Source: Acidobacteriota bacterium
GTDB taxonomy: Bacteria > Acidobacteriota > Terriglobia > Terriglobales > Acidobacteriaceae
DNA length: 56,129 nucleotides
Direction: 5' to 3'
Assembly: GCA_021836865.1 (NCBI GenBank)
Contig: JAKBHH010000013.1
Span: forward strand, 1-56,129
Shown here: positions 1 to 56,129 of the stretch, piece after piece
Numbering within the stretch: the stretch's first letter is position 1
Layout: each line of letters begins with the position of its first letter
Made by a program: the position numbers and the translations under genes
Notes under the pieces: generated by a model
Database searches by the model: none
What the model saw: the letters and a program-made list of their open reading frames with translations, nothing else
What the model was told of the DNA's origin: nothing

Positions 1-385
1 GCCAGCTTGCCGCCAAGGGCAGCCCCATGACGCCGGCAAGCGCGGCGCCCAGCAGTCCAACCTCGCTGGGGCCGGTGATGTGAATGAGATCGGGCTTGAA
101 CTGCTCCATCACATGATCGATGAGGGGCATGTGACGCGCAAAGACCGGATCGAAGCGAAGGTCTTTCTCCAACGCGATAGACAGTGGGCCGCGGGGTAAT
201 TCCAGGGTCCACACGTTGCCCTGCCGCTCCAGGTGCGGCGTGCGATCACCGGCGCGGACGCAGAGAAATGGCAGATTGCGCCGCCGCGCAAAGGCTTCAA
301 AGTGGCGGCTGGTGTGGGCAACGCCGTTGACCTCGTGGAAGGAGTCGGGAAAGTAGGCCACGCGCGGCATTCGTGTTGCGCTCAT
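1..385 (-). CDS. Glycosyltransferase family 4, N-terminal part (runs off window)
   Basis: Reading the minus strand from an ATG at 385 gives 128 codons open to the left edge, so the 3' part of the gene is outside the window. The protein begins MSATRMPRVAYFPDSFHEVNGV, the typical first strand and loop of a GT-B fold GT4 enzyme, and continues with HTSRHFEAFARRR and later KPDLIHITGPSEVGLLGAA, the usual end of the first Rossmann subdomain. An alternative start is the second Met six codons in. The family transfers sugars from nucleotide-sugar donors to lipids or glycans at the cytoplasmic membrane. Donor and acceptor cannot be told from this fragment. It lies just downstream of a PHP-domain gene on the same strand, so the two may be co-transcribed. 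A second GT4 gene lies at 8842-10068. Confidence 0.8.
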   Translation of the reverse strand, partial: MSATRMPRVAYFPDSFHEVNGVAHTSRHFEAFARRRNLPFLCVRAGDRTPHLERQGNVWTLELPRGPLSIALEKDLRFDPVFARHMPLIDHVMEQFKPDLIHITGPSEVGLLGAALAGVMGLPLAASW

Positions 386-428
386 CCCTGTGTGCCATTC
401 CGGTCGAACGACGCGTCCGCTCCTGCTC

Positions 429-1589
429 TTATCCTTCAGTTTCGCCCAGTGCCAGGCGCAACTGCTGGGAGTCGCTCCATGCCATGCGGAGACCGTCGAA
501 AACCGGGCCCGTACCCAGAAGCTGCACCATGCCAATGGTCCAGGCGATGCCAAGCGGCGCACGCCCCTTTGGCCAGAGTTCGCTCAGAGGGCGAACGACG
601 CCACTGGCATCGGGATGATAGGTGCGCTCGTCCCACGTGCGTGACCCTTGCGGAAAATCAGGATAACTGCGAATCGCATCGAGCGTAGAACGCAGAAGGC
701 GATGCTTCCACGGCTCCGCGTACTGGGGCATGAAGAGCACCTTGCTCTTCTTCTCCCGGCGGATCTCGTGGACAAACTCAGTGAACGTGGCAGCGTTGGT
801 CAGATTGATGTTGGCGTTCGGCTCCACGCCGTGGCGGTCGCCGCCGGAGACGAGCAGCATGTTCCAGCTTTCGGCCAGCTTGCGAACCGTGCGGTTCTCG
901 TCCCAGGGACGCAGTCCGTTCAGCTCCAGCGCGTGCAGCCAGGCGCCGTTCTTCTGCAGGAACTCGTTCACCAGAAACTGATGCTTCTCCTGGCCGACCA
1001 GGTAGAGGTCCCACATCGGGTGGTTGAAGACCACCAGCACGTTGGGCTCGTTGTGCAGCGCCACCAGGATTTCCGTGAGTCGCGCATCGCTGGGATGGGC
1101 AGTAAAGGCTTCCAGTTCCGTCATCCATTGCGTGGCGCGGGCGCTGGGCAGGTTGTGCACGCCCAGATGGAAGGCCTGCACGCCGCCATAGGGAGCCGTC
1201 CACTCCACTGAAACCGGAATCTGCCGCGCGCTCGGAACGGTGCGCAACAGCATGGGTGCTTGAATGTTGTCGTGATCTGAAATGGAAACCATGGGCGCCA
1301 CATCGAGCGATTCAATCTGGCGGCTTTCGAGATCAAAGGCCAGCTTGGGCGTCATCGGCGGAGTCCAGTAGCTGGCGGCATAGTTGATGCGCACGCCGTG
1401 CTGCTGCTCTGACCTGCGTTCCAGCCTTGCCAGCAGGGGACGAATCAGAGGGTACTGGTTGCCGAGGTTCGCAAGAAAATCCAGCGTCTCTCGGGACTGA
1501 TTGGTGTGGCTGTGCAACGAAACGCCTGTGCGGAATCCCTTCGCGGCGTTCTGGTCGCGCCACAGGTACGAGATGGTCGAGTTGGCCAT
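429..1589 (-). CDS. PHP-domain metal-dependent phosphoesterase-like protein (copy 1)
   Basis: A 386-residue protein starting MANSTISYLW. It shows the metal-ligand pattern of the PHP superfamily in order: HSH at residues 26-28, SDHD at 104-107, E129 in SVEW, H141, FNHP at 188-191, E222 and GGDRHG at 249-254. PHP enzymes hydrolyse phosphate esters or nucleic acids with a di- or trinuclear metal site. The substrate here is unknown. No signal peptide is visible, so it should act in the cytoplasm. A second copy of identical length lies at 4854-6014, and the two align without obvious gaps. The downstream neighbour on the same strand is a GT4 glycosyltransferase, which hints at an envelope or glycan role but does not prove it. 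Family call is good; function is open. Confidence 0.75.
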   Translation of the reverse strand: MANSTISYLWRDQNAAKGFRTGVSLHSHTNQSRETLDFLANLGNQYPLIRPLLARLERRSEQQHGVRINYAASYWTPPMTPKLAFDLESRQIESLDVAPMVSISDHDNIQAPMLLRTVPSARQIPVSVEWTAPYGGVQAFHLGVHNLPSARATQWMTELEAFTAHPSDARLTEILVALHNEPNVLVVFNHPMWDLYLVGQEKHQFLVNEFLQKNGAWLHALELNGLRPWDENRTVRKLAESWNMLLVSGGDRHGVEPNANINLTNAATFTEFVHEIRREKKSKVLFMPQYAEPWKHRLLRSTLDAIRSYPDFPQGSRTWDERTYHPDASGVVRPLSELWPKGRAPLGIAWTIGMVQLLGTGPVFDGLRMAWSDSQQLRLALGETEG

Positions 1590-1870
1590 GTCCGCTCCCC
1601 TTTGTTCGGCTTTCGCTGGTTCCGCTTTCGCTGGCTGCTACGACTCCATTGTCGAGGGCGAACATCAACAGGGGATGAATCGCGGGACAATACCTCTTCA
1701 ATTGAGTGAGGAACCCGAAGAGTACATGCAAAAGCCGAAACGGCCGGAAGTTTGCGACTCGTCCCGCCGAATGCCGGAGAGGTAGACGCGGGGCCAAAGG
1801 CAGTCTCCAGGCAGGCGCGCCACTGCCCGCAAAGTGATTCGATGCCGCCGGGGTCTACCTGCGCGTTGGG

Positions 1871-2239
1871 CTAAAACAAATTCAGATGCTCGGAAAATGC
1901 CCTGAAATCCCGATCCCGCGTGATGAGGGCAATATCGGCATCGATGCAGCATTGTGCAATCAATGCGTCCCCCAGCCGAGCCTTCCTTTTGCCGGCGAGG
2001 GCCTTTGCGCGAAGCTTTCCGCCTCGATGCCAGAATCCATCCTTCAAGGCCACCAATGGAAGCTCGATGAGAGTTTGCGCCACAGACGGAGAAAGCTCAG
2101 GATCACTCAGCAACTCCGTGAGCACGGGAGGCGGCATTACGACCAGCCTGGAGTGAAGCGCCCTGGTCAGCGCCAGGACATCGTCTCCCTGCCGGCCTTC
2201 AAAGAAGGAAATCCAGGTGCTTGTGTCAGCCGCAATCAT
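1871..2239 (-). CDS. PIN-domain ribonuclease toxin, VapC-like
   Basis: A 122-residue PIN-domain protein. It opens MIAADTSTWISFFEG, with the first catalytic Asp at position 5. It has the conserved LTELL Glu near residue 42 and the C-terminal block LGDALIAQCCIDADIALITRDRDF that supplies the remaining acidic residues. The length fits VapC toxins, which cleave tRNA or rRNA. The ATG overlaps the stop of the upstream gene by 4 bases (2236-2239), the standard antitoxin-toxin arrangement. Toxicity is inferred from family and context. Confidence 0.85.
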   Translation of the reverse strand: MIAADTSTWISFFEGRQGDDVLALTRALHSRLVVMPPPVLTELLSDPELSPSVAQTLIELPLVALKDGFWHRGGKLRAKALAGKRKARLGDALIAQCCIDADIALITRDRDFRAFSEHLNLF

Positions 2240-2439
2240 CGGTCTGCCTTCAACTCCTCCAGCGTTTTTGAAAATCGAACTTTGCCCTGAAGTTGAAGAA
2301 GCCGCTCATAGGCTTTGCCAGCCGCTACCAGCTCAAGCCCGGCACGAATCGTCTGTGTGATTCCGGCTCCGCTCGCTTCTTGTGCCTTGGAGAGGAGTTC
2401 CGCAGGAACCTCCACGGTTATTTTTCTTGCAGCCGGCAT
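2236..2439 (-). CDS. Antitoxin of the VapBC-like pair
   Basis: A 67-residue protein beginning MPAARKITVEVPAELL. The start at 2439 is preferred over an in-frame ATG at 2517 because a GGAGG ribosome-binding site sits 5 bases upstream of it and a promoter-like pair lies between the two candidates. The N-terminal strand followed by helices (ITVEVPAELLSKAQEAS, ITQTIRAGLELV) resembles the ribbon-helix-helix antitoxins found with PIN toxins. The C-terminal part (RLLQLQGKVRFSKTLEELK) would be the toxin-wrapping tail. It is translationally coupled to the PIN toxin. Such antitoxins normally repress their own promoter. Confidence 0.75.
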   Translation of the reverse strand: MPAARKITVEVPAELLSKAQEASGAGITQTIRAGLELVAAGKAYERLLQLQGKVRFSKTLEELKADR

Positions 2440-2458
2440 CCCGCCCTCCTTCCCATAT

Positions 2459-2486
2459 CGTATACCAGCATTGTGTATGGTGTCAG
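2459..2486 (-). promoter_or_regulatory. Probable promoter of the vapBC-like operon
   Basis: On the minus strand CTGACA (2486-2481) is followed after 16 bases by TATACG (2464-2459), close to the sigma-70 pattern and about 20 bases before the antitoxin ATG. GTATAC at 2460-2465 is itself a palindrome overlapping the -10 element, so it could also be part of an antitoxin operator. Motif reading only. Confidence 0.45.
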
Positions 2487-2726
2487 AAATCGGGCGAGAA
2501 GGACGGAACAATCTCATGAAGATTTTACCAACTCCGGTGAGATTCCTCCGCGCGAGAACGCTCGCGGGGTTGTTGCTGAGAGCAATGGGTGGTTGGCCGG
2601 TGATTCGCTCGGAACCATCAGGGGCTCTCAGAAACCTGGACCTAAGCCGACTTCCGATACAATTCTGCGCTCGATGAGTGACCCGGCCGATGTGGCGCTC
2701 GCTGAGCAGTCAACAGTTAAAAGGCG

Positions 2727-3767
2727 TCACGCCCTGGTGAACTCGAGTGTCAGATGTTCGGGCGTAAGGCCTGAAAGAATCTCCCGCGCGTTAAACATGG
2801 CTGCCGGCGGCTGCGCACCGGCCCTGTCGAACTTACCTTCGATCAGTCGCAACGTCACCGCGCAGATCAGCGGAGCCGAAAAGGCGTAGATGTCACGCCC
2901 CTGTGCACGGATTCGTCGGGTCATTCCTCCGCGGGTCGCAACTACATCTATCATAAAGCGTTGCGCTGAACGTCCTCTGGCATCCGCAGCCTTCGGCGCA
3001 GGCGTCTCCGGGTTCCGGACATCGCCCAGCGCAAGCCGGTTCAGATAAGTATGGAGTTCGGCAGTCCTGACGTGCCGCGCGATGAGAACGATCTCAGAGA
3101 ATGGCACCTCGACCATGGCCTGGCTGCCCAGTGGATCGGCAAATTCCCACGACCTCTCTACGGGTGGCAAGGTCACGGGAACAAGCTGGCCTTCCGCAAT
3201 CACCTGGCGTCGGGTCGTATTCGTCTTGCCTGTCATACGCGTGCCGTGCGTAGGATGCCACGAATCGAGGCCAATCATGGTTTCGATGGTGTCTGCGCGG
3301 TCCCAGTCGTCGAGCGCGGCTGTTACCAGCAGGTCCGCAAAGCCCCCAAAGAACCCCATTGCCGGAACGACAGCAATCCCTGCGTTACGCGCCGCGCGGT
3401 CGTATTTATCCAGTACGGCGAGCGTGCTTGGCTGCTCGGCGGAGAGATCCAGATAGTGGATGCCGGCGCGGATGGCGGCGGCTGTAACCGCATCGGCTGT
3501 TTCAAGAAACGGCCCTGCACAATTGATGACAGCATGCGCCCCGGCAAGCGCCTTGTCGAGTGACTCCTCGTGATCAACTGTTGCTTGACGGCGCAGGATT
3601 TGAGGCGAGGAAAGGTCTGCCCCGGCGAGTGCGGCGGAGTTGCGGACAATTGCGATGGGAATGATGCCGCGGCGCAGCAACTCCGCCACCACAAAGCGCC
3701 CGGTGTGTCCGGCAGCTCCAAATACGGCGACGGTCGGGTTCGATTCTCGATTATTCTTCAGGTTCAT
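2727..3767 (-). CDS. NAD(P)-binding oxidoreductase, saccharopine dehydrogenase-like
   Basis: A 346-residue protein with an N-terminal Rossmann dinucleotide motif, VAVFGAAGHTGRFVVAELLRRG, at about residues 13-34. A SAVIN-type strand follows (AHAVINCAGPF, about 80-90) and then the HYLDLSAEQ block. This layout is typical of saccharopine-dehydrogenase-like or trans-acting enoyl-reductase-like proteins rather than of true lysine biosynthesis enzymes. The substrate is unknown. It is divergent from a TetR-family regulator at 3875, and the spacer holds two palindromes that overlap its own predicted promoter. It is therefore very likely the regulator's target, perhaps induced by a small hydrophobic compound. 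No membrane segment or signal peptide is visible. Confidence 0.75.
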   Translation of the reverse strand: MNLKNNRESNPTVAVFGAAGHTGRFVVAELLRRGIIPIAIVRNSAALAGADLSSPQILRRQATVDHEESLDKALAGAHAVINCAGPFLETADAVTAAAIRAGIHYLDLSAEQPSTLAVLDKYDRAARNAGIAVVPAMGFFGGFADLLVTAALDDWDRADTIETMIGLDSWHPTHGTRMTGKTNTTRRQVIAEGQLVPVTLPPVERSWEFADPLGSQAMVEVPFSEIVLIARHVRTAELHTYLNRLALGDVRNPETPAPKAADARGRSAQRFMIDVVATRGGMTRRIRAQGRDIYAFSAPLICAVTLRLIEGKFDRAGAQPPAAMFNAREILSGLTPEHLTLEFTRA

Positions 3768-3783
3768 TTCCAGCTCCTACCAT

Positions 3784-3813
3784 TCGATACAGACCTGTCT
3801 GTACTTGATACAA
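3784..3813 (-). promoter_or_regulatory. Predicted promoter of the oxidoreductase gene
   Basis: On the minus strand TTGTAT (3813-3808) and TATCGA (3789-3784) are separated by 18 bases. The first TetR-type palindrome (3788-3803) lies between and over these elements, so repressor binding there would block RNA polymerase. Confidence 0.4.
3788..3803. promoter_or_regulatory. TetR-type operator 1
   Basis: TACAGACctGTCTGTA is a perfect 7+7 inverted repeat with a 2-base centre, located in the spacer between the oxidoreductase and the TetR regulator. Its centre is 28 bp from the centre of the second, related palindrome at 3818-3829. Confidence 0.7.
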
Positions 3814-3817
3814 TACG

Positions 3818-3829
3818 TACAGGTCTGTA
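3818..3829. promoter_or_regulatory. TetR-type operator 2
   Basis: TACAGgtCTGTA is a perfect 5+5 inverted repeat sharing the outer TACAG/CTGTA half-sites of operator 1. Together with operator 1 it also forms a larger inverted repeat, ACAGACCTGT...ACAGGTCTGT. It lies about 46 bp before the regulator's ATG, consistent with autorepression. Confidence 0.6.
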
Positions 3830-3874
3830 GCTCGTCAAGCGCGAATTGCGCGCTCCCAATCCTACGGAGGGGAA

Positions 3875-4471
3875 ATGCCGAAGTCGGCTTCAAACTCAGA
3901 CACCCGAAGTCATGCTGCAGTGAGGGAGAAGGTCCTCCAGACAGCGTGCGCGCTTTTTTATCAGCATGGCGTGCGGGCGGTGGGGGTTGATCTCGTTGTC
4001 GAGAAAGCCGGGGTAGCGAAAACGAGCCTCTACCGGCACTTTGCGACGAAAGACGACCTCATTGCGGCGTTTCTCGAACGCGAGGACGCGGATTTCTGGG
4101 GAACATGGGATCGCATTGCCGAACGGCACGCAGACGATGCAGCCGCTGAACTGGATGCCCATCTTGCATGGATCGGCGAACGCGCGGGGCGTGCAAATTA
4201 TCGCGGCTGTCCGCAGATTAATGTGGCCGCGGAGTTCCCTGAGCCTGACCATCCGGCGCGCAAGGTGGCCGCCGCGCACAAATGTGAGATGCGCCGTCGA
4301 TTGAAAGACATCTCCCAGCGGCTGGGTGTTTCCCGTCCGGATGAGCTTGCCGGCCAGCTTTCGCTTCTCATCAATGGCGCATTTGTGAGTTCGCAGATCT
4401 TCAAGCCTGGCGAGGCAACGCCTTTGCTGCAGCGCACTGCGCGCGCATTGATCAACGCGAATCGGACCTGA
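3875..4471 (+). CDS. TetR/AcrR-family transcriptional regulator
   Basis: A 198-residue protein. The N-terminal helix-turn-helix is clear: VREKVLQTACALFYQHGVRAV, then the recognition part VVEKAGVAKTSLYRHFATKDDLIAAFL (about residues 17-65), the signature of TetR repressors. The remaining 130 residues form the variable ligand-binding and dimerisation domain, with a Cys-Pro motif (RGCPQINVAAEF) common to one branch of the family. A GGAGG sits close before the ATG. It is divergent from the saccharopine-dehydrogenase-like gene, with two palindromic operators between them, so it probably represses both that gene and itself. The inducer is unknown. Confidence 0.88.
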   Translation: MPKSASNSDTRSHAAVREKVLQTACALFYQHGVRAVGVDLVVEKAGVAKTSLYRHFATKDDLIAAFLEREDADFWGTWDRIAERHADDAAAELDAHLAWIGERAGRANYRGCPQINVAAEFPEPDHPARKVAAAHKCEMRRRLKDISQRLGVSRPDELAGQLSLLINGAFVSSQIFKPGEATPLLQRTARALINANRT

Positions 4472-4853
4472 CGTGTTTCGACGCAGCGCGGACTCTGCAT
4501 TTGCGCTTGTCGTTTCTTTTTCGCTCCTGCATCCGTACCCCCCGGCATGCGATGGCCGGCATGCTCAATTGCTGCGTTCAAGTCGAGCAGGATGAGATTG
4601 GTTTTGCGCCGCAAAAGGTCGATCGATCCCGCCAAGCACCCCAGGGTCCGAGAATGAGGCTGGGCCGGTTTGTCGCCAACGCGGCAGTTCCTGCCTGGTC
4701 AACGGGCGTCCGCCGGGCAGAATTCGGATGCGTCGGAATGGCACGCTTCCCGCGCGCCGCCGGGCTGCAAGCGGCATCTCTTTACATCCAGTGAGAAGCC
4801 CTCTGGTTTGCAGATGAACAGATGCGTCGATCGCGACGGGAAATCGGCTCTTG
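4472..4853. other. Intergenic region without a convincing gene
   Basis: About 380 bases between the convergent ends of the TetR gene and PHP copy 2. The reading frames present have no recognisable protein, weak starts and no ribosome-binding site. No clear hairpin terminator or RNA gene was seen. Confidence 0.5.
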
Positions 4854-6014
4854 TCAGCCGTCGTTTTCGCCCAGGGCCAGACGCAATTCGCTGGATTCGC
4901 TCCAGGCCAGCCGCAGACTGCCCGAAACTGGACCCTTGCCCAGCAACTCCACCAGTCGCATTCCCCAGCGCATTACCGAGGGTGCCGAGCCGCTTGGCCA
5001 CAGCTCGCTCAGAGGCCGCAGCACGCCGTTGGCATCCGGGTGATAGACACGCTCATCCCAGGTACGGGAGCCCGGAGGAAATTCAGGATAGTGGCGGATC
5101 GCATCGATGGTGGACTGGAGGATGCGATGCTTCCACGGCTCGGCATACTGGGGCATGAAGAGCACTCTGCTCTTCTTCTCCCGGCGAATCTCATGGACAA
5201 ACTCAGTAAAGGTGGAGGCATTGGTCAGATTGATGTTGGCGTTGGGCTCCACGCCATGGCGGTCACCGCCGGAGATGAGTTCCATCTTCCACCTGTCCGC
5301 CAGGCGGCGCACCGCGCGATTTTCATCCCAGTTGCGCAGGCCGTTCAGTTCCAGGGCATGCAGAAAGGCGTTGTTCTCCTGGAGAAACCGGTCCATCAGC
5401 ACTGCGTGTTTATCTTTGCCCACCATGTAGAGGTCCCATGTGGGATGGTTGAAGATGATGAGCACGTCGGGCTCTTTGTCGAGTGCCGCGAGGATCTCGG
5501 TCAAGCGCGCATCGCTGGGGTTGGCGGTAAAGTTCTTGAAGATCGTCATCCACTCGGCTGCGCTGGCGCCTGGCAGGTTGTGGATGCCCAGATGGAAGGA
5601 CTGCATTCCCCCATAGGGCGCGCTCCACTCCACCGAGATGGGAATCTGGTCTGCGCTGGAGACGGTGCGCAGCAGCATCGGCGCATTGATGCTGTCGTGA
5701 TCGGTGAGAGAGACCATGGAAGCGATATCGAGCTTTTGAATCTGCTCGCTCTCGAGATCGAAGGCCAGCCGCGGAGTCATGGGCGGCGTCCAATAGCTGG
5801 CGGCGTAATTGACGGGAAGGCCATGATTGTCCTCCGAGCGACGCTCCAGGCGCGCCAGCAGAGGACGCATGATCGGAAACTGGTTGCCGAACTTGGCCAG
5901 GAAAGCCAGCGTCTCTTTGGACTGATTGGTATGGCTATGGAGGGAAATGCCAGTGCTAAACCGCTCGGCGGCGTTGGGGTCGCGCCAAAGGTATGAGATC
6001 GTCGAGTTCGCCAT
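4854..6014 (-). CDS. PHP-domain metal-dependent phosphoesterase-like protein (copy 2)
   Basis: A 386-residue paralogue of the protein at 429-1589, collinear with it over the whole length and well over half identical by eye. All putative metal ligands are kept: the HSH, SDHD, SVEW, FNHP, ALELNG and GGDRHG blocks lie at the same spacing. The ATG at 6014 was chosen to match copy 1 (MANSTIS). An in-frame GTG four codons upstream is possible, but the CGGAG ribosome-binding site abuts it too closely. The gene stands alone. Strong conservation of the active site argues that both copies are functional. Divergence is greatest in the surface helices, for example TELEAFTAHPSD against TIFKNFTANPSD. Confidence 0.75.
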   Translation of the reverse strand: MANSTISYLWRDPNAAERFSTGISLHSHTNQSKETLAFLAKFGNQFPIMRPLLARLERRSEDNHGLPVNYAASYWTPPMTPRLAFDLESEQIQKLDIASMVSLTDHDSINAPMLLRTVSSADQIPISVEWSAPYGGMQSFHLGIHNLPGASAAEWMTIFKNFTANPSDARLTEILAALDKEPDVLIIFNHPTWDLYMVGKDKHAVLMDRFLQENNAFLHALELNGLRNWDENRAVRRLADRWKMELISGGDRHGVEPNANINLTNASTFTEFVHEIRREKKSRVLFMPQYAEPWKHRILQSTIDAIRHYPEFPPGSRTWDERVYHPDANGVLRPLSELWPSGSAPSVMRWGMRLVELLGKGPVSGSLRLAWSESSELRLALGENDG

Positions 6015-6364
6015 GCTGCTACTCACTCCGTGATTCAGCCGGAATTCCGGTCCAATGATCCTAAAGGACCGTCAATAAGGCATTAAGAACCTGCGAATTA
6101 GCCTTCAATTCCTGGAGGGATTTCGGATACGCAGCCCCAGACCCCTCAAAAACCTTTAAAAAGCCTGAAAATACAAAAATACTCGCCCATCCGGCGCAGA
6201 ATCGATGAAATTGGAGCACACGGTTCGGGGAAGTTGCCGCTCGTTCCATTATACGGTCCCGGAACTGGAAGTGGCTGATTTTTCTTTGCATGGGCGCAGG
6301 CCGGTCGACCGCTGCAGAGCAGGTTGGGGCGCGCCTGCGGAACCACTTTCCCATTACAAAAAGT
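6015..6364. other. Intergenic region upstream of PHP copy 2
   Basis: About 350 bases lie between the LOG-family stop and the PHP copy 2 start, both on the minus strand. It includes an unusually A/T-rich patch near 6150-6190. No coding potential, tRNA or clear terminator was recognised. It should hold the promoter of the PHP gene, but no confident -35/-10 pair could be assigned. Confidence 0.45.
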
Positions 6365-7468
6365 TCATCTCCCATTGCGCGCCAACTCCGGTCCCAGAAA
6401 GTCCTCAATCGTTGCGCCCGGCATGATCTCCTGGAAGGCGTGCTCTGCAGCGGCGGTAGCCTCGGGCAACAGGTAGTTCTCGGTGAGGCCCTTGCGGAGC
6501 ATCTCAAAGGCCTGCTCCGGCGAGTCGGCAAACTGGAAGAGATCAATGTCCTTCGGCGAGATGGCCCCGGTATCAACCAGCGTGTCGAGGTTGAAGACCT
6601 TCTTCCAGTATTCCGGACCGTAGATGACCACGGTGATTTTCTTGGCCAGCTTCTTAGTCTGGGCCAGAGTCAGCAGCTCAAACATCTCGTCCAGCGTGCC
6701 GAATCCCCCTGGAAAGACCACCAGAGCCTTGGCCAGATAGGCAAACCATAGCTTGCGCATGAAAAAGTAGTGGAACTCGAAGTTCAGCGCTGGGGTGATG
6801 TAGGGGTTGGGGTGCTGCTCGAAGGGCAGGCGGATATTCATTCCGATGGTTTTGCCGCCTGCCTCATAAGCGCCGCGATTGGCTGCCTCCATAATGCCCG
6901 GCCCGCCGCCCGATGTGACCACAAAACGATGCCGCTGTGAGGGGATGGTGGCAGCCCAACTGGTGAGCAGGTGTGCAAGGCGGCGCGCATCTTCGTAGTA
7001 GCGAGCCATTTCAACCGCCGCCACCGCCCGCTTGCGCTGCAGCTCCGTGGCCTGGCCTGCGGCAATTTCCGGCGCGCGAGCCGGCTGCTCCTCCCTGGGC
7101 GCGGGCTGCAGAGAGCCCGTATTGTCCAGCAGCTCAAGCGCATGGTCGGCCTCTTCCCGGCCGCGGAAGCGCGCCGAGCCGAAGAAGACGACCGTATCCT
7201 GAATGCGCTCATGGCGAAAGCGGGCCAGCGGCTCCATGAATTCGGAGACGATGCGAATCAGCCGGCCATCGGGGCTATTTAGAAAGCTGGTGTTCTCATA
7301 CGCCAGCGGCGCGCGGTCCAGTTGCGGCGGCTCCCCGTTGCCGGGAATGACAGCCGCAGGCGGGACGGCTGCCTGGGATGCGTGTTCGGCTGCATCAGAA
7401 TCGGACACAGACTGCCCAGCATTGGGCGCAGTGGAACCGCCCGCTGCTTCCTTCTCGAAATGGTTCAT
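6365..7468 (-). CDS. LOG-family protein (TIGR00730-type Rossmann fold)
   Basis: A 367-residue protein carrying both LOG signatures: SGGGPGIMEAANRGA at about residues 186-200 and PGGFGTLDE at 253-261. LOG enzymes hydrolyse nucleoside 5'-monophosphates, classically cytokinin riboside monophosphates, to a free base and ribose-5-phosphate, and are often misannotated as lysine decarboxylases. The first 50-60 residues are a low-complexity Ala/Pro/Ser extension absent from typical 180-250-residue LOG proteins. A second Pro/Ala-rich insertion follows near 120-142. The larger size matches the longer bacterial subgroup whose substrate is less certain. It starts 3 bases after the stop of a small membrane-protein gene, so the two probably form an operon. 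Confidence 0.85.
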   Translation of the reverse strand: MNHFEKEAAGGSTAPNAGQSVSDSDAAEHASQAAVPPAAVIPGNGEPPQLDRAPLAYENTSFLNSPDGRLIRIVSEFMEPLARFRHERIQDTVVFFGSARFRGREEADHALELLDNTGSLQPAPREEQPARAPEIAAGQATELQRKRAVAAVEMARYYEDARRLAHLLTSWAATIPSQRHRFVVTSGGGPGIMEAANRGAYEAGGKTIGMNIRLPFEQHPNPYITPALNFEFHYFFMRKLWFAYLAKALVVFPGGFGTLDEMFELLTLAQTKKLAKKITVVIYGPEYWKKVFNLDTLVDTGAISPKDIDLFQFADSPEQAFEMLRKGLTENYLLPEATAAAEHAFQEIMPGATIEDFLGPELARNGR

Positions 7469-7471
7469 GCG

Positions 7472-7843
7472 TTATCTTCCCCTGGAGCGGACAGCATCCT
7501 GGAACGCGATCCAAAGATTCAAAAGCCCCAATCCAGATACGATGCCTCGAACCGCTCCATTGGCTGCATAGATGCCCAAAGTTGGGAACTGCAAAAACAG
7601 CGGATTCTGGTCCCAGAAGAGACTCGACCATGGGGCGTAGCAGACGGCAAGGCCGATGTACATGCGCAACATCACCCGCAGGAACAGCTCAGCCCGCACC
7701 AGCCAGCCCGGAATGCGCTGCGGAGGCAATGTGCCGGCGACCGGCGCGGAGCCGGGAATGGACGCGGAACCGGGAGCGGACCCGGCCAGGGGAGCCGGGC
7801 TCGCGGGCAATGAAGGCGATATCAGTTCCGGCTGTTGAGGCAT
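7472..7843 (-). CDS. Small membrane protein, unknown function
   Basis: A 123-residue protein. The ATG at 7843 has GGTGGAG about 9 bases upstream and is preferred to an in-frame TTG at 7882. Residues 1-45 are Pro/Ala/Ser-rich with repeated GSAP-like units. The rest contains two hydrophobic segments (about VMLRMYIGLAVCYAPW and YAANGAVRGIVSGLGLL) and an Arg-rich end, so it is probably an inner-membrane protein with two membrane passes. It lies immediately upstream of the LOG-family gene, with 3 bases between. No family was recognised. Confidence 0.6.
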   Translation of the reverse strand: MPQQPELISPSLPASPAPLAGSAPGSASIPGSAPVAGTLPPQRIPGWLVRAELFLRVMLRMYIGLAVCYAPWSSLFWDQNPLFLQFPTLGIYAANGAVRGIVSGLGLLNLWIAFQDAVRSRGR

Positions 7844-8062
7844 GGGCTTCGGCTCCACCGTTTCCCAAAAACTGAATGGCAAAGGAGGCCGCCGTACTCA
7901 AACGGTATCATAGCCGGGCAGCGCAACGGCGACTCCGCCTGGTCGCCGTGGCGCAGGCCTGTTGCAGGCCTGTTACCCCATTTGAACTCCTTCCGGGACA
8001 GGTGTAATTTAGTGGTGTACGCGAGCTCTGCCGGCCCCGCCGGGGCCAAAGGAGGCATTGCC

Positions 8063-8692
8063 ATGCAGCGTGCAAGCGCTGGTCTTCTCTCCCTGCTCCT
8101 TTCTGGCACTCTGGGACTCGCGGCCCAGAGTGTGTACCAACCCCCGCAGGAGCAAAGTGCCGGTGTCGCGGGGATGGAGAGCATGGGCAGAGGCGTCTTC
8201 TCGATCGGAGGCTTGAATTCGAGTACGCCACAGCCCTTGGTCGCGCCGAAGGCGACGATCTGCCCGGTGCAGATGCAGGCTCAACAGGGCACAGGACACG
8301 GCATGCTGGTGGTGCGGCGGGACAACAAAAATGGAAGCAAGACGGAGCCGGACCAGCCTTCGCAGAGGATTCACCTGATTCTGGGGGACGGAAATGGGAA
8401 GCACATCGTGCAGGCGCGGGTTGTCGCTCGGGGATTCGGCTCCAAGGGTCGCGTCGATCCATCGTTATCCACTGCAGGAGATGCGGCGACGCTGAGCCGG
8501 ACGCTGGTGGTGCGGATGCGGGCCGAGGACAAGGATAGCGTAGCCGGTGAACTTGTGTTACCCGGGTTCACCTCAGTGCAGACCATTGAGCTGCTGGCGC
8601 TGCGCTATGACGACGGGTCGAGCTGGAATGCACTGCTGCAGACGCCGTGCAGCGTGAAGCCCGACCTGCTGATGCTCGTCGCGGACCGATAA
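8063..8692 (+). CDS. Secreted hypothetical protein
   Basis: A 209-residue protein starting MQRASAGLLSLLLSGTLGLAA, a clear Sec signal peptide with likely cleavage after AAQS. The start is fixed by AAAGGAGG 7 bases upstream. The mature part contains VAPKATICPVQMQAQQGTG and later a beta-rich half (LILGDGNGKHIVQARVVARGFG, TLSRTLVVRMRAEDK). This pattern occurs in secreted acidobacterial proteins of unknown role. It has a conserved-looking Cys in TICPV and another near the C-terminus (TPCSVKPD) that could form a disulfide. It is divergent from the small membrane-protein gene and followed by a GT4 glycosyltransferase. No function is assigned. Confidence 0.65.
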   Translation: MQRASAGLLSLLLSGTLGLAAQSVYQPPQEQSAGVAGMESMGRGVFSIGGLNSSTPQPLVAPKATICPVQMQAQQGTGHGMLVVRRDNKNGSKTEPDQPSQRIHLILGDGNGKHIVQARVVARGFGSKGRVDPSLSTAGDAATLSRTLVVRMRAEDKDSVAGELVLPGFTSVQTIELLALRYDDGSSWNALLQTPCSVKPDLLMLVADR

Positions 8693-8841
8693 CCGTCCTC
8701 GTCGCATTCACTGAAAACCGCCGCCGCGCATGTTAGGCTCGGGTTCGAGCGAACCTGCACCGGGCAGATTCCGCGCCTGTTCACGCACCACAGATTGAAC
8801 CGCCAGCCACTTGCCGCTGGAAACGAGCCTGACCCACCTGC

Positions 8842-10068
8842 ATGCGGATTGTCTTTTTCACGGAAACCTTTGTTCCGAAAGTCGACGGCATCGTCACGAC
8901 GCTGTGCCAGACGGCGCGCCAACTGGTGCGGATGGGCCACGAGGTGCTGATCTTCGCGCCCGAAGGCGGCATCACCGAGTATGAAGGCGCGCGCGTGGTG
9001 GGTGTGAAAGGCCACGCACTTGCCTTCTACCCTGAGCTGCGGCTCTCGCTGCCGCGCGCCTCCATGCGACAAGTCTTGCAGGCATTCCGGCCGGACGTGA
9101 TTCACGTCGCCGAACCGATTCTGCTGGGCGTGGCCGGGCTCTACTACGCGGGCGGTGGCGATGGCGGGCCTCTCAAAACGCCGCTCGTGATCTCGTACCA
9201 CACGGACTTGCCGAAGTATCTGCACTACTACCGCATGGCGTTTCTGGAGCCATACATCTGGCCGCTGCTGCGGCTGCGCCACAACCGCGCCACGCTCAAC
9301 CTCTGCCCCTCCGACGTGATGGTGCAACAGCTCAGGGAACATGGCATTGCGCGGTCCGAGCTTTGGCCGGGCGGAGTAGACACGGAACGATTCACGCCGG
9401 AGAAGCGATCGGCGGCGATGCGCGCGCGGCTGACCGATGGCCACCCGGAAAGCCCGCTGCTGCTCTATGCCGGGCGGCTCTCTGCCGAGAAGGAGATTGA
9501 GCGCCTGAAGACCGTGCTGGCCGCTGCGCCCGAGACGCGGCTGGCGCTTGTTGGCGGAGGACCGCATGAGAAGGCGCTGCGTGCGTTCTTCGCCGGACTG
9601 CCGGTCCACTTTGCCGGCTTTCTGCATGGCGACGAGCTGGCGGCAGCCTTCGCGTCGTGCGATGTCTTCGTGATGCCCTCACGCACGGAGACGTTGGGGC
9701 TGGTTGTGCTGGAGGCGATGGCCTCGGGCGTGCCCGTGGTGGGCGCACGGGCCGGCGGCATTCCGGAGATGGTGAACGACGGCTTGAACGGATTCCTCTT
9801 CGACACGGAAGAACAGGCTGCGGAGCAGGTGACGCTGCTGCTGGGCGATGCAGGCAGGCGTGCAATCATGGGCCAGGCGGCGATGGCGCGCGCGGCGCAG
9901 CATAGCTGGCGGGCGGCGACGGAGCAACTGCTCGCGCACTACCAGACGGCGATTACAACTCAATATGTGGGCCCGAACCTTGCGCCTCACCCGCGTGGCG
10001 TGAAGGCGCGCAGCAAGCAGGCGATGGGCCGTGCCACGCTGTTTGCGATTCGGAAGCTGCTGCCTTAG
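8842..10068 (+). CDS. Glycosyltransferase family 4 (GT-B fold)
   Basis: A 408-residue, complete GT4 enzyme. The N-terminal acceptor domain begins MRIVFFTETFVPKVDGIVTT, with the glycine-rich turn replaced by KVDG as in mannosyltransferase MgtA/SqdX-like enzymes. HVAEPILLGVAG and the strand PLVISYHTDLPKY follow. The C-terminal nucleotide-sugar domain shows LLYAGRLSAEKEIE (about 211-224) and the family signature EAMASGVPVVGARAGGIPEMV (about 291-311), with the E-x7-E pair that binds the donor. It probably glycosylates a lipid at the inner face of the membrane. Donor specificity is not readable. It ends 25 bases from the convergent LolA-like gene. Confidence 0.88.
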   Translation: MRIVFFTETFVPKVDGIVTTLCQTARQLVRMGHEVLIFAPEGGITEYEGARVVGVKGHALAFYPELRLSLPRASMRQVLQAFRPDVIHVAEPILLGVAGLYYAGGGDGGPLKTPLVISYHTDLPKYLHYYRMAFLEPYIWPLLRLRHNRATLNLCPSDVMVQQLREHGIARSELWPGGVDTERFTPEKRSAAMRARLTDGHPESPLLLYAGRLSAEKEIERLKTVLAAAPETRLALVGGGPHEKALRAFFAGLPVHFAGFLHGDELAAAFASCDVFVMPSRTETLGLVVLEAMASGVPVVGARAGGIPEMVNDGLNGFLFDTEEQAAEQVTLLLGDAGRRAIMGQAAMARAAQHSWRAATEQLLAHYQTAITTQYVGPNLAPHPRGVKARSKQAMGRATLFAIRKLLP

Positions 10069-10093
10069 TGCCGGTTCACGCTACCGGGCGGCT

Positions 10094-10825
10094 TCAGCGG
10101 CTGGCGATCTGCGGCGTCAGTTCCTTGTACTCGCCGTAGTCGATGGTAAGCACCGCTGTTCCGCCGATGCGGACATGCGTCTCGCTGCGGTTCTGCTCAG
10201 GAAGCCAGAAGCCGCCCATCCGCGCCGTGGTGAAGTGGATCAGAGTCTGCGAGATCCAGAACGAGGGATTCTTTGCCGGTGTGGCTTCGATCTTCACGAC
10301 CGCAAAGTCGCGCGCATCCACCCACACTTTGCCCTTGTAGAGAAACTTGCTGGGCGTGATGGGCTGCACATTCAGGATGTACGCAGGGCGGCCGTCCACG
10401 GTGTCGCGGCCCTCCAGCGCGAAGCGGTAGTTTGCCGGCGTCAGTTCGGTCGCGCTCTGGTCTTTCTGCGCTTCGTTCTCGCTGTCCACAGCGCGCTTCA
10501 GCACCTTGTCACAGAGAAACCGCGAGCCGCTCTGCGAGACAATGTGGAAGCTCTTGCCCGAGGCGGCGTCGTAATCCACTTCGACATCCATTTTGGCGTC
10601 CACGCTGGCGGGGAATCCACGGTAGTGCACCGCATAGTGACGCAGTGATTCGTAGCGCTTCAGTTCCTCGTTGCGCGTCAGAGTGTGACTCTGCATCTGC
10701 GCCACAATCTGCGCGACTGTCGACGTCGTGGCCGGCACGGAGTCAGCCGAATCAGCACGCGCGGCGGGGGTTGAAGCGAGGGGAAGGGCCAGGAGACACA
10801 AAGCTCCGGCCGCGAAAAGACGCAT
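10094..10825 (-). CDS. Periplasmic LolA-like / outer-membrane lipoprotein-sorting-like protein
   Basis: About 243 residues from the ATG at 10825. An ATG nine codons upstream (10852) is equally possible, and neither has a good ribosome-binding site. The N-terminus MRLFAAGALCLLALPLASTPAARA is a Sec signal peptide with an AxA cleavage site. The mature region has the curved beta-sheet pattern of LolA/LolB-like proteins: YRGFPASVDAKMDVEVDYDA, YILNVQPITPSKFLYKGKVWVD, FAVVKIEATPAKNPSFW. This fold binds lipid acyl chains, so a role in lipoprotein or lipid transfer is plausible but unproven. It is followed on the same strand side by four beta-barrel genes, though each appears separately transcribed. 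Confidence 0.6.
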   Translation of the reverse strand: MRLFAAGALCLLALPLASTPAARADSADSVPATTSTVAQIVAQMQSHTLTRNEELKRYESLRHYAVHYRGFPASVDAKMDVEVDYDAASGKSFHIVSQSGSRFLCDKVLKRAVDSENEAQKDQSATELTPANYRFALEGRDTVDGRPAYILNVQPITPSKFLYKGKVWVDARDFAVVKIEATPAKNPSFWISQTLIHFTTARMGGFWLPEQNRSETHVRIGGTAVLTIDYGEYKELTPQIASR

Positions 10826-10918
10826 GATCCATGATAACGGACCGGGGCGCATCCATCCAACGGATTGCGCTGGGTGCGGGCCGCGCGGCGCATTCGGGTC
10901 ATGTGGCGAAGCGCGAAC

Positions 10919-11569
10919 TCAGAAGCGGAAGTACGCCCCGATCATCGGCTCAGCGGTATGGAGAAAGGCGTCTGGTCCACTCATCATAAAGGTGCTGCTC
11001 ACATCAGGGGCCTTGTAGAGATTGCCCCGATACTGCACACGCAGCCCGAGATGGGGCGCAAGATCCCAGTCCGCACCTGCACCGTAGACGTAAACTGCAT
11101 TCGTTGAGGTAAGTGGAGCGGGGGAGTACTGGGCAAGCGTCTGGCTTCCCGTGGGCACCGTGACCAGCAGGCCTACGCCAAGCACGGCAAACGGGCGCAG
11201 GCTGCCGAACTTCATCGATGGCACCCAGTCCGCAGTGATCTCGTGCGCATTTGCTGAGACTGTATTGGAGAACTGGCAGGCGGGATTTGGACAGAGGTCG
11301 TAGGGCGGGTTGAACAGATAATTTTGATTCGCACGGTTGAACGAGTACGTTGCCTCAAAGCCGATGAGCGGATTCACAAGATGGCGCAGTTCGATCATCC
11401 CACCCGCCTGGCTTGAGGGGGTCTGGCGCAAAATGAAGCTGCTTGTCGCCGTATTGCTGAAAGCGCCGAAAAAGCTCAGGGCAACGTCAGTCTGCGCAGG
11501 AGCTGTAGCGACGATGGCTGCGAAGAAGAGTGCCGAAGCAAAGACGCGATGCAAATTGCGGATGCACAT
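10919..11569 (-). CDS. Outer-membrane beta-barrel protein, array member 1
   Basis: A 216-residue protein with a signal peptide (MCIRNLHRVFASALFFAAIVATAPAQ). The mature domain shows alternating polar and aromatic residues and ends IGAYFRF, the C-terminal Phe signal recognised by the BAM complex. Shared landmarks with the next two genes are MIELRHLVNPLIGFEATYSFNRANQ, NAHEITADWV, LRPFAVLGVGLLV, YGAGADWDLAPHLGLRVQYRGNLYKAPD and the AEPMIGAYFRF end. The size fits an eight-stranded barrel of the OmpA-transmembrane/OmpX type. It is the last of four tandem paralogues. Ligand and role are unknown. Confidence 0.75.
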   Translation of the reverse strand: MCIRNLHRVFASALFFAAIVATAPAQTDVALSFFGAFSNTATSSFILRQTPSSQAGGMIELRHLVNPLIGFEATYSFNRANQNYLFNPPYDLCPNPACQFSNTVSANAHEITADWVPSMKFGSLRPFAVLGVGLLVTVPTGSQTLAQYSPAPLTSTNAVYVYGAGADWDLAPHLGLRVQYRGNLYKAPDVSSTFMMSGPDAFLHTAEPMIGAYFRF

Positions 11570-11670
11570 TCGGATTTCCCCCCGTTGAAGTTAAAGTGAC
11601 CGTCAGAAGCGTTGCACTCGTGACCACTGGCCGGCGGAGTGTGAGCGACGATTCAACGCGCCGCCGCCCG

Positions 11671-12351
11671 TCAGAAGCGGAAGTACGCCCCGATCATCGG
11701 CTCGGCGGTGTGCGTGAAGCTGTTGGTGGACTGGAATGCGCCGATCAGGTCCGGTGCTTTGTAGACGTTGCCCCGATACTGCAGGCGCAGGCCGAGGTGC
11801 GGCAGCAGGCCCCAGTCGAGACCCGCGCCGTAGACGAAGACACCCGTCGTCGAGCTCTGTGTGGATGCGGGAGAGGTCAAGCAGGCCGGAACGCCCACAT
11901 AACAGCCGAACACATTTGCGCTGCTGGCGGCATTCACAAGGAGTCCACCACCTGCCAGAGCGAAGGGACGGAGGTTGGCGAGTTTGAGGGAAAAGATCCA
12001 GTCTCCGGTGATCTCGTGGGCGTTGTTTGCGACCGTTCCGGCACGCTCGATCAGGCAGATGCCCTGGACTGGCGAACAGACTGGAACGAATACTGTGCTC
12101 AGATATTTCTGGTTGGCGCGGTTGTAGGAGTACGTTGCCTCATAGCCGACGAGCGGGTTGGAGATGTGGCGCAGCTCGACCATGCCTCCAGCCTGGTTCG
12201 CAGGGCTTTGGGTGACGCCGTTGCCAGTCGTCGAGCCGGTGAAGGCTCCGTAGAAGCTCAGGGCAACGTCGGTCTGTGCCGGCGCTGCGGCCGCGATCGA
12301 CACCAGAAAAAAGGGCAGCATCCAGACACGGTGCATCTTGCTCAGGTGCAT
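11671..12351 (-). CDS. Outer-membrane beta-barrel protein, array member 2
   Basis: A 226-residue protein, the closest relative of array member 1. It has a signal peptide MHLSKMHRVWMLPFFLVSIAAAAPAQ, then TDVALSFYGAFTG, MVELRHISNPLVGYEATYSYNRANQ and the same AEPMIGAYFRF terminus. GAGGTGAAGGA lies just before the ATG. A loop in the middle carries cysteines (VCSPVQGICLIE and FGCYVGVPACL) that could make disulfides in extracellular loops. The corresponding loop is different in each paralogue, as expected for surface-exposed, diversifying segments. About 100 bases separate it from each neighbour, so each copy may have its own promoter. Confidence 0.75.
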   Translation of the reverse strand: MHLSKMHRVWMLPFFLVSIAAAAPAQTDVALSFYGAFTGSTTGNGVTQSPANQAGGMVELRHISNPLVGYEATYSYNRANQKYLSTVFVPVCSPVQGICLIERAGTVANNAHEITGDWIFSLKLANLRPFALAGGGLLVNAASSANVFGCYVGVPACLTSPASTQSSTTGVFVYGAGLDWGLLPHLGLRLQYRGNVYKAPDLIGAFQSTNSFTHTAEPMIGAYFRF

Positions 12352-12539
12352 GTTCCTTCACCTCGCAGGAGGGCTCTGCGCGCAGCACGGAGATGGAGCA
12401 GTTCCGGAGACGCGCTGTCGAAGTAGGATGCAACTTTGGCGCACGAAGGAGGCTCGCCCCTGTGACCGCCGGCACAGCGTGATGTGACGAGCCGGGGCCG
12501 GTCAGAAACGAACCACGACTACGTATCACGATCACGCGC

Positions 12540-13169
12540 TCAGAAGCGGAAGTACGCCCCGATCATCGGCTCCGCCGTCTGGGTGAACCGGTTCGTCGAC
12601 GTATAGAGCTTCGTCAGGTCGGGCGCTTTGTAGAGATTGCCGCGGTACTGCACCCGCAGGCCGAGATGCGGCAGAAGGCCCCAGTCCAGCCCGCCGCCGT
12701 AGACGAAGACGCCCTGCGTGCTGGTGCTGGTGGAGCCGCCGCTCGATGCAGGCACGTTCAACAGCAGGCCACCGCCGCCCAGCAGGAACGGCTTGAGATT
12801 CGCGACGCCAAAGGAGAGGAGCCAGTCCGCCGTAACTTCGTGTGCATTGGCCGGAACGGAGACGGGCGCCGGACACCCAGAACCGGGACAGAGACCGGGG
12901 GTCCGACTGAGGCCCGATGAATAGGCCTGATTGGCGCGGTTGTAGGCATACGTCACTTCATACCCGACCAGCGGGTTGGAGATGTGGCGCAGCTCGAAGA
13001 GCACGCCCGCCTGATTGGAGGGACTTTGAACCGTGTTATTGCTGGATGTTTTACCGCTGAAGGCCCCGTAAAGGCTGGCCGCCGCATCGTTCTCAGCCTG
13101 GGCCACAGCGCCGCACAGAAAAGCGAAACAGAAGAAAACAAACGCCGTATACGTCCACTTCACTCGCAT
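12540..13169 (-). CDS. Outer-membrane beta-barrel protein, array member 3
   Basis: A 209-residue protein from the second of two adjacent ATGs. GGAGG lies 5 bases upstream of it, which rules out the longer frame from 13253. It has a signal peptide (MRVKWTYTAFVFFCFAFLCGAVAQA), then DAAASLYGAFSG, LFELRHISNPLVGYEVTYAYNRANQ, NAHEVTADWLLSFGVANLKPF and the shared AEPMIGAYFRF end. One loop has paired cysteines (TPGLCPGSGCPAP), and another is a Ser/Thr-rich stretch (PASSGGSTSTSTQ). It is the same eight-stranded barrel type as members 1 and 2. Confidence 0.75.
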   Translation of the reverse strand: MRVKWTYTAFVFFCFAFLCGAVAQAENDAAASLYGAFSGKTSSNNTVQSPSNQAGVLFELRHISNPLVGYEVTYAYNRANQAYSSGLSRTPGLCPGSGCPAPVSVPANAHEVTADWLLSFGVANLKPFLLGGGGLLLNVPASSGGSTSTSTQGVFVYGGGLDWGLLPHLGLRVQYRGNLYKAPDLTKLYTSTNRFTQTAEPMIGAYFRF

Positions 13170-13319
13170 CATTTCCTCCGCCGCTTCTCGCCGAAGCTTG
13201 GTTGTGTATGAATGTGGGAAGTTGCCAGCACCGCGGCGCCGTTTACGCCGCAATGCCAGTTAGACGCGCATGGCATTCGATGGGTGGCCTGTGCCGCAGA
13301 TGACGCAGGTAACAGAAAA

Positions 13320-13354
13320 CCCTTTGGCGCCTGCATCGTGCGTTCGCCAAAGGG
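13320..13354 (-). terminator. Rho-independent terminator after array member 4
   Basis: CCCTTTGGCG and CGCCAAAGGG form a perfect 10-bp stem with a 15-base loop, followed on the minus strand by TTTTC. It sits 30 bases after the stop of the gene at 13384-14007. Confidence 0.7.
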
Positions 13355-13383
13355 CTTAGCTGCGAGAGAGTGATGGTGCGGCG

Positions 13384-14007
13384 CTACGGCCGGAAGTAAA
13401 TGCCAATCGAGGGCTGGATGGTCTGCATATACGCGCCTGTCGGCGAGTAGAGGATCGACAGATCGGGAGCTTTGTAGGCTGCGCCGCGCACCTGCGCGCG
13501 GACTCCGAAGCGCGAACCGAGAGAGTAGTCCACACCGCCGCCGTAGTCAAACGAGATGCGGACGACGGAGTTCAGAGCGTAGTCGTTGGTGTTCGGTTCC
13601 GAAATCACAAATCCAAGACCGGCGAGCCCGAATGGGCTGAACCCCGCATATTTCTTCTTGGTGGTGAACATCCAGTTCATGCCGATCATGTGATTGTCTG
13701 AGGTCACTGTAACGGGCTTGTTGCCGCACCGCAGGCCGCAACTTGTGGGTGCGACGGTATAGGACTCATCTGCCGGATTGTAGGAGTAGCTTAGTTCAAA
13801 TCCCTTCAGCGGCTTGAGGATATAACGGAATTCCAACAGGACGCCGGGGGAGTTCTTCGGCGTTTGTTCAGCTCCATTGCCGGTGGTGGAGGTGTTATAA
13901 GCCTGAAAAAAACTTCCCGCAACATCGAACTGCGCATAGGCCGGGACGCCGCTCAACACCGCGGCTCCAAACAAAATTCCAACGGCCTGCATCCACTTCA
14001 TTCGCAT
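13384..14007 (-). CDS. Outer-membrane beta-barrel protein, array member 4 (most divergent)
   Basis: A 207-residue protein with a signal peptide (MRMKWMQAVGILFGAAVLSGVPAYA) and then FDVAGSFFQAYNTSTTGNG, aligned with the start of the other members. It keeps VLLEFRYILKPLKGFELSYSYNPAD, DNHMIGMNWMF, FSPFGLAGLGFVI and GVRAQVRGAAYKAPD. It ends SIGIYFRP, so the terminal Phe seen in the other three copies is replaced by FRP, which could alter BAM recognition. Two cysteines lie in one loop (TSCGLRCGNKP). It is first in the tandem array, with its own terminator directly downstream. Confidence 0.72.
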   Translation of the reverse strand: MRMKWMQAVGILFGAAVLSGVPAYAQFDVAGSFFQAYNTSTTGNGAEQTPKNSPGVLLEFRYILKPLKGFELSYSYNPADESYTVAPTSCGLRCGNKPVTVTSDNHMIGMNWMFTTKKKYAGFSPFGLAGLGFVISEPNTNDYALNSVVRISFDYGGGVDYSLGSRFGVRAQVRGAAYKAPDLSILYSPTGAYMQTIQPSIGIYFRP

Positions 14008-14369
14008 TCTGATCTCCGTAATCGAATTCGATCTCTTGCTGATACGCCCGGCAGGGAAATCCCTGCTGCCTTGCTGTGCCGAAGCCCGCTGCGCCCTAAA
14101 GCCCTTGGACGCGATAGCGGAACTTTGGGTAACTCAAAAGAGGCTCTTCTGCCGGAAAGCTCGAGACTTTCGCGGCTTGTTGCATGGCTGCGCCGCCGCG
14201 CAGGACACACAATCTCCCTTCGCAGCCACTGGCCGGCGGACAAGCCGCCAGTCGCGCGGCTGCCTCTTGCCCCGTGCGCAGAACCCACGCGAAAGATCAG
14301 GATACATGGCGACCCCTCTCACGAAGTAGCGGGCTGAGCGGAAATCCGGGTTATGCTGTCACAACAACT
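14008..14369. other. Divergent intergenic region with a short perfect palindrome
   Basis: About 360 bases lie between the divergent starts of beta-barrel member 4 and gamma-glutamyltranspeptidase, so both promoters should be here. GCAGGGAaaTCCCTGC at 14051-14066 is a perfect 7+7 inverted repeat that could be an operator or a small hairpin. A translated frame runs through the region into the transpeptidase gene, but it has no signal peptide and no family resemblance, so it was not used. Confidence 0.45.
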
Positions 14370-16145
14370 ATGATGCGACGGCCTGATTTCCCTGTCCTGG
14401 CAGTCCTCGCGGCTGCCGTGCTTTCCATCCCCGCCACCATCGCCGCCCAGCAGGGAGCGCTGAATGCGCTCGACTACCGGGGCGAGCAGCCCGTCCGCGC
14501 CCGTCACGGCATGGTCGTCAGCGTGCATCATCTGGCCTCCGATGCCGGCCTTGAGGTGCTGCGCGAGGGCGGCAATGCGGTGGACGCAGCCGTGGCCACC
14601 GGCTTCGCCCTTGCCGTGGTCCATCCCGCGGCCGGCAACCTGGGCGGCGGCGGCTTTATGCTGCTGCGTACCCACGACGGCAGGGCAACCTTCATCGACT
14701 TCCGCGAGAAGGCTCCGCTGGCCGCAACTGAGACGATGTACCAGGACGCCCAGGGCAACGTCCTGCCTGCCACCGATCTCCGATCGAGTATCCTCGGCTA
14801 CCGCTCCATCGCTACGCCCGGCTCTGTCGCCGGCCTGGCTTATGCCGAACGCAAATACGGCAAGCTGGACCTTAAGCGCGTCATGGCTCCCGCCATCAGG
14901 CTGGCGGCGGATGGCTTCCTGCTCACCGCCGAAGAGGCCGAAGAGCTGACCGATCCCGACCTGGCCCGGTTTCCTGAGTCGAAACGGATCTTTCAGCGCG
15001 ACGGCAACCTCTACAAAGCAGGCGAGGTCTTCAAGCAGCCGCTGCTGGCGCAGACCCTCACGCGCATTGCCGCCAACCCCGATGACTTCTACCACGGCAA
15101 GATGGCCCAGCAGCTCATCGATGACCTGAAGAAAGGCGGCGCGCTGCTCACCTTGGATGATATGGCGCAGTACACCGTGGCCGAACGCAAGCCTGTGACA
15201 GGCACCTTCCGCAACTACACCATTCTCAGCGCGCCACCTCCGTCCTCCGGCGGGGTTGTCCTGATCAGCGCACTCAATATTCTGGAGAGCTACGACCTGG
15301 CAAAACTCGGCGACCGCAGCCCTGCGTGGATGCACCTGCTCACCGAGGCCTACCGCCGCGCTTACATGGATCGCAGCGATTATCTGGGGGATCCGGACTA
15401 CAACCGCATTCCCGTGGCCGATCTCACCAGCAAGAAATACGCCGCGGCCTGGCGCGCAAGCATCCTGCCCGACAAGGCCTCGCCCAGCGCCTCGCTGATG
15501 CGGCCCGCAGGCTTCCTGCCGCCTCCGCCGACCACGCCCGGCCAACGCGGACCGGAGTCGCAGGACACCACCCACTACTCGGTTGTGGACGGCGCAGGCG
15601 ACGCCGTCTCTGTCACCTATACCCTCAATGACGGCTTCGGCTCCCACGTCACCTCCGGTTCGCTCGGCTTTCTGCTCAACGACGAGATGGACGACTTCGC
15701 CTCAAAGATGGGCGTGCCCAACATGTTCGGCCTCATCCAGGGACCGGCCAACGCCATCGCTCCCGGTAAGCGCCCGCTCAGCTCCATGACGCCGACGATC
15801 ATCCTTGAAGACGGTAAGCTGCGCTTCGTCCTCGGCTCGCCGGGCGGAGCGTTCATCATCACCACGGTCGCCAACATCTTTCTCTCCGCGGCCGACGGCG
15901 GCCTCAATATTCAGGAGGCGGTGGACGCGCCCCGCTTCCACCACCAGTACCTGCCCGACAAGCTGATTGCCGAGCCGGGCCTCAGTCCGGAGACGGCGGC
16001 CAGCCTGCGCGCCATGGGGTATGACGTGCTGGTCTTCAAGCGCCACTGGTCCAATGGCGAGTGCATTGCGGTGGACCCCAAAACCGGCGAGCTGGAAGGC
16101 GGGCAAGACCATCGCAGCCACTACGGCAAGGCGGCTGGCTACTGA
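14370..16145 (+). CDS. ggt: Gamma-glutamyltranspeptidase
   Basis: A 591-residue preproprotein. The start MMRRPDFPVLAVLAAAVLSIP begins a Sec signal peptide, and the longer frame upstream would bury it. The large-subunit region has the Arg-loop GNLGGGGFMLLRTHDGRATFIDFREKAP. The autoprocessing site is DTTHYSVVD, with catalytic Thr near residue 400, and the small subunit carries SSMTPTIILEDGKLRFVLGSPGG. The enzyme cleaves glutathione and other gamma-glutamyl compounds in the periplasm and transfers the glutamyl group to water or amino acids. Length and motif order fit E. coli GGT. It is followed after 124 bases by a TIM-barrel gene on the same strand. Confidence 0.95.
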   Translation: MMRRPDFPVLAVLAAAVLSIPATIAAQQGALNALDYRGEQPVRARHGMVVSVHHLASDAGLEVLREGGNAVDAAVATGFALAVVHPAAGNLGGGGFMLLRTHDGRATFIDFREKAPLAATETMYQDAQGNVLPATDLRSSILGYRSIATPGSVAGLAYAERKYGKLDLKRVMAPAIRLAADGFLLTAEEAEELTDPDLARFPESKRIFQRDGNLYKAGEVFKQPLLAQTLTRIAANPDDFYHGKMAQQLIDDLKKGGALLTLDDMAQYTVAERKPVTGTFRNYTILSAPPPSSGGVVLISALNILESYDLAKLGDRSPAWMHLLTEAYRRAYMDRSDYLGDPDYNRIPVADLTSKKYAAAWRASILPDKASPSASLMRPAGFLPPPPTTPGQRGPESQDTTHYSVVDGAGDAVSVTYTLNDGFGSHVTSGSLGFLLNDEMDDFASKMGVPNMFGLIQGPANAIAPGKRPLSSMTPTIILEDGKLRFVLGSPGGAFIITTVANIFLSAADGGLNIQEAVDAPRFHHQYLPDKLIAEPGLSPETAASLRAMGYDVLVFKRHWSNGECIAVDPKTGELEGGQDHRSHYGKAAGY

Positions 16146-16269
16146 CCCGCCGCTGCACGCGTGGCACCATGCTGCACAACACCCTGCAGCCCGCAAGTTG
16201 TTGCAAAAATGCGACAATAAAGGTAGCGCTCGCAAGGCTGCAAAAAGCGGCGCGGCGCGGGGGACCGAT

Positions 16270-17097
16270 TTGACCATTCTGCGCGTTCTATCCACGCACC
16301 TGTTCCTGAACCAGCGCCTGCACCCTGGGCTGCTGGAGATGGCTGGCCGTGCCGGAGCACAGGCGGTCGAGATCTTTGCCGCGCGCCAGCACTTTGACTA
16401 CACCAGCCGCGAGCACGTGATGGAGCTGGCAGGCTGGTTCAGCGAGAATGACCTGACGCCGTTCTCCATGCATGCGCCGCTCTTTCCTGACCGCGAGATG
16501 GGCCGCGCCGGCGCCCCGCCCATCAATGTGCTGCACCCGGAAAAGTCGCGTCGCATCGACGCCATGGATGAGATCAAGCGCGCACTTGAGGCCGCAGAAC
16601 ATATTCCCTTCAAAAACATCGTCATCCACCTGGGCGAGAAGACCGATAGCTGGTCACTGCGCACCATCGAGTACGCGGAGACTGCGCTGGAGCACCTGGG
16701 CGCTTTTGCCCGGCCGCTCGGCGTGCGCGTGCTGGTTGAAAACCTTACCGGCGATCCCACTACGCCCGCCCATCTGATGACGATCCTCGAGATGGGCCAC
16801 CTGCACGATGTGGATGTATGCCTGGACCTGGGACACGCGCACCTCACCGTCGGCGTGGATGAAGCTATCGCCACACTGGGCAAACGCATCGGCTCAGTGC
16901 ATGCGCACGACAACCACGGCTTGAAGGACGATCACCTCTGGCCCGGCGAAGGAACGATCGCCTGGCCGGCTGCGGTGAAGGCGCTCAAAGCGCTGCCCGC
17001 GCCACCGCCCATGGTGCTCGAGGTGGACAGCAAGTTCGGCGCGGTTCACGACGGCCTGATGGAACGTATTCAGCAGGCCTTTGACCTGCTCGGCTGA
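16270..17097 (+). CDS. Sugar-phosphate isomerase/epimerase-like TIM-barrel protein
   Basis: A 275-residue protein. The TTG at 16270 is taken as the start because GGGGGA lies 6 bases upstream and the frame before it overlaps the previous gene without homology. The fold is a xylose-isomerase-like (AP_endonuc_2) TIM barrel: LHPGLLEMAGRAGAQAVEIFAAR, FSMHAPLF, NIVIHLGEK, VRVLVENLTGDPTTPA, VDVCLDLGHAHLT, GSVHAHDNHGLKDDHLWPGEGTI, MVLEVDSKF. The Glu/Asp/His residues in VEN, DLGHAH, HAHDN and EVD match metal ligands. Substrate unknown. It converges on hypE, 43 bases away. Confidence 0.75.
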   Translation: MTILRVLSTHLFLNQRLHPGLLEMAGRAGAQAVEIFAARQHFDYTSREHVMELAGWFSENDLTPFSMHAPLFPDREMGRAGAPPINVLHPEKSRRIDAMDEIKRALEAAEHIPFKNIVIHLGEKTDSWSLRTIEYAETALEHLGAFARPLGVRVLVENLTGDPTTPAHLMTILEMGHLHDVDVCLDLGHAHLTVGVDEAIATLGKRIGSVHAHDNHGLKDDHLWPGEGTIAWPAAVKALKALPAPPPMVLEVDSKFGAVHDGLMERIQQAFDLLG

Positions 17098-17140
17098 TTT
17101 TTCGAGGTTGGTTGCGAGTCCGATTTCCTTCCTACGGAGT

Positions 17141-18211
17141 TCAGCAGATGCGCGGCAACTGCTCGCCAATCTGAGTCGGAATCACGCGGTTCGAACCCAT
17201 TGCTGTGCGCGCTACTAACATTCGCTTGTGCTGATCCGTCACCTGGCCGATGCGCGCGGCGTCGCGGCCCAGCGGGTGCGCCCGCAGAATCTCCAGTACC
17301 CGCGCGGCCTCCTCCGGCGCAACGAAGAGCACCGCTTTGCCTTCATTGGCCACGTAGACCGGATCAAGCCCCAGTATTTCGCAGGCCGACTGCACCTCCG
17401 GCCGCACCGGCAGGCTGGGCTCGTCGATCACGATGCCTGCGTCCGAGGCCGTCGCAATCTCATTCAGAGTGGAAGCCAGGCCCCCGCGCGTGGGGTCGCG
17501 CATGGCGTGGACTCCATCGCCCACCGCATCCAGCACCTCGGCAATCATCCCATTCAGCGCCGCGCAGTCTGAGCGGATCTGGCTCTCAAACTCCAGCCCT
17601 TCGCGCACGCTCATGATCGCCATGCCGTGGTCGCCAATTGTGCCCGACACCAGCACCGCGTCGCCTGGCTGCGCACGGTGCGGCCCCACCGCAATCCCCG
17701 GCCGCAGCACGCCGATGCCCGCCGTGTTGATGTAGCAGCCGTCCCCGTGCCCGCGCTCCACCACCTTGGTGTCTCCCGTGACGATGCGGACCTGCGCGAC
17801 GCGTGCAGCTTCGGCCATGGCGTCCACGATTGCAGCAAGCTGCGCGAGAGGAAAGCCTTCTTCCAGAATGAAGCTGGCGCTGAGGAATTTCGGCTCCGCC
17901 CCGGAGACGGCGAGGTCGTTGACTGTGCCGTTGACCGCCAGCGCGCCAATCGAGCCGCCAGGAAAAAACAGGGGCTGCACAACAAACGAGTCCGTGCTCA
18001 TGGCCAACCTGCCCGACTCCAGTTCGAAGACCGCGGCGTCTCCCAGGTTTTCGAGCTCAGGATTGCGGAAAGCGGGCAGAAAAAGGTGCTCCACCAACTC
18101 ATTGCCCAGCTTGCCGCCGCCGCCGTGGCCCATCACGATGGTAGGGTAATCCTTGAGCGGCAACGGGCAACTCCAGCGGGAAAAATCCGGCAGGACAGCG
18201 TTCTCAGCCAT
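17141..18211 (-). CDS. hypE: Hydrogenase maturation protein HypE
   Basis: A 356-residue protein of the PurM/AIR-synthase-like fold. It has [22 protein letters not shown] near residue 27, [32 protein letters not shown]-binding [37 protein letters not shown] and [19 protein letters not shown]. It ends QLPRIC: the C-terminal Cys is the one that HypF carbamoylates and HypE dehydrates to a thiocyanate, the source of the cyanide ligands of [NiFe]-hydrogenase. The start overlaps the end of hypD by 8 bases, so translation is coupled. It is the last gene of the hyp cluster here. Confidence 0.95.
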
Positions 18212-19391
18212 GCGTCGCTCCGGACAATGCGGACCCTGCCCCCGCCAGTTCCTCCGCCGACAGGAACCGCCCGTAGTTGTAGTACGCCGCGCAGGCGCCT
18301 TCGCTGGAAACCATGGTCGCGCCTAACGGATGACGCGGCGTGCACTCCTTGCCGAAGGCCGGGCACTGGGCAGGCTTGATCGCTCCACGCAGCACATCGC
18401 CGGAGCGGCACAGCGGCGACTCCACCGTATGGATAGCTCTGATCTGGAAGCGATTCTCGGCGTCGAAAGCCCGATAGGCGTCCTTGAGCCGCCAGCCGCT
18501 TTTCGGAATCACGCCGATTCCGCGCCAGGCGCGATCCGTCACCTCAAAAACCTCTGCCAGCAGCTTCTGCGCCGCTGGATTGCCTTCAAACTTCACGATG
18601 CGCTCGTAGGCGTTCTCAACCTCATGCCGGCCGGCCTCCAGTTGAATGACAACCCGGCGAATGCCATCCAGTAAATCCAACGGCTCAAAGCCCGTGACCA
18701 CCAGAGGGATTCGGAATTTCTCGGCCAGCGGAGGATACTCCCAATATCCCATCACGCTGCACACATGCCCCGCGAGCAGAAAGCCCTGCACCTGTGGTCC
18801 CGTGGTCCCCGGTGACGGGTCTTCGTCGCCGGGGTGGTGATTTCCTGGCGCGCTCATGATGGCATCAATCGCAGGCGGCACCAGCACATGCGACACCAGC
18901 AGGGAAAAATTGGTGAGCCCGCGCCTCTTGGCCACATGCACGCTCATCGCATTGGCAGGGGCCGTTGTCTCAAAGCCCACACCAAAGAAGACCACCTGCT
19001 TGTCAGGATTCTTCGCAGCCAGATCCACCGCATCCAGCGGCGAATAAACGACCCGCACATCGCCGCCCGCGCCCTTCACCTGAAACAGATCGCTGTCAGT
19101 GCCCGGCACGCGCAGCATATCGCCAAAGCTGCAGAAGATAACCCCCGGTTGCGCGGCAATGGCCAGTGCCTTGTCGATCAGTTCCAGCGGCGTGACGCAC
19201 ACCGGGCAGCCCGGCCCGTGGATCATCTCGATCCCCGGCGGCAGCATCTGGTCGATACCATTTTTGATGATCGAATGGGTCTGCCCGCCGCAGACCTCCA
19301 TGATCTTCCACGGCCGCGTGGTGACAGCGTGAATTTCCCGCGCCATGCGCTGGGCAATTTCTCCATTGCGAAACTCCGTGAGGTACTTCAT
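18204..19391 (-). CDS. hypD: Hydrogenase maturation protein HypD
   Basis: A 395-residue protein from [11 protein letters not shown]. Upstream in-frame sequence belongs to the hypC reading region and lacks homology. HypD is the Fe-S scaffold on which Fe(CN)2CO is assembled. Conserved cysteine motifs are [17 protein letters not shown] and the C-terminal cluster [10 protein letters not shown]...[13 protein letters not shown]...[11 protein letters not shown], which binds the [4Fe-4S] centre. [15 protein letters not shown] is also characteristic. The ATG overlaps the hypC stop by 4 bases (ATGA) and its own stop overlaps hypE, so hypC-D-E form one translationally coupled unit. Confidence 0.95.
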
Positions 19392-19765
19392 GCGCGGCTC
19401 GCTCCGCCATGCACTCCGGGCACCCCAGCCCGCCGTTCCGAGACCTGGGAGTCCGCCGAGCAACTCCCATCCGGACAGGCCGACTGGGGCGCAGCCGCCG
19501 CCCGCGCAAAGTGCTCTTCTTCCGTGGCCAGTTCTTCGTCCAGCACGCCCATCGCGCGGAACTCCCGCAGGGTCTGCTCGGCCGTCTCCTCGTCGATCTT
19601 CGAGAGCGCAAAGCCCACATGGACGATGGTGTAGTCGCCCACCTCGACCTCCGGCACATAGTCCAGACAGACGCGTTTGACCACCCCGCCAAAGTTCACC
19701 CGCCCCACCCGAAGATCACCCTCGGTGGTAATCTCTTCTACTTTTCCCGGAATCGCTAGACACAT
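19388..19765 (-). CDS. hypC: Hydrogenase maturation chaperone HypC with extended C-terminus
   Basis: A 125-residue protein. The start at 19765 is fixed by the invariant MCLAIPGK N-terminus, whose Cys2 must follow the removed Met to bind iron. Another ATG three codons earlier would destroy this. The core (residues 1-82) includes [13 protein letters not shown] and [20 protein letters not shown]-type HypC features with His49. HypC carries the iron centre between HypD and the hydrogenase large subunit. HypC is usually 75-100 residues. This one has an additional tail of about 40 residues with CPDGSC (Cys97, Cys102) and a Gly/Arg-rich end. A CRP/FNR-like palindrome lies 40-50 bases upstream. Confidence 0.93.
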
Positions 19766-19781
19766 AGCATCCACCTTATAC

Positions 19782-19801
19782 CTTGCGGGGAAAGCCGCAA
19801 G
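19782..19801. other. Small perfect hairpin upstream of hypC
   Basis: CTTGCGG and CCGCAAG form a 7-bp stem with a 6-base loop between the DUF1801 stop and hypC. No T-run follows on the minus strand, so it could be a weak terminator, an mRNA-stabilising hairpin or chance. Confidence 0.35.
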
Positions 19802-19803
19802 AT

Positions 19804-19817
19804 GTGATCCAAATCAC
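19804..19817. promoter_or_regulatory. CRP/FNR-family-like binding site upstream of hypC
   Basis: GTGATccaaATCAC is a perfect 5+5 palindrome with a 4-base centre, extended to TGTGA-N6-TCAC as in CRP sites and close to the FNR/DNR pattern TTGAT-N4-ATCAA. It lies in the 73-base gap before hypC. TATAAG on the minus strand (19780-19775) would place its centre about 42 bases from the start point, the classic activating position, though that start point would be only a few bases before the hypC ATG. Confidence 0.5.
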
Positions 19818-19838
19818 CTCATCAGGGTAGGGGTCGAT

Positions 19839-20228
19839 TCACTTCTTCCGCTCATTCTCTGCCACGCGCGCCTTCACCATCTTCTTTACCAGCGCCGCCG
19901 GCAGGGGCCGGTCCAGCGGGAACTGCAGCGTCCCCTTCGACGTGCGGTAGCCTTTCAGATCGTCCTGCATCGCGTCGGTCAACGAAGCCTGCATCGGGAA
20001 GAAACTGCAATGATTCTTGAACGCGCCATAGGCCACCAGCGCGCCCTTATAGCGGAAGGCCGGCATGCCGTAACTCAACTGTTCCGTCGCCTCCTTCGGC
20101 GCCGATGCGCGAATCATTGCGCGCAACTTGGCCAGCGTCGTCCGTGCCGGCTCCGGCACTTTGGCAAGATACGCCTCGACGCCCGCAACGCCATTTGCCG
20201 CCTCCACGTTGCTCTTTGCGCTCTGCAT
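19839..20228 (-). CDS. DUF1801-family protein inside the hyp cluster
   Basis: A 129-residue protein starting after a GGGAGG ribosome-binding site. The sequence (VAGVEAYLAKVPEPARTTLAKLRAMI, EQLSYGMPAFRYKGALVAYGAFKNHCSFFPM, GTLQFPLDRPLPAALVKKMV) is that of the DUF1801/YdhG-like family, which includes the Bacillus iron chaperone Fra. That family folds into a small alpha/beta domain and has been linked to iron handling in a few cases. It sits between hypB (33 bases upstream) and hypC (73 bases downstream) on the same strand, which is not a usual hyp gene position. A link to iron delivery for maturation is speculation. Confidence 0.8.
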   Translation of the reverse strand: MQSAKSNVEAANGVAGVEAYLAKVPEPARTTLAKLRAMIRASAPKEATEQLSYGMPAFRYKGALVAYGAFKNHCSFFPMQASLTDAMQDDLKGYRTSKGTLQFPLDRPLPAALVKKMVKARVAENERKK

Positions 20229-20261
20229 CCGTAACCTCCCTTCGCCGGAATGCTCGACCGG

Positions 20262-20933
20262 CTAACTTCCTGCGTGGTTCGCTCCTTGCTCTTGCAGATA
20301 CCCCAGCCACTCCGCCAGCCCCGCGCCCGTCTTCGCCGATGTCTCAAAGATGCGAATGCCGGGCCGGATCTCGTTGATATTCCTGAGCGCCGCTTCTCGA
20401 TCAAATCCGACGGCCTCCGCAATATCCATTTTCGTAATCACCGCCGCATCGGCTGAGTTGAACAGCGTGGGATACTTCAGCGGCTTGTCCTCGCCCTCGG
20501 TCACGCTCAAGAGGGCCACGCGAATCTTCTCGCCGAGGTCGTAGCTGGACGGGCACACCAGATTGCCCACGTTCTCGATAAACAGATAATCCAGCGCAGC
20601 AAGCTCCCATCCGTCCAGATGCTTACCCACCATCTCGGCCTCCAGGTGGCAGATGCCGTGCGTGTTGATCTGCCGCACCGGCGCGCCGCTGGCGGCAAGC
20701 CGCCGCGCATCGTTGTCGGTCTCCAGATCGCCCACCAGCGCCGCCGCGCGAGAGCCCTGCGCGAGCAACTCGCGCAGCGTGCGCTCCAGAAATGCCGTCT
20801 TCCCTGTTCCCGGGCTCGAAACCAGGTTCAGCACCAGCACGTTAGCCGCAGTAAACCGGTCGCGCAGTCCCGCCGCGAGTTCGTCATTCTTCTTCAGGAT
20901 TCCTCTCCGCAGCTCCACAATTCGGGTCGTCAT
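20262..20933 (-). CDS. hypB: Hydrogenase nickel incorporation GTPase HypB
   Basis: A 223-residue G protein: P-loop SSPGTGKT at residues 39-46, GDLETDNDA near 68-76, the metal-binding THGICHLEAEMV block (Cys95, His96), LFIENVGNLVCPSSYDLG, and the guanine-specificity motif TKMD. HypB hydrolyses GTP to drive nickel insertion into the hydrogenase large subunit together with HypA. The N-terminus is short and lacks the CxxCGC high-affinity nickel motif and any His-rich stretch, so only the G-domain metal site remains. The ATG overlaps the hypA stop by 4 bases. Confidence 0.95.
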   Translation of the reverse strand: MTTRIVELRRGILKKNDELAAGLRDRFTAANVLVLNLVSSPGTGKTAFLERTLRELLAQGSRAAALVGDLETDNDARRLAASGAPVRQINTHGICHLEAEMVGKHLDGWELAALDYLFIENVGNLVCPSSYDLGEKIRVALLSVTEGEDKPLKYPTLFNSADAAVITKMDIAEAVGFDREAALRNINEIRPGIRIFETSAKTGAGLAEWLGYLQEQGANHAGS

Positions 20934-21292
20934 CCGCCTACCTCAGCCTCTTCAATCTCAATCGCCTCGATCTCCATTTCGCGCCCCTGACGCACATCCA
21001 TGGTCAGCTCGCCGCAGTGCGGGCAGCGGAAGCTCTGCACGCTCTCAATGGCCCCATCCACGTTGCACCGGGAGCAGTGCACCACCACCGGCAGCGTCTT
21101 CACCACCAACGCCGACCCGGCCAGCGGCGTCCCCTCCGTCGCAATGCCGTAGCAAAACTGCAAGCTGTCTTCAATCACCGCCGCCAGCGCACCCACCCGC
21201 AGCCGCACCTCTATCACCCGTGCGCCGGGATACCGCGCCAGCGACTCGGTTACCGAGTCCACGATGCTGGAAACAAGGGAAAGCTCGTGCAT
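20930..21292 (-). CDS. hypA: Hydrogenase nickel metallochaperone HypA
   Basis: A 120-residue protein beginning MHELSLVSSIVDSV. His2 and Glu3 form the nickel site of the family. The zinc-ribbon cysteines are present as CSRC (73-76) and CPHC (90-93). HypA passes nickel to the hydrogenase precursor with HypB. The C-terminus carries an acidic extension (EMEIEAIEIEEAEVGG). It is the first gene of the hyp cluster, divergent from an aminotransferase gene 120 bases away, so the main hyp promoter should lie in 21293-21414. Confidence 0.95.
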   Translation of the reverse strand: MHELSLVSSIVDSVTESLARYPGARVIEVRLRVGALAAVIEDSLQFCYGIATEGTPLAGSALVVKTLPVVVHCSRCNVDGAIESVQSFRCPHCGELTMDVRQGREMEIEAIEIEEAEVGG

Positions 21293-21414
21293 GCAACCTC
21301 AAGCCTGAAAGCAAGATTCTACGCCCGCGCCACGCGGAAAGCGGTGTTCGATCGCGCTTCAGCCATTTACGCGACAAAATGTAAAATGACACAGTTGGTC
21401 GGAGACACTTCCCT

Positions 21415-22605
21415 GTGACACGAGCTTTCGCGCCCCATCCGCACACCACCTCGCGCCTCGCCCTCAGTGAGCTGGCACCCGGCGCCATGCAGTCTGAGAT
21501 TCGCGCCATGACCACCGAGTGCGACCGCATCGGCGGCATCAACCTGGCCCAGGGCGTATGCGATACCCCGGTGCCCGCGCCCGTTGAAGAGGAAGCCATC
21601 GCCGCCATCCGCGCCGGCCACAACATCTACACCCGCCTCGACGGCGTCACCCGCCTGCGCAACGCCATCGCGGCCAAGCAGAAGAAGGACTACGGCCTCG
21701 ACTACAATCCGGAGACTGAAGTACTGGTCGCCTCGGGAGCCACTGGCGGACTGCACGCCGCGGCCATGGCCCTGCTCAATCCGCTCGATGAGGTGCTGCT
21801 CTTTGAGCCCTTCTACGGTTACCACGTCGCCACCCTCAAGTCCATGCGTGTCAAACCGGTCTTTGTGCCGCTGGCAGAGCCGGACTGGACGCTCGATGTG
21901 GATGCCTTGCACGCCGCCATCACCCCGCGCACCCGCGCCATCCTGCTGAACACCCCCGCCAACCCCAGCGGCAAGATCTTTTCGCGCGCGGAGATCGAAG
22001 CCATCGCCGCCGTCTGCCGTGAACGCGATCTGTTCCTGTTTACCGACGAGATTTACGAGTACTACGTCTATGACGGACACCGTCACATCTCCCCGGCCAC
22101 TCTGCAAGGCATGCGCGAGCGCACGATCGTGATGTCCGGCTTCAGCAAAACCTTCAGCGTCACCGGCTGGCGGCTTGGCTACGTCACGGCCGACGCCAAA
22201 TGGATGGCCGCCATGGCCTACTTTCATGACCTCACCTACGTCTGCGCGCCTTCGGCCTTTCAGCATGGAGCGGCTGCCGGCCTGGAACAGTTGCCGCCCT
22301 CGTTCTACACCCAGCTCGCAGCCGATCACGAATCCAAGCGCGCCCGCATCCTTGCCGCCCTCCGCGACGCGGGCATGGAGCCCAGCGTCCCCGCCGGCGC
22401 CTACTACGTGCTGGCCAGAGCCACCCGCCTGCCCGGCAAAACTGCCGCGGAGAGGGCGCGCCATCTGCTCGCCGCCACGGGAGTTGCCGCAGTCGCGGGT
22501 TCGGCATTCTTTCGCCACGGGCGCGGTGAAGATCTGCTGCGCTTCTGCTTCGCCAAGAGAGATCGCGAACTTGACGAGGCTTGCGCGCGGTTGCGAAGAC
22601 TTTGA
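21415..22605 (+). CDS. Class I/II PLP-dependent aminotransferase
   Basis: A 396-residue fold-type I aminotransferase with a GTG start. Recognisable features are GINLAQGVCDTPVP near the N-terminus, LVASGATGGLHAAAMALLNPLDEVLLFEPFYGYH (PLP phosphate and aromatic region), LLNTPANPSGKIFSRAEIEAI (NPSGK), LFTDEIYEYYVYDG (Asp/Tyr contacts) and MSGFSKTFSVTGWRLGYV, in which the Lys of SGFSKT binds PLP. The pattern is closest to methionine/kynurenine-type aminotransferases (subgroup I-gamma). Exact specificity is not readable. It is divergent from hypA. A metabolic link to hydrogenase is not evident. Confidence 0.88.
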   Translation: MTRAFAPHPHTTSRLALSELAPGAMQSEIRAMTTECDRIGGINLAQGVCDTPVPAPVEEEAIAAIRAGHNIYTRLDGVTRLRNAIAAKQKKDYGLDYNPETEVLVASGATGGLHAAAMALLNPLDEVLLFEPFYGYHVATLKSMRVKPVFVPLAEPDWTLDVDALHAAITPRTRAILLNTPANPSGKIFSRAEIEAIAAVCRERDLFLFTDEIYEYYVYDGHRHISPATLQGMRERTIVMSGFSKTFSVTGWRLGYVTADAKWMAAMAYFHDLTYVCAPSAFQHGAAAGLEQLPPSFYTQLAADHESKRARILAALRDAGMEPSVPAGAYYVLARATRLPGKTAAERARHLLAATGVAAVAGSAFFRHGRGEDLLRFCFAKRDRELDEACARLRRL

Positions 22606-22676
22606 GGCTCACGGGCGTAAGCCAGTCTCCGTGCTGCCCGGTCACATTCCTGCGCGCACGACAATTTCTGCGTTCT

Positions 22677-23369
22677 CTACCGCAGGAATAGCGCCAGCAG
22701 AGCCGCCAGCAGCGAAGTGATGACACCGGATGTGGCCATGGCCCAGGACGAGACGGCCGCCTGCATCTCTGAGCGGCGTACCAGGCTGGCGGTGCCGATG
22801 CCATGCGAGGACGAACCCACAGCCACGCCGATAGCCCGGTCGTCGCGCACCCCGGCCAGCCGCAGCACCATGGGACCGAAGGTCGCGCCCAGCACCCCGG
22901 CCAGAATCACCATCGCAATCGTGATCTGCGGAATGCCGCCCAGTTCGCGGCAAACCTCGATCGCAATTGGCGTGGTGACGGACTTGGGCACAACAGACAT
23001 GACCACGGAGGTTGGAGCGCCCAGCAGCCATGCGGTAAGACCCGCCGTGGTCATGCCAACCACGGCCCCCGCAAAGACGATGCCCAGCAGACGCGGCAGG
23101 GAACGGCGCAGCCGCTGTCCGTTGCGATAGATGGGCACGGCCAGCGCCACAGTCGCAGGGCCCAGCCACCATGTCAGCAGGTTGCCTCCGCGGTCGTACT
23201 CCGCGTAGGGCTCGCGCATCAGCAGCAGAAGCGCAATGATCGGCAGGCACGCAGCCACAATCGGAGGAATCCACCTCCAGCGCCGATGCAGGGCGAGCGC
23301 CACAGCATAAGCCCCGACAGTGAGAAAGACACTGAAGGCCGGACTCCTAAGCCACGACATTAGGCTCAT
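22677..23369 (-). CDS. lrgB: LrgB-family membrane protein
   Basis: A 230-residue polytopic membrane protein. The ATG at 23369 overlaps the lrgA stop by 4 bases and is preferred over a longer frame through the upstream gene. LrgB signatures are present: WWLGPATVALAVPIYRN, VVPKSVTTPIAIEVCRELGG, MVILAGVLGATFGPMVLRL and GVAVGSSSHGIGTASLVRRSE. LrgB and its partner LrgA/CidA are small membrane proteins first described as holin/antiholin-like regulators of murein hydrolase activity. Plant and some bacterial relatives export pyruvate or glycolate. No LytSR-type regulator is nearby. Confidence 0.9.
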   Translation of the reverse strand: MSLMSWLRSPAFSVFLTVGAYAVALALHRRWRWIPPIVAACLPIIALLLLMREPYAEYDRGGNLLTWWLGPATVALAVPIYRNGQRLRRSLPRLLGIVFAGAVVGMTTAGLTAWLLGAPTSVVMSVVPKSVTTPIAIEVCRELGGIPQITIAMVILAGVLGATFGPMVLRLAGVRDDRAIGVAVGSSSHGIGTASLVRRSEMQAAVSSWAMATSGVITSLLAALLALFLR

Positions 23370-23761
23370 CTGCCAGCCTCCGCGCGATCCTGCTCCGCGC
23401 ATGGCTCCGCTTCGGCTTCTTGCGCGAATGGCAAAAGCCAGCGGCCCAGCAGGCCGGTTGTCAGCAGCACCGCGAGGAAGCTGACCACGAGGCTCGCGGT
23501 AAGCGCGAAGGCCTGCCGCGAGAGCACCTGGCCCATCTCCATAAGGCCCACAGTGAGCGGCACGAAAAGCAACACCATGTGCCGCAGCAGCAGATTGGCC
23601 GCGCCCTCCACCCACTGGAGCTTTACCAGCCCGGCCGTAAGCGCTCCATAAAACAGCAGGAGCCCCAATACGCCGCCGGGAATGGGTACGCCCGCCCGGT
23701 GCAGCAAGGTGCCCAGCAGAAACAATCCCGTCACAATCGCAATCCCGCGCAAAGTGTTCAT
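23366..23761 (-). CDS. lrgA: CidA/LrgA-family membrane protein
   Basis: A 131-residue protein with four hydrophobic segments. The ATG at 23761 has AGGAG 4-5 bases upstream; longer in-frame starts have none. Family features are LFLLGTLLHRAGVPIPGGVLGLLLFYGALTAG and NLLLRHMVLLFVPLTVGLME. It forms a membrane complex with the coupled LrgB. The role may be holin-like control of cell-wall hydrolysis or export of small carboxylates. It is divergent from the mutarotase gene, with about 97 bases between. Confidence 0.88.
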   Translation of the reverse strand: MNTLRGIAIVTGLFLLGTLLHRAGVPIPGGVLGLLLFYGALTAGLVKLQWVEGAANLLLRHMVLLFVPLTVGLMEMGQVLSRQAFALTASLVVSFLAVLLTTGLLGRWLLPFAQEAEAEPCAEQDRAEAGR

Positions 23762-23858
23762 CACACTCCTATTCTCTGCGAGGCGGGTAGCGAGACCGGC
23801 ACGCAGAGGCGTGGAAAACGAAGCGCGGTGCATACAATAGGGCTCTGAGGAGACAGGC

Positions 23859-24758
23859 ATGAGCTCCATGATCGAGCAACTTGTCGGGGCCGCAGGCATC
23901 CGGCTGGCTCATTCCACAGAGATTTACCCGGCACTGCATCAGCCGGGAGACGCCGGCCTGCCGCTGCTGGTGATGGAAAACGAGCTGGGTCGTGCGGTGA
24001 TGGCGCTGCAGGGAGCGCATCTGCTGGCATTCCAGCCCGCAGGGCAAAGGGAGATGCTGTGGCTTTCGCCTAAGTGCGTGCTGGCTCCCGGCGTTCCCAT
24101 TCGCGGTGGGATTCCGCTGTGTGTACCCTGGTTCGGTCCCGGCCCGGCGGGTGCGCCGCAGCATGGCTTTGGCCGCACGATGGAGTGGACGCTCGCCGAC
24201 GCAGAACGCCGCGCAGACGGCGCCACAAGCGTCGTGCTGGAGTTGGCCGGCGACGCATCGGTCAGCCCGGCCTGGCCGCACGCGTTTCAGTTCCGGCTGG
24301 ACGCCGTAGTTGGTTCCTCTCTGCGGCTGACCCTGCGTGTGGAAAATCGGAGCCCCACGCCGGCGCCCGTAGCCTTTGCATTCCATGCCTACTTTGCCGT
24401 CCCGGACGTGGCGCAGGCGCGCGTGACGGGTCTGGAGGGGACGACCTATCTGGACAAGGTGGAGCAGTTTGCCCGGAAGGTGCAGGCGCGCGAGGTCGCC
24501 ATCACAGGGCTTACGGATCGCATCTACCTCGATGTTCCCACGGTGCAGATGCTCAGAACCGGCGCGGGCGACGTACGCATTGCGTCGGAGACAAAGTGCG
24601 CTGTGGTGTGGAATGCCTGGACTCACGATGCGGCCATCGCCGATATCGGTGAGGGAAATCACACGGGCTATCTCTGCGTGGAGCGCGGCGACGTGGCGGA
24701 TCGCGCAGGGATGATCCCCGCGGGTGGCTCATATAGCGCGGATCTGACGCTATCCTGA
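23859..24758 (+). CDS. D-hexose-6-phosphate mutarotase-like aldose epimerase
   Basis: A 299-residue galactose-mutarotase-fold protein of the YeaD type. Landmarks are ALQGAHLLAFQPAGQREMLWLS, the phosphate-binding IRGGIPLCVPWFGPGP, HGFGRTMEW with the first catalytic His, FAFHAYFAVPD with the second His, and the C-terminal GYLCVERGDVAD containing the catalytic Glu. The enzyme interconverts alpha and beta anomers of glucose-6-phosphate in the cytoplasm. GAGACAGGC precedes the ATG. It is divergent from lrgA. Confidence 0.88.
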   Translation: MSSMIEQLVGAAGIRLAHSTEIYPALHQPGDAGLPLLVMENELGRAVMALQGAHLLAFQPAGQREMLWLSPKCVLAPGVPIRGGIPLCVPWFGPGPAGAPQHGFGRTMEWTLADAERRADGATSVVLELAGDASVSPAWPHAFQFRLDAVVGSSLRLTLRVENRSPTPAPVAFAFHAYFAVPDVAQARVTGLEGTTYLDKVEQFARKVQAREVAITGLTDRIYLDVPTVQMLRTGAGDVRIASETKCAVVWNAWTHDAAIADIGEGNHTGYLCVERGDVADRAGMIPAGGSYSADLTLS

Positions 24759-24861
24759 CCAGTCTGCACCCGGCCCGGAACAATTGCCTCGGGCGTTTCG
24801 TATATCCGATGCAGCACGAATGAGTTCGGATTTCGATTCGCCGTCGCTACAAGGAGTCCCC

Positions 24862-25365
24862 ATGCGTAAGGACATCGTTGCTGCGGGAGTTGTTTTGATC
24901 TTCCTTTCAGCCCTTTCCGGCGGGTTTGCCAAAACGGCCCCGCCTGCCAAAGCTGTGCCGGGCACAATCGTCCTCGTCTTCAAAGATGGCCACCGGCAGA
25001 GCTTCAACCTCGCCGATATTGCGAGAGTCGAGTTTACTGGAGCCGCTGAAGCGGCCGCAGCCAGCCCGGATGTGCCTACGCGTGGCCGCTTCTTCGGCAA
25101 GTGGGTTGTTGGCGAGGGCAACGGAGATACCTTCCTCATCACGTTGAAGGACGACGGCGAGGCTCTGCGCTCGCTCGGCGACTTGCACGGCAAGTGGACG
25201 TATGTGAACGGCGAAGCGCGCATCACCTGGGACGACGGCGCGCAGGATGTCATCCGCAGGGCCGGGTCGAAGTTCCAGAAGTACGCCTACAGCGCGGGCA
25301 AATCGTTCACAGACACGCCGGACAACGTGACCAGCGCCGTAAACACCACGCCGAAGCCGATCTAG
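24862..25365 (+). CDS. Secreted hypothetical protein
   Basis: A 167-residue protein. The start has AAGGAGT immediately upstream, and MRKDIVAAGVVLIFLSALSGGFA is a Sec signal peptide. An earlier ATG in frame would hide it. Mature sequence: GTIVLVFKDGHRQSFNLADIARVEF, a pattern seen in small beta-sandwich proteins, then RFFGKWVVGEGNGDTFLITLKDDGEALRSLGDLHGKWTYVNGEARITWDDG. The latter resembles lipocalin-like or META-like domains that test for a folded single sheet. No cysteine and no catalytic motif. Function unknown. Confidence 0.6.
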   Translation: MRKDIVAAGVVLIFLSALSGGFAKTAPPAKAVPGTIVLVFKDGHRQSFNLADIARVEFTGAAEAAAASPDVPTRGRFFGKWVVGEGNGDTFLITLKDDGEALRSLGDLHGKWTYVNGEARITWDDGAQDVIRRAGSKFQKYAYSAGKSFTDTPDNVTSAVNTTPKPI

Positions 25366-25639
25366 CGCCGACCCCGAGAGGGCAATTGCCTGAGCGCGGG
25401 AGTGTCTTGGCAGATGCGGCATCCGGGCAGTCACTCGTGCGGGGGAGTGAGAACGGGTACCCGCCTCCCCGGGGGACGCGATGGAGACGGGATGCCGGCT
25501 GCGGTGAGCGGGCGCATATGTGACGATGCCCTGCGAACCTCGGGAAGCTCGGGCAGGTTGCGCCCGGTCAGCGCCCGGCTTATGCTTGCCGCGTGCGCTC
25601 CGCGGTCGCACCAGCCGGAGGGCGCGGTGTGGTTCAAGC

Positions 25640-26824
25640 ATGAAGAATCCGACCACTTATCGACTGCGTATTTTTGCTGCTCTCTGGCTTTTGTCATGGG
25701 GTCACCTCGGACAGTCGCCAGCCTTTGCACAATCCGCGACCAGCACTCACAGCCTGCACAGCTATCAGGTCGAGGTTCCCGTCACACAGCTCTGGGTGGA
25801 CACCAAAGTTGACCTGCGTGAGGGCGCGAAGGTGCGTTTCACCGCGACCGGAACGATGACGTATCCGGAGGGGCAGTCGCCGATGGACAGGCTCAGCACG
25901 GCCGGCAGCTTTGGCCCGGCTGGGCTATCGCGCGGTTTTGCCGACCTGCTGCATCAGTACCCGGTTCGCGATGCCGGCCACGGAGCGCTGATCGCACGCA
26001 TTGGCGACGCAACCTACGCACAGCCGTTTGCTGTGGGCGCGAGCAAGGAGTACGACGTGCCCGTTGCCGGACGGCTGTATCTCGGCATCAACCAGAGCCA
26101 GAGCGAAGCTGCCAGCGCCACAGGAAGCTTCAAAGTGAAGATTGAGATTCTGGCGGAGGGTTCAACGACCACAATAACGGCAGGCGGCCCGCCCGATGCG
26201 CCGATTGCCGGCATCACGCCGCAGCTGCTCGCGAAGATTCCGCGCCGCGTGACGGACCCTGACGGCAATCCCGGCGACATGGTGAACGTCCTTCTGGTCG
26301 GCACGCAGGACGAGGTGCTCCAAGCCTTCAGCGTTGCCAACTGGGTGCAGGTGGACAAATCCGCCGGCACGTCGGCCCTGAATGCGATTATGGATTCGCT
26401 CGAAAAGAAGGACTACCTGACGATGCCGATGAGCACCCTCATGCTCTTTAACCGGCCGCAGGACTACGGCCTGGCGCACGGCGAAGCGGTGAAGGTGGCG
26501 ATGTCGCGCCATCACCTGCGCCTCTGGAAATCTCCATACGAGGTGGATGGGCGGCCGCTCTGGTGCATCTCGTCCACGCACGATATCGGCTTTGAGCGCG
26601 ACCAGCGCAACAACGGCGTCACGCACAAGATTGACCCCAATATCGACAACGAGCGCGAATTCGTGAACGGAACGCTGGCGGCCACAGGGCTCGTGGTGCA
26701 GCGCGACCATGTGACGCCGGCAGACCCGCTCACCACGGCGAAGACGGCGACGGGCGGAGAGTTCCACTCCGATGGGCGCATCGCCGTGCTGGTGCTGAAA
26801 GACACCAAAGCCTCAGGTAACTGA
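25640..26824 (+). CDS. Secreted protein with LssY C-terminal-like domain
   Basis: A 394-residue protein. The ATG at 25640 starts a signal peptide (MKNPTTYRLRIFAALWLLSWGH ... AFA), so upstream in-frame sequence was excluded. Residues about 35-190 form a beta-rich region (YQVEVPVTQLWVDTKVDLREGAKVRFTATGT, GRLYLGINQSQSE) like a PA-IL/lectin-type calcium-free sandwich. The second half matches LssY-C: GDMVNVLLVGTQDEVLQAFSVANWVQVD, HHLRLWKSP, GRPLWCISSTHDIGFE and ITHKIDPNIDNEREFV-like sequence. LssY-C domains are found in membrane or secreted proteins of unknown biochemical role. It is followed by pcrA. Confidence 0.7.
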   Translation: MKNPTTYRLRIFAALWLLSWGHLGQSPAFAQSATSTHSLHSYQVEVPVTQLWVDTKVDLREGAKVRFTATGTMTYPEGQSPMDRLSTAGSFGPAGLSRGFADLLHQYPVRDAGHGALIARIGDATYAQPFAVGASKEYDVPVAGRLYLGINQSQSEAASATGSFKVKIEILAEGSTTTITAGGPPDAPIAGITPQLLAKIPRRVTDPDGNPGDMVNVLLVGTQDEVLQAFSVANWVQVDKSAGTSALNAIMDSLEKKDYLTMPMSTLMLFNRPQDYGLAHGEAVKVAMSRHHLRLWKSPYEVDGRPLWCISSTHDIGFERDQRNNGVTHKIDPNIDNEREFVNGTLAATGLVVQRDHVTPADPLTTAKTATGGEFHSDGRIAVLVLKDTKASGN

Positions 26825-26887
26825 ACGGACCTGCCCGCGCCTGAACCGGTAAACTGAGGAAGGATACTTCCCGCCGGACGCGCACTC

Positions 26888-29692
26888 TTGCAGCAACTCA
26901 TCGCCAAACTGAATCCCGAACAGCGCGCCGCCGTGGAAGCGGCCGAGGGCCCGCTGCTGATCCTGGCCGGCGCCGGTTCCGGCAAGACGCGCGTCATCAC
27001 CAGCCGCATTGCGTGGCTGATTCGTGAAATGGGCGTGGCGCCGGATTCGATCCTCGCCGTCACCTTCACCAACAAAGCCTCAAAAGAGATGGCCGAGCGC
27101 GTGGAAAAGATGCTGGACCACTCTTCGCTCGCCAAACCGCTCATCGCCACCTTCCACTCACTCTGCGTGCGGATTCTGCGACGCGACATCGAGGCGCTGC
27201 AGGTGAACGGGCAGGGCCTGACACGGTCATTTGCCATCTACGACGAGAACGACCAGCAGGCCATTGTGAAGCAGATCATGCGCCGCATGGGCCTGGACAC
27301 CAAGCAGCTTACGCCGCGCACCGTGCTGGGCCGCATCAGTTGGGCCAAGAACCACATGGTCGATCCGCAGGAGTACTACCTGGGTTCGAAGGATCCTAAC
27401 AGCGAGCGCATCGCCCACATCTACAAAAGCTACCGGGAAGAGCTGCGAAAAAATAATGCGCTCGACTTTGACGACTTGCTGCTGGAGGCCGTGCGCGTGC
27501 TGAAAGTTGCCGCCGACGTACGCGAGCGCTACCAGCGCCGTTACCGCTATCTCCTCGTCGATGAGTACCAGGACACCAATCGCCCGCAGTACGAGCTGAT
27601 GAAACTGCTGGCCGGCGAGCAGAAAAATGTCTGCGCCGTGGGCGATGAGGATCAGAGTATTTACTCCTGGCGCGGAGCCGACATTCGCAACATTCTGGAG
27701 TTTGAGCAGGACTTCCCCAACGCCAAAATCGTCCGCCTGGAACAGAACTACCGCTCGACGCAAGTGATTCTTGAAGCCGCAGGCGCGGTCGTCCAGAACA
27801 ACGTGCGACGCAAGGGCAAGAAGCTGTGGACCGATCGCCAGGGCGGTAGCCTGATTGGCTACTACGAGGCGCCCGACGGCGAGAACGAGGCCCTGTTCAT
27901 CGGCGACCGTATCCAGAAGTTCCTCCGCGAGGCCGGTGAGGACCGGGACTCAGCCCATTGCGCCGTTCTTTATCGCACCAACTCGCAGTCGCGGCTGGTG
28001 GAGGAGGCGTTGCGTCGTTACAACATCCGCTACACCATGGTGGGCGGTTTCAGCTTTTACGAACGGGCAGAGATCAAAGATCTGCTCGGCTATCTGCGAC
28101 TGGTCCGCAACCCGCATGACTCCGTGGCGCTACAGCGCGTCATCAACACGCCGGCGCGGGGCATTGGCAAAACCAGTCTTGAAACGCTGGAGCGGCTGGC
28201 ACTGGAATCCGGCAGCTCAACCTGGGACGCCGTAGCCGCCGCCATCGCCAATCGGCTTGTTCCTACGCGCGCGCTGATGGCGCTCGACAGCTTCCGCCAG
28301 CTCATCCTCGACGCACAGGCCATGATGGACCCCGACTTTGCCGGCAAGCTCTCCGCCGATGTGGCCGCAGCGGCAGACAACGCGGACACCGATTTCTCCT
28401 TTGGCGCATCGACTGTGGAGCCTGCCCATGCCGAGCCGGAAACGAGCTTTGACTTCGGCGGCAACGAGAATCAGATCCCGCTGCTCGACGCCAGCCACTT
28501 TTCTCCTTTCGCCGCGCAGTCGAAGCGCCCGCTGCTGAAGATGCCAAGGCAGGCCGCGCCCGCGGAACCGGCAAAGCAAGATCAGCCCACCACGGAGCCG
28601 GTTGATGGGTTCCGGAAGCCGGGTGACTCTGCCACGCTGCCGGAGCTGATTCGCTTCCTGATCGACCGCACAGGCTACATCAAGGCTCTCGAAGCCGAGG
28701 GTTCGCCCGAAGCCTTCAGCCGGATTGAGAATCTGAAAGAACTGGCCAACGCCGCACACGATGCCGAAGCTCGCGGCGAAACGCTGGCCGAGTTCCTGGA
28801 CCACGCCGCGCTTGCTTCAGACACCGACCAGTTCGACCCGGACGCCCGCGTGACGCTGATGACGCTGCACGCCGCCAAAGGCCTTGAGTTTCCGCTGGTC
28901 TTCCTTGCCGGGCTTGAGGAGGGACTGTTTCCGCACTCGCGCACGCTGATGAACCCCGAGGAACTGGAAGAAGAGCGCCGCCTCTGCTACGTCGGCATGA
29001 CCCGCGCCATGGACACGCTGATTCTGACTCGCGCCGACTACCGGCGGCGGTACGGCAATGACGCGCCCGAGAGGAGCGTTCCTTCGCGCTTTCTTGAGGA
29101 AGTCCCCAGCCAACTGGTTGAGAATCTAGGCGGCAGATCGCCTGCGTGGTCCACGCCCGCCTGGGGCAGCGGATATGGAGCGGGCCGTCGCCCGGCTCAC
29201 TCGAGCGAGTTCGCCGACACCCACTACAGCTACGAAGATGAGAGCCAGGAGGCGCCGCGCCTGGCCTCCGGCCGCACGGGCAACGCGCGCACCGGCCCCG
29301 CGAGGCCGTTCGTTGCGTCATGGATGAAATCCAGCGCCAAGACAACTTCTGCGAGCCACGACGCCGAACCCGCGCCCGGCGGTAAAGAGACGGGAGAGCC
29401 CGCGGAAGCGCCGCAATCCATTGACAACATCGCCCGCTTCTTCGGCGGCAAAGCGGCAGTTCTCAAGCCCGGCGCGCTGCCCCGCCCTGCCGCAAGCACG
29501 AAAATGGATTTGCCCAAGCCGGTCGGCGACACCGGCCTGAAAAAAGGCCAGCGCGTCCGCCACTCCAAGTACGGCGAGGGCACCATCCTCATCCGCGAAG
29601 GCGAAGGCGATGAGGCCAAGCTGACCGTGATGTTCAACCGCCACGGCATGAAGAAGTTGATGGCGAAGTTCGCCAATCTGCAGAAGATTTAG
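26888..29692 (+). CDS. pcrA: ATP-dependent DNA helicase PcrA/UvrD
   Basis: A 934-residue SF1A helicase starting at a TTG (MQQLIAKLNPEQRAAVEAAEGP). Motifs run in order: Q-motif, Walker A AGAGSGKT (about 28-35), motif Ia TFTNKASKEM, Walker B DEYQDTN, motif III GDEDQSIYSWRGADI, LEQNYRST, HAAKGLEFPLVFLAG and EERRLCYVGMTRAMDTL. The C-terminus is the RNA-polymerase-binding Tudor-like domain (GQRVRHSKYGEGTI). It unwinds DNA in nucleotide-excision and mismatch repair. A Pro/Ala/Glu-rich insertion of about 100 residues (about 480-590) interrupts the 2B region, and another disordered stretch lies before the Tudor domain. Typical PcrA is 720-760 residues. Confidence 0.95.
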   Translation: MQQLIAKLNPEQRAAVEAAEGPLLILAGAGSGKTRVITSRIAWLIREMGVAPDSILAVTFTNKASKEMAERVEKMLDHSSLAKPLIATFHSLCVRILRRDIEALQVNGQGLTRSFAIYDENDQQAIVKQIMRRMGLDTKQLTPRTVLGRISWAKNHMVDPQEYYLGSKDPNSERIAHIYKSYREELRKNNALDFDDLLLEAVRVLKVAADVRERYQRRYRYLLVDEYQDTNRPQYELMKLLAGEQKNVCAVGDEDQSIYSWRGADIRNILEFEQDFPNAKIVRLEQNYRSTQVILEAAGAVVQNNVRRKGKKLWTDRQGGSLIGYYEAPDGENEALFIGDRIQKFLREAGEDRDSAHCAVLYRTNSQSRLVEEALRRYNIRYTMVGGFSFYERAEIKDLLGYLRLVRNPHDSVALQRVINTPARGIGKTSLETLERLALESGSSTWDAVAAAIANRLVPTRALMALDSFRQLILDAQAMMDPDFAGKLSADVAAAADNADTDFSFGASTVEPAHAEPETSFDFGGNENQIPLLDASHFSPFAAQSKRPLLKMPRQAAPAEPAKQDQPTTEPVDGFRKPGDSATLPELIRFLIDRTGYIKALEAEGSPEAFSRIENLKELANAAHDAEARGETLAEFLDHAALASDTDQFDPDARVTLMTLHAAKGLEFPLVFLAGLEEGLFPHSRTLMNPEELEEERRLCYVGMTRAMDTLILTRADYRRRYGNDAPERSVPSRFLEEVPSQLVENLGGRSPAWSTPAWGSGYGAGRRPAHSSEFADTHYSYEDESQEAPRLASGRTGNARTGPARPFVASWMKSSAKTTSASHDAEPAPGGKETGEPAEAPQSIDNIARFFGGKAAVLKPGALPRPAASTKMDLPKPVGDTGLKKGQRVRHSKYGEGTILIREGEGDEAKLTVMFNRHGMKKLMAKFANLQKI

Positions 29693-29723
29693 CCCTGCCC
29701 GGGTGAGCAGATTGCCAAATCCG

Positions 29724-29732
29724 TGGTATACT
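29724..29732 (+). promoter_or_regulatory. Extended -10 promoter of the cold-shock gene
   Basis: TGGTATACT contains the TGN extension and a five-of-six match to the -10 hexamer (TATACT). No convincing -35 was found. A start near 29740 would give a leader of about 105 bases before the ATG at 29848, as is usual for cold-shock genes. Confidence 0.5.
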
Positions 29733-29847
29733 CACCTCAGTCGTAGAATTCGATATAGAAGTCATTGCCTGTTCCGAGTTACCGCTCTACACGCAAACAC
29801 TTCCACATTGCGTTCGCGGTAAATTTGCACCAAAGGAAAAACACACA

Positions 29848-30048
29848 ATGGAAACAGGCACAGTCAAGTGGTTTAACGACGCCAAGGGTTTTGGATTTTT
29901 GAGCCGTGAGAACGGCGAGGACGTCTTCGTCCATCACACCGCCATCCAGTCGAACGGCTTCCGTTCACTGCAGGAAGGCCAGAAGGTCCAGTTCAACGTG
30001 ACCAAGGGCCCCAAGGGCTGGCAGGCTGAGAACGTTCAGGCTATCTAA
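29848..30048 (+). CDS. Cold-shock domain protein (CspA family)
   Basis: A 66-residue single cold-shock domain, [21 protein letters not shown]. It has the nucleic-acid-binding motifs RNP1 (KGFGFL) and RNP2 (DVFVHHTAI), followed by [23 protein letters not shown]. It binds single-stranded RNA/DNA and acts as an RNA chaperone. AAAGGA precedes the ATG at slightly long spacing. The gene has its own promoter-like element with a long leader and a very strong terminator, so it is monocistronic. Confidence 0.95.
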
Positions 30049-30074
30049 GCCTCGCAACAGTTCCGCTTCAAAGA

Positions 30075-30120
30075 AAACGCAGAAAAGGGACGGCGAAACT
30101 GCCGTCCCTTTTCTGCGTTT
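30075..30120. terminator. Strong (probably bidirectional) terminator after the cold-shock gene
   Basis: A perfect 20-bp inverted repeat: the left arm 30075-30094 starts AAACGCAGAA, the right arm is 30101-30120, with a 6-base loop GAAACT. The A-rich left end and T-rich right end give U-runs in both directions. It serves the cold-shock gene on + and the small gene ending at 30151 on -. Confidence 0.9.
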
Positions 30121-30150
30121 GGGTGCCAGAGCCCGCGTCTCCGGTCCAGA

Positions 30151-30378
30151 TCATGCGGCGGATTTCAGCGGCTTTGCCCCAGCCTTCGCCATGGCCGGAT
30201 GAATGCCCCCGTCCTGCACATCATGGGTACCCAGATATTCCAGGGTGTCGTTGATGGTGTCTTCAAAACGCGAACCGGTCTTGTGCGTGGCCTTCACGCC
30301 CTTTGAGACGAGCTGGCAGACTTCAAAGCGGTTAATACCCTGCGCGAGTGCGCGGTGAATTTGATTGGAACGTATCAC
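30151..30378 (-). CDS. Small protein resembling RNA polymerase omega subunit
   Basis: A 75-residue protein from the GTG at 30378, which has GGAGA 8 bases upstream; a second in-frame GTG lies 6 codons earlier. The core INRFEVCQLVSKGVKATHKTGSRFEDTINDTLEYL resembles omega (RpoZ): the NRF motif, a helix with a basic face, then a short D-T-x-N helix that cradles the beta-prime tail. The C-terminal 25 residues (GGIHPAMAKAGAKPLKSAA) are flexible. Omega usually lies beside gmk, which is not the case here, so this may be a second or divergent copy. The family call is by eye only. Confidence 0.5.
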   Translation of the reverse strand: MIRSNQIHRALAQGINRFEVCQLVSKGVKATHKTGSRFEDTINDTLEYLGTHDVQDGGIHPAMAKAGAKPLKSAA

Positions 30379-30671
30379 GGTACTGTCTCCGATCACCGGT
30401 CATCTGTTCCCGAGTGGCTGGGGAACATGCAATTGTTGCGTGGGCTACGGAGCTCGTCAGGAGCGGTGGGACGGTCTAAGCCGAGCAGGCTGGTGAAATC
30501 CAGATGTGTACCTGCTTTCATTGTACCCTTGAACCAACTGCAACACCGCTCCAAATGCGGCTTTTCCATGCCGGCTCCGCTTTCACCGCAACCCAAACCC
30601 TGTTACCATAAAGTTCACATTCACCCGATTGCCGGGACACATTGAAAACATTGCAGTGAAAGAGGTTCAGC

Positions 30672-30827
30672 GTGGCAGATACCACCAAGATTGAAGACAA
30701 GCAGGAACGAAAGAAGCTGAAGCGCGCCGCCCGCAAGAAGGCCGCTCCCAAGGCCAAGCGGACCACCCCGCGCGGCTCCAACAAGAAGAAGCTCAAGAAA
30801 TTGGCGCGCGGCCAGTCCAAGCGGTAG
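30672..30827 (+). CDS. Lysine/arginine-rich 51-residue protein
   Basis: GTG start with AAAGAGG 6 bases upstream, encoding 51 residues. The N-terminus is acidic-polar (MADTTKIEDKQERK). The rest is strongly basic with KKLKRAARKKAAPKAKR and GSNKKKLKKLARGQSKR, about 40 percent Lys plus Arg. There is no hydrophobic core and no cysteine. The composition resembles ribosomal-protein tails or small nucleoid proteins, so RNA or DNA binding is likely by charge alone. A GC-rich hairpin follows the stop. Too short for many gene finders; the ribosome-binding site and codon choice support it. Confidence 0.6.
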   Translation: MADTTKIEDKQERKKLKRAARKKAAPKAKRTTPRGSNKKKLKKLARGQSKR

Positions 30828-30853
30828 GCGGCTCGCGACGCGTTGCAAGGCTT

Positions 30854-30881
30854 GCGGGCCGGCCTGCCAGGGCTGGCCCGC
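30854..30881 (+). terminator. GC-rich hairpin after the lysine-rich gene
   Basis: GCGGGCCGGCCT pairs with GGGCTGGCCCGC (12 bp including two G-U pairs) around a 4-base loop, 26 bases after the stop at 30827. No T-run follows, so it is a weak or factor-assisted terminator, or an mRNA 3' end protector. Confidence 0.45.
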
Positions 30882-31049
30882 GGCGCATCTCCGGGCATCC
30901 GGCCCGCTAGCTCAAAGCGCGCAATCGCCCGGTCCGCAGCAGGTCGAACGCACACGGGACTTCCACTGGGGAAACCTCACTCTGTACACTGCCACGAAAG
31001 CTCTCTTCAGAGAGGGCCGTCCTGATCCAGCAGCAACAGGAGAACCGCC

Positions 31050-32600
31050 CTGCCCAGCCAACTGCTTGCCCGCAAGTCCATCGATAAGCTGATTCGGGAG
31101 TCGGAAGACCCCGAGCACTCGCTGAAGAAATCTCTCGGGCCGTGGTCGCTCACCGCGCTCGGCATTGGCGCGGTCATCGGTTCGGGCATCTTTACGGTCA
31201 TCGGCACGGCCATGGCCGGACAGCGCTTTGATGAGCCCTCCATCAGCGCCACGCCGCTAATGCACTACCTGCTCAACCACACCGCCATGGCGGGCCGGCC
31301 CGGAGCTGGCCCGGCGCTCGCGCTCTCTCTCGTGCTGGTGGCCATCGTGTGCGCCTTCACCGGCCTTTGCTACGCCGAGCTGGCCTCCATGATCCCCATT
31401 GCCGGCTCCGCCTACACCTATACCTATGCCACGCTGGGCGAGCTCACCGCGTGGATCATCGGCTGGGATTTGATTCTCGAGTATGCCTTCAGCAACATGA
31501 GCGTCAGCGTGGGCTTTGCCGCCCACATCGTCGATCTGATGGACTGGTTCGGCGTCCATCCCGCGCTGCAGTGGATCTCGCCCGCCTATCTGCCCACCGG
31601 CCTGCAGGACCTGGCCGGTCACGATCTTTACCAACCTGGATGGCACTTCGGCTTCAATCTCCCAGCCTTCCTCGTCGTCATGATCCTCACCGCCATCCTG
31701 GTCCGCGGCATCCGCGAGTCGGCCCGCACCAACAACATCCTGGTGCTGGTCAAGATCTGCGCGATTCTGGTCTTCATCTTTGCCGCAGCCAGCTTCATCA
31801 AGCCTCACTACTGGCATCCCTTCATGCCCAACGGCTGGACCGGCGTGCTCACCGGCGGCTCCATCATCTTCTTCACCTACATTGGATTCGACTCGGTCTC
31901 CACCGCGGCCGAGGAGTGCCGCAACCCGCAGCGCGATCTGCCCTTCGGCATCCTGGCCACGCTCATCGCCTGCACGCTGCTCTACGGCGGCGTCGCCATC
32001 GTCCTCAGCGGCATCGTTCCCTGGCAGTCAGTCATGGGCGACGCAGCCCCGGTGGTCAACGCACTCAAGCGGCTCTCGCTGATGCCCGGCGGCGCCAACC
32101 TGCACTGGGTTCGCCTTTTCGTCCTCATCGGCGCACTGCTTGGCATGATCTCCTCGATCCTCGTATTTCAATTGGGTCAGGCGCGCGTCTGGTTTGCCAT
32201 GTCGCGCGATGGCCTGCTCCCCAACGTCTTCGGCCGCATCCATCCGCGCTTCCGCACGCCCGCCGTCGCCACATGGGTCGCCGGATTCGTCGTCGGCATT
32301 CCTGCCGGCCTGCTCGACATCGGCACCGTATCGAACCTGTCGAACATCGGCACCCTCTTCGCCTTCGTACTGGTCTCCATCGCCGTGCTCATCCTGCGCT
32401 ATCGTGAACCGGACCGCCCGCGCAGCTTCCGCGCCCCCTTCGGCCCGGTTTTTCCGGTGCTCAGCATCGTCTTCTGCATAGTCCTGATGATGGGCCTCGA
32501 AGTGCTGACGTGGACGGCCTTCTTCCTGTGGCTCATCGCAGGCCTGCTGATCTACTTCTTCTACAGCCGCCACCGCTCGGAGTTCGCGGGGATGAGATAA
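31050..32600 (+). CDS. Amino-acid permease (APC superfamily), probable CTG start
   Basis: From a CTG at 31050 the protein has 516 residues. GGAGA lies 7 bases upstream, and no ATG, GTG or TTG exists in frame between the upstream stop (31023) and the ATG at 31212. Starting at 31212 would delete the first 54 residues, including the basic leader (SQLLARKSIDKLIRESEDPEHSL) and the first membrane helix with the substrate-binding motif LTALGIGAVIGSGIF. Twelve or so hydrophobic segments follow, and the family motif FFTYIGFDSVSTAAEECRNPQRDLPFGI is present. It is a cationic/neutral amino-acid transporter-like protein of the inner membrane. Substrate unknown. Confidence 0.85.
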   Translation: MPSQLLARKSIDKLIRESEDPEHSLKKSLGPWSLTALGIGAVIGSGIFTVIGTAMAGQRFDEPSISATPLMHYLLNHTAMAGRPGAGPALALSLVLVAIVCAFTGLCYAELASMIPIAGSAYTYTYATLGELTAWIIGWDLILEYAFSNMSVSVGFAAHIVDLMDWFGVHPALQWISPAYLPTGLQDLAGHDLYQPGWHFGFNLPAFLVVMILTAILVRGIRESARTNNILVLVKICAILVFIFAAASFIKPHYWHPFMPNGWTGVLTGGSIIFFTYIGFDSVSTAAEECRNPQRDLPFGILATLIACTLLYGGVAIVLSGIVPWQSVMGDAAPVVNALKRLSLMPGGANLHWVRLFVLIGALLGMISSILVFQLGQARVWFAMSRDGLLPNVFGRIHPRFRTPAVATWVAGFVVGIPAGLLDIGTVSNLSNIGTLFAFVLVSIAVLILRYREPDRPRSFRAPFGPVFPVLSIVFCIVLMMGLEVLTWTAFFLWLIAGLLIYFFYSRHRSEFAGMR

Positions 32601-32660
32601 ACACGGACTCACGGGCCGTTTCTCGCGATTATTTGAGCCTTGGCTGCTAATTGCATCCTG

Positions 32661-32957
32661 ATGATTTCCCGCGGCAGGATAGTTTTGAGGTTCGAGTTCA
32701 GCCTGATCCACTCGGACCAGCGTTTGCCGACCAATGACTCCGCTTCACTCCCTGAGGATGACCGCATCATTCCAAGCTGGGTAAAGTTGGCGGCTTGGAA
32801 ACGAGACCAGGGAAGTTGCCAAAGGTGCGGCTCAAAAAGCGGCCTGCACTTCGACCACATCATCCCGTACGCGAAGGGCGGCTCATCGAAGCAACCCGAA
32901 AACATACAAATTTTGTGCGGGAAGCATAATCTCGCAAAACACGACAGAATTGAGTGA
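32661..32957 (+). CDS. HNH endonuclease-like protein
   Basis: About 98 residues from the ATG at 32661; a TTG at 32640 is an alternative. Neither has a clear ribosome-binding site. The C-terminal half is a compact HNH domain: IPSWVKLAAWKRDQGSCQRCGSKSGLHFDHIIPYAKGG, then ENIQILCGKHNLAKHD. The first zinc Cys pair is CQRC and a later Cys is in LCGKH. The DH of FDHI and the Asn/His of NIQ...KHN form the catalytic HNH triad. Such small HNH proteins occur singly, in phages or as degenerate homing enzymes. No phage neighbours are present. Confidence 0.7.
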   Translation: MISRGRIVLRFEFSLIHSDQRLPTNDSASLPEDDRIIPSWVKLAAWKRDQGSCQRCGSKSGLHFDHIIPYAKGGSSKQPENIQILCGKHNLAKHDRIE

Positions 32958-33012
32958 TGCACTCGCTGCGGCGTGGCGAGTACGCCTGCACCTTGGCGAT
33001 ACTTCTCAACCG

Positions 33013-33444
33013 CTATACGGCGCGAGCGAGCCAACCCTTCATCGTGTTTGCGTCCACCAGGCCGGCTTGCTGGAGGTAAAGGCTTCCATGGGAGAAGACC
33101 GCAAAATTCGGGATGCCCTGGACGTTAAACCGTGCGGCGAGTCCGGGGTGCTTCTCCGTGTCCACCTTCAGCACGACGGCCCGGCCTGCAAAATCTCGCG
33201 CGACCTGCGCCACATGCGGCGCGGCCATCCGGCAGGGACCGCACCAGGCTGCCCAGAAATCCACCAGGACGGGCACTTTGCTTTCGCGGACAATCTCATC
33301 GAACTCTTCCGGGCTGACCTCAATGGGTTCAGAAATGGCGAGGAGCGGCGCTTTGCACGCACCGCATTTTCCCGCATCGGCAAGGTGTCTTGCAGGAATT
33401 CGATTCGGCTTTCCGCAAGATGGGCAATTACGAATGATGGCCAT
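33013..33444 (-). CDS. trxC: Thioredoxin 2-type protein with N-terminal zinc ribbon
   Basis: A 143-residue protein. Residues 1-35 hold a zinc ribbon with CPSC (7-10) and CGAC (27-30), as in TrxC. A thioredoxin fold follows, with VLVDFWAAWCGPCRM (active site Cys68 and Cys71), VDTEKHPGLAARFNVQGIPNFAVF with the cis-Pro, and a C-terminal helix. It reduces protein disulfides in the cytoplasm. TrxC forms are often induced by oxidative stress. A thymidine-kinase gene lies directly upstream on the same strand, 17 bases away. Confidence 0.92.
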   Translation of the reverse strand: MAIIRNCPSCGKPNRIPARHLADAGKCGACKAPLLAISEPIEVSPEEFDEIVRESKVPVLVDFWAAWCGPCRMAAPHVAQVARDFAGRAVVLKVDTEKHPGLAARFNVQGIPNFAVFSHGSLYLQQAGLVDANTMKGWLARAV

Positions 33445-33461
33445 GGCAACGTCCTGTCTGT

Positions 33462-34082
33462 TTAGTGCGGCCGTCCCGGCAGCACAAAGTGCTCAGCGCA
33501 GCGCGGCTCGTAGTTGTCGCCGGCCATGATGATGGGGCTTTCATACGGAGCCGGTTTGCCGTCGACCAGCCGCTGAGGATACAGCGCCTTTGCCCCGCAA
33601 CTGCAATAGGCCACCAGCTCCGTGACGTTGCCCGAGTACATGCGCACCAGCCAGGAGAGGTCAAGCATCTCGCCGAAAGGGAGCCCGCGAAAATCCAGTT
33701 CAAGGCCCGAAACCATCACGTCGTGGCCTGACTCAAGCAGGCGCTTGGTGAACAAGAACAGATCCTGCACAAACTGCCCTTCGTCGAGCGCAACGCACTC
33801 CACGCGCTTGCCGATGCGCTGCTCCGTGGCAGCCAGAATGGGCAGCACAACCCACGGATCGGCCGCGGGGAACTCCATCGCTTCCATCCTGCCGCAGCCG
33901 TTCTGGTTGCGGCTCTCCACCAGTCCCGCGGCCGCCTTGGTGTCAGCGCTGGGCTTGAGCAGCAGCACATACTGCCGGGCGTACTGGCGGCGTATCTCCA
34001 CGCGGCGCAGCAGTTCGGCGGTCTTATTGCTCCGCATCGGTCCAACGATCATTTCCAGCTTGCCGGGCACCGGGGTCTCCAT
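33462..34082 (-). CDS. tdk: Thymidine kinase
   Basis: A 206-residue type II thymidine kinase from the ATG at 34082; the frame continues open upstream but without homology. The P-loop is GPMRSNKTAELLRRVE (about 14-29), followed by CVALDEGQFVQDL (Walker B with catalytic Glu) and MVSGLELDFRGLPF. A zinc site is formed by CSCG and the later Cys in EPRCAEHF. The lasso loop, ALYPQRLVDG, binds the nucleoside. It phosphorylates thymidine with ATP in the salvage pathway. It shares a strand with trxC and is divergent from adenosine deaminase, another nucleoside-salvage gene. Confidence 0.92.
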   Translation of the reverse strand: METPVPGKLEMIVGPMRSNKTAELLRRVEIRRQYARQYVLLLKPSADTKAAAGLVESRNQNGCGRMEAMEFPAADPWVVLPILAATEQRIGKRVECVALDEGQFVQDLFLFTKRLLESGHDVMVSGLELDFRGLPFGEMLDLSWLVRMYSGNVTELVAYCSCGAKALYPQRLVDGKPAPYESPIIMAGDNYEPRCAEHFVLPGRPH

Positions 34083-34274
34083 CCTGTTCAGATATTTATT
34101 GTCGCCGGAGACCCCGCCCTCTGCCATCGTTGAAAAAGCCACGCCGGCTGTGGATAAACGGGTGCGGCTGCATCCTGGCATACGCCGCGACGGGACGCCG
34201 CCGCCTGTGCCGTGGCCGCGCGGCCCAGCCTGAGTTGTAAAACCGGTCATACTGCCGCCCGGTAAACTTGAAGA

Positions 34275-35288
34275 GTGACCGAGATCAAGGACTTCATCCG
34301 CCGACTCCCCAAGGCCGAGCTGCATCTGCATCTCGAAGGCACCATTCTGCCTGCCACGCTTGTCGAGCTCAGCGTGCGCCATGACGCGACGCCGCTTACG
34401 CTGGCCCAGGCCGAGGCGCTCTACCACTTCACGGATTTCTCCGGCTTCATGGAGGCCTTCAAGACCGTTACCCGCCTGTTGACCGGCCCCGAGGACTACG
34501 AACTGGCCGCCTCGCGCATGATCGAGCAGCTCGCTGCCCAGGGTGTCGTCCACGCCGAGGTCTACATCTCCGTCGGCGTCATCTACCTCTGGCGCAATCA
34601 CGATCCCCACGTGCTCGAACCCATCTTTGCCGGACTGGAGCGTGCCCGCCGTCGCGGCGAGCGCGAGCTGGGCGTTTCTCTCTACTGGATCTTTGACGCC
34701 GTACGCCACTTCAGCGTGCCGGAAGCCGAGCGCGTCTTCCGCAAGGCCATCGAACTGCGTCCCGCGCATCGCTCCATCATCGGCATCGGCCTCGGCGGCG
34801 ATGAGCGTCGCACCGGTTCCGAGCCCTTCCGTCATCTCTTTCGAGAAGCGCGCGAGGCCGGCCTGCGCCTCACCAATCACGCTGGAGAAACCACCGGCCC
34901 CGAAGCCATCTGGGAGGCGCTCGCCATCGGCTCAGAGCGGCTCGGCCATGTCGTCTCCGCCATGCAGGACTTGAATCTGCTTCAGGAATTAAAAGCACGA
35001 GGAATACCGATCGAACTCAACCCCACATCGAACGTGCGCACCGGCGTCTGCCCCTCGTTTGCCGCGCATCCCTTGCGCAGCTATTTCGACGCCGGGCTGC
35101 TCGTCACGCTCAACTCAGACGATCCTGCCTTCTTCGGCTCCGACCTTGCCAACGAGTATCTGCTCGCCCATACCGTGCAGAACTTCACACAGAACGAGCT
35201 GCGCCGGCTTGCAGAAAACTCCATCCGCGCCAGCTTTCTTCCCGAATCCGAAAAAACCGCATGGCTGGAGAAGATTGAATCGATTTAG
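34275..35288 (+). CDS. add: Adenosine deaminase
   Basis: A 337-residue metal-dependent deaminase with a GTG start. Zinc ligands His17 and His19 lie in AELHLHLEG. Later motifs are RLTNHAGETTGPEAIWEAL (His ligand and catalytic Glu), SERLGHVVSAM (His) and LVTLNSDDPAFFGS (Asp pair). It converts adenosine to inosine. The length and the substitution RIGHG to RLGHV fit the adenosine/adenine/AMP deaminase group, so adenine deaminase activity is not excluded. It is divergent from thymidine kinase by about 190 bases. Both act in nucleoside salvage. Confidence 0.88.
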   Translation: MTEIKDFIRRLPKAELHLHLEGTILPATLVELSVRHDATPLTLAQAEALYHFTDFSGFMEAFKTVTRLLTGPEDYELAASRMIEQLAAQGVVHAEVYISVGVIYLWRNHDPHVLEPIFAGLERARRRGERELGVSLYWIFDAVRHFSVPEAERVFRKAIELRPAHRSIIGIGLGGDERRTGSEPFRHLFREAREAGLRLTNHAGETTGPEAIWEALAIGSERLGHVVSAMQDLNLLQELKARGIPIELNPTSNVRTGVCPSFAAHPLRSYFDAGLLVTLNSDDPAFFGSDLANEYLLAHTVQNFTQNELRRLAENSIRASFLPESEKTAWLEKIESI

Positions 35289-35373
35289 CGAACGAAAGTT
35301 GCATCCTCACCTTCTGTTTCACGGTGAGTCTAAGGCTTATTGCGGTATCATGAGAGTAGGAGATTGTGCGCGA

Positions 35374-35595
35374 ATGTCCAACGAACCTGAAGCCCTCACG
35401 TCCAATGCAGAAGACCATGACAGCAGCACCCTGCGCGTGATCGGCTGGTTCTCCATCGGCATGGCCGTGGCCGCCGTGGGCATTGTCGTGGGCCGCGAGA
35501 TTCGCAATCGCTACAAGTTCAACCGCCGCACACCCTACGACTTTTACTCGAGTGCAGGTGAGCAGGCCGCGAGCGAATTCGGCATGGGCATCTAA
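35374..35595 (+). CDS. Small single-pass membrane protein
   Basis: A 73-residue protein. The start at 35374 has TAGGAGA 12 bases upstream; an ATG eight codons earlier is possible. Residues 1-23 are acidic, followed by one membrane helix (VIGWFSIGMAVAAVGIVVG) and a basic-aromatic tail (REIRNRYKFNRRTPYDFY), so by the positive-inside rule the C-terminus faces the cytoplasm. No family recognised. A strong hairpin follows directly. Confidence 0.6.
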   Translation: MSNEPEALTSNAEDHDSSTLRVIGWFSIGMAVAAVGIVVGREIRNRYKFNRRTPYDFYSSAGEQAASEFGMGI

Positions 35596-35615
35596 AGCCC
35601 GCCAACCTTTCTGCG

Positions 35616-35665
35616 CCAACGCAAATCGGCCCGTCCCTCAGTGGGGGCGGGCCGATTTGCGTTGG
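35616..35665. terminator. Bidirectional terminator between small membrane gene and TonB receptor
   Basis: An 18-bp perfect stem (left arm starting CCAACGCAAA, 35616-35633; right arm 35648-35665) extends inwards by CCC/GGG pairs around a short loop. It lies 20 bases after the + gene and 12 bases after the stop of the receptor gene on -. Confidence 0.85.
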
Positions 35666-35676
35666 AGGCCACCTCT

Positions 35677-38265
35677 TTAGAAGTGTGCTGTGATGGTGCC
35701 GTACACCGAGGCCGGTGCGCCCGGATAAGCCAGGATATAGCCGCCGGTCGGTGTGCCGAAGTAGCCACCCGAGGAGACATACTCGTACTCGTTGTAGCGG
35801 TTGCGGAAGATGTTCAGCGCGTTGAGGCCGATGTCCGTGTGCTTCAGCGGAACCTTGAAGCCCACATTGGCGGTAGTGAAGTTGGACATTGTCTTGCTGC
35901 TGGGCAGCGCCACGGAGTTGTCGAAGATGGCCTGGCGTCCCGTGTACTGCAGGGAGAACATCGGCTGCACCGGCACCTTCATCACGTTGAACTGGTAATA
36001 CGCGCCTGCGTTCAACGTTGAATTCGGCACGTAGGCTACGGGCAGGCCGTTGTACGCAGTCCCGCCCAGCGCCACGGTCGGCGCTCCGGTCACGTAGTTG
36101 GTGTAAATGGCTCGCTCCACACTGGCGTTGGCAAAGATGTGCAGCTTGGCAATCGGGTCGTCGTCGACGTACAGGTTCACGCCGTGATAGCTAGAAGTAC
36201 CGCTGTTGGCAATGGTGTCGCCGTTGGCCAGCGAGACGTCAATCTCCTGGTTCGAGTAGCGCTGATGGTAGAAGTTCGCGCCGAACAGGAAACTGTTCAG
36301 CACGCCCGTACCCTCATTGTGAATCTTGAAGCCGCCCTGGTAGAAGCGCTGCCGGGCTAGATGGTAGCTGCTCGGATCGACGCTCTGAAAGAGGCCGCCG
36401 CCGCCGCCCATCTGCGGCGACTTGAGCGCCTCCTGATAGCCGCCGTAGATCGTCAGCCACGGCATCACCAGGTAGTCCACATCCGCCGAGGGCTCCATGC
36501 CGCTGCGATTCTCCTGCGCGCCGCAGTTCGCGCCCTGATCCTTGGTGTTGGCGCCCGCCGGCGTGGTCTGCTGGTAGAAGTTGGCGCAATCGCTGTTATG
36601 CAGCACCACGCCGGAAGCAAATTTGAAGTCCTGCAGCGCGTGGTTCGAGTAGTTCACCTGGAAGCCCGAATAGCGGATGCCCGGCGTAATGTGCAGCTTC
36701 GAGGTGGGACGGAAATCATCCTGCAGGAAGATCGTAAAGTCGTCCTGGTCAAAGTAGCCGGAGCGGACCTTGCCGCCGATGTTGGCGGTGGTCTTCGATC
36801 CGCCATTTGCCGGATTGAAGAAGTTATTCCGGGAATTATAGAGCGCGTGAATGTAATAGCCCCCGCCCTTGATCGTATTCATCGGCAGCACCTTGCTGAA
36901 TCCCACGCGGTCGCCCACCGTATCCGTATGCGGGTCGTTCCACTCCATCAACTGCGGCCCCGGCGAGTACACGTCGTTGATGCGATGGTGTGTACGGTCA
37001 ATGCGCATGAACCAGCCCAGGTTGTCGAAGGTCAGCGTCGGGTCCAGCCGCACGGACTGACGCGAGTAGATCAGCGCCATGTCGTTGGTGTCGTACTTGT
37101 TGTAGTCCACATACGACAGAGTGCTGTAGAAGCCCGACGTGGGCTGACTATACTCCAGACTGCCCGCCTGACCGTCGATGGTAATGCCTGGGTTGGCCGT
37201 GGTTGGAATCACCTGCGACCGGTAACCGCCCGAGTGCGCGTAGTAGCCGCCCAACTCGAAGCTGCCTTCCTCGAAGGCATGCACCGTCTTCAGGTAGACC
37301 GCAATATCCTTGGCGGGATTCTTGAAGCCGTCCGGGCTGCGGCGAAAATCGTTGCCTGTGTCGCCGCCCACTGAGGCCGCCGTGGACCAGCCGTGGAAGA
37401 TGCCGGAGGTCGCGTTTACCACCATGTCCTTTTGGAAGAAGCTGCCGTAGGACGTAATCACCGCGATGTGCGGCTTGACTGTGGGCTCGACCGGAGTAAA
37501 CTCCACCTGGCCGCCGATGTTGGTGTACCAGCGGTCGGCCGCTGCGCCGGGGCCGTAGGTTACATCCACGTTCTGAATCATCGCGGTCTCGGGAATTGTG
37601 GGTGACTGCCACAGCCCGGTTGCAGGATCGGCGATCGGTACGCCGTCGAATGTGATCGACAGCGAACCCCCGCCCGTGTAGCCACCGTATCCGCCCCAGC
37701 CCTGGTCGATGCCGTTCAGCATGATGGTGTACTTGGTGGCGCCGGTGTTGCCGTAGCCGGTCACGTTCGCGCCCGGCGCCGTGGCCAGGATCTGCGCCGC
37801 GCCGGCCACCGGGCCGGCGATGTCCATCTGCTGGCGGTCAATCACGCGCAGCGACTGGTCCGAATTGAAGACATCGGACTGTGAGGGTTGCGGCGTCGCG
37901 CCCTCCAGCCCGCCCCCGTACACAACTACCGATTGACCGGCCGAGGAGACCGAAAGCGTCACCTCCAGATTCAGTTCCTGGCCCGTCGTCAGTCTCAGGT
38001 TCTCCTTGTGATAAGGCGCGAAGCCGCTGGCCGATACGGTCACGGTGTAGTTGCCGAGCGGCAAAGCGGGCGTGGAAAACTTGCCCGCGGCATCGCTGGT
38101 CACGTGAAACGTCACGCCGCCATCGCCGGTCAGCGTCACGTCGGCGCCGGGCACAAGGGCTCCTGACGCATCCAGCACACGGCCGTGAACCTCATTGTCC
38201 GCGGCAAATGAAAGTGCGCATCCTAAAATTGCGATACAAACGCAGATCAACCCTTTGCGTACCAT
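35677..38265 (-). CDS. TonB-dependent receptor with carboxypeptidase-regulatory-like domain
   Basis: An 862-residue outer-membrane receptor from MVRKGLICVCIAILGCALSFA, a Sec signal peptide; longer frames lack one. Residues about 24-105 form an Ig-like carboxypeptidase D regulatory domain (VHGRVLDASGALVPGADVTLTGDGG, PLGNYTVTVSASGFAPY). The plug follows (VFNSDQSLRVIDRQQMDIAGP, ILATAPGANVTGYGNTGATKYTIMLNGID), then a beta-barrel ending YGTITAHF with the terminal Phe. It imports a siderophore, vitamin or glycan fragment using TonB energy. The ligand is unknown. No periplasmic binding protein or permease genes are adjacent. The N-terminal domain plus plug layout is typical of Acidobacteriota. Confidence 0.9.
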   Translation of the reverse strand: MVRKGLICVCIAILGCALSFAADNEVHGRVLDASGALVPGADVTLTGDGGVTFHVTSDAAGKFSTPALPLGNYTVTVSASGFAPYHKENLRLTTGQELNLEVTLSVSSAGQSVVVYGGGLEGATPQPSQSDVFNSDQSLRVIDRQQMDIAGPVAGAAQILATAPGANVTGYGNTGATKYTIMLNGIDQGWGGYGGYTGGGSLSITFDGVPIADPATGLWQSPTIPETAMIQNVDVTYGPGAAADRWYTNIGGQVEFTPVEPTVKPHIAVITSYGSFFQKDMVVNATSGIFHGWSTAASVGGDTGNDFRRSPDGFKNPAKDIAVYLKTVHAFEEGSFELGGYYAHSGGYRSQVIPTTANPGITIDGQAGSLEYSQPTSGFYSTLSYVDYNKYDTNDMALIYSRQSVRLDPTLTFDNLGWFMRIDRTHHRINDVYSPGPQLMEWNDPHTDTVGDRVGFSKVLPMNTIKGGGYYIHALYNSRNNFFNPANGGSKTTANIGGKVRSGYFDQDDFTIFLQDDFRPTSKLHITPGIRYSGFQVNYSNHALQDFKFASGVVLHNSDCANFYQQTTPAGANTKDQGANCGAQENRSGMEPSADVDYLVMPWLTIYGGYQEALKSPQMGGGGGLFQSVDPSSYHLARQRFYQGGFKIHNEGTGVLNSFLFGANFYHQRYSNQEIDVSLANGDTIANSGTSSYHGVNLYVDDDPIAKLHIFANASVERAIYTNYVTGAPTVALGGTAYNGLPVAYVPNSTLNAGAYYQFNVMKVPVQPMFSLQYTGRQAIFDNSVALPSSKTMSNFTTANVGFKVPLKHTDIGLNALNIFRNRYNEYEYVSSGGYFGTPTGGYILAYPGAPASVYGTITAHF

Positions 38266-38522
38266 GCAGCAACCAACCTCCAAGTCAGGAATCAGATATT
38301 TCAGCAATTTCTCGCGTGTTCCACCGTGAACCGGTAGATCATTGGGCACACCGCTCTTCGCCGGCCTTCGCAGGGGAAGACACGCTTACCTTCTTTCAAC
38401 CTCGTTACACAGGGTTGAAACAGGGATGAATGTTTCACTATGGGAAGATTGCGTGCCGATGAATGCCAACGCCCAACGGTGGATTCGTGGCAAGCGCATC
38501 CGCTGCGTTACCCTAGTCCCTG

Positions 38523-40610
38523 ATGGGCCGCATCCGCATTCTTCCCGACCATGTCGCCAACCAGATCGCCGCCGGCGAGGTGGTGGACCGGCCCGCATCT
38601 GTCGTGAAAGAGCTGCTGGAGAACGCTCTCGATGCGGGCGCCACGCGCATTCGCGTCGAGGTCGAGGCGGGCGGCCGCCGCCTCATCCGCGTCGCGGACG
38701 ACGGACAAGGCATGAACCGAGACGACGCTCTGCTGGCCTTCGAGCGCCACGCCACGTCCAAGCTCCGCACCGCTGACGACCTTCTGGCCATTGCCACGCT
38801 CGGCTTTCGCGGGGAGGCGCTGCCGTCGATCGCCTCCGTCGCGCGCGTCACTCTGGAGACGGCCACGGAAGATGATCCGGCTGGCACTCGCCTGGAGATC
38901 GCAGGCGGAAAAATCCTCCACGTGGACGATGCCGCCCTGCCCCGCGGCGCCACGATCACCGTCGCCGACCTGTTTTTCAACACTCCGGCCCGCCGCAAAT
39001 TTCTGCGCGCCGAGAGCACGGAGCTGGCCCACGTCACCGCGCTTGTGACGCACTATGCTCTGGTTCATCCGGAAATGCACTTCGAGCTGGTCTCGGCCAC
39101 ACACACCCTGCTCTCCGCGCCGCCCGTTGCGCGCACAGCCGAGCGCATCTATCAGGTCTTCGGCAAAGAGACGCTGGCCCAATTGCTTCCCGTCGCCGCG
39201 GAGACCCCGCTGCGGCACGCCGGATTGCCTGAGCCTCCGCCCTGGAAGCGCGACCCCGACGAACCGGCCCGCGACCCAGGCACGCTGCGGCTCACCGGCT
39301 TCTACTCCAAGCCCGAATTGCAAAAGCTCAACCGCAATTCGATCTACATCTTTGTCAACAAGCGGTTGATCCGGGACCGGCTGCTCCTGCATGCCATCAC
39401 CGAGGCCTACCGCAACATCATTCCGCCCTCCAGCTTTCCAGTCGTGCTTCTCTTTCTGGAGATGCCGCCGGAGGAGGTCGATGTCAACGTGCATCCGGCC
39501 AAGACGGAGGTGCGCTTCCGCCAGCAGAACCTGATCCACGACTTTGTGCGCGACAGCCTGCGCCAAGCGCTGATTCAAGCACGGCCTGCGGCGGCGTTCC
39601 TGGCCGCGCTTGAAGCCGCACCCACCGCAAGCCCCTCCCTCATGCCCCCGGCGCTTTCGCCATTGCCCGGCGCACCGGAGGGAATCCCTTTACCTGCGGA
39701 CGAGTATGCACCTCCTTTTCCACAGGATTCCGGCCCGGCGAACTCAGTGGCTGCCGTTGCAGAGGCCGCGTCCTTCCGGTTGACTCCGCAGCCGCTGCTC
39801 CCGGCTGCCGGGCGACTGCCGTTTGGCGAGGGCACGGGGCAGCGTGGCGCATTCGACGGGCGAAAGTGGGGCATGGCCGCTGCAGGGCTGCTCCGACCCA
39901 ACCAGCCATTGTCCGACACATGCGAGGTAACCCAAGACCAGCCAGGCGCTTACCGGGATGAAGCCGCCGCAGCTGCGGCCCAGGTAGAGGCCGAGCAGGC
40001 CGCCGCCAATCTGAACCACCTCGGCTCTTTGAGGCCCCTGGGGCAGTTGCGGGAGTCGTTCATTCTGGCCACGGGCGAAGACGGCCTGTGGATCATCGAC
40101 CAGCATGTGGCTCATGAACGGGTGCTTTTCGAGAAAATCCTTCGCGATCGGCAGGTGGAACGGGTGCAGCGCCAACGGCTTCTCATGCCCCTGCTGGTGG
40201 AGTTGAAGCCCTGGCAGATGGTCGTCTTTGCGCAGATTGCAGGGGAGCTGGAGCATAATGGATTTGAGGTGGAACCCTTTGGCCCTCAAACACTTGCGGT
40301 GAAATCTGCTCCTGTTGGCCTGGAGGGTCCCTGGCTCGAACGGACGCTCGCCCAGGTGATCGAGCAATCCAGCGAGGCCTCGGATGGACCCCGGCAGAAT
40401 GAAGATATTGCGGCGGTCCGAACGCGCATTGCGGCCTCCATTGCGTGCCATTCCGCCATCAAAGTGAATACGCCGCTGGACCCGGTGCGCATGGCCTGGC
40501 TTTTGTCTGAGCTCGCAAAGACTGAACACCCAACAAGTTGCCCGCATGGACGTCCAATAGCCTTGTTGTACTCGTGGAAGGAAATCCAACGGGCCTTCCA
40601 TCGAATTTAA
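38523..40610 (+). CDS. mutL: DNA mismatch repair protein MutL
   Basis: A 695-residue protein. N-terminal GHKL ATPase: IAAGEVVDRPASVVKELLENALDAGA, VADDGQGM and LATLGFRGEALPSIASVARV, then FFNTPARRKFL. After a Pro/Ala-rich linker (about 365-490) comes the C-terminal endonuclease domain. It carries the metal motif DQHVAHERVLFE (DQHxxxE-x4-E), ACHSAIK and CPHGRP, and so is the nicking MutL of bacteria lacking MutH. It couples MutS mismatch recognition to strand incision. The ATG is 257 bases from the divergent TonB receptor. A further gene follows after 93 bases. Confidence 0.95.
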   Translation: MGRIRILPDHVANQIAAGEVVDRPASVVKELLENALDAGATRIRVEVEAGGRRLIRVADDGQGMNRDDALLAFERHATSKLRTADDLLAIATLGFRGEALPSIASVARVTLETATEDDPAGTRLEIAGGKILHVDDAALPRGATITVADLFFNTPARRKFLRAESTELAHVTALVTHYALVHPEMHFELVSATHTLLSAPPVARTAERIYQVFGKETLAQLLPVAAETPLRHAGLPEPPPWKRDPDEPARDPGTLRLTGFYSKPELQKLNRNSIYIFVNKRLIRDRLLLHAITEAYRNIIPPSSFPVVLLFLEMPPEEVDVNVHPAKTEVRFRQQNLIHDFVRDSLRQALIQARPAAAFLAALEAAPTASPSLMPPALSPLPGAPEGIPLPADEYAPPFPQDSGPANSVAAVAEAASFRLTPQPLLPAAGRLPFGEGTGQRGAFDGRKWGMAAAGLLRPNQPLSDTCEVTQDQPGAYRDEAAAAAAQVEAEQAAANLNHLGSLRPLGQLRESFILATGEDGLWIIDQHVAHERVLFEKILRDRQVERVQRQRLLMPLLVELKPWQMVVFAQIAGELEHNGFEVEPFGPQTLAVKSAPVGLEGPWLERTLAQVIEQSSEASDGPRQNEDIAAVRTRIAASIACHSAIKVNTPLDPVRMAWLLSELAKTEHPTSCPHGRPIALLYSWKEIQRAFHRI

Positions 40611-40703
40611 TTCCCATTTAGAATAGGTGAGGGCGGCGACTCTCCTCTTTTTTGTAGCGAGGGTTGCCCGGCGCTAGCGCCAGCCTGGAAGCGAGGTTTT
40701 TCT

Positions 40704-42281
40704 TTGACATCGGAGCAATTGGAAGCAGCGCGCGCCGAGCGGATGCGCCAAAACGGAGCCGGAACAGTCACACTGGAAGATGCCCGGACCTGGATTGAGG
40801 AAACGGGACTTTCCCTCTTTCTGCCCAAGCGGCAGTTTTCTCCCTCCGTCGCGCCTTCATTTATCGAAGCAATCGCCGGTAAACCCAATGCAACACCCGA
40901 ACCAAGACTGATTGCCGCAGGCGAAGAGCTGCTGGTACGCCTCGAGACCGACGGCGTGGCAGTCCGGCTGAACCTGCAGGGCCAGCCGGGAGAGCAGCCT
41001 GATTTTGTAGTGGCCAGTTGGGTTTTGCCCTATGTGTATGCCCTGCGCGGCGACCGCGACTGGCGGCGAGTTCCGCAGTTGACGGGCTCGCGTCAGGTTT
41101 CCCAGCTTGCCGTTCAGGCCTATAAGCAGTTGGAGACGGGCGACGCAACCATTGCTCAGTTGAAGCAGGCGCTGGGCCGCGAGGTGTCTGAATCCGCTGT
41201 CGTGCGCGCCATTACCGAGCTGTGGCAGCAGTTGCGCATTATTCCCGTGATCGCCGCGCCGGGCCAACCGGCCAAATGGCAGTTGCTGCGTCACCGCTTC
41301 CAGAAGGCCATCGCTGAAGGCGCTTCTACCTCGCAAGTCACCGCGATCTCCGTGCTTGCCTCCATTTATTTGCAGGCCGTGATTGCCGCCACGATGGAAG
41401 AGGTTGAGGTGTTTCTCTCTCCGCTCACGGCGCGCAGCAAGATTCGCGAAGTGCTCCGCGGACTGGTGGCCACCCGCCAGGTGCATACCATTTCACTGGG
41501 CCATGCGCCGCACTTTTACGTCGCCGGAACCCTGCCCGAATTTGCGCCCGCGACCTCACTCTATACAGGCGCCTACCTGTCCAGCTCTCCGTACTTCCAG
41601 CACCAGCGCGAACACGAAGAGGAGCTGCCCCCGGTGCGCGCGGCCGTGCCCACCCCTGCCGAACTTCCCACGCCGACCAACACGCATCGGCAGGCGGAGC
41701 CGCACGCCCATCGGACACCGGTCCGCAAACCTGCCGCGGCAGCCAAGGCCCCCGCTCCGCGACCCCATTTCAGCCGTCCGGCAGCGCACAACCGTGACCA
41801 CAAGCCAGGACACTCCGCATCCGGCAGTCGCCCGGCCCGTCGCGGCGCCGACACCCGCACGGCAGGCGCGCGACCAGCAAACGGCGCGCGGCCCCCGGCA
41901 GGTACGCGCTGGAGCAAGAGCACGGCCAAGGGCGCGGGCTCCAAGCCTCTTAATGGCCACAACGGAAAGCCCGCCGGCATCGGTGCCCGGACCAATGGAA
42001 GCAAGCTGCGGCCCGCCGCACCGGCCCGCCCGCTGTCTCATGCAAAGTCAGCTCCTCCGGCATGGAAGAGCCGCAGCGCAAACCCGAACGGGAAGTCTGG
42101 TGCGAAGAGCGGCCCGGCAAATCGCTCCGGCAGCCTGTCGCGCAATAGCGCACCGCGCAAAGACGCACGGCCAGCGCACAGCAGCCGTAAGCCGGCCGCC
42201 GCAGCCAGCGCGGGCGCGGGTAACAGCAAGCGGTATGGATTTACGGCGCGACCCAAGCAGGGAACCAAGAAACGCGGATGA
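40704..42281 (+). CDS. Winged-helix-like protein with long basic low-complexity tail
   Basis: A 525-residue protein starting at a TTG with GAGG 8 bases before. The first 300 residues are folded: TVTLEDARTWIEETGLSLFLPKRQ, WVLPYVYALRGDRDWRRVPQ, ATIAQLKQALGREVSESAVVRAITELWQQLRIIPV (a helix-turn-helix), FLSPLTARSKIREVLRGLVATRQVHT. This is suggestive of the AlkZ/YcaQ-like winged-helix group, though the match is weak by eye. Residues about 310-525 are disordered and rich in Pro, Ala, Arg, Ser, Asn and Lys, ending KRYGFTARPKQGTKKRG, which suggests nucleic-acid binding. Its stop overlaps the cmk start by 4 bases, so the two are coupled. Confidence 0.6.
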   Translation: MTSEQLEAARAERMRQNGAGTVTLEDARTWIEETGLSLFLPKRQFSPSVAPSFIEAIAGKPNATPEPRLIAAGEELLVRLETDGVAVRLNLQGQPGEQPDFVVASWVLPYVYALRGDRDWRRVPQLTGSRQVSQLAVQAYKQLETGDATIAQLKQALGREVSESAVVRAITELWQQLRIIPVIAAPGQPAKWQLLRHRFQKAIAEGASTSQVTAISVLASIYLQAVIAATMEEVEVFLSPLTARSKIREVLRGLVATRQVHTISLGHAPHFYVAGTLPEFAPATSLYTGAYLSSSPYFQHQREHEEELPPVRAAVPTPAELPTPTNTHRQAEPHAHRTPVRKPAAAAKAPAPRPHFSRPAAHNRDHKPGHSASGSRPARRGADTRTAGARPANGARPPAGTRWSKSTAKGAGSKPLNGHNGKPAGIGARTNGSKLRPAAPARPLSHAKSAPPAWKSRSANPNGKSGAKSGPANRSGSLSRNSAPRKDARPAHSSRKPAAAASAGAGNSKRYGFTARPKQGTKKRG

Positions 42282-43000
42282 CGGCGCAGGAATACTCAGT
42301 TGGTTCGCTGCCTGCCGGCAGAAAGCCCATTGTCGCGATCGACGGTCCCGCCGGAGCGGGGAAAAGCACCATTGCGCGGCATCTTGCCTTGCGCTTTGGG
42401 CTGCTGAACCTGGAGACGGGAGCCATGTACCGCGCCTTCGCGCTCAAGGCTCTGCGCATGCATCTTGCTCTTGACGAGGTCGCCGCGCTGGACGAGCTGA
42501 CCGAACAGACAGTCATCCGGCTGGAAGCGGGCGATGCGGAAAACCGTGTCCTGATAGACGGCGAGGATGTGACGGGATTGATCCGGAATCCGGCTGTCAC
42601 AGACGCTGCTTCCCGCGTCAGTGTCTTCCCTTCTATTCGTGCCTGGATGGTGCGTCTGCAACAGCAGATGGGCGCCGCAGGCGGGGTGGTGATGGAAGGC
42701 CGCGACATCGGCACCGTCGTCTTTCCGCAGGCCGAGGTAAAGATCTTTTTGGACGCAGCGCCGGAGGTGCGCGGCATGCGTCGCTTTGATCAGATGGGCC
42801 CTTCACCCTCCGTTCAGCCTGATGAGGTCATTCGCGATCTGCGGGCGCGCGATGAGCGCGACCGAAACCGGGCCGACTCACCGCTCAAGCCTGCGCCGGA
42901 CGCGGTGTTTCTGGACTCGACCCACATGACGCTTGGGGAAGCAGCACAAGCAGCCGAGGCCATCGTTGCGTCCCGCCTTGAAACACTCGCCGCGCAGTAG
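42278..43000 (+). CDS. cmk: Cytidylate kinase
   Basis: A 240-residue NMP kinase. The P-loop is AIDGPAGAGKSTIARHLA (about 20-37), followed by NLETGAMYRAFALKA for CMP binding, VVMEGRDIGTVVFPQAEVKIFLDA, and the lid/Arg region DLRARDERDRNRADSPLKPA. It phosphorylates CMP and dCMP with ATP. The N-terminal 15 residues are an extension relative to E. coli Cmk. The start ATGA overlaps the stop of the preceding gene. Two hairpins lie downstream. Confidence 0.93.
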   Translation: MTAQEYSVGSLPAGRKPIVAIDGPAGAGKSTIARHLALRFGLLNLETGAMYRAFALKALRMHLALDEVAALDELTEQTVIRLEAGDAENRVLIDGEDVTGLIRNPAVTDAASRVSVFPSIRAWMVRLQQQMGAAGGVVMEGRDIGTVVFPQAEVKIFLDAAPEVRGMRRFDQMGPSPSVQPDEVIRDLRARDERDRNRADSPLKPAPDAVFLDSTHMTLGEAAQAAEAIVASRLETLAAQ

Positions 43001-43069
43001 ACAGGATGGCATCCCCGAACGGGCGTCTGCGCACCTTGCCATTCAATCCACCTAGACAGCAAAATGCGC

Positions 43070-43106
43070 GAAGCCTGCATCCGTGGCGCACTTGGTTGCA
43101 GGCTTC
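43070..43106. repeat. Inverted repeat downstream of cmk
   Basis: GAAGCCTGCA and TGCAGGCTTC form a perfect 10-bp stem with a 17-base loop, 70 bases after the cmk stop. Not followed by a T-run. Confidence 0.5.
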
Positions 43107-43124
43107 GAATCAACCAATGAAGAG

Positions 43125-43152
43125 CGGCTCCGGCGGGGCGCAGCCGGAGCCG
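43125..43152 (+). terminator. Probable terminator hairpin upstream of zinc-ribbon gene
   Basis: CGGCTCCGGC and GCCGGAGCCG form a perfect 10-bp GC-rich stem around an 8-base loop. Only a weak T pattern follows (ATTGCTTGC), so it is a moderate terminator or processing hairpin after cmk. Confidence 0.55.
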
Positions 43153-43217
43153 ATTGCTTGCCCTGTTCCCTGGAGCTCTCGTTGCGCACAGGGCACAATC
43201 TTGCGATGGAGGTCGGA

Positions 43218-43409
43218 GTGACGCTTTCCTGCCAGGTATGCGGACTCGCAAATTTCAGGACCTCACACCTGAGGCTCTCTGATCTGCCCCGCCTGCTTAT
43301 CCTGCAATATCCGATCCGCTGCGCCGAATGCCGGACGAGAACCTTTGTCCCAGTCTTCCGCGCGCTCAGATTGCCGCGTTCCCGACGCCGCCATCCACCG
43401 GGCGCGTGA
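43218..43409 (+). CDS. Small zinc-ribbon protein
   Basis: A 63-residue protein from the GTG at 43218, which has GGAGG 5 bases upstream; an ATG four codons earlier overlaps that site. It begins MTLSCQVCGLANFRTSHLRLSDLPRLL, has a second pair in YPIRCAECRTRTFVPVF, and ends in an Arg-rich tail. CxxC-x24-CxxC predicts one bound zinc. The LRLSDLPRLLILQYPIRC spacing is distinctive. No function is known to me. A nucleic-acid or protein-contact role is possible given the basic C-terminus. Confidence 0.6.
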   Translation: MTLSCQVCGLANFRTSHLRLSDLPRLLILQYPIRCAECRTRTFVPVFRALRLPRSRRRHPPGA

Positions 43410-43480
43410 ACCTGAACGGCACACCCCCTGTGGCCCGCTGCTGCCGCCGGGCTTAGAATCAAAGCTGAGCCTTGGGAATC

Positions 43481-44182
43481 ATGGAAATTACCTGTACGCG
43501 GTGCCATCAACCTGTTCTCGCCGAGAACTGCTTCTGCCCCACCTGCGGTCTGCCGCAGCTCGTCTACACGGGCGAGGGACCAGACCCCCAGGTCGCCGCC
43601 GAGCGGCGAAGCACACCAGCTCGGGACGCGAGCATGGTGGATTGGAAACCGGCGGTTCGCGCGGCGCTGACCCTTGCCGTGCCCGCCGGACTGCTGTGCA
43701 GCGCGGTATCTCCCGTGGGTGTCTTCGGGCTGGTCTGGATGGGCGCCGCGGCAGCCTGGGCCGTGGTGCTTTACATGCGCCGCCAACAGTCTGCATGGCT
43801 TACCATCGGCGCCGGCGCGCGCATTGGCCTGGTGACAGGTCTGTTCGCCGCGTGGCTTGCCTTCAGCGTCGGGGGTTCCGCGCTTTTTGTGCAGCGGTTT
43901 GTTCTTCACCGGGCCAGCCAGATGGACACCGACTGGAAAACCCGCGTCACCGCCAGCCAGGAGATGGCGCAGGAATGGACGGCCGGCATGGGGCCCACCG
44001 AGGCCAGTGAGGCTAAAGCCGTCCGCAATCAGGTCATGTCGTGGATGCTTTCGCCCTGGGGCCAGGCGGGGATCGAGGCCTTCAGCATTGCCTTCAACTC
44101 CATGTTCCTGCTGTTTTTTGCGGTGAGCGGGGGAGCGTTAGGGGCGCGCATCATGGCCCGCAGACGGCGTCCGGAGATCTGA
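43481..44182 (+). CDS. Zinc-ribbon membrane protein, unknown function
   Basis: A 233-residue protein. The ATG at 43481 starts directly before the ribbon MEITCTRCHQPVLAENCFCPTCGLPQLVY, with CxxC pairs at about 5-8 and 19-22. Hydrophobic segments follow at about AALTLAVPAGLLCSAV, VFGLVWMGAAAAWAVVLYM, GLVTGLFAAWLAFSVGG and FNSMFLLFFAVSGGALGARIM, so there are probably four membrane passes with the ribbon in the cytoplasm. A basic RRRRPEI end follows. It lies just upstream of pyrR, 95 bases away. Such proteins are widespread and unnamed. Confidence 0.65.
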   Translation: MEITCTRCHQPVLAENCFCPTCGLPQLVYTGEGPDPQVAAERRSTPARDASMVDWKPAVRAALTLAVPAGLLCSAVSPVGVFGLVWMGAAAAWAVVLYMRRQQSAWLTIGAGARIGLVTGLFAAWLAFSVGGSALFVQRFVLHRASQMDTDWKTRVTASQEMAQEWTAGMGPTEASEAKAVRNQVMSWMLSPWGQAGIEAFSIAFNSMFLLFFAVSGGALGARIMARRRRPEI

Positions 44183-44250
44183 CCTGGCTTACGCCAATCT
44201 GGTTTGACGTTCGGTGCCTGCTTTTCCAAACTTGCTCCAACGAGCCAAGC

Positions 44251-44268
44251 CTCGTATCATCCGGCGAG
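44251..44268 (+). promoter_or_regulatory. Possible PyrR-responsive hairpin in the pyrR leader
   Basis: CTCG (44251-44254) pairs with CGAG (44265-44268), and the loop carries TCCGGCGAG, matching the first nine core positions of the PyrR-binding pattern UCCNGNGAGG. It lies directly over the GAGAG ribosome-binding region of pyrR. The last positions of the consensus do not fit, so this is tentative. Confidence 0.25.
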
Positions 44269-44277
44269 AGAGCCTAC

Positions 44278-44847
44278 ATGAGCGAAGCCCCAAGCAAACC
44301 CACCCTGCGCACCAAAGGACGGCTGATGTCCGCCTCGGAAATTGAGCGAACGTTGGTGCGGCTGGCCCATGAAATCATCGAGAAGAGCAACGGCAGTGAG
44401 GATCTGGCGCTGGTCGGCATCAAGCGCCGCGGCGTGCCCTTGGCTGAGCGGCTGGGCAAGCTGATCTCCGGCATTGAAAAGCATCCCGTCGATACGGGCG
44501 TCCTCGACATACAGTTCTATCGTGACGACCTCTCCACCGCCGACGTGCGTCCGGTCGTCACCAAGGGCGCCATCGGGTTCGACGTCGAGGGCCGCGATGT
44601 GGTGCTCTGCGACGATGTGCTCTATACGGGTCGCACCGTCCGCGCCGCGCTGGATGCGCTGTTTGACCATGGCCGCCCGCGCCGCGTGCAACTGGCCGTG
44701 CTCATTGACCGCGGTCACCGTGAGCTGCCCATCGAGGCTACCTATATTGGCCGTCACATACCCACCAGCAGCCGCGAAATCATTGAAGTGAAGTTCCACG
44801 AGGTCGACGACGACGAGCAGGTGCTGCTGGTCGAGCGCGTGGATTAG
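44278..44847 (+). CDS. pyrR: Bifunctional pyrimidine regulator / uracil phosphoribosyltransferase PyrR
   Basis: A 189-residue protein of the type I PRTase fold. It has GIKRRGVPLAERLGKLI (about 51-67), the dimer/RNA region DIQFYRDDLSTADVRPVV, and the PRPP loop VVLCDDVLYTGRTVRAALDAL (about 103-123), then AVLIDRGHRELPI and IPTSSREIIEV. PyrR senses UMP and binds pyr mRNA leaders, and has uracil phosphoribosyltransferase activity. It is first in pyrR-pyrB-pyrC; pyrB starts 37 bases after it. Confidence 0.95.
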   Translation: MSEAPSKPTLRTKGRLMSASEIERTLVRLAHEIIEKSNGSEDLALVGIKRRGVPLAERLGKLISGIEKHPVDTGVLDIQFYRDDLSTADVRPVVTKGAIGFDVEGRDVVLCDDVLYTGRTVRAALDALFDHGRPRRVQLAVLIDRGHRELPIEATYIGRHIPTSSREIIEVKFHEVDDDEQVLLVERVD

Positions 44848-44884
44848 CTTCGAGCACCCAAACAGCGCGTCTCCCCGTCGCGCC

Positions 44885-45934
44885 ATGGCCACCGTAATCG
44901 CGAATGAAGACCGTATGAATGCAACCGCAGCACCCGTCCGCCGACCGATTCATCCTCCGCCTGTCGCTCCGTCGCATTTTCCGTACAATGCCGGTTCGCT
45001 GCTGTCGGTGCAGGATTTGACGCTCGAAGCCATCAGCCATCTTTTGTCGAGGGCCACTGCGCTCGAAGAGATGGACCCGCTGGCGCGTGACCGCATCCTG
45101 CTCAAGCGTCGCATTGCGCTGCTCTTTTACGAGTCTTCGACACGCACCCGCACCAGCTTTGAGCTCGCGTCCAAAAGCCTGGGCGCCGATACCACGCTCG
45201 TTTCGAGCCTTTCTTCAAGCATTGAAAAAGGCGAGACGCTGAAAGACACGGGCCTGACTCTGCGCGCGCTCGGCGCAGAAGCCATCATCCTGCGCCACAA
45301 CTCTTCCGGAGCGCCGTGGCTGCTGGAAGAGGCCACCCGCCTGCCCGTGCTCAACGCCGGCGACGGCATGCACGAGCACCCCACCCAGGCGCTGCTTGAC
45401 CTGCGTACCATTCTGCAGCGCCTTCGCCACAGCATCGACACCGTGGCCGAAGATACGCTCTCTGGCGTCACCATCACCATTGTGGGAGATATTCTGCATA
45501 GTCGCGTCGCGCGCTCCAACATGCTGCTGCTGCCCCGGCTGGGCGCTCAGGTTGTGCTCTGCGGCCCTCCGCCCCTGCTGCCGGAGCTGGCAGCCGGCGT
45601 GGGACCGGGCATCGCCATCGAGCGCGACTTCGAATCTGCCCTGGGACGGTCGCAGGTTGTGATGATGCTGCGCATCCAGGCCGAACGGCTCGCCGGTCTC
45701 CAGTTGGACCTTGAAGAGTACAAGGCCGGCTACCAGCTCACCGGCCAGCGACTGGCTGCGCTTGCACCCTCCGCGGTGGTCATGCATCCGGGCCCGATCA
45801 TTCGCGGCATGGAGCTGACAGCCGGCGTCGCAGACGGCGTGCAGTCGGCGATTCTCGATCAGGTGCGCAACGGCGTGGCCATTCGCATGGCGGTGGTGGA
45901 GCGGGCATTGCCCATGAACGGAGGCCGCGCATGA
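44885..45934 (+). CDS. pyrB: Aspartate carbamoyltransferase catalytic subunit
   Basis: A 349-residue protein. The carbamoyl-phosphate site is YESSTRTRTSFELASKSLG (about 83-101), with SSIEKGETLKDT, VLNAGDGMHEHPTQALLDL (about 155-173) and VVMHPGPIIRGMEL. It condenses carbamoyl phosphate and aspartate, the first committed step of pyrimidine synthesis. An N-terminal extension of about 25 residues precedes the usual start; a Met at position 11 is an alternative start. No regulatory pyrI is present. The stop overlaps pyrC by 4 bases. Confidence 0.95.
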   Translation: MATVIANEDRMNATAAPVRRPIHPPPVAPSHFPYNAGSLLSVQDLTLEAISHLLSRATALEEMDPLARDRILLKRRIALLFYESSTRTRTSFELASKSLGADTTLVSSLSSSIEKGETLKDTGLTLRALGAEAIILRHNSSGAPWLLEEATRLPVLNAGDGMHEHPTQALLDLRTILQRLRHSIDTVAEDTLSGVTITIVGDILHSRVARSNMLLLPRLGAQVVLCGPPPLLPELAAGVGPGIAIERDFESALGRSQVVMMLRIQAERLAGLQLDLEEYKAGYQLTGQRLAALAPSAVVMHPGPIIRGMELTAGVADGVQSAILDQVRNGVAIRMAVVERALPMNGGRA

Positions 45935-47250
45935 CGGCGCTTGCCATTCGGAACGGCCACCTGATCGACCCTGCCGCCGGTATCGACGCTCCCAAAGACA
46001 TCCTGCTCAGAGACGGCAAGGTTGTCGAGATCGCCGGGCCGGGCAAGCTCAAGTCCGCCAATGGCGCTGAGGTGCTGGACGCGACCGGCCTCACCGTGGC
46101 GCCCGGGCTCGTCGATATTCACGTCCACCTGCGCGAGCCCGGACAGGGATACAAGGAGACCATCGCCACCGGCACGGCGGCGGCCGCGGCCGGCGGATTC
46201 ACCGCCGTCGCGGCCATGCCCAACACCATCCCCGTCAACGACTCGCCTGAAACGACGCGCTGGATGCTTGCCCCGGAACGCAACGCGGCCATTCGCGTCT
46301 TTCCCATTGGCGCGGCCACACGCGGATCAAAGGGCGAAGTCATCAACGACTTTGCCGCTCTCAAGTCCGCCGGCGCAGTCGCCGTGACCGATGACGGCCA
46401 TCCCATCCTCAAAGACGGCGTGATGCGTGAGACCCTGGCCGCCGCCGCGCGCGTGGGACTCAGCGTCATCCAGCACGCCGAGGACACGCGCCTCACCAAG
46501 GGCTGTTCGATGAACGCAGGCCCCATGGCCTTCAAGCTCGGCCTGCGCGGCATGCCGCCTGAAGCTGAGTCCGGCCTGGTGGAACGCGATATCCGCCTGG
46601 TCAGCGAACTCCGCGACGCACGCGTGCACCTGCATGTGGCGCATACCTCCACCGCCGCAGCAGTGGCTGCCGTACGCCAGGCCCGCCGCAACGGCCTGCG
46701 CGTCACCTGCGAGGTGGCCCCGCACCACTTTCTGCTCACCGAGGAGCATGTGGGCCTCTACTCGACCCACGCCAAGATGAATCCGCCGCTGCGCTCTGCA
46801 GCCGACCGCGACGCCATGATCGAGGCCATCCTCGATGGCGTAGTGGACGCCATTGCCACCGACCACGCGCCCCACGCCACGCACGAAAAGGAAGTGGAGT
46901 TTGAGAACGCGCCCAACGGCATCACCGGCCTTGAAACAGCACTGGGCCTGTGTCTGCGCTGGCTGCACAAGGAGTGGAAGTTGCCGCTGGGCCGCGTGTT
47001 GAGCCTGCTGAGTGCGCAGCCCGCTGCATTGCTCGGCCTCAAGGGCCGAGGCACCCTGGCCGTCGGCAGCTTCGCTGACGTGGTCGTCTTCGACCCCAAG
47101 GCAGAGTGGACCTACCGCGCTGCCGACACCCGATCCAAATCACGCAACACGCCGTTTGATGGCTGGACCCTGCAAGGCAAGGTCCGCTGGACCATCAGCG
47201 AAGGGCGAATCGCGTACGGGAGCAACGGGCAGTCTTCTAGAAAGCCATAG
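45931..47250 (+). CDS. pyrC: Dihydroorotase
   Basis: A 439-residue amidohydrolase of the type I, long dihydroorotase class. The metal site is LVDIHVHLREPGQGYKETIATGT (about 63-85), with AAMPNTIPVND for substrate, HAED and HLHVAHTST His ligands, KMNPPLRSAADRDA, and DAIATDHAPHATHEKE with the catalytic Asp. The C-terminus is the usual beta domain (GRGTLAVGSFADVVVFDPKAEW). It cyclises carbamoyl-aspartate to dihydroorotate. The start overlaps pyrB, giving tight coupling. Confidence 0.95.
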   Translation: MTALAIRNGHLIDPAAGIDAPKDILLRDGKVVEIAGPGKLKSANGAEVLDATGLTVAPGLVDIHVHLREPGQGYKETIATGTAAAAAGGFTAVAAMPNTIPVNDSPETTRWMLAPERNAAIRVFPIGAATRGSKGEVINDFAALKSAGAVAVTDDGHPILKDGVMRETLAAAARVGLSVIQHAEDTRLTKGCSMNAGPMAFKLGLRGMPPEAESGLVERDIRLVSELRDARVHLHVAHTSTAAAVAAVRQARRNGLRVTCEVAPHHFLLTEEHVGLYSTHAKMNPPLRSAADRDAMIEAILDGVVDAIATDHAPHATHEKEVEFENAPNGITGLETALGLCLRWLHKEWKLPLGRVLSLLSAQPAALLGLKGRGTLAVGSFADVVVFDPKAEWTYRAADTRSKSRNTPFDGWTLQGKVRWTISEGRIAYGSNGQSSRKP

Positions 47251-47258
47251 GAAGAAAA

Positions 47259-47492
47259 TCAGGATGCCTTGCTGACGATTTCCTGCTCGGCCCGGTACCA
47301 GTCCTCTTCAGGGCTTCCATGCCGGTGGCCGCGCTCCGCCCAATAGCGATGCGCGAGCTCTGCAATCTGCTCGTGGGAAGCCGTCCCTGCAGCCGATTTT
47401 GTCTGCGTTGTTTTCTTCGCCTTCGCGGCCTTTGTGGTTGCGGTTGCGCGCGGCGCTTTGGAACTGCTCGCTTTCTTGACCGTCTCTGCCAT
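47259..47492 (-). CDS. DUF2934 protein
   Basis: A 77-residue protein with AGAGGAGA upstream of the ATG. The N-terminal half is Lys/Ala/Ser/Thr-rich and basic (VKKASSSKAPRATATTKAAKAKK). The C-terminal half is the short DUF2934 motif: HEQIAELAHRYWAERGHRHGSPEEDWYRAEQEI. The family is common in Acidobacteriota and other soil bacteria and is often attached to basic tails. Function unknown; it may bind nucleic acid through the basic half. It converges on pyrC with 8 bases between stops. Confidence 0.85.
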   Translation of the reverse strand: MAETVKKASSSKAPRATATTKAAKAKKTTQTKSAAGTASHEQIAELAHRYWAERGHRHGSPEEDWYRAEQEIVSKAS

Positions 47493-47759
47493 AGGAATCT
47501 CCTCTGTTCAATTCGGCGAACATGCTGCCCATCTTCTACAGCGTACAAAACGACAGCCGCCCTCCAAAGCATTAAGGTCCGCCTGGTACCTCTCCAGTCA
47601 ACCCGCCCCCTCCGCGCATCGATTCGCAGAATCTCGCTTGCCTCGTTCCGCGCGCGCCGCCTATCCTTGTCAAGCACTGGCCGGGCAAGACGCGAAAGCC
47701 GCATCTTCGCCTGCGTCATCAAGCCCATGCAGACGTCAGACACGAGGTCACACTGAACA

Positions 47760-49103
47760 ATGGATAAGCGCGAGTTCCTTAAAGGCACCGGAGCCCTTAT
47801 GGCGGGAAGCATGGTTGCACAGTTCTCTGCAGGTCAGCCCTCCGCGCCGCGCGAGAACTGGGCGGGCAACCTAACCTACAGCACGGACCATCTGCACACC
47901 CCGGCAACGGTGGACGAGGTGCGTGCCGTGGTCAAGAACTGCGCAGAACTGCGCGCACTGGGCACGCGCCACTCTTTTAACACCATCGCGGACAGCACCC
48001 ACAACCAGATCTCGCTCAAGCGCCTTGACGATATCACCATCGACGACAAGGCGCGCACAGTCACCGTTGGCGCAGGCGTCACCTACGGCGCGCTTGCCCC
48101 GGTCATCGATGCGCGGGGCTACGCGCTGCACAATCTCGCTTCGCTGCCGCACATCTCCGTGGCCGGCGCCATCGCCACGGCCACCCACGGCTCAGGCATT
48201 CACAACGGCAACCTGGCCACAGCCGTCGCAGCGCTTGAAGTCGTCACAGCCGATGGGCAGGTCCTCCATCTCTCGCGCGAGAAAGACGGCGACCAGTTCC
48301 TCGGCGCGGTGGTAGGACTGGGCGCACTGGGCGTCGTAACGCACGTAACTCTCCACCTGCTACCCACATATCAAGTGGCGCAGACTGTCTATCGGAATCT
48401 CTCCTTCGACCACCTGCAGCATCACCTGGACGAGATCTTCGGCAGCGGTTACAGCGTGAGCCTCTTCACAGACTGGCAGAAGCACCGCGCCACGCAGGTC
48501 TGGATCAAGCGCCGCCTCGCGCCCGGTGACAAGAATGAGTGGCCGACCGAGTTCTTCGGCGCCGCGCGCGCCGCGGAAAAGCTGCACCCCATCGAGGGCC
48601 ATCCGGCCGAAAGCTGCACCGAGCAACAGGGCATTCCCGGCCCGTGGTACGAGCGACTGCCCCACTTCCGCATGAACTTCACGCCGTCCAGCGGGCGCGA
48701 GCTGCAGACCGAGTACTTCGTCCCGCGCGAGCGCGGCTATGAAGCCATTCTTGCCGTCGAGAAGCTGCGCGACCGCATCACGCCGCACCTGTTTGTGACC
48801 GAGCTGCGCACCATCGCCGCCGATGAGTTATGGATGAGCATGGCTCACGAGCGCCCTTCGCTCGCCATTCATTTCACCTGGAAGCCGGAGTGGCCCGAAG
48901 TGCGCGAGATTCTTCCTCTGATCGAAGCGCAGCTCGCGCCCTTCAGCCCGCGCCCGCACTGGGCCAAGCTCTTCACCATCCCGCCCTCGCGCGTGCAGGC
49001 GCAATACGCCCGTCTCGCGGACTTTGAAGCGATGCTTGAACGCCGCGACCCAACGCACAAGTTCCGCAATGAATTTCTGCGGCACAATCTGTATGCAGGC
49101 TAA
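47760..49103 (+). CDS. FAD-linked alditol/xylitol oxidase-like enzyme with export signal
   Basis: A 447-residue protein. Residues 1-25 (MDKREFLKGTGALMAGSMVA) look like a twin-arginine-type signal but with KR in place of RR. The FAD domain follows: NWAGNLTYS, LGTRHSFNTIAD with His71 at the position that covalently holds FAD in AldO, and LHNLASLPHISVAGAIATATHGSG. The substrate domain shows YSVSLFTDWQKHRATQVWIKRR, CTEQQGIPGPWYERLPHFRMNFTPSSG and FTIPPSRVQAQY. It closely follows Streptomyces alditol oxidase in order and spacing. It oxidises polyols at C1 to aldoses with O2, giving H2O2. The substrate is inferred. Confidence 0.88.
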   Translation: MDKREFLKGTGALMAGSMVAQFSAGQPSAPRENWAGNLTYSTDHLHTPATVDEVRAVVKNCAELRALGTRHSFNTIADSTHNQISLKRLDDITIDDKARTVTVGAGVTYGALAPVIDARGYALHNLASLPHISVAGAIATATHGSGIHNGNLATAVAALEVVTADGQVLHLSREKDGDQFLGAVVGLGALGVVTHVTLHLLPTYQVAQTVYRNLSFDHLQHHLDEIFGSGYSVSLFTDWQKHRATQVWIKRRLAPGDKNEWPTEFFGAARAAEKLHPIEGHPAESCTEQQGIPGPWYERLPHFRMNFTPSSGRELQTEYFVPRERGYEAILAVEKLRDRITPHLFVTELRTIAADELWMSMAHERPSLAIHFTWKPEWPEVREILPLIEAQLAPFSPRPHWAKLFTIPPSRVQAQYARLADFEAMLERRDPTHKFRNEFLRHNLYAG

Positions 49104-49127
49104 ACGGATGAGAGTCCGGAGCGAAGT

Positions 49128-49877
49128 CTATCCCTTGCGGCGGTAAAGGATCTGGAACTCATAGCCGGGATTGGCGGGAAAAAGAGCGGCCACGTGGCGC
49201 AGGCGTTCGGCAAGCGCGGGGGCGGCCAGCAGCGGGTAATCACGTTCGCGCAGGTCGTGATAGTCAAAGTCCACTGCCAGCGACAGCATATAAACGGCGA
49301 GCGCATCCGAGAACGACGCCTCGAAGAAGCCGTTGCGCGCGCGCTCGTCGATGCCCTTTTGCCCGGTACGCGGCTCGGTCGCGCGACGCCGTGTCTCCCA
49401 CGCGTCCTGGCTGGTTTCTCCACGCACCTGCGCCTCAGCCTGTGACCATACCAGCGACGCAAAGCTCTCGGGCACGCCTGCAGCCTCCACAAAGTTGTGG
49501 GCCACGTTGATGAAGAACTCAAAAGCCAGTCCGAAGCGGTCTTCCATCAGACGCGTGGAGAGAAAGACAAGATCCGTATCGCCAAACTGCGCGTTGCGGT
49601 GGCAAACGGCGCGATCCCCCAGCTCAACCGAGTAGGCAGGCGCAATCATCGTCTGGCCGGTGTCCGCAACCGCCAGCGGCACAAAGTAATAGGCCCGCAG
49701 GCTCAGTGCGCTCGAGAGCGAAGCCGGAACCGTGCCCACGAGCCGGTCAAGATCCGATTCCGCCAGACGCGTCTCGCCCCACGTGGCATAGCGAATTCCG
49801 TTGGGAGCACGGCCCACCGTGGCCTGACTGGCAACCCGCTCCGCGGACCAAAGCTCGACTTGTGCGCTGCTTCCCAT
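49128..49877 (-). CDS. Hypothetical protein, 249 residues
   Basis: A cytoplasmic-looking protein with no signal peptide. Segments that look conserved are PNGIRYATWGETRLAESDLD, YYFVPLAVADTGQTMIAPAYS, CHRNAQFGDTDLVFLSTRLMEDRFGLAFEFFINVAHNFVEAAG and YMLSLAVDFDYHDLRERDYPLLAAP. There is no catalytic motif that I recognise. The many aromatic and acidic residues suggest an alpha/beta fold. It converges on the alditol-oxidase gene (24 bases) and is divergent from a small membrane gene. Left unnamed. Confidence 0.6.
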   Translation of the reverse strand: MGSSAQVELWSAERVASQATVGRAPNGIRYATWGETRLAESDLDRLVGTVPASLSSALSLRAYYFVPLAVADTGQTMIAPAYSVELGDRAVCHRNAQFGDTDLVFLSTRLMEDRFGLAFEFFINVAHNFVEAAGVPESFASLVWSQAEAQVRGETSQDAWETRRRATEPRTGQKGIDERARNGFFEASFSDALAVYMLSLAVDFDYHDLRERDYPLLAAPALAERLRHVAALFPANPGYEFQILYRRKG

Positions 49878-49914
49878 TCAAACTGTATTCTAGACGAGAG
49901 AGGCCGCAAAGACG

Positions 49915-50202
49915 ATGCCATCCGCACAAACTCGGCGCCCGCATACCGTATTTGGTTTTCCCCTGGCAGGCTTTAGCCTGTTCCAGAGCCTGCTGCTGGC
50001 CTTTGCCAGTGGATTTTTCACCTTCTTTGCTTCCACATGCCTCGCCATCTTTGCCCTGCTTGCATGGAATCTGATCGGCGGCCACACAGTGAATTATGCC
50101 GACACCTACCGCTATGTGGGCTTCCCGGCCGGTGTTGCCGTGTTGGCAATTGCGCTGCCGTACTTTGGCATTCTGTGGCTGCGCGCCAAGTTCCGCAGGT
50201 AG
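49915..50202 (+). CDS. Small membrane protein with two hydrophobic segments
   Basis: A 95-residue protein. Basic N-terminus, then two long hydrophobic stretches (FQSLLLAFASGFFTFFASTCLAIFALLAW and GFPAGVAVLAIALPYFGILWL), ending in RAKFRR. It is very likely an inner-membrane protein with both ends in the cytoplasm. The central loop (GGHTVNYADTYRYV) would be periplasmic. GAGAGG precedes the ATG. No family known. A hairpin terminator follows. Confidence 0.6.
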   Translation: MPSAQTRRPHTVFGFPLAGFSLFQSLLLAFASGFFTFFASTCLAIFALLAWNLIGGHTVNYADTYRYVGFPAGVAVLAIALPYFGILWLRAKFRR

Positions 50203-50222
50203 ACCTTTGCCCCCCTCAAAAA

Positions 50223-50254
50223 GCGAATGCCTTCCGCATCGGGAAGGCATTCGC
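50223..50254. terminator. Bidirectional terminator between small membrane gene and desaturase
   Basis: GCGAATGCCTTCC and GGAAGGCATTCGC form a perfect 13-bp stem around a 6-base loop, flanked by AAAA on the left and CTTTG on the right. It lies 20 bases after the + gene and 27 bases after the desaturase stop on -. Confidence 0.85.
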
Positions 50255-50281
50255 GCTTTGTGAGGCCTTTGCTTCTTCGGC

Positions 50282-51280
50282 TCAATGTCCGGCGGGCGTG
50301 GGGTTTGCCGGATCAAACTTCGCGACCTGAATCTTGCGTGCGAGTCCCACCTTCGACAGAAGCCAGATGCCCCAGAAATTGGGGTCGATCTCATACCAGG
50401 CGAGGCCGTGGCGGGCTGATACGGGGTGCGCATGGTGATTGTTGTGCCAGCCTTCGCCGCCCGTCAGCAGCGCCACCCACCAGCTATTGCGCGAGTCGTC
50501 TCGTGTCTCAAACCGGCGGCTGCCCCACAAATGCGTGGCAGAGTTGACCAGCCAGGTGGCGTGAAGTCCCAGCGTCACGCGGAGAAAGACACCCCACAAC
50601 ACCATGGCGATGCCGTTCAACGGGCCGCCAAAGTACCACCCGCCGCCCAGCAGCGCCACCCCCGTGGCCGTTATTGGAATCCAGTGATATTTGCTGAGCC
50701 AGACGTGGAAGCGGTCGCGGCCCAGGTCCGGCGCGTAGCGGTTTGCCAGTAGCTCGGTCTGCGCGTGCAGCGCCTCACCAAACAACACCCAGCCCGCATG
50801 AGCCCACCAGCCGCCCTCGCGCGGCGTGTGCGGATCGCCTTCATGATCGCTCAACTGGTGATGCACGCGATGGGTCGAAACCCAGAAGATCGGCCCGCCT
50901 TCAAGAGACAGCGTGGCGCACAGCGTCATCAGATACTCCACCCACTTGGGCGTCTGGTAGCCGCGATGCGTCAGCAGCCGGTGATAGCACATCCCGATGC
51001 CCACATTGATGGCTAGGACATAGAGCACAGCCATGGCCGTCAGCCTTTGCCAGCTAAACAGGAACAACGCAGCAAGGGCGCCCAGATGAAAGACAATGAC
51101 CACGGCCAGCGTGAGCCAGTTGATGCCTTCGCCGACCGTAGCGGCACGGCCCATCCGGATCAACTCCCGCGCCGGCACGGCATGAGCCGCCGAAGAAGAA
51201 GTCTCATGGGTTGTTGCAAGGGGAACGCTGTCAACGGTGGCAGAGATCGCCGGGGATGGTGCGGTAAGGGTTGAAGCCAT
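50282..51280 (-). CDS. Acyl-CoA/acyl-lipid fatty-acid desaturase
   Basis: A 332-residue membrane di-iron enzyme. Three His boxes are present: HRLLTH (100-105), HRVHH (137-141) and HNNHH (about 281-285). Their spacing fits the delta-9 stearoyl-CoA-type desaturases. Hydrophobic helices flank them (NWLTLAVVIVFHLGALAALFLFSW, TGVALLGGGWYFGG). The first 45 residues are Ala/Ser/Thr-rich and probably disordered. It introduces a cis double bond into membrane acyl chains with O2, adjusting fluidity. A cold-shock-type link is possible but the upstream region shows no clear regulatory element. Confidence 0.92.
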   Translation of the reverse strand: MASTLTAPSPAISATVDSVPLATTHETSSSAAHAVPARELIRMGRAATVGEGINWLTLAVVIVFHLGALAALFLFSWQRLTAMAVLYVLAINVGIGMCYHRLLTHRGYQTPKWVEYLMTLCATLSLEGGPIFWVSTHRVHHQLSDHEGDPHTPREGGWWAHAGWVLFGEALHAQTELLANRYAPDLGRDRFHVWLSKYHWIPITATGVALLGGGWYFGGPLNGIAMVLWGVFLRVTLGLHATWLVNSATHLWGSRRFETRDDSRNSWWVALLTGGEGWHNNHHAHPVSARHGLAWYEIDPNFWGIWLLSKVGLARKIQVAKFDPANPTPAGH

Positions 51281-51412
51281 TCTTTGATAATTCCTTCAAG
51301 AGCGGCTGACCTCCCCACTCCTGCTCTTTATATTGTACAGGAGCACCAATGCGCGCGATGAATTGTTGCCCCAGTGTTCGACCTGCCGGAATCCCCGGCC
51401 GTGCGCCGGGTT

Positions 51413-52891
51413 TCAGTTCGCCGCAGCGCTGCCAAACTCCCCGCCACCCGTTACAAACATCTTTTCGGCGGTGCCGCGCAGCACGCGATAGAGGGCAAAC
51501 TGCCGATGGGTAAGGCCGCGCAGCTCAAAGAGCAGCTCGCCGCGGTTATCGGCCATTGCATCCACGGCGTCGACCAGCTTCATGCGCGGCGTATCGTCCA
51601 GGTGCCCGCCGTCGGTCACGCTTTTGAAGAGCACCTTCACATTGCCGTAAAGGTCGGGCTGGGCAATCAGGGTCACAAACTTCTGGCTCTCGAGCGGCCC
51701 GTCCGTGTGCGCGGTCAGCACCAGGGTGGCCCCCGAGCCGTATGCCAGCTCGAAGACACGAAACTGCTCGTCCCTGAGAGGAGCGGGCAACTGCATCGGC
51801 TGGGGTGCGGCGGCTGCCGCCTTCTTGCGCGTGGAGCTGCTCTTGGCGGCAGGCGCGGCAGGCGCGGGCGGGTTCAGGCCCAGCGCGCTGCGCGCTATAT
51901 CCTCTAAATCGGCCTTCATCTTGATCCTGTCCGCCGGATTGGCCCACTTATAGTCCCACGGATGCTCGGGGCGGTTGCGAGGATCGGAGACGGCAACCAT
52001 CTGCTCCATATCCGCGGGCAGCCCCATCAGGCTCGGCGCCACCGGCGGGCCGTCCCCGGTGTACTTGCCGCGCAGCAGCCGCGGCCTGTCGGGGTCCGTG
52101 GCGCCGGCCAGCAACTCCACCGAGGCTGTATCCGTGGCAGGCTTCTGCGCCTTTGGTTTGCTCAACGTGGGCCGGTCAGGATCGGGAGCCGGGCCGCCTG
52201 CGGAGGCTACATCCGGCGACTTGGCGGCGCTGCTCGGCTGGTGCAGCGTAGGCCGGTCAGGGTCCGCTGCCGGGCTGCCGCTCCCGCTGCCGGCATCGCT
52301 GCCGGACGTAGTCGACTTGTGCAGCGTAGGCCGATCCGGGTCCGGCGGCGGTGCGGAGCTGGTTTGCGCCGATCCGGAGCCCGAGCCCTTGCCCGGCGCA
52401 TCGCCCGGATGATACTTGCGGTGCAGCACCGGCCGGTCGCTGTACTCATCGTCAATCTGCATCTGCGCCTGCTCCGGCGAGAACTGAGGTTTGGGCTTCG
52501 GCATCGGCTTCCAGCTTCCAAACCCAACCCACGAACCCTGCTCCTGGCCCGCGCTGTGCAAGTCAAAGACGCCTACATGCCGTCCGTCTTTCTCAAGAAT
52601 GTATTCCACGCCGCCATACACGGCCACCGGCGCAGGGCGCGCGAGATAGATCCCGCCATCCTGCAACTGGTCGCCATCAAAGACCGTGATGGGCACCAGG
52701 CGGCTCGTCTTGGGCTTGCCCACCGGCCCGGTCCACTCCAGCACGGCAACTGCCCGCAACGCCGGCTCGTCCTTGGACTTTTTTTCGACCTGGCCCGGAT
52801 ACTGCGCAAACGCCGGCAGCGCGGCCAGCAGCCCCACGGCCGCCACCGCTGTTCGCCCTGCCAACAAAAGACCTGCCCCACGCCAAGACAC
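51413..52891 (-). CDS. Secreted protein with DPDRP repeats
   Basis: A 492-residue protein. The start is taken as the GTG at 52891, which has GAGGT 9 bases upstream and directly begins a Sec signal peptide (MSWRGAGLLLAGRTAVAAVG ... AFA). The ATG at 52951 is only 14 bases from the divergent bcp start and has no ribosome-binding site. After a folded region (VAVLEWTGPVGKPKTSRLVPITVFDGDQLQDGGIYLARPAPVAVYGGVEYILE) comes a disordered stretch with five copies of DPDRPTLHK-like units (one begins SDRPVLHR), separated by Ser/Gly/Ala linkers. The C-terminal half is folded (AYGSGATLVLTAHTDGPLESQKFVTLIAQPDLYGN). No function known. Confidence 0.7.
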   Translation of the reverse strand: MSWRGAGLLLAGRTAVAAVGLLAALPAFAQYPGQVEKKSKDEPALRAVAVLEWTGPVGKPKTSRLVPITVFDGDQLQDGGIYLARPAPVAVYGGVEYILEKDGRHVGVFDLHSAGQEQGSWVGFGSWKPMPKPKPQFSPEQAQMQIDDEYSDRPVLHRKYHPGDAPGKGSGSGSAQTSSAPPPDPDRPTLHKSTTSGSDAGSGSGSPAADPDRPTLHQPSSAAKSPDVASAGGPAPDPDRPTLSKPKAQKPATDTASVELLAGATDPDRPRLLRGKYTGDGPPVAPSLMGLPADMEQMVAVSDPRNRPEHPWDYKWANPADRIKMKADLEDIARSALGLNPPAPAAPAAKSSSTRKKAAAAAPQPMQLPAPLRDEQFRVFELAYGSGATLVLTAHTDGPLESQKFVTLIAQPDLYGNVKVLFKSVTDGGHLDDTPRMKLVDAVDAMADNRGELLFELRGLTHRQFALYRVLRGTAEKMFVTGGGEFGSAAAN

Positions 52892-52965
52892 CGGATGCCC
52901 ACCTCGGGAATAATGCAAGCTAGCGGCCACCAAAGGCCCTCTATCTACCATACGAGGAATTCCCC

Positions 52966-53439
52966 ATGGAACTGCATGCGAAAGTTGCCGACTTCACGCT
53001 TCAGACCGACGAGGACAAAACGGTAAGCCTCTCCACCTTCGCCGGCAAGCCCGTCATTCTCTTCTTTTATCCCAGAGCCGACACTCCCGGCTGCACCATC
53101 GAGGCCTGCGGATTTCGCGACGCCTTCAAAAAGCTCCAGGCCGCCGGGGCAGTTGTACTGGGCATCTCCCGCGACACCCCGAAAGCTCAGGCCAAATTCC
53201 GCGCCAAGTTCGACCTTCCCTACACGCTCCTTGCTGATGTAGACGAGAAAGTCTGCAATCAGTTTGGCGTGCTCAAGGAAAAGAACATGTATGGCAAGAA
53301 GGTATGGGGCATTGAGCGCACCACTTTCCTGATTGGCCCCGACCAGACCCTGATTCACGTCTTTCCCAAGGTCACGCCCGAGGGACATGCCGAAGAGGTG
53401 CTTGCCCGGCTGAAGGAATGGAACAAAGCACACAAATAA
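52966..53439 (+). CDS. bcp: Peroxiredoxin, bacterioferritin-comigratory-protein (PrxQ) type
   Basis: A 157-residue thiol peroxidase with GAGGAA upstream of the ATG. FFYPRADTPGCTIEACGFRD carries the peroxidatic Cys43 and the resolving Cys48 (TPGC-x4-C), the classic Bcp arrangement. VVLGISRDTPKAQAKF and YGKKVWGIERTTFLIGPD complete the fold. It reduces H2O2 and organic hydroperoxides in the cytoplasm using thioredoxin, such as the TrxC-like protein in this window. Its last 22 bases overlap the next gene. Confidence 0.95.
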   Translation: MELHAKVADFTLQTDEDKTVSLSTFAGKPVILFFYPRADTPGCTIEACGFRDAFKKLQAAGAVVLGISRDTPKAQAKFRAKFDLPYTLLADVDEKVCNQFGVLKEKNMYGKKVWGIERTTFLIGPDQTLIHVFPKVTPEGHAEEVLARLKEWNKAHK

Positions 53440-54098
53440 GTCGCTCCGGCACCCGCCTGCCCGGCCGCCTGCTGCCCCGCGCCTTTTTTGAGGCCGCACC
53501 TGACCGCGTGGCCCCACTGGTGCTGGGCAAGCTGCTGATGCATCGCACCGCTGCGGGGCTGCTGGCAGGCAGAATCGTCGAGGCCGAGGCCTACCTTGGC
53601 CCGCACCACGATCCGCCCGACCCTGCTGCCCACTCCTTTCGCGGTCCCACGCCGCGCAACCGCGTGCTGTTCGGCCCCGCCGGCCACGCGTATGTCTATT
53701 CAATCTATGGCCGTTCGTTCTGCATGAACGTCAGTTGCGAGGCCGACGGACTGGCCGGGTGTGTCCTGCTGCGGGCGCTGGAACCGCTGGCGGGCCTTGA
53801 CCGGATGGCCGTGAATCGCGGCCTTGCCGGCCAAGCCGCACTGCGCAACCTGACCAGCGGCCCCGGAAGGCTCTGCCAGGCGCTGGGCCTGACGCGCGCG
53901 ACCCACAACGCCCTCGACCTGACCAGTCCGGAATCACCGCTCCAGATTCGCGACGACGGCTTCGTGACCGGAAATGTCCGCATCACCTCACGCATCGGCA
54001 TAAAGGCAGCCGTCCACTGGCCCCTGCGCTTCCTTGTCGAGGGTCATGGCTGCGTGTCCGGGCCGAGGAAATTTTCGGCCGCGCTGTCATCTTTCTGA
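53418..54098 (+). CDS. mpg: 3-methyladenine DNA glycosylase, AAG/MPG type
   Basis: A 226-residue protein. MEQSTQISRSGTRLPGRLLPRAFFEAAPDRVAPLVLGKLL, then GRIVEAEAYLGPHHDPPDPAAHSFRGPTPRN with the catalytic Glu of VEAEAYLG, RVLFGPAGHAYVYSIYG and the C-terminal SRIGIKAAVHWPLRF. These are the defining motifs of the alkyladenine glycosylase family, which excises alkylated or deaminated purines. The start lies 22 bases inside bcp, in another frame, so the genes are translationally coupled; internal starts are possible. The pairing suggests co-regulated oxidative and alkylation repair. Confidence 0.93.
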   Translation: MEQSTQISRSGTRLPGRLLPRAFFEAAPDRVAPLVLGKLLMHRTAAGLLAGRIVEAEAYLGPHHDPPDPAAHSFRGPTPRNRVLFGPAGHAYVYSIYGRSFCMNVSCEADGLAGCVLLRALEPLAGLDRMAVNRGLAGQAALRNLTSGPGRLCQALGLTRATHNALDLTSPESPLQIRDDGFVTGNVRITSRIGIKAAVHWPLRFLVEGHGCVSGPRKFSAALSSF

Positions 54099-54158
54099 GT
54101 CCCTGTGCCGTCATACTGACTAAGAGGTCATCCCATTCCGCGAGGAACATTCCGCTTG

Positions 54159-54698
54159 ATGTCCAAGTTCCCTGCTCTTGCCGCAGCGGTTGCACTCTCT
54201 TTGACCGCCATCGCCGTCACCAGCCATGCCCAGGCCCCGCAACAGCCTGCGGCCCAGAACCCGCCAGCCCAGGGGCAGAATCATTGGCCGGCGCCTCCGC
54301 CGCCCACCAACCTGCAGGTTCTGCCGAAGGACCTGACCGGCGAGCAGGTTCACGACATCATGCACAAGTGGGAGGGCGACCTCGGCACGGAGTGCAGCAC
54401 CTGTCACGCCGCCGACCCCAAGAACATTGGTCCCAACGGCCGGCCCAGGCTCAACTTTGCAGACGACTCGAAGAAAGAAAAGGCCACCGCGCGCACCATG
54501 TACAAAATGGTGGAGGAGATCAATACGCAGTACGTGGGCAAAGTCGACAGCTCCGGCATGCCTGTCACCTGCGGCACCTGCCATCGCGGAAAGCTGAGCC
54601 CCGACCCCTACATCCCGCCCAAGGAAGAAGCGCATGGGCACGACGCTCCTGCGCCTGCCCCGCCGACAAGCTTCACCGGCGGCATCCTGCCAAAGTAA
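54159..54698 (+). CDS. Exported two-haem cytochrome c, photosynthetic-reaction-centre-cytochrome-like
   Basis: A 179-residue protein. The ATG at 54159 has GAGGAA 12 bases upstream; a TTG one codon earlier is an alternative. Signal peptide MSKFPALAAAVALSLTAIAV with AQA cleavage, a Pro-rich linker, then two haem-binding motifs: CSTCH at residues 79-83 and CGTCH at 138-142. NLQVLPKDLTGEQVHDIMHKWEGDLG resembles the CytoC_RC family, whose full-length members bind four haems. This one has two, so it is a short relative. It is probably periplasmic and acts in electron transfer. The C-terminus (PPKEEAHGHDAPAPAPP) is flexible. Confidence 0.88.
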   Translation: MSKFPALAAAVALSLTAIAVTSHAQAPQQPAAQNPPAQGQNHWPAPPPPTNLQVLPKDLTGEQVHDIMHKWEGDLGTECSTCHAADPKNIGPNGRPRLNFADDSKKEKATARTMYKMVEEINTQYVGKVDSSGMPVTCGTCHRGKLSPDPYIPPKEEAHGHDAPAPAPPTSFTGGILPK

Positions 54699-54708
54699 GA
54701 GCCACCTT

Positions 54709-56129
54709 TCAGGGCTTCCATACAAACGTGGCCACCGATCCCGCCGGGATCGTAGTGGCCACCGTTTTTTTGTGGAAGACGAGGCCCACGGTCTGGCTCG
54801 TGGTACCCGCATTCAGCAGATAGAGGACCACCACGCCGTTCGGATTGCGAAACGCAACATCCTTGATCGAGCCGCCAGCAGGCTCATCCGAGGCCACGCG
54901 GACCGCGCCCGGCAGCAGGAATTTGCTGGCCTGGCCCAGCACGTAGTAATCCAGCTCCGGCTTCAGGCGCGGATGCTGGGCGTCAGTCAGATCCACCGTC
55001 AGCAAGCCGCGACAGGTATCGCATCCGCCCACAAACGGCCCGTGATTCTGGTCCGTCGCCAACGCCCACAGCACGTAGCTGCGCGCCCAGTTTCGCATCA
55101 CGGCGATCAACTCACCGGCCTCCTCGGCCAGCACATTGCCCTTCTGCCACGCACCGCCGCTGGACTCCGTCACCCACTGGCTCTTCTGTGGAAACTCCTC
55201 GTGATTCTTTGTCATTGCATCCGGCGTGCCCGCATAGTGGTGCCATGCCGTTCCTGCAGCCAGCGCGCCGGCCCTGGGATCCTTCAGCACCGTCTCGGGA
55301 TAATCGGGCCGGTCCCAGTTGTGGTCGTAGACCATCACCTTCGGGCTCAGGCTCGCCGCGGCCAGCGCCGGCCCCAGCGCCTCACCCAGAAACTTCGCCT
55401 GCTCCGCCGCCTCCATCTTCATGCCGCTGTAAGTGGGCGGCGCATACAGAGGCTCATTCTGCACGCTCAAGGCCCACACCGGCACGCCCGCGGCCTGATA
55501 CCCCTGGATCGTCTTCACCAGATAACTCGCGAAAGCCGCATAGAACTCCGGACGCAGGCCCGATGCCTCCTGCGTTGCCGGATTCGAGCCCAGCATCGAG
55601 CCCGTCGTCTTCATCCAGCCCGGCGGACTCCACGGCGTCAGCATCACGTGGATGCCAGGATTGATGCCCAGCGCCTGCTTGAGCAGCGGCAGGATGTACT
55701 CCTGATCGTGCGCCAGCGAGAAGTGATCGAGGTTGGCATCGGCCTGGCCCGCGGGCGTGGTGCAGGCCTTGGAGGACTGCTGGCAGAGGTCATCGAAGGA
55801 GTAAAACGTCACCGCCAGATCGGACGATCCCACCGGCTGACGCAGAAAGTTAAGCGCAATGCCGCCCTTGCGGTCGAAGAGCGTCTTGAAAGCTGCGGTT
55901 GTCTGGTCCGGCGATAGCTTCTTCGCAAACAGCCAGGCCGCCGCATCCGTCAGAGAAGCGCCAAATCCGTCGATCTCCTGGAAGCGCTGCGCGTCGTCCA
56001 CGGTAACCATTGGAACTCCGGGAAACGTTGCCTTGTCAAAGTAGAGCGACTCGCGCTGCGAGAGCGCCTCCAGAAGATCCGGCGTGGTCTGGTAGACCGC
56101 AATCTTTTGTGCGCCCGCGCCCGCGGCGG
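54709..56129 (-). CDS. Glycoside hydrolase family 30 enzyme (5' end outside window)
   Basis: The reading frame is open from the right edge to the stop at 54709, about 473 codons, so the start and probably a signal peptide lie outside. Visible features are FQEIDGFGASLTDAAAWLFAKKL, the usual N-terminal GH30 signature, MLTPWSPPGWMKTTGSM, the acid/base Glu in VQNEPLYAPPTYSGM and the nucleophile Glu in WVTESSGGAW. The C-terminal beta-sandwich ends TIPAGSVATFVWKP. The family includes glucosylceramidase-like and beta-glucanase/xylanase activities. The subfamily cannot be named from here. A stop of 10 bases separates it from the convergent cytochrome gene. Confidence 0.92.
   Translation of the reverse strand, partial: AAGAGAQKIAVYQTTPDLLEALSQRESLYFDKATFPGVPMVTVDDAQRFQEIDGFGASLTDAAAWLFAKKLSPDQTTAAFKTLFDRKGGIALNFLRQPVGSSDLAVTFYSFDDLCQQSSKACTTPAGQADANLDHFSLAHDQEYILPLLKQALGINPGIHVMLTPWSPPGWMKTTGSMLGSNPATQEASGLRPEFYAAFASYLVKTIQGYQAAGVPVWALSVQNEPLYAPPTYSGMKMEAAEQAKFLGEALGPALAAASLSPKVMVYDHNWDRPDYPETVLKDPRAGALAAGTAWHHYAGTPDAMTKNHEEFPQKSQWVTESSGGAWQKGNVLAEEAGELIAVMRNWARSYVLWALATDQNHGPFVGGCDTCRGLLTVDLTDAQHPRLKPELDYYVLGQASKFLLPGAVRVASDEPAGGSIKDVAFRNPNGVVVLYLLNAGTTSQTVGLVFHKKTVATTIPAGSVATFVWKP

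Follow-up and report, generated by a model that had tools for sequence, protein, structure and literature searches.

Mosaic evolution of outer-membrane proteins is known from E. coli (PMC12175518). In the proteins covered by that study, a conserved barrel encoded at a conserved genomic site carries highly variable extracellular loops, generated by local recombination and some positive selection (PMC12175518). The locus described here, a tandem array of four barrel genes in an Acidobacteriota genome, resembles them in its conserved barrel and site, its variable loops and local recombination at loops, and may resemble them in positive selection. The E. coli proteins are described there as phage receptors (PMC12175518), whereas such a role is putative for the array. 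For the E. coli proteins, that study names the origin of the variable regions as an outstanding question; here, a neighbouring-paralogue type could be identified as a loop source, which would be a concrete candidate answer to the question where new loop types arise (PMC12175518). The window, by which we mean the whole stretch of DNA analysed, is 56,129 nucleotides long.

The Opa proteins of Neisseria have eight strands; the opa loci are scattered, and CTCTT repeats in the coding sequences switch the reading frame. Opa60 was found as a structural match to a predicted model of an array barrel (Z 10.7). As described in two studies, several loci encode the Opa proteins, which are small barrels whose loops vary, with positive selection and with exchange inside a strain (PMC5020929, PMC13183285). 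The opa genes are phase-variable according to the same sources, whereas the array copies lie in tandem and no phase-variation repeats were found in 10000-14500, where only four repeat arrays of 1.9-2.5 copies occur, with periods of 6, 12, 12 and 13 bases. Little recombination between species is reported for gonococcal opa (PMC5020929, PMC13183285), whereas an inter-species tract was seen here. Concerning exchange among loci of the Opa type, a gene-3-type loop was found in a gene 2, and a possible exchange within one genome concerns 135 bases at a contig end. Neisseria porB is a barrel gene with surface loops for which transfer between species is reported (PMC10327514), as appears to be the case here; on the other hand, it is a single gene for a 16-stranded porin and not a tandem array.

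Our search of the literature on Acidobacteria, Acidobacteriaceae and Acidobacteriota, outside which most subscription papers lay, found no report of such arrays by title. The best-known mosaic surface proteins come from bacteria of humans and animals, and there immunity is an obvious explanation. As the pattern occurs here in Acidobacteriota, for which vertebrate immunity would not be expected, it points to phages, bacteriocins or predators as the selecting agent. Taking the locus as a whole, we consider it probable, at roughly two in three, that this is an old array whose loops recombine and change on a conserved scaffold, combined with a tract that passed between species.

Array genes, predicted fold and orthologues

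The four consecutive minus-strand open reading frames at 10919-14007, designated genes 1 to 4 (Table 1), are real. The initial annotation had described barrel genes of 207-226 residues on one strand with spacers of about 100-200 bases, three of them ending in AEPMIGAYFRF and the fourth in FRP. We confirmed this by the reading frames, the matches to PF13505 (OMP_b-brl), the measured spacers (211, 188 and 101 bases) and the C-termini (AEPMIGAYFRF in genes 2-4, IGIYFRP in gene 1). All four genes passed the Pfam gathering cutoff for PF13505 of 28.7 bits, gene 1 with 38.4 bits and genes 2, 3 and 4 narrowly with 29.2, 29.9 and 29.3 bits; the family, however, is very broad and silent on function. With gene 4 as the reference, identity was 55% for gene 3, 51% for gene 2 and 33% for gene 1. 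No NCBIfam family scored above its cutoff, and the window gave no Rfam match at gathering scores.

Table 1 Features of the barrel array and its surroundings (positions in the window)
Feature	Position	Strand	Description
Gamma-glutamyltranspeptidase gene	14376..16145	+	Divergent, syntenic upstream neighbour of the array
GCGTCCAA	14105..14112	-	Possible promoter element 105 bases ahead of gene 1; overrepresented upstream of family members
Gene 1	13384..14007	-	207-aa 8-stranded outer-membrane barrel, older subfamily; C-terminus IGIYFRP
Gene 1 intrinsic terminator	13316..13354	-	10-bp stem, loop 15, TTTT tail
Gene 2	12540..13172	-	Barrel of 210 aa; 209 if the next ATG is used
Gene 2 loop 1	13008..13061	-	Saturated at synonymous sites relative to REEB207, which has a gene-3-type loop 1
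Gene 2 loop 2	12846..12935	-	CPGSGC cysteine pair; 99% identical to REEB207, differs in BP5.bin97
GCATCCTA	12424..12431	-	80 bases before gene 3; possible promoter element, same kind as GCGTCCAA
Gene 3	11671..12351	-	226-aa barrel, four loop cysteines
Gene 3 loop 2	12022..12117	-	Differs from REEB207 by 13 nonsynonymous and 4 synonymous changes
Gene 3 loop 3	11842..11940	-	Contains the second cysteine pair; differs from REEB207 by 15.8 nonsynonymous and 9.2 synonymous changes
Gene 4	10919..11569	-	216-aa barrel
33-base 3' end of gene 4	10919..10951	-	Identical copies in gene 3 (11671-11703) and gene 2 (12540-12572)
LolA_like-type gene	10094..10852	-	Syntenic downstream neighbour; 27.5 bits, under the Pfam cutoff of 30
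High-identity tract, ~2 kb	11461..13500	.	92-100% identical to MAG REEB207 in 29/34 60-base steps

Structure prediction, which the initial annotation had proposed as a check, yielded AlphaFold2 models with a mean pLDDT of 92.8 for gene 3 and a pLDDT of 89.6 for gene 1 (alignment A3, 89 rows). Both models display eight antiparallel strands that close a barrel with short periplasmic turns, and the two proteins are predicted to fold as eight-stranded OmpA/OmpX/OmpW-like barrels. Signal peptides had been assigned to all four proteins; in the two that were modelled, the N-terminus is predicted to form a helix of the kind seen in signal peptides, at residues 3-20 (gene 3) and 3-18 (gene 1). Foldseek matches included OmpA (E 3.9e-10) and NspA (E 2.7e-7), and VIA Z values for the barrel were 19.4 with an OmpA model, 18.6 with NspA and 18.5 with OmpW; Ail and OmpX were also among the structural matches. 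The Foldseek TM-score over the query was below 0.55 for gene 3 against OmpA-type structures. The OmpA transmembrane domain, OmpX, Ail, NspA and OmpW would share the eight-stranded fold of the array proteins, but sequence identity was about 10-20% in the matched rows, and the array proteins differ in their paired loop cysteines. A search of the PDB by sequence gave no significant match to solved structures (best E 0.064). The cysteine-containing loops are real, as had been noted, but it is the content surrounding the cysteines that differs between copies; loop 2 contains exactly two cysteines in 106 of 115 family members and none in the other nine.

In the tree, each array gene grouped with the gene at the same position in congeneric species and not with the other copies of its own genome, and gene 1 fell into a separate subfamily of 16 rows (support 100/99). 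Rows dropped were those of the window itself (L001-L004), three fragmentary or mis-framed hits (L104, L109 and the initial hit of L111), a low-scoring overlapping second hit in L046 and, before the tree, 15 duplicates; L005 and the remaining L111 row were removed before the 115-row alignment. Among the loci, which were counted by eye, the orthologues lie in the order 1-2-3-4 in L036 and 1-3-4 in L037, while L038 contains genes 1-2-3 and the start of gene 4 at a contig end, and L097 contains 1-2 before its contig ends.

Loop borders were set from the DSSP line of one model, with roughly 11 residues of each strand, counted from the periplasmic turn, assigned to the membrane part; a different choice of borders would alter the counts. 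Averaged over alignment columns, the share of the most frequent residue among the 115 relatives was 0.72 in the membrane part and 0.60, 0.38, 0.32 and 0.58 in loops 1-4. Variation among orthologues and paralogues alike was seen in loops 1 and 2 for gene 2 and in loops 2 and 3 for genes 3 and 4, and where orthologues of gene 2 or gene 3 are nearly identical, most of their differences lie in the loops. The proposal of diversifying surface loops therefore finds support in genes 2-4 and none in gene 1. Compared with its counterpart in REEB207, gene 1 displayed dN of 0.126-0.196 with dS of 1.7 or saturated in loops 1-3, dN of 0 in loop 4, and dN of 0.103 with dS of 1.2 in the membrane part. Its loops 1 and 2 are identical in the sole close pair at hand, REEB207 and BP5.bin97, the contig of the latter being possibly stray because it is only 3 kb long and its bin has two HypD/E copies. 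Loop swapping in gene 1 was looked for against REEB207 and relatives and left no sign, and triplet tests for internal breakpoints were weak (p 0.042, 0.71 and 0.057).

These results raise the question of whether the four barrels are specialised for different ligands or conditions, with loop differences that are adaptive but stable. Four orthologue groups persist across species, and gene 1 is conserved and has its own terminator, as such specialisation would predict, but the loops of genes 2-4 vary among orthologues too, which argues against one fixed ligand per position and makes this explanation rather unlikely. Specialisation is compatible with an old array of recombining loops, and both can hold.

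A tract shared with REEB207

DNA identity between the window and REEB207 was 81.0% for HypD, 80.1% for HypE, 72.6% for XylI and 74.7% for the gamma-glutamyltranspeptidase gene, and in the array it was 76.0% for gene 1, 94.1% for gene 2 and 90.4% for gene 3. The low end of the high-identity tract is set by the REEB207 contig end, and its high end falls somewhere in the interval from about 13380 to 13500. Dips within the tract, followed in 60-base steps, fall at surface loops; two steps outside the loops are also below 92%, one at the gene 2 signal peptide (87%) and one at the start of gene 4 (85%). Gene 4 is 66-69% identical in DNA to its orthologues in L128 and L125, and a further 12.5 kb of the window matched at 71-83% in four genomes of the genus, except for two pieces of 36 and 43 bases. 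Because the tract is common to the window's lineage and the far-off lineage of REEB207, about 2 kb with genes 2-3 and their flanks appear to have crossed from one species to another, more likely into the window's lineage than out of it.

The close comparisons were made on draft genomes, and a chimeric contig, joining the flanks of one species to the barrel stretch of another from the same sample, could mimic the tract. The draft genome of the window consists of 192 contigs, and identity jumps abruptly at the tract edge, from 72% to 92-95%, as a chimera would have it. On the other hand, the barrel stretch is identical to no genome found and its membrane dS to REEB207 is 0.076 (gene 2) and 0.227 (gene 3), so that only an unsampled relative could be the source. 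The order of the genes and the flanks on either side agree with L036 and L037, and the switches inside REEB207 appear also with parents other than the window. We regard a chimera as quite unlikely.

Changes at the surface loops

The scaffold is under strong purifying selection between the window and REEB207, with membrane dN of 0.014 in gene 2 (dS 0.076) and 0.005 in gene 3 (dS 0.227). In gene 2, the main difference between the two is loop 1, where synonymous differences number 8.8 in 11.7 sites, against dS of 0 in loops 2 and 3 and the membrane value above (p 5.5e-8, Fisher test on counts rounded beforehand). The best matches of the REEB207 loop 1 are gene 3 sequences (87% in L128, 81% in the window and in REEB207), and the best seven contain no other gene 2 besides itself; a donor in its own genome is unsupported because gene 3 of L128 is closer than its own gene 3. 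Gene 4 of REEB207 also turns to gene-3 sequence after the signal peptide, a switch of 135 bases at the very contig end, where assembly error is likeliest.

Triplet permutation tests, 21 in all, were run with uncorrected p and a floor of 5e-5 (21 × floor = 0.001). Nine reached the floor, two on gene 2 of BP5.bin97 came out at 2.5e-4 and 1e-4, a further test gave 0.0019 and the remaining nine ranged from 0.03 to 0.84. Loop 1 of REEB207 gene 2 was at the floor in four of five set-ups (p only 0.03 with WY4.bin103 gene 2 as a parent), and its gene 4 switch in three of three. Local recombination at surface loops was seen for loops 1 and 2 of gene 2.

Loop 2 of gene 3 displayed dN of 0.21 and dS of 0.18, a dN/dS of about 1.2 in this one pair of window and REEB207, and its nonsynonymous and synonymous differences contrasted with those of the membrane part (p 5.9e-5, Fisher test, rounded counts). 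A donor for loops 2 and 3 of the window gene 3 was sought by best match and triplet tests, and no good one was found; loop 3 leans weakly to L127 (triplet p 0.0019). The contrast in loop 2 is what plain mutation under diversifying or relaxed loop selection, with no recombination, would leave. We consider this process very unlikely as the whole explanation: in gene 2 loop 1, synonymous saturation adjoins dS near 0, the REEB207 loop matches another paralogue type, and protein-level selection alone is not expected to raise synonymous change. Because genes 2 and 4 of REEB207 carry gene-3 sequence and the dips fall at loops, short recombination tracts and replacement substitutions together alter the loops. 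Going beyond the initial annotation, the variation arises in good part by recombination, both between species and between paralogue types.

For an old array with recombining loops, the reading we prefer, the comparisons show two routes. In one, recombination tracts of about 50-100 bases replace loops of genes 2 and 3, in one case with an incoming loop of the neighbouring-paralogue (gene 3) type; in the other, loop 2 of gene 3 gains amino-acid replacements with no increase in synonymous change. The homology for exchange may come from the tandem copies, whose strand blocks and 3' ends are conserved, and the cysteine pairs may brace the loops as disulfides. The loops would serve as targets or ligands when phages, bacteriocins, predators or neighbours make contact, so that novelty in the loops would be favoured and the barrel would retain its structural role; gene 1 would be the conserved partner, ending on its own terminator. 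It is possible, if on the unlikely side, that the tandem array is a built-in loop library, in which neighbouring paralogues donate disulfide-braced loops mutually, homologous recombination carries blocks from species to species and gene 1 stays fixed. If true, this would provide a rapidly changing surface against phages or rivals.

Age of the array and transcription signals

Where two of the window's genes encode the same residue, their codons agree in only 45-54% of cases (four pairs compared), which argues that the copies are old. By this comparison and the shared gene order, the array is old and occupies a conserved chromosomal site between the gamma-glutamyltranspeptidase and LolA-like genes. 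The local amplification proposed initially stands only as an old event. A recent one, with one barrel gene duplicated three times here and loops diverging under positive selection, is the least likely reading: the identity of genes 2-3 to gene 4 and the common 33-base end of genes 2-4 are in its favour, and a common origin of genes 2-4 with their orthologues was neither rejected nor proved (p-AU 0.788, on 62 of 117 rows, with distant and crowded groups left out and a better tree missed by the free search), but the copies are not closest to each other within the genome, each groups with the same-position copy of another species that shares the order, gene 1 belongs to a different subfamily, and the codons are too diverged.

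Concerning promoters, no sigma-70-like sites were found in 10000-14500, against 0.9 expected. The motif GCRTCCWA, obtained from a k-mer search, is present in 34 of 113 upstream stretches of family members (about 1.6 expected), a count made in the same set from which the motif was chosen. Because of this self-picked set, the lack of a clear second box in the family upstream stretches, its chance-level occurrence in the whole window (7 vs 7.25 expected) and its position before genes 1 and 3 only in the array, the motif is a lead.

At least one private terminator and separate expression units had been suggested for the array. A private terminator was found for gene 1 only; genes 2-4 may be expressed separately or together. 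The stretches 3' of genes 2, 3 and 4 show no folding advantage over shuffled sequences (z -0.83, -0.20 and 0.59), whereas that after gene 1 folds at -30 kcal/mol (z -2.54). Here a perfect 10-bp stem forms between 13345-13354 and 13320-13329, with TTTT behind it on the minus strand; a simple hairpin scanner missed it because the scanner takes loops of 3-8 bases and this loop has 15. The terminator is kept in L037 with a different stem sequence (CCCTCCGG/CCGGAGGG), and by this comparison gene 1 is taken to end on its own conserved terminator.

Barrel genes and fold

The four consecutive barrel genes on one strand described in the initial annotation were all located as ORFs (table), and all four exceeded the Pfam OMP_b-brl cutoff, three of them narrowly. 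Structure prediction, which had been proposed as a check, was carried out on genes 3 and 1, and both AlphaFold2 models were 8-stranded barrels (gene 3: pLDDT 92.8, family alignment of 115 rows; gene 1: pLDDT 89.6, 89 rows). OmpA, NspA, Ail, OmpX and OmpW were the structural matches of the models, with VIA-align Z up to 19.4 and modest Foldseek TM-scores over the query (<0.55 with gene 3 for these families). Gene 1 and four orthologues end in proline (FRP; 13384-13395) rather than a terminal aromatic residue; among 115 members, 5 end in FRP and 80 in F. In the source genome (3.98 Mb, 192 contigs, 96% complete; the window is contig C113), a protein search with gene 2 returned, apart from the four array members, a single distant relative (24% identity, E 4e-8) and a marginal match (E 0.005).

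Barrel genes of the window as transcribed from first to last, and gene order at loci of relatives sharing its array order
Feature	Position	Strand	Content
Gene 1	13384-14007	minus	ORF, 207 residues
Gene 2	12540-13172	minus	ORF, 210 residues
Gene 3	11671-12351	minus	ORF, 226 residues
Gene 4	10919-11569	minus	ORF, 216 residues
L036 (WY4.bin103)			genes 1-2-3-4
L037 (BP5.bin56)			genes 1-3-4
L038 (REEB207)			genes 1-2-3 and start of 4
L097 (BP5.bin97)			genes 1-2, then contig end

Age and site of the array

Of 60 related genomes, 45 had a match at E 1e-6, often a distant one; the named relatives are Acidobacteria records, mostly MAGs. Two or more same-strand copies were counted by hand at at least 16 of 76 named loci, a lower bound, with contig ends cutting many loci. 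In a 117-row tree, gene 1 was placed in a separate 16-row subfamily (support 100/99), and each window gene grouped with its positional orthologue, which indicates that the array predates the species compared. Constraining genes 2-4 and their orthologues together was not rejected (p-AU 0.788), a result that fits duplication in place long ago. The local amplification proposed initially is thus compatible with these results for genes 2-4 if it took place early. By tblastn of neighbours and hand count, with many loci cut short, a gamma-glutamyltranspeptidase (GGT) gene adjoins barrels in 11 and a LolA-like gene in 8 of 76 named loci. These include loci with a single barrel, among them L053 and L063. 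The site is thus conserved in part of the family, with copy number varying in place.

A further tandem array, of three barrels, was observed in MAG LSA3.bin29 (L093, 1-2205). The two close pairs listed differ at synonymous sites by 0.58 and 0.38 in loop 2, compared with 0.18 and 0.19 in the membrane part. Since one of the three copies clusters with L095, from a different MAG, this array is likewise not simply a recent duplication. In the window, genes 2, 3 and 4 share identical last 33 bases (12540-12572, 11671-11703 and 10919-10951) despite same-residue codons matching at only 45-54% over whole genes, which suggests homogenisation of the 3' ends.

Probable exchange between species, and loop replacement

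DNA matches to the array were found in 53 of 80 genomes of the window's genus, the source genome included. Long matches occurred in the draft records of REEB207 (G091, 89% over 2550 bases), WY4.bin103 (G083, 75% over all 3089) and BP5.bin97 (G078, 84% over 1409). The last has two HypD/E copies and an array contig of 3 kb, and this contig may therefore be a stray one. Identity between the window and REEB207 was 72.6-81.0% in neighbouring genes, 76.0% in gene 1, 94.1% in gene 2 and 90.4% in gene 3. A further 12.5 kb of the window matched four genomes from the genus at 71-83%, except for pieces of 36 bases (89%) and 43 bases (84%). In 60-base steps, identity to REEB207 climbs near 13500 from 72% to 92-95%, and 29 of the 34 steps from there to the REEB207 contig end in gene 4 lie at 92-100%. 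Of the five lower steps, three fall in loops (gene 2 loop 1, 73%; gene 3 loop 2, 75%; gene 3 loop 3, 65%), one in the signal peptide of gene 2 (87%) and one where gene 4 begins (85%). The upstream edge is approximate, because gene 1 is rather conserved over its final 150 bases (85% to WY4.bin103) and the triplet tests for a breakpoint within it gave weak results (p 0.042, 0.71 and 0.057). For HypD, REEB207, WY4.bin103 and BP5.bin56 are mutually 87-91% identical and only 81% to the window, whereas for gene 2 the nearest pair is that of the window and REEB207, a contrast that would make the window lineage the likelier recipient in such an exchange.

With loop borders derived from one model, the window and REEB207 differ in gene 2 loop 1 at 8.8 of 11.7 synonymous sites, but have no synonymous difference in loops 2 and 3 and a dS of 0.076 in the membrane part. 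This is the pattern of a replaced segment. The REEB207 loop is nearest to gene 3 loops (BP5.bin56 87%, window 81%, REEB207 itself 81%), with no other gene 2 among its seven best matches, and the switch gave a triplet permutation p of 5e-5 in four of five set-ups and 0.03 in the remaining one. Over the 135 bases present at the contig end, gene 4 of REEB207 starts as gene-4 type and switches to gene-3 type around residue 24 (p 5e-5 in all three triplet set-ups), its residues 31-45 being 98% identical to REEB207 gene 3. REEB207 and BP5.bin97, whose GGT genes beside the arrays are 96.7% identical, show dips in gene 2 loop 1 (70%) and loop 2 (78% and 73%); loop 2 of BP5.bin97 leans to the WY4.bin103 type (p 2.5e-4). 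REEB207 gene 3 loop 3 also leans to this type (p 5e-5), which makes the window's loop 3 the odd one; the latter leans only weakly, to L127 (p 0.0019). Change in gene 3 loop 2 is of another sort, with 13 nonsynonymous differences and 4 synonymous ones, compared with 1 and 16, respectively, in the membrane part (p 5.9e-5), which indicates that replacement substitutions also contribute. Pooled synonymous difference in 18 close, overlapping family pairs was 0.184 in membrane segments and 0.236, 0.343, 0.186 and 0.205 in loops 1-4. The initial view of diversifying loops finds support in genes 2-4, but not in gene 1, whose loops 1 and 2 show no difference in the one close pair (REEB207/BP5.bin97).

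Mosaic outer-membrane proteins are marked by a conserved scaffold, recombining loops, positive selection and a receptor role (PMC12175518), and the array resembles them in its scaffold and recombining loops. Its logic also resembles that of Neisseria Opa (PMC5020929, PMC13183285); unlike in Opa, the barrel genes are in tandem and phase-variation repeats, which were looked for at the array, were not found.

Loop cysteines, expression signals and other genes

Loop 2 contains exactly two cysteines in 106 of 115 members and none in 9, so that the differing Cys-containing loops noted initially share a single design whose content varies. In loop 3, 85 members have no cysteine, 25 have two, 4 have four and 1 has one. 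The cysteine number in the mature protein is even in 111 of 115, and disulfide pairing would be the natural reading.

The private terminator suggested for at least one gene was recognized as a hairpin after gene 1, followed in the window by TTTT; four relatives have a hairpin at the orthologous place. WY4.bin103, REEB207 and BP5.bin97 have a nearly identical stem and a CTTTCT tail; BP5.bin56 has a different stem, CCCTCCGG...CCGGAGGG, then CTTTCT. No terminators were found downstream of genes 2 and 3 of the window. The octamer GCRTCCWA, a possible promoter element of these bacteria, occurs in 34 of 113 family upstream stretches, mostly 50-105 bases ahead of barrel genes, and in the window at 14105-14112 and 12424-12431.

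Near the barrel locus, HypE-like (AIRS), HypD and CobW/HypB-type hydrogenase maturation genes lie at 17141-20933. A short ORF (29848-30048) may, judging from the motif at its start, encode a cold-shock protein, and 35677-38349 encodes a TonB-dependent receptor with a carboxypeptidase-regulatory domain at its N-terminus.
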